From Pseudomonadota bacterium (GTDB lineage: Bacteria > Pseudomonadota > Gammaproteobacteria > Halothiobacillales > Halothiobacillaceae): a stretch of DNA of 7,553 nt. Both the position numbers and the translations under genes were made by a program. Every line of letters begins with the position of its first letter. Positions within the stretch are counted from its first letter, which is position 1. Below the pieces are notes generated by a model that searched no databases, had not been told where the DNA came from, and saw nothing but the letters and a program-made list of their open reading frames with translations. Shown one piece after another: positions 1 through 7,553 of this stretch. The DNA lies in assembly GCA_021795795.1 (NCBI GenBank), contig JAJYPA010000406.1:1-7553 (forward strand). Reading direction: 5' to 3'.

Positions 1-346
1 CACCCATCTTCTGCAAAGCCGCTGCGGCAGCGTCCGGGTTCAGTGATTCGGCCTTTTTCACAGACGCAAGCCAGATGCTTTCTCCCGTGTAGGCAAACCC
101 TCCGCTGCTGTCGGCAACGCTACCGGAAACACAGGACTCCGCCTCTTCTTTTGCGCGTTCAAGATATTCCAGCGTGTTGCACTTCGGGCATGGCATATCG
201 CCTCCGTCGAACAGTGGACCGCCAGGCTCGTCGCAACTGTCGAGATCCCACAGATAGCCGTCAATGCAGCAACTGTCGATATAGCTGGCACCAAAGTCAC
301 GACCTTCGTAACCACACACCGCGCTGCCTTGTGTTTTGTTACTCAT
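1..346 (-). CDS. Cys-rich phage-type hypothetical protein (C-terminus outside window)
   Basis: An open frame starts at the ATG at 346-344 and stays open for 115 codons to the left edge, so the C-terminus is missing. The protein begins MSNKTQGSAVCGYEGRDFG and has seven cysteines (positions 11, 26, 27, 38, 53, 56, 72). A CPKC knuckle at 53-56 follows an acidic, Gly-rich segment that includes WDLDSCDEPGGPL (33-45). CPxC with other Cys residues suggests metal binding, probably Zn; this is inferred. It resembles small conserved phage proteins of unknown function, from memory only. It overlaps the end of the upstream 76-aa gene by 8 bp, and an AAGGA sequence lies about 11 nt before the ATG. Codon sense is better here than in the 85-codon open frame at 58-315, which is only a shadow. 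Confidence 0.75.
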   Translation of the reverse strand, partial: MSNKTQGSAVCGYEGRDFGASYIDSCCIDGYLWDLDSCDEPGGPLFDGGDMPCPKCNTLEYLERAKEEAESCVSGSVADSSGGFAYTGESIWLASVKKAESLNPDAAAAALQKMG

Positions 347-569
347 GATCAGGTGTTTCCTTGTCTAACGCTTGTTTCTCTCGCATGATTTCGTATTCAA
401 CGGACGTTTTCGCAGCAAGGAACCCGGAGAAGGTAAGGCCGAAAAACCCAAAGCCCGCGACAACTATGGAGGTAAAAATCGAATGGTGATAGACGATCCA
501 TGAAACCAAAAATAAAACTATGGTGATCAGATAATCGCTAGTTAATAATACGAATTTTGCAGTACGCAT
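339..569 (-). CDS. Small two-helix membrane protein
   Basis: A 76-aa protein with two hydrophobic segments, at about residues 11-27 (around SDYLITIVLFLVSW) and 32-52 (Gly/Phe-rich). They are joined by a short His-containing turn, and a charged, Lys/Glu-rich C-terminal tail of about 24 residues follows. It should be an integral inner-membrane protein with both ends on the same side. A strong Shine-Dalgarno sequence (GGAGGA, 6 nt before ATG) overlaps the stop of the upstream 177-aa gene. The size and the two-helix topology would fit a small phage membrane protein or a holin. No endolysin or spanin is nearby, so holin is not supported. The family is not recognised. Confidence 0.7.
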   Translation of the reverse strand: MRTAKFVLLTSDYLITIVLFLVSWIVYHHSIFTSIVVAGFGFFGLTFSGFLAAKTSVEYEIMREKQALDKETPDHE

Positions 570-571
570 GA

Positions 572-1105
572 TTATTCCTCCAAAATGGCTGGCAATGCTT
601 TCAAATACAATTCAGGATTCCCGTAATACAATGCGTACAGCCCTTCAAAAAACTCCACAATCTCCCGGTGCGCCGTAAATACAGTGGTCGGATGGCCGAA
701 GGTGTACTGCTCACCCGGATCGAACGCCACTTCCTTCCCGGTCAGGTAATATTGCAACAGACGGTCCAGGATGGTCCGTGATTTGTCCCCGCTGCAGCAA
801 AATCCGTCCCGCCGCTGGATGACTTTTTGAAAGTGAACGTTCAGAAATTGGTACTGCTTCAGGATGAAGTGCGCTTCTCGTTTCCCCGGAAGGACTGTCT
901 GGAGCAATCCATCTACCACCCGCTCCAATGGATAAGACAGCGCGTAGAGGAACCGTTCTGGCTGACCGTTACGCGCAAAGGCCTGGGCCTCCTGAAGCAT
1001 TGGATGGTCCTGAATCGACGCGAATAGCGCCATTTTGTCCTGATCGGTAGTGTCCAGGATCGCGGTTATCACGTCCTGAATTGGGGTAGCGGATTGTCCG
1101 GTCAT
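572..1105 (-). CDS. Hypothetical phage protein, 177 aa
   Basis: I do not recognise the family. The protein looks soluble and mainly alpha-helical. It has an N-terminal half rich in Gln, Leu and Ala, a central RRDGFCCSGDKSR segment (residues about 98-110) with a vicinal Cys pair, and a C-terminal half rich in Tyr and Phe (for example EFFEGLYALYYGNPELYL). There is no signal peptide or membrane segment. The start is well placed: its ATG overlaps the stop of the 318-aa gene as ATGA (1105-1102), with GGAG 7 nt upstream. This implies translational coupling. Confidence 0.7.
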   Translation of the reverse strand: MTGQSATPIQDVITAILDTTDQDKMALFASIQDHPMLQEAQAFARNGQPERFLYALSYPLERVVDGLLQTVLPGKREAHFILKQYQFLNVHFQKVIQRRDGFCCSGDKSRTILDRLLQYYLTGKEVAFDPGEQYTFGHPTTVFTAHREIVEFFEGLYALYYGNPELYLKALPAILEE

Positions 1106-2058
1106 CCTGCAACTCCAACGTCCATCGCCGCCATGACTTTTTTGATTCCTCGCTTGGCGTTGCCCTTACCCAGCTTCAAAATAAGACCATGAAGCTCGGC
1201 AAATTCCTTGGCCGCGGTATTTCCGAATGCGCCAGACGGATAGCCAGCGCTTGGGGAGGCCTTAACATCGGCGCGTCCCGACTTGATCTTTCCGAACGCA
1301 TTGATGGACTTGTCGCGTATTCCAACAGGAGTGCGCAAATCCTGCAGCGATTGAATCGCAGCCGGCACAAACGGCTTGAGCGGGTCGTCGTCGTTCCAGT
1401 CCCGCACATCGGCCGGGCGCATATAATACGCTGGCCATGGCTCAACTTGCGCATAATCCTCGTGTAGGCTCTTGCGGAACTGAATAACGCGATCAGTCAA
1501 TGCGTAAGGACGGGATCCCTTTTCGCCATGGTGGAAATGAAAATCGACCGCCTGGCGCCAGTTGTCAGCAAAAGGAGCGTCAGGAAATACCTCACGAAAT
1601 TCCGTGTTGAATATTTCGACCCACTCGGACATCCATTCCGGAAGACCTCGCTGTTCAGCAAAATCCAGTGATCGTTGTCCCCAAGCTGTGCGGTAGCGCC
1701 GAGCATAATCTTCAATGGCGAAAAAGATTTTATCCTCGATCATGAAATCCATGGTGATGACGGAGTTATTACCCACATAAGGTGTTATGCGTAACACCAT
1801 GTCTGGATGTGGGGTCGTAAGACGGTAACTTACCAGTTCTTTGTAACCGTCCCATCCACGATCAGGATAACCAAACCGACGAAACAGGTAAGCAAACAAC
1901 TTGCCGTATTCGATCTCATCACCGCAAACACTGGAAATGATGGGGTCTGACAGATCATACGTGGACTTTCCCGTATCTATGTAATGCCGGAAAGAAAGAC
2001 CAATCCAGTCTTTGCCGCTCATATCTGCCTGCTTCATGTGAAATTTACGTTTTGCCAT
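1102..2058 (-). CDS. Hypothetical phage protein, 318 aa
   Basis: This is the largest phage-type gene in the window and I do not recognise the family. The N-terminal 200 residues are rich in aromatic and acidic residues (for example DWIGLSFRHYIDTGKSTYDL and RRFGYPDRGWDGYKEL). They include a His cluster, FHFHHGEKG, at about residues 174-182. The C-terminal about 70 residues are basic and rich in Gly, Ala and Lys, ending with LGKGNAKRGIKKVMAAM. No catalytic motif, signal peptide or membrane segment is evident. The start is the ATG at 2058 with AGAGGAAA about 7 nt upstream. It is the only gene downstream of the IscB element that does not directly overlap its upstream annotated neighbour. The 97-bp gap holds a weak promoter candidate and a possible 23-codon ORF. 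Confidence 0.72.
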   Translation of the reverse strand: MAKRKFHMKQADMSGKDWIGLSFRHYIDTGKSTYDLSDPIISSVCGDEIEYGKLFAYLFRRFGYPDRGWDGYKELVSYRLTTPHPDMVLRITPYVGNNSVITMDFMIEDKIFFAIEDYARRYRTAWGQRSLDFAEQRGLPEWMSEWVEIFNTEFREVFPDAPFADNWRQAVDFHFHHGEKGSRPYALTDRVIQFRKSLHEDYAQVEPWPAYYMRPADVRDWNDDDPLKPFVPAAIQSLQDLRTPVGIRDKSINAFGKIKSGRADVKASPSAGYPSGAFGNTAAKEFAELHGLILKLGKGNAKRGIKKVMAAMDVGVAG

Positions 2059-2074
2059 GGTTGATTTCCTCTTG

Positions 2075-2103
2075 CTTATGTAACCAGCCTACCATGCAGT
2101 CAA
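2075..2103 (-). promoter_or_regulatory. Weak sigma70-like promoter candidate before the 318-aa gene
   Basis: On the minus strand TTGACT (2103-2098, 5 of 6 matches to the -35 consensus) is followed after 17 nt by CATAAG (2080-2075, 4 of 6 matches to the -10 consensus). Transcription would start near 2068, about 10 nt before the ATG at 2058. It lies in the only gap of any size in the downstream gene chain, which supports an internal promoter. A match of this quality can also occur by chance. Confidence 0.3.
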
Positions 2104-2160
2104 ATCAATGATGCGCTGGCATCTTTGCAACGCGCGTATTTGTAGAAGGGGCGCATTCAT
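2089..2160 (-). CDS. Possible 23-aa small ORF
   Basis: The ATG at 2160-2158 overlaps the stop of the 90-aa gene as ATGA, the same coupling arrangement used elsewhere in this operon. The frame then runs 23 codons (MNAPLLQIRALQRCQRIIDL, then TAW) to a TAG at 2091-2089. It would fill most of the gap before the 318-aa gene. No Shine-Dalgarno sequence or family supports it beyond its position, so it may be a chance open frame. Confidence 0.2.
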   Translation of the reverse strand: MNAPLLQIRALQRCQRIIDLTAW

Positions 2161-2429
2161 CGGTGCGCCATACGATCAGGGTCGTCCGCGTTATCTTCGA
2201 CAATGGCTTGCGCCAATGCGCGCAAAGCCGCAAACGTTCGAGGTGAGCGGCCGCCGCCCCGCATTGTCGTACAGAATTCAACGCTTGCAACATGACCTCT
2301 TTCATCGATAACGGCAACACACATATCACCGTCTTCCTGGCGCATCAGCCGTAGGCGGCCAGTGGTGCTCATATCTTCTTTGCGTTCAACCCAAACATTT
2401 GAACGTATAAGCGTCTCTACGGTGCTCAA
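2157..2429 (-). CDS. Hypothetical phage protein, 90 aa (TTG start)
   Basis: The family is not recognised. The frame begins at TTG (2429-2427), which overlaps the stop of the 104-aa gene as TTGA. An AAGGTG Shine-Dalgarno sequence lies 7 nt upstream, which supports this start over the internal ATG at codon 20, where ribosome-binding signals are weak. The central part (CVAVIDERGHVASVEFCT) looks like a beta hairpin, followed by a basic RGGGRSPRT stretch and a helix rich in Ala and Leu. Use of the internal start would give a 71-aa product. Confidence 0.6.
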   Translation of the reverse strand: MSTVETLIRSNVWVERKEDMSTTGRLRLMRQEDGDMCVAVIDERGHVASVEFCTTMRGGGRSPRTFAALRALAQAIVEDNADDPDRMAHR

Positions 2430-2740
2430 GCCGTTTCACCTTTGTTGCCCAGCAACGCCAGAATCGCCGCACTGGTTCGCCAGGCCAGTGCCTGTGTGTT
2501 TTGATCTGTCAGTCGTTCGGTGATTTCCTGCCACTGAGGTGAGTTTGGCAACTTGAAGGCCACATCGGCAGCGTCACGGATACCAGCCGCATATCCGCGA
2601 CTCAAGTCCAGCAGCAATTTAAGGTCATCAGTAGACATAGTTAGCTGCTTTACGGACACCTTATCGGCGGCAGCAAGGGTGCTCGCCAAGCGATGCTGCA
2701 TGGTTTCAACGGGCGTTGCGATGTGTTCTGACTTGCTCAC
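2426..2740 (-). CDS. Hypothetical helical phage protein, 104 aa (GTG start)
   Basis: The family is not recognised. The protein is predicted to be soluble and almost entirely helical, with heptad-like Leu spacing in LKLLLDLSRGYAAGI (about residues 41-55), and has no cysteines. The start codon is GTG (2740-2738), overlapping the stop of the 178-aa gene as GTGA, with AGGA 6 nt upstream. Its own stop overlaps the TTG start of the 90-aa gene. The three genes therefore appear translationally coupled. Confidence 0.65.
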   Translation of the reverse strand: MSKSEHIATPVETMQHRLASTLAAADKVSVKQLTMSTDDLKLLLDLSRGYAAGIRDAADVAFKLPNSPQWQEITERLTDQNTQALAWRTSAAILALLGNKGETA

Positions 2741-3273
2741 GATGTTTCCTTTTGCTTTCGTCTCCGGTCGGATTTGTGTTGCGGGAAAGGCCCTCCGCTC
2801 TGATGCAGATCAATGGCTAATCCTCGCGTTGATGGCGGTTCCCAACCCAACACGCGGTCCCAAGCGTCTGCCCGTCGTTCCCATTCTTTCCGGGAAATTC
2901 CGTTCGGCTGATCGGTGTTATTCCAGTAGCGGTACTCGCTCACCAGCGGCTGCCGGAGCCAATGCCGAAACCACCGGGGATGCTCGGTGAATGCAATGCC
3001 CAGGAACCTATCTCCGTCCGGAAAGAACACCAACTGAAAATCCGTATCCACGGCTGGCATGCGACGGCCCTTGTCCACCGTCTCGGATCGCAACTCCATC
3101 CATGCGGTCCAGCCCTTAAACGGCTCCTCTGAGGTTCCGGTTTTCCGCAAAAAAGAATTGAGCATTTTTTGCCCTTCCATCCGAACATAAGGACGAAAGC
3201 CGTTGACCAATTCCATCAACCGCATGGCTGAATCTGTGGCTACGGAAAAACCATTATGGATTTTGGTGCTCAC
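2737..3273 (-). CDS. Hypothetical phage protein, 178 aa (GTG start)
   Basis: The N-terminus MSTKIHNGF resembles that of a group of phage hypothetical proteins that begin MSTKIYNG (from memory). No function is known to me. A Trp/Arg-rich central region (for example EHPRWFRHWLRQPLV) precedes an Arg/Lys-rich tail, KSDRRRKQKE. The start codon is GTG at 3273-3271, one base after the TAA stop of the 96-aa gene. The Shine-Dalgarno sequence is weak, so initiation probably depends on reinitiation after the upstream gene. No ATG lies in frame just upstream, and the MSTKI start motif supports this choice. Confidence 0.68.
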   Translation of the reverse strand: MSTKIHNGFSVATDSAMRLMELVNGFRPYVRMEGQKMLNSFLRKTGTSEEPFKGWTAWMELRSETVDKGRRMPAVDTDFQLVFFPDGDRFLGIAFTEHPRWFRHWLRQPLVSEYRYWNNTDQPNGISRKEWERRADAWDRVLGWEPPSTRGLAIDLHQSGGPFPQHKSDRRRKQKETS

Positions 3274-3274
3274 C

Positions 3275-3565
3275 TTAATCTTGTCCGGCCTGGCGCATAT
3301 TCTCTCTCATTTTCTCAAACGCGATAGCCGCTTCACCGGCCTTTTCTTGCGCCTTTTGCAGTTCCAGCTTCTTTTGAGCCACATTACAGCCAGCCAGGGA
3401 CACCCGAGCCTCCACTTCGGCTTTAAGGGATTCCCAGGCTTCGGCTTCCGTTCGGAAGTGCGAATTGATGTAACATATCTCACCGTCACTATCGGTTCCC
3501 GGGTATGGCTCGCCTTCGACTTCTCGAACAGTCACGTTTTGCGTGTCTCTCTTGTATAGTTTCAT
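3275..3565 (-). CDS. Hypothetical phage protein with C-terminal coiled coil, 96 aa
   Basis: The family is not recognised. The N-terminal about 36 residues look like a small beta domain (EGEPYPGTDSDGEICYINSH). The rest is a long amphipathic helix rich in Ala, Glu and Lys (about 38-92, for example LELQKAQEKAGEAAIAFEKM), likely a coiled coil. The ATG at 3565 overlaps the stop of the DUF6575-like gene as ATGA, so translation is coupled to the gene carrying the transposon junction. Its expression could therefore depend on how that junction is translated. Confidence 0.68.
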   Translation of the reverse strand: MKLYKRDTQNVTVREVEGEPYPGTDSDGEICYINSHFRTEAEAWESLKAEVEARVSLAGCNVAQKKLELQKAQEKAGEAAIAFEKMRENMRQAGQD

Positions 3566-4050
3566 GCAGCTCGCTCCGCCACCAAAAGATTAATCAATCC
3601 AGTTATGTCGCAAGATTCACCGGCCGCTACATCGGTCAACACGCATCCTGGCTCCGGCAGGTCATTTTCTTTCAGGTTGGCGAAGCAGGTAGCTTCCCAT
3701 TGTGTATTATTATCCCCGTCCACGGTCGCCATGAACATCTTTTCAGCCTTTTTGATGCAGGCCAGCAGATCGACTTCCTTACGCAAGTATAGGATCGCCA
3801 ATTCCCGATTGATCGACAGCCACAGCCAGATATTTGCGGTATCCGTGCAGTCCTGCCAGGACACGATGTACAGATCACCGTCCATGGCGCGGTACAAGGC
3901 CACCAGCGGCCCGTCGTACCACATGAGGTTACCCAACAGTTCAGCGTTGGCCAGGTTCGTGTATGAATTCACCGAGTGCGCCGGGAAGCACCGGCCTTCA
4001 GGCCGGTGAGGGATAGGCGCGGCGGGCGTAGACCCCCCGTCGGTTATCAT
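3562..4050 (-). CDS. DUF6575-like protein remnant with transposon-derived N-terminus
   Basis: From about residue 27 (VNSYTNLANAELLGN) the sequence is phage-like. The motif LLGNLMWYDGPLVALYR and the following DGDLYIVSWQD resemble the core of DUF6575-type proteins (recalled, unverified). The first about 26 residues are encoded by the right end of the IscB element, including its hairpin (read as HRPEGRC). The preferred start is the ATG at 4050-4048, which overlaps the iscB stop (ATGA) and has GGGAG 8 nt upstream. The frame is also open back to an ATG at 4104 inside iscB (180 aa), and GTG at 3972 is possible. The native N-terminus was evidently lost or displaced by insertion. The product is thus a chimera; whether it still functions is unknown. 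Confidence 0.55.
   Translation of the reverse strand: MITDGGSTPAAPIPHRPEGRCFPAHSVNSYTNLANAELLGNLMWYDGPLVALYRAMDGDLYIVSWQDCTDTANIWLWLSINRELAILYLRKEVDLLACIKKAEKMFMATVDGDNNTQWEATCFANLKENDLPEPGCVLTDVAAGESCDITGLINLLVAERAA
3989..4008 (-). repeat. Right-end hairpin of the IscB element
   Basis: This is a perfect 8-bp stem with a TGAA loop on the minus strand, CACCGGCC-TGAA-GGCCGGTG. It lies 38 bp after the iscB stop and matches the left-end hairpin in core sequence and orientation. In IS200/IS605 elements such subterminal hairpins are what the Y1 transposase binds. No T-run follows, so it is unlikely to be an intrinsic terminator. It is translated within the chimeric downstream ORF. Confidence 0.75.
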
Positions 4051-5471
4051 GACAGCGTCTCCCGGTAGTAACTGTAACCATCCGATCGTTGAATCAACCG
4101 GCAATCCTCCGCCCTGATCCCATCTTGCGGGCCGGATTTCGTGCGAATCTTGAACGACCCCGACGAACGCACCGCCACCCGCCCCACATGAACACCCTTG
4201 CGTTTTCCCTTCGCCACGTCCGCACGCACCATGTCCCCGGTCTGGAATCCATGGTGCAGTTTTTGACGCGGCAGGAAAGACACGCGCCGGCCTTTCTGGT
4301 CCAGATTGGTGCGCTGATATTGCCCGCGCCCGTCACAATGCACCCGCCAATACGGATGGTCCCAATCCTCCACCCGGCCCACCAACCCCATGCAGGCGGC
4401 GTCCAGCGCGTGTCGCTTCGGTACGCCGAACCGGGTGCGGTTCCATTTGGCCTGCGCACCAGTGCTGATCTCCACCGGCAACCCAGTGCCCTCCAGCATC
4501 CGCAGCACCGCGGCACGAGTGGCGTTGATGGCCGCCACATCCATGAGTGGCGCCTTGGCCTGCGCCTGTATGCGCGTCAACCGGGTGGCTTCGTGCTGTT
4601 TCCTCTCAGCGAGTTTCTTTGTGTCCACGGCACCACCCTCAGTCGCGGCGAAACGTTGCGCGTTCCGCTCGAACCGGCGAAACCGTTTCTTGCCCGCATG
4701 CAAAAAATCGGGCAGATACAACGCGCCCTTCTCCAGATTGCAGGGCTCGCAAGCCAAGGTCAGGTTGCTGATCCGGTCCGTCCCACCATTCGCGCGGGCC
4801 AGAATGTGTTCCACCTGCAGAGGCTTGTCGTCCGCGTCACAATAGGTGCAGGTTCTCCCCCATTTCTCCAGCAGATATTCCCGCACCTCGTATCCGAACA
4901 GGGTGCCCTGCTGATACTTGATTCCGGATATCTCCGGATTCTGCAACCGCTGCGTATCAAAGCGATGCAGCATGGTGCTGATCGCGGTGACGGGCGCCAA
5001 AGACATCAGCCGGTTGCACCAGGACGCCGTTGTGTCCACCCGATGCTGCAAAGACGGCGGCAACCAACCCTCTGGACGACTGCGGTTATCGGACCGTGCA
5101 GCCCGATGACGGGTTTTGCGGTGCCGCCGACCGCCCCGCATATTGGAACGTTGCTCCAGCTTCTTGCTGATCAGCGCGCCCCGATGCTCCAGATCGAGCA
5201 TATTGATCACATGCTCCACCCGCTCCACCGCGCCGGTCACGGGTTCCACCGTCTCCGATTCGCGGACCAGCGCGATGCCCGTTTTGTGACTGGCCGGACC
5301 GATTTTGAGACGCAGCGGCTGCAGCGCGCCGCCTGCCATATCCTTGAGACGAATGGTGAACGGATACATCCTGTGCACCACCGCCCGTCCGCGTTCCAGC
5401 AGCAGTCGCGCCCGTTTCTCCGAGCACGGCATCAGGGGCCGCTTCTTTTTGTCCAGCACATAAACCGCCAT
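4047..5471 (-). CDS. iscB: IscB RNA-guided HNH/RuvC protein with both RuvC-I and RuvC-II catalytic residues lost
   Basis: IscB proteins use an omega-RNA to bind DNA; HNH cuts the target strand and RuvC the other. The order seen is: PLMP segment (RPLMP, residues 11-15); RuvC-I (RLKIGPASHKTGIAL, 54-68); Arg-rich bridge helix (about 108-134); RuvC-II (ISTMLHRFDTQ, 164-174); HNH with C208/C211, E221-H222, N236, C241/C244; RuvC-III (PKRHALDAAC, 351-360, H354 and D357); and a C-terminal TAM-interacting-like domain (about 408-474). Relatives have IDPGS in RuvC-I and an ELxRF Glu in RuvC-II. Here these are G58 (codon GGT, one transition from GAT) and M167 (codon ATG). The length is normal, with no frameshift, and HNH residues are kept. 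Predicted activity is guided binding with at most target-strand nicking. The start has AGAGGT 6 nt upstream. Confidence 0.93.
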   Translation of the reverse strand: MAVYVLDKKKRPLMPCSEKRARLLLERGRAVVHRMYPFTIRLKDMAGGALQPLRLKIGPASHKTGIALVRESETVEPVTGAVERVEHVINMLDLEHRGALISKKLEQRSNMRGGRRHRKTRHRAARSDNRSRPEGWLPPSLQHRVDTTASWCNRLMSLAPVTAISTMLHRFDTQRLQNPEISGIKYQQGTLFGYEVREYLLEKWGRTCTYCDADDKPLQVEHILARANGGTDRISNLTLACEPCNLEKGALYLPDFLHAGKKRFRRFERNAQRFAATEGGAVDTKKLAERKQHEATRLTRIQAQAKAPLMDVAAINATRAAVLRMLEGTGLPVEISTGAQAKWNRTRFGVPKRHALDAACMGLVGRVEDWDHPYWRVHCDGRGQYQRTNLDQKGRRVSFLPRQKLHHGFQTGDMVRADVAKGKRKGVHVGRVAVRSSGSFKIRTKSGPQDGIRAEDCRLIQRSDGYSYYRETLS

Positions 5472-5484
5472 TCCACACCTCTTT

Positions 5485-5762
5485 CAATGACGTCCTTACG
5501 GACCCTGTAACAACCTTTTTCGAGATCTCCCCTCGGGGGGTCCATAACCGGCTCCTGCCTGTGAGGGCAGCGGTTGGTCCTTCGCGGCTTTGCCTTTCCG
5601 CAGCATGAGCCCAACCTTGCAGAGTCCGGAACTGAGGCAGCATCCCGGAGTGCGTCTGTACGACCTGTTATGAACGTCTACCAACGTCTCACGACGTTAC
5701 GCGGTCCCCATGATCAACCAAGCCTGCGTACTGCCTTGCAAGCTCCGGCCTTCAGGCCGGGG
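5485..5762 (-). ncRNA. Omega-RNA (HEARO-type) scaffold for IscB
   Basis: The roughly 290 nt upstream of iscB hold no credible gene but dense structure, in the position known for omega-RNA/HEARO RNAs. Reading the minus strand from 5762, there is the left hairpin, then AACGTC-GTGA-GACGTT (5698-5683, GNRA-type loop), then GACGCACTCCGGGAT (5656-5642) followed by pairing CCGGA. Next are CTGCC-N6-GGCAG and GTCC-GTAA-GGAC (5503-5492). GGACCC (5543-5538) can also pair with GGGTCC (5505-5500), either as a long-range stem or a pseudoknot. The GACGCAC...GGGAT...CCGGA...CTGCA pattern resembles the scaffold described for OgeuIscB (from memory). The 3' boundary near the iscB start is approximate. No promoter is evident just upstream, so the RNA may be processed from the phage operon transcript. 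Confidence 0.75.
5743..5762 (-). repeat. Left-end hairpin of the IscB element
   Basis: The stem on the minus strand is CCCCGGCC-TGAA-GGCCGGAG: 8 bp including one G-T wobble. It lies directly after TTAC and forms the first stem of the omega-RNA. Its core and orientation match the right-end hairpin. The TGA in the loop (5754-5752) is the stop codon of the upstream 225-aa ORF. Confidence 0.75.
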
Positions 5763-6429
5763 TAATTGACGACATGCTCCTTTCACTTGTTGGGTATTTC
5801 TGCTGGAGCCGTCTTAGCTCTGCAATTTCGCGGGCTTCCTTTTCCGCAGCTTGTGCTGTTAACGCCAGTTGTTTTTTAAGCGCGGCGTTCTTCCGCTGCT
5901 GGGCATATTGTTGACATGCGGATGTTTCATTCAGCCGTTCGTCATCGATATCGCTTTCAGAAACGATGACGATTTCCCTGATTTTCTCGAAGTCCACCTC
6001 GGTGTACTCGTCACCACGATCTTCTTGCGGGGTCTCTCGAATCTTCATCTGCCCCAGTTTTTCATACAAATCGTTTAGGCTTTCTGCTCTGATCCAACAG
6101 GATCCATCTTTACAGGCATCCCGATTGTCCATGTCACGATAGTAATCTGACACCGTTACAAAACACTCGAATTGCGAAACCTTCTTGCTCATGTCAGTCT
6201 CCGTTCTCAAAATATGCGCAATAACCTGTTCACGCCGATCAGCTAGCACCCGTTTTGCCTCATTGAAATCGGGATGCGCGTCCAGGATCGTATCGATGGA
6301 CTCGTAGATTAAAATCTCAGGAGTCCCGTAACGCGCTCGGCAAGCGGCTATCGCCAAACGGGTGCTGCGCTCCACCTTTTCGTTGTGGGCGCGTGGCTGG
6401 GTTTCCCGATCAACATCTGGCGAGGCCAT
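5752..6429 (-). CDS. Hypothetical phage protein, 225 aa, 3' end altered by IscB element
   Basis: The family is not recognised. Residues 1-79 form a mostly helical domain (for example TRLAIAACRARYGTPEILIYE). Residues 80-225 begin MSKKVSQFECFVTVSDYY, contain CKDGSCW and acidic stretches, and end in a long coiled-coil helix rich in Ala, Gln and Lys (about 175-212). The last residues, PA, and the TGA stop are supplied by the left hairpin of the IscB element, so the native C-terminus is changed. An internal in-frame ATG (codon 80, 6192-6190) has GGAG 6 nt upstream, so a second product of 146 aa, or an ancestral fusion of two genes, is plausible. The main start (6429) has AGGGGGA upstream and lies 14 nt after the previous stop. 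Confidence 0.68.
   Translation of the reverse strand: MASPDVDRETQPRAHNEKVERSTRLAIAACRARYGTPEILIYESIDTILDAHPDFNEAKRVLADRREQVIAHILRTETDMSKKVSQFECFVTVSDYYRDMDNRDACKDGSCWIRAESLNDLYEKLGQMKIRETPQEDRGDEYTEVDFEKIREIVIVSESDIDDERLNETSACQQYAQQRKNAALKKQLALTAQAAEKEAREIAELRRLQQKYPTSERSMSSITPA
5763..5778 (-). other. Presumed omega-RNA guide segment (flanking phage DNA)
   Basis: In IscB systems the guide is the roughly 16 nt immediately 5' of the scaffold, taken from DNA flanking the insertion. Here that reads AGCATGTCGTCAATTA on the minus strand. It directly follows AAAGG and includes the sequence GGAGCATG, that is, a ribosome-binding-like and start-codon-like stretch of the interrupted phage locus. Guide length and exact ends are inferred from other IscB systems. 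Confidence 0.55.
6190..6202 (-). promoter_or_regulatory. Internal Shine-Dalgarno and ATG within the 225-aa ORF
   Basis: GGAG (6202-6199) sits 6 nt before an in-frame ATG (6192-6190). The residues after it, MSKKVSQFECFV, look like a natural N-terminus. This would give an independent 146-aa protein starting at codon 80 of the longer frame. Confidence 0.45.
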
Positions 6430-6443
6430 ACTTCCCCCTGAAA

Positions 6444-6650
6444 TTACGCCTGCGTCTCAATCTCAAAACTCCCCGGAGCATTACCTTCGTCGTCCGACAA
6501 TAGGAGCATCGTTCTCTTCGTTCCATCTGGCATGGTGATAAGGAGACCAAAGAACTCGCCAATACCAGAATCCTCTCCACTCCGGACAAGACCAGAGATA
6601 GTGCCGCCCACCAATTGATCCAGCTTTTTCAGATAAAAATCCGCATTCAT
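6444..6650 (-). CDS. Small conserved phage/plasmid-type protein, 68 aa
   Basis: A short acidic protein, likely a small beta-rich fold. GEFFGLLITMPDGTKRTMLLL (written here in pieces: GEFFGLLI at 31-38, PDGTKR at 41-46) is followed by LSDDEGNAPGSFEIE (51-65). The FxGLxI ... DGxK ... LxxDDEGNxPGSF pattern recalls small accessory proteins often found in phages and plasmids whose function is not known to me. AGGAGG lies 5 nt before the ATG at 6650, the best ribosome-binding site in the window. It is the first gene after the sigma70-like promoter at 6706-6677, so it should be strongly expressed when that promoter is active. Confidence 0.72.
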   Translation of the reverse strand: MNADFYLKKLDQLVGGTISGLVRSGEDSGIGEFFGLLITMPDGTKRTMLLLSDDEGNAPGSFEIETQA

Positions 6651-6669
6651 GACTGCCTCCTTTCCAATA

Positions 6670-6693
6670 TATGATTAGTATATAACAATCATA
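6670..6693. promoter_or_regulatory. Inverted repeat over the -10 box, possible operator
   Basis: The arms TATGATT (6670-6676) and AATCATA (6687-6693) are perfect 7-bp inverted repeats separated by 10 bp, and the spacer contains the -10 element (6682-6677). A dyad centred on the -10 box is a typical repressor site. No regulator gene is visible in the window, so the binding protein is unknown. Confidence 0.45.
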
Positions 6694-6706
6694 CATAGGG
6701 TGTCAA
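6677..6706 (-). promoter_or_regulatory. Sigma70-like promoter of the downstream operon
   Basis: On the minus strand there is a perfect -35 TTGACA (6706-6701), an 18-nt spacer, and -10 TATACT (6682-6677, 5 of 6 matches), in the most AT-rich stretch of the window. The start of transcription is expected near 6670, about 20 nt before the ATG at 6650. The TGA stop of the upstream 97-aa gene (6705-6703) lies within the -35 box. It would transcribe the 68-aa and 225-aa genes, the omega-RNA and possibly iscB and beyond. Confidence 0.65.
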
Positions 6707-6996
6707 ATTTTCGGTCCACCGGTGCGGTCACCGCAGTTTTCCGTCATCCATTGTGCCAACGCCGCTCGCATCGCATCGCGGTAGTCTTGATTTCCGGGGT
6801 CGGACAGCAGCCTCACAGCGCTCTCGGCCATGATGTGGTTTTTCGCCTTCTCGCGACGAAGCCACTCTTCTGCAATGGACACAAAGCACAGCGGTTCTCC
6901 AGGGCCAGCGCGAGTGCTGGCCCGTCGGTATCGCTTATGCCCCGTTCCTGTGTAGTACAGGCGGGCGACCACTGGAAGTCTATTTTTATCACTCAT
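6703..6996 (-). CDS. Hypothetical phage protein, 97 aa
   Basis: The family is not recognised. The N-terminal 35 residues are very basic (KRYRRASTRAGPGEP), followed by helices with Trp and acidic residues (AEEWLRREKAKNHIMAESAV, then DAMRAALAQWMTENC). It may bind nucleic acid, but no motif proves this. The start is the ATG at 6996, with AAAGGA about 10 nt upstream, 29 bp after the dNMP kinase stop. The bases around the start (minus strand CCTGATCATGAGT) recur at the start of the gene at 346. Confidence 0.65.
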   Translation of the reverse strand: MSDKNRLPVVARLYYTGTGHKRYRRASTRAGPGEPLCFVSIAEEWLRREKAKNHIMAESAVRLLSDPGNQDYRDAMRAALAQWMTENCGDRTGGPKI

Positions 6997-7025
6997 GATC
7001 AGGCGATCCTTTCTCTTGTGATGGG

Positions 7026-7553
7026 TTAATCTGGCAATGCATCCATCGCCAGGATGGCGACCGCCGTCACGGTTTCCGTCAATTCTTCCAGCGTGCCGTC
7101 ATTGCGAATCTGGAGATCCGGACTGCAAGTTTCCCAGAACACTTCAGACACATGGCCCGCCACCGGCTCCACGCCGGGCCGCAACACCAGGCCAAGTCGT
7201 CCGCCGAGTTCCCGCACCAGGTCCGCCTCATTCTGGAAACGCACGTCGGTCACGACCCAATCCTGGTCAGGGCCGGAAAGCAGCCGGTCTCGGACCTTGT
7301 CGATCCAATAGGACTCGCGTTGCGCCCTGCGGTATTCGGTGCCCCACCACTGGAGGATCTGGCGAGGGGGATACGGGATGTTGGAGTGTCCGATGGGGCG
7401 GTTTCCACGATGTTTGATCTGACGCACGACCTGAGCAAACTCGCCTTCCATGCAGTGACCGAGAGACAGTCTCGCGCTGCGCTTCTCCTTCGTTTCGCGG
7501 GTCTTGAGGAACGTGATGGGCACATTAAACGCTGTGCTGACTTCCTTGTACAA
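7026..7553 (-). CDS. Deoxynucleoside monophosphate kinase, T4 gp1-like (N-terminus outside window)
   Basis: Phage dNMP kinases phosphorylate dNMPs to dNDPs for phage DNA synthesis in the cytoplasm. The visible 175 codons are the middle and C-terminal parts. PRQILQWWGTEYRRAQ (residues 63-78 of the visible part) corresponds to the substrate-binding segment of the family. VVTDVRFQNEADLVRELGG (100-118) is the characteristic DVRFxNEA block. HVSE (134-137) and NDGTLEEL (151-158) match the late conserved motifs. The P-loop should lie upstream, beyond the right edge, so catalytic competence cannot be judged. The first visible codon is TTG and is probably internal. This gene is the main functional sign that the region is phage-derived. 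Confidence 0.82.
   Translation of the reverse strand: MYKEVSTAFNVPITFLKTRETKEKRSARLSLGHCMEGEFAQVVRQIKHRGNRPIGHSNIPYPPRQILQWWGTEYRRAQRESYWIDKVRDRLLSGPDQDWVVTDVRFQNEADLVRELGGRLGLVLRPGVEPVAGHVSEVFWETCSPDLQIRNDGTLEELTETVTAVAILAMDALPD

What the first reader, a model, noticed from the sequence alone, without database searches (positions are those of the whole stretch)
4047..5471. Natural IscB with two RuvC catalytic residues replaced but HNH intact
Seen: RuvC-I reads KIGPASHKTG where relatives have KIDPGSKTTG (Asp to Gly58, codon GGT), and RuvC-II reads ISTMLHRF where relatives have a Glu before LxRF (Met167, codon ATG). HNH residues (E221, H222, N236, C208/C211/C241/C244), RuvC-III H354/D357, PLMP, bridge helix and C-terminal domain are kept, and the frame is full length. 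Known: losing these acidic residues abolishes RuvC cleavage in Cas9 and IscB. Inference: selection may keep guided DNA binding or target-strand nicking, comparable to the nuclease-dead TnpB-derived repressors (TldRs). The alternative is early decay of an orphan element.
Basis: partly seen in the sequence, partly recalled or inferred. Interest (0 to 1): 0.78.

Follow-up and report, generated by a model that had tools for sequence, protein, structure and literature searches.

The report
IscB with natural dead RuvC site
A small RNA-guided DNA cutter from a mobile element, probably in a phage, has lost the catalytic residues of one of its two blades while keeping the other, and many related enzymes share the same change, so it probably nicks one DNA strand instead of cutting both.

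Summary
The window's IscB (4047-5471, minus) has Gly58 and Met167 where OgeuIscB has the RuvC acids D61 and E193; the HNH and zinc residues are kept and a HEARO (omega RNA) gene lies directly upstream. It is not a decaying singleton. The two closest proteins (87% and 84%, both 474 aa) lack both acids too. In 315 related proteins, 71 carry Met/Leu/Ile at 167; all 71 also have His/Tyr at 169 (none of 238 E-type rows does), 46 have also lost D58, and all 71 keep the HNH His and Asn. No acid takes over elsewhere. In Acidithiobacillus and relatives such genes are under purifying selection (dN/dS about 0.11-0.23), keep HEARO, and move: one has an empty site in a sister genome that matches its 16-nt guide exactly. 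A RuvC-II+HNH segment (residues about 136-330) tracks the state while both ends do not, so it seems exchanged as a module. Most likely mechanism (inferred): an RNA-guided, HNH-only target-strand nickase serving element homing or retention. RuvC-inactive, HNH-active IscB has one published precedent found (Cas12-linked, PMC10910872); the wide, motif-defined, mobile group was not found in the papers searched.

The parts
4047..5471 (-). IscB coding sequence, 474 aa; RuvC acids lost, HNH intact
5298..5300 (-). codon 58, Gly, where RuvC-I Asp is expected (OgeuIscB D61)
   Evidence: G in 3 of 3 closest proteins, window included
4971..4973 (-). codon 167, Met, where RuvC-II Glu is expected (OgeuIscB E193)
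   Evidence: Met/Ile/Met in the closest trio
4965..4967 (-). codon 169, His, linked to the loss of Glu167
   Evidence: H or Y in 71 of 71 [MLI]167 rows, 0 of 238 E-type rows
4704..4886 (-). HNH domain (residues 196-256) with H222, N236 and four zinc cysteines kept
4401..4412 (-). RuvC-III His354 to Asp357, kept
4596..4703 (-). 36-residue stretch after HNH (residues 257-292) of the closest trio
   Evidence: 36 residues here in P0001-P0003; 31 in P0236 and P0270; fewer than 25 in the other 310 of 315
5522..5770 (-). HEARO (omega) RNA gene
   Evidence: RF02033 74.3 bits, E 5e-14, whole model matched, below the gathering score of 83
5771..5786 (-). inferred 16-nt guide, DNA directly 5' of HEARO
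   Evidence: position read; rule (about 16-nt 5' guide) from PMC9640706 passages and from the L117 empty site; not shown for the window itself
5745..5760 (-). left-end hairpin CCGGCCTGAAGGCCGG
   Evidence: two exact copies in the window, none in 200 shuffles
3991..4006 (-). right-end copy of the same hairpin
3974..5770 (-). inferred extent of the mobile element (right end uncertain by several bases)
   Evidence: hairpins, HEARO start, analogy to L117/L161; no empty site found for the window
3562..3972 (-). ORF just downstream of the element, weakly like DUF6575; possibly disturbed by the insertion
   Evidence: PF20215 21.4 bits, below its cut-off of 26.6 (scanned as 3562-4104); sequence
5752..6429 (-). 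upstream ORF whose stop codon lies inside the HEARO gene

Best explanation
This is an IscB on an IS200/IS605-like (ISC) element whose RuvC nuclease has been switched off while HNH stays active. With its HEARO omega RNA it should open the site that matches its 16-nt guide and nick only the target strand through HNH. Because the guide is the DNA just left of the element, the target is the same locus without the insert, so the nick would start recombination or fork repair that copies the element in or keeps it after excision: an RNA-guided counterpart of phage nicking HNH homing endonucleases and the mirror image of the RuvC-only nickase IsrB. Shown here: loss of the acids, their sharing by close relatives and a large group, HNH conservation, purifying selection, HEARO retention, and, for related elements, mobility (two) and an exact guide-to-empty-site match (one). 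Inferred: that RuvC chemistry is really zero, that HNH nicks, and that nicking serves homing in this phage-like locus.
For: Both closest proteins lack both acids. 71 of 315 rows have [MLI]167, all with H/Y169; D58 is lost in 46 of 71, against 2 of the 233 E-type rows with a residue there; H222 and N236 kept in 71 of 71. D58 loss goes with E167 loss in independent tree pairs (18 pairs on supported branches; on average 9.3 same way, 0.2 opposite, 8.5 no difference; sign test median p 0.004). No acid relocates. dN/dS 0.11-0.23 over 21 M/L-type pairs; HNH region 0.104 in M/L-type, 0.116 in E-type. HEARO directly upstream in 8 of 9 M/L-type loci, the ninth cut by its contig end. Element L117 (A58/M167) has an empty site in another genome, flanks 99.0% and 91.6%, guide 16 of 16. 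IscBs with the RuvC-I Asp mutated (D61A, called RuvC-inactivated; D59A, called putative nickase) work in base editors (PMC13180657 and PMC9755519, passages).
Against: No biochemistry. The T-[MLI]-L-H motif is itself conserved (T166 68 of 71, H169 69 of 71), more than drift in a dead site predicts, so RuvC may have a changed rather than absent role. RuvC-III H354 and D357 are mostly kept (67 and 70 of 71), and 25 of 71 rows keep D58. For the window clade there is no DNA of relatives (no dN/dS), no empty site, and no transposase recognised in the ten proteins scanned; in 8 genomes TnpA was on no contig that carries an M/L-type IscB, though many contigs are short. No M/L-type IscB was found among IMG/VR contigs (pattern: 0 stretches; of the five loci three are D/E, one C/E, one a fragment), so phage homing by this type rests on the window. 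L112's guide is similar, not identical, to its sister empty site. The window's HEARO score is below the gathering cut-off.
Confidence: 0.62

Rival explanations
1. The [MLI]-x-H motif is a rewired RuvC site: His169, two residues on in the same strand region, with H354 and D357 still supports some metal-dependent cleavage, so the enzyme is not a pure nickase.
For: H169 and T166 are nearly fixed in the group and linked to the E167 loss (His at 169 in 0.96 of doubly-lost rows against 0.00 of E-type); H354/D357 mostly kept.
Against: D58, by the Mg ion in OgeuIscB (PMC9640706 passages), is lost to A, N, T, G or S in 46 of 71; H354 is lost in 4 of 71 and D357 in 1 of 71. The window has lost D58.
Confidence: 0.12
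2. A guided binder or repressor like TldR: it blocks transcription or translation at the matching site without cutting.
For: RuvC acids are lost; the inferred window guide covers a ribosome-binding-site-like stretch and an ATG.
Against: HNH catalytic and zinc residues kept: H222 and N236 in 71 of 71, four cysteines in 58 of 58 M/L/I rows of the 227-row set; two related elements are mobile, with guides set by the insertion site, not by a conserved regulatory target.
Confidence: 0.1
3. Early decay of an orphan element in this one phage.
For: No transposase recognised in the window; both RuvC acids lost.
Against: Three 474-aa proteins at 84-87% identity, gap-free, none with either acid; purifying selection in the wider group; HEARO kept.
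Confidence: 0.06
4. Decoy or competitor: the RuvC-dead protein binds omega RNAs or targets of intact IscBs in the same cell and blunts them, as suggested in print for a phage RuvC-inactive Cas9 acting on host crRNAs.
For: Three genomes carry both types: G003, G006, G011; published analogue in phage Cas9 (PMC10910872 section 13).
Against: 8 of 9 M/L-type loci have their own HEARO; nothing here shows cross-loading.
Confidence: 0.06

Closest known systems
IscB (OgeuIscB, OrufIscB; HEARO/OMEGA)
   Same: PLMP, bridge helix, split RuvC fold, HNH, C-terminal region, HEARO RNA upstream with a 5' guide
   Different: RuvC Asp and Glu replaced; His two residues after the Glu position; 36-residue stretch after HNH
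RuvC-inactivated, HNH-active IscB linked to inactive Cas12 and an HTH protein (PMC10910872 section 12)
   Same: Same half-dead state, suggested there to function as a nickase
   Different: No Cas12 or HTH gene recognised among the ten window proteins scanned; here mobile-element-borne, with a diagnostic motif in many lineages. Whether that IscB carries the same motif could not be checked
IsrB (DtIsrB)
   Same: Natural RNA-guided nickase of the same element family; highest-Z fold match, tied with IscBs
   Different: IsrB lacks HNH; here HNH is kept and the RuvC acids are lost (the mirror image)
Engineered RuvC-dead IscBs (D61A OrufIscB, D59A MG35-1)
   Same: Same residue of RuvC-I lost
   Different: Made by hand; here natural and with a second acid lost
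Nicking HNH homing endonucleases of phages (I-PfoP3I)
   Same: HNH nick at the insert-free allele of a phage gene; proposed function
   Different: Protein-guided; no relation claimed beyond the HNH motif
TldR, nuclease-dead TnpB-derived repressors
   Same: Natural loss of RuvC catalysis in a transposon nuclease
   Different: TldR descends from TnpB, which has no HNH (recalled); here a second nuclease is intact

Membership tests
IscB | PLMP + RRXRR/bridge helix + HNH inside split RuvC fold | tested here: met
IscB | HEARO/omega RNA gene directly upstream | tested here: met
   74.3 bits, E 5e-14, but under the gathering score of 83
IscB | Catalytic RuvC residues D, E, H, D | tested here: not met
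   D and E replaced, H and D kept; so an IscB by descent and architecture, not a canonical double-strand-cutting IscB by residues
IscB | Catalytic HNH residues and zinc cysteines | tested here: met
IscB | RNA-guided DNA cleavage | not testable with these tools
   needs biochemistry
IsrB | HNH absent, RuvC active | tested here: not met
   HNH present, RuvC acids lost
IshB | HNH with PLMP but no RuvC domain (definition recalled; its paper is not held) | tested here: not met
   RuvC fold kept
TldR | Descent from TnpB | tested here: not met
   IscB by NF040563 and RRXRR
TldR | No nuclease activity left | tested here: inconclusive
   HNH residues intact; activity not assayed
Cas12-linked RuvC-inactive IscB (PMC10910872) | Cas12 and HTH gene beside it | tested here: inconclusive
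   ten window proteins scanned with Pfam and PHROGs gave no Cas12 or HTH match; the window is only 7.5 kb and its smaller ORFs were not all scanned
Nicking HNH homing endonuclease (works like, not member) | Nick at the insert-free allele | not testable with these tools
   nicking needs an assay; an exact guide-to-empty-site match was seen for relative L117 only

The most novel reading that the evidence does not exclude
A widespread class of natural HNH-only RNA-guided nickases exists among IscB elements. It is defined by a T-[M/L/I]-L-H RuvC-II motif in place of Q-E-L-V, carried on a RuvC-II+HNH module that recombination moves between IscB backbones, switching RuvC off and letting the RuvC-I Asp decay afterwards. 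These nickases drive homing of their elements, including in phages, with single-strand nicks instead of double-strand breaks.
Probability: 0.5. Interest if true: 0.8.

Novelty: new variant of a known kind. Interest (0 to 1): 0.64.

Why it matters
If true, nature has made the mirror image of IsrB: an IscB nickase of the type that engineers build by mutating D61. It would provide ready-made compact nickases for base editing, show that double-strand breaks are not needed for spread of RNA-guided elements, and give a natural experiment (RuvC-on and RuvC-off genes in one genome) on what each blade contributes to element survival. The linked His169 asks what a RuvC fold does once its metal site is gone.

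Tried and rejected
Relocated catalytic acid: searched all columns for Asp/Glu gained in doubly-lost rows; best was position 302 (0.78 against 0.20), and the window has Gln there; rejected.

Met167 as an internal start giving an HNH-only protein: by eye, the 20 bases before the codon show no ribosome-binding site at the usual spacing in 8 of 8 genes looked at, and position 167 is Leu (CTG in L115, L116) or Ile in some rows; not supported.

A single clade of RuvC-dead IscBs: not supported. In a 120-row tree the dead rows are not one group. With trait columns left out, the E/non-E label needs at least 26 changes on a 303-row FastTree; 35 with residues 136-330 also left out; 23 on that segment alone, less 159-181. 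These trees assume one history per column, which module exchange violates, and many branches are weak, so the counts are not numbers of independent origins. That the inside-only tree still needs 23 changes means the motif block itself is exchanged, or arises again, on a finer scale than the 136-330 segment, or that the short tree is noisy.

Domestication at one fixed locus: not seen; empty sites were found for two M/L-type elements at different places.

Transposase partner: PF01797 gave 24 places in 6 of 8 genomes; none lies on a contig with an M/L-type IscB; G003 and G011 have none.

Led nowhere: viral relatives of three window genes, DNA match of the window to phage records, the first structure model with 20 sequences (pLDDT 58), flank of L139 in sister genomes, TldR+IscB paper search. 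Phage-record relatives of the window IscB are at most 42% identical (24 records, 3 covering 80% or more); their RuvC state was not read. Pattern [x]L[HY]RFDxQ....PE: 0 stretches in viral contigs against 90 for a looser E/V pattern; the two patterns are not equally strict. In species genomes 15 stretches, of which 7 are IscB, from 6 genomes; the other 8 gave no IscB hit by tblastn at 1e-10. Of 369 genomes of the class, 9 have a match at 1e-100, and 2 of these 9 (one the centre itself) carry M/L-type, the rest E-type. The IscB on A. caldus plasmid pTcM1 is ordinary D/E type.

Bias: protein searches were aimed at the RuvC-dead group, only the best 120 of each were listed, and two searches scored only the 8000 best candidates, so 71 of 315 is no prevalence. 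In the first, unaimed search 13 of 120 had M/L/I at 167. L117 was dropped from dN/dS by my start-motif filter; fragments such as L119 were not used. In 10 of 21 E-type pairs dS could not be computed. The regional dN/dS and module tests used 10 of those genes, leaving out L116 and the more distant E-type L141, L144, L145. The 303-row trees leave out 12 of 315 rows, those under 380 aa.
Full report
WHAT IS THERE. In the window (7553 bases) the ORFs that I take for genes lie on the minus strand. Ten predicted proteins were scanned: one is IscB, one matches a deoxynucleoside monophosphate kinase (Pfam 38 bits; PHROG 139, 102 bits), one PHROG 32020 of unknown function, one weakly DUF6575 below its cut-off, and six have no match at 0.01 in either library. 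This looks like phage DNA, but no phage record matched the DNA and no whole genome is held. IscB occupies 4047-5471 minus. A HEARO RNA gene lies at 5522-5770 minus, directly upstream (74.3 bits, E 5e-14, under the gathering score of 83). Two exact copies of a 16-base hairpin, CCGGCCTGAAGGCCGG, lie at 5745-5760 and 3991-4006, one at each end of the IscB+HEARO unit, as expected of element ends.

THE RESIDUES. In an alignment to a solved IscB chain, G58 lies under the RuvC-I Asp, M167 under the RuvC-II Glu, and H222, H354 and D357 under the HNH His and the RuvC-III His and Asp. PMC9640706 (passages seen) names D61, E193, H340 and D343 as the RuvC catalytic residues of OgeuIscB, places a Mg ion near D61 and E193, and uses E193A/H247A to prevent target cleavage. 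A model from 133 sequences has mean pLDDT 80; its highest matches by VIA Z are IsrB (17.4), OrufIscB (16.6) and OgeuIscB (16.2-16.5), with a Cas9 (9k31) at 16.4; differences under 1 are ties. Both lost positions lie at or next to strand ends of the RuvC fold (strands 53-59 and 161-167), where block mean pLDDT is 89 and 85.

NOT A SINGLETON. The unaimed search returned two close proteins, 87% and 84% identical, both 474 aa like the window's, then a gap to 58% or less. Both carry IGPASHKTG, and have Ile or Met at 167. Differences between pairs of the three are 4-8 in the 61-residue HNH and 7-10 in the 36-residue stretch after it. Among 315 proteins from three searches, 71 have Met, Leu or Ile at 167 and all 71 have His (69) or Tyr (2) at 169; of 238 E-type rows none does. 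Residue 166 is Thr in 68 of 71. Residue 58 in the 71 is Ala 26, Asp 25, Asn 10, Thr 5, Gly 4, Ser 1; in the 238 it is Asp 231, gap 5, Gly 1, Asn 1. HNH H222 and N236 are kept in 71 of 71; H354 in 67, D357 in 70. Six further rows have Lys (4), Gln (1) or Gly (1) at 167. Two of the searches were aimed at this group, so these are not prevalences. Named carriers of M/L-type rows include Acidithiobacillus thiooxidans, ferrooxidans, ferrivorans, albertensis, montserratensis and marinus, Acidiferrobacter and Sinimarinibacterium (source names; states). Sinimarinibacterium sp. NLF-5-8 has two non-E copies whose listings give the same 3,200,809-base contig length (P0039 and P0267), so assembly error is unlikely.

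ORDER OF LOSS. D58 is lost almost only where E167 is lost. On independent tree pairs that differ at 167 (E or not), D58 goes the same way in 9.3 of 18 pairs on average, the opposite way in 0.2 and does not differ in 8.5 (sign test median p 0.004, range 0.0005-0.039). Since 25 of the 71 rows have lost E but keep D, while only 2 E-type rows have lost D, the likely order is Glu first and Asp later, to several different residues, as expected once the metal site is useless. No acid is gained elsewhere. Against simple drift, the replacement motif at 166-169 is itself conserved; I cannot explain His169.

A MOVING MODULE. In ten genes of the Acidithiobacillus group (6 M/L-type, 4 E-type), DNA identity with trait codons left out follows the RuvC state in all ten 30-codon windows from 136-165 to 301-330 that had enough aligned codons (best of all 210 labelings each time), and in no window from 1 to 150 or from 316 to 465 (rank 10 of 210 at best). 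For example L112, M-type, is nearest to the E-type L118 of its own genome at residues 1-40 and 81-120 but to M/L-types in the four windows from 165 to 340. P0055 is nearest to intact rows over most of its length but to dead rows at 151-180, where it has the dead motif block. The RuvC-II+HNH segment therefore appears to be exchanged between backbones, and D58 lies outside it. The label needs many changes on every tree tried (26, 35 and 23); the trees are weak under recombination. One search's tree puts the window trio on its own long branch (0.71); how it came by the motif, transfer or convergence, is unknown.

SELECTION AND RNA. Pairwise dN/dS is 0.11-0.23 in 21 pairs of seven M/L-type genes and 0.09-0.26 in the 11 of 21 E-type pairs where dS could be computed; dS is high (0.6-1.9 in the M/L pairs), so values are rough. 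By region the HNH value is 0.104 (M/L) and 0.116 (E); RuvC-III and the C-terminal region are somewhat higher in M/L-type (0.176 against 0.119; 0.125 against 0.089). HEARO was found directly upstream of IscB in 8 of 9 M/L-type loci at 81-101 bits, the ninth being cut by its contig end, and in 12 of 12 E-type loci at 50-131 bits. Five of the nine M/L-type loci have lost D58 too (L112-L115, L117), three keep it (L111, L116, L139), one lacks that part (L119).

MOBILITY AND GUIDE. The flank of L117 (A58/M167) matches another genome of the genus: 1175 bases at 99.0% and 1421 at 91.6%, adjacent there with no element between. The 16 bases before HEARO in L117 occur once, exactly, in that empty locus, at the junction (strand searched: that of the guide). 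L112 (T58/M167) also lacks its element in a sister genome (flanks 79% and 74%); its guide there is similar, not identical. For L139 no sister site was found. So RuvC-dead-type elements move, and at least one guide points at the site without the element. For the window, the same rule gives a guide at 5771-5786 and an element of about 3974-5770. The guide would cover a ribosome-binding-site-like stretch and an ATG; the ORF after the element may be disturbed by the insertion. No empty site for the window was found.

MECHANISM. Shown: RuvC acids lost, HNH residues kept, RNA kept, selection, mobility and guide logic in relatives. From established knowledge: in Cas9, whose layout IscB shares, HNH cuts the target strand and RuvC the other (PMC12991159 passages); IscBs with the RuvC-I Asp mutated serve in base editors as RuvC-inactivated or putative nickase forms (PMC13180657 and PMC9755519 passages); TnpB acts in element retention like a homing endonuclease (PMC11870625 passages); a phage HNH homing endonuclease nicks the intron-minus allele (PMC3428280, abstract). 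Inference: the window IscB nicks the uninserted locus and so helps its element to persist or spread.

KNOWN OR NEW. PMC10910872 (sections 12 and 13 read) reports one Cas12-linked IscB with inactivated RuvC and active HNH, suggested to function as a nickase, and a phage II-C Cas9 in the same state. The half-dead state is therefore not new. I found no account of a wide, motif-defined, mobile RuvC-dead IscB group, nor of exchange of the RuvC-II+HNH segment, in ten full-text searches of open papers, nine of which named IscB (listings seen, papers read only as stated). The founding OMEGA paper (science.abj6856) is not held, so the absence is weak evidence.

LIMITS. No assay; lists and trees from capped searches; no DNA for the two closest proteins; no coordinates of the model to measure site geometry.

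Noticed in passing
P0239, P0240, P0267, P0298, P0126, P0182 (positions 58/167/169): Other non-Glu states at 167: N/K/L (2 rows), N/Q/H (Sinimarinibacterium), D/G/V, D/K/V (2 rows); possible further losses of RuvC by other routes.
   Followed up: partly
L004 1530-2798 (viral contig) and P0045: Glu kept at RuvC-II but the RuvC-I Asp replaced by Cys (L004) or Gly (P0045).
   Followed up: no
L117 1161-1190: The left flank has an imperfect tandem copy of the 15-base guide region that the empty site L161 lacks, perhaps a trace of an earlier insertion or excision.
   Followed up: no
G006:C23 about 5500-8600 and G012:C63 about 6500-8300: The flank of L112 (genome G003) has a 72% match near the L117 insertion in G006 and near its empty site in G012, so two M/L-type elements seem to sit at different points of one related gene neighbourhood.
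   Followed up: no
L117 2855-2871: The IscB reading frame runs past the element's inferred right end, so its stop codon seems to lie in flanking DNA.
   Followed up: no
G003, G006, G011: One genome carries both an M/L-type and an E-type IscB; G003 and G011 have no Y1 transposase hit.
   Followed up: partly
window 4596-4703: 36-residue stretch after HNH, also 31 residues in P0236 (D/M) and P0270 (D/E); function unknown.
   Followed up: partly
window 7026-7553: Deoxynucleoside monophosphate kinase (PF21448, PHROG 139), pointing to a phage.
   Followed up: no
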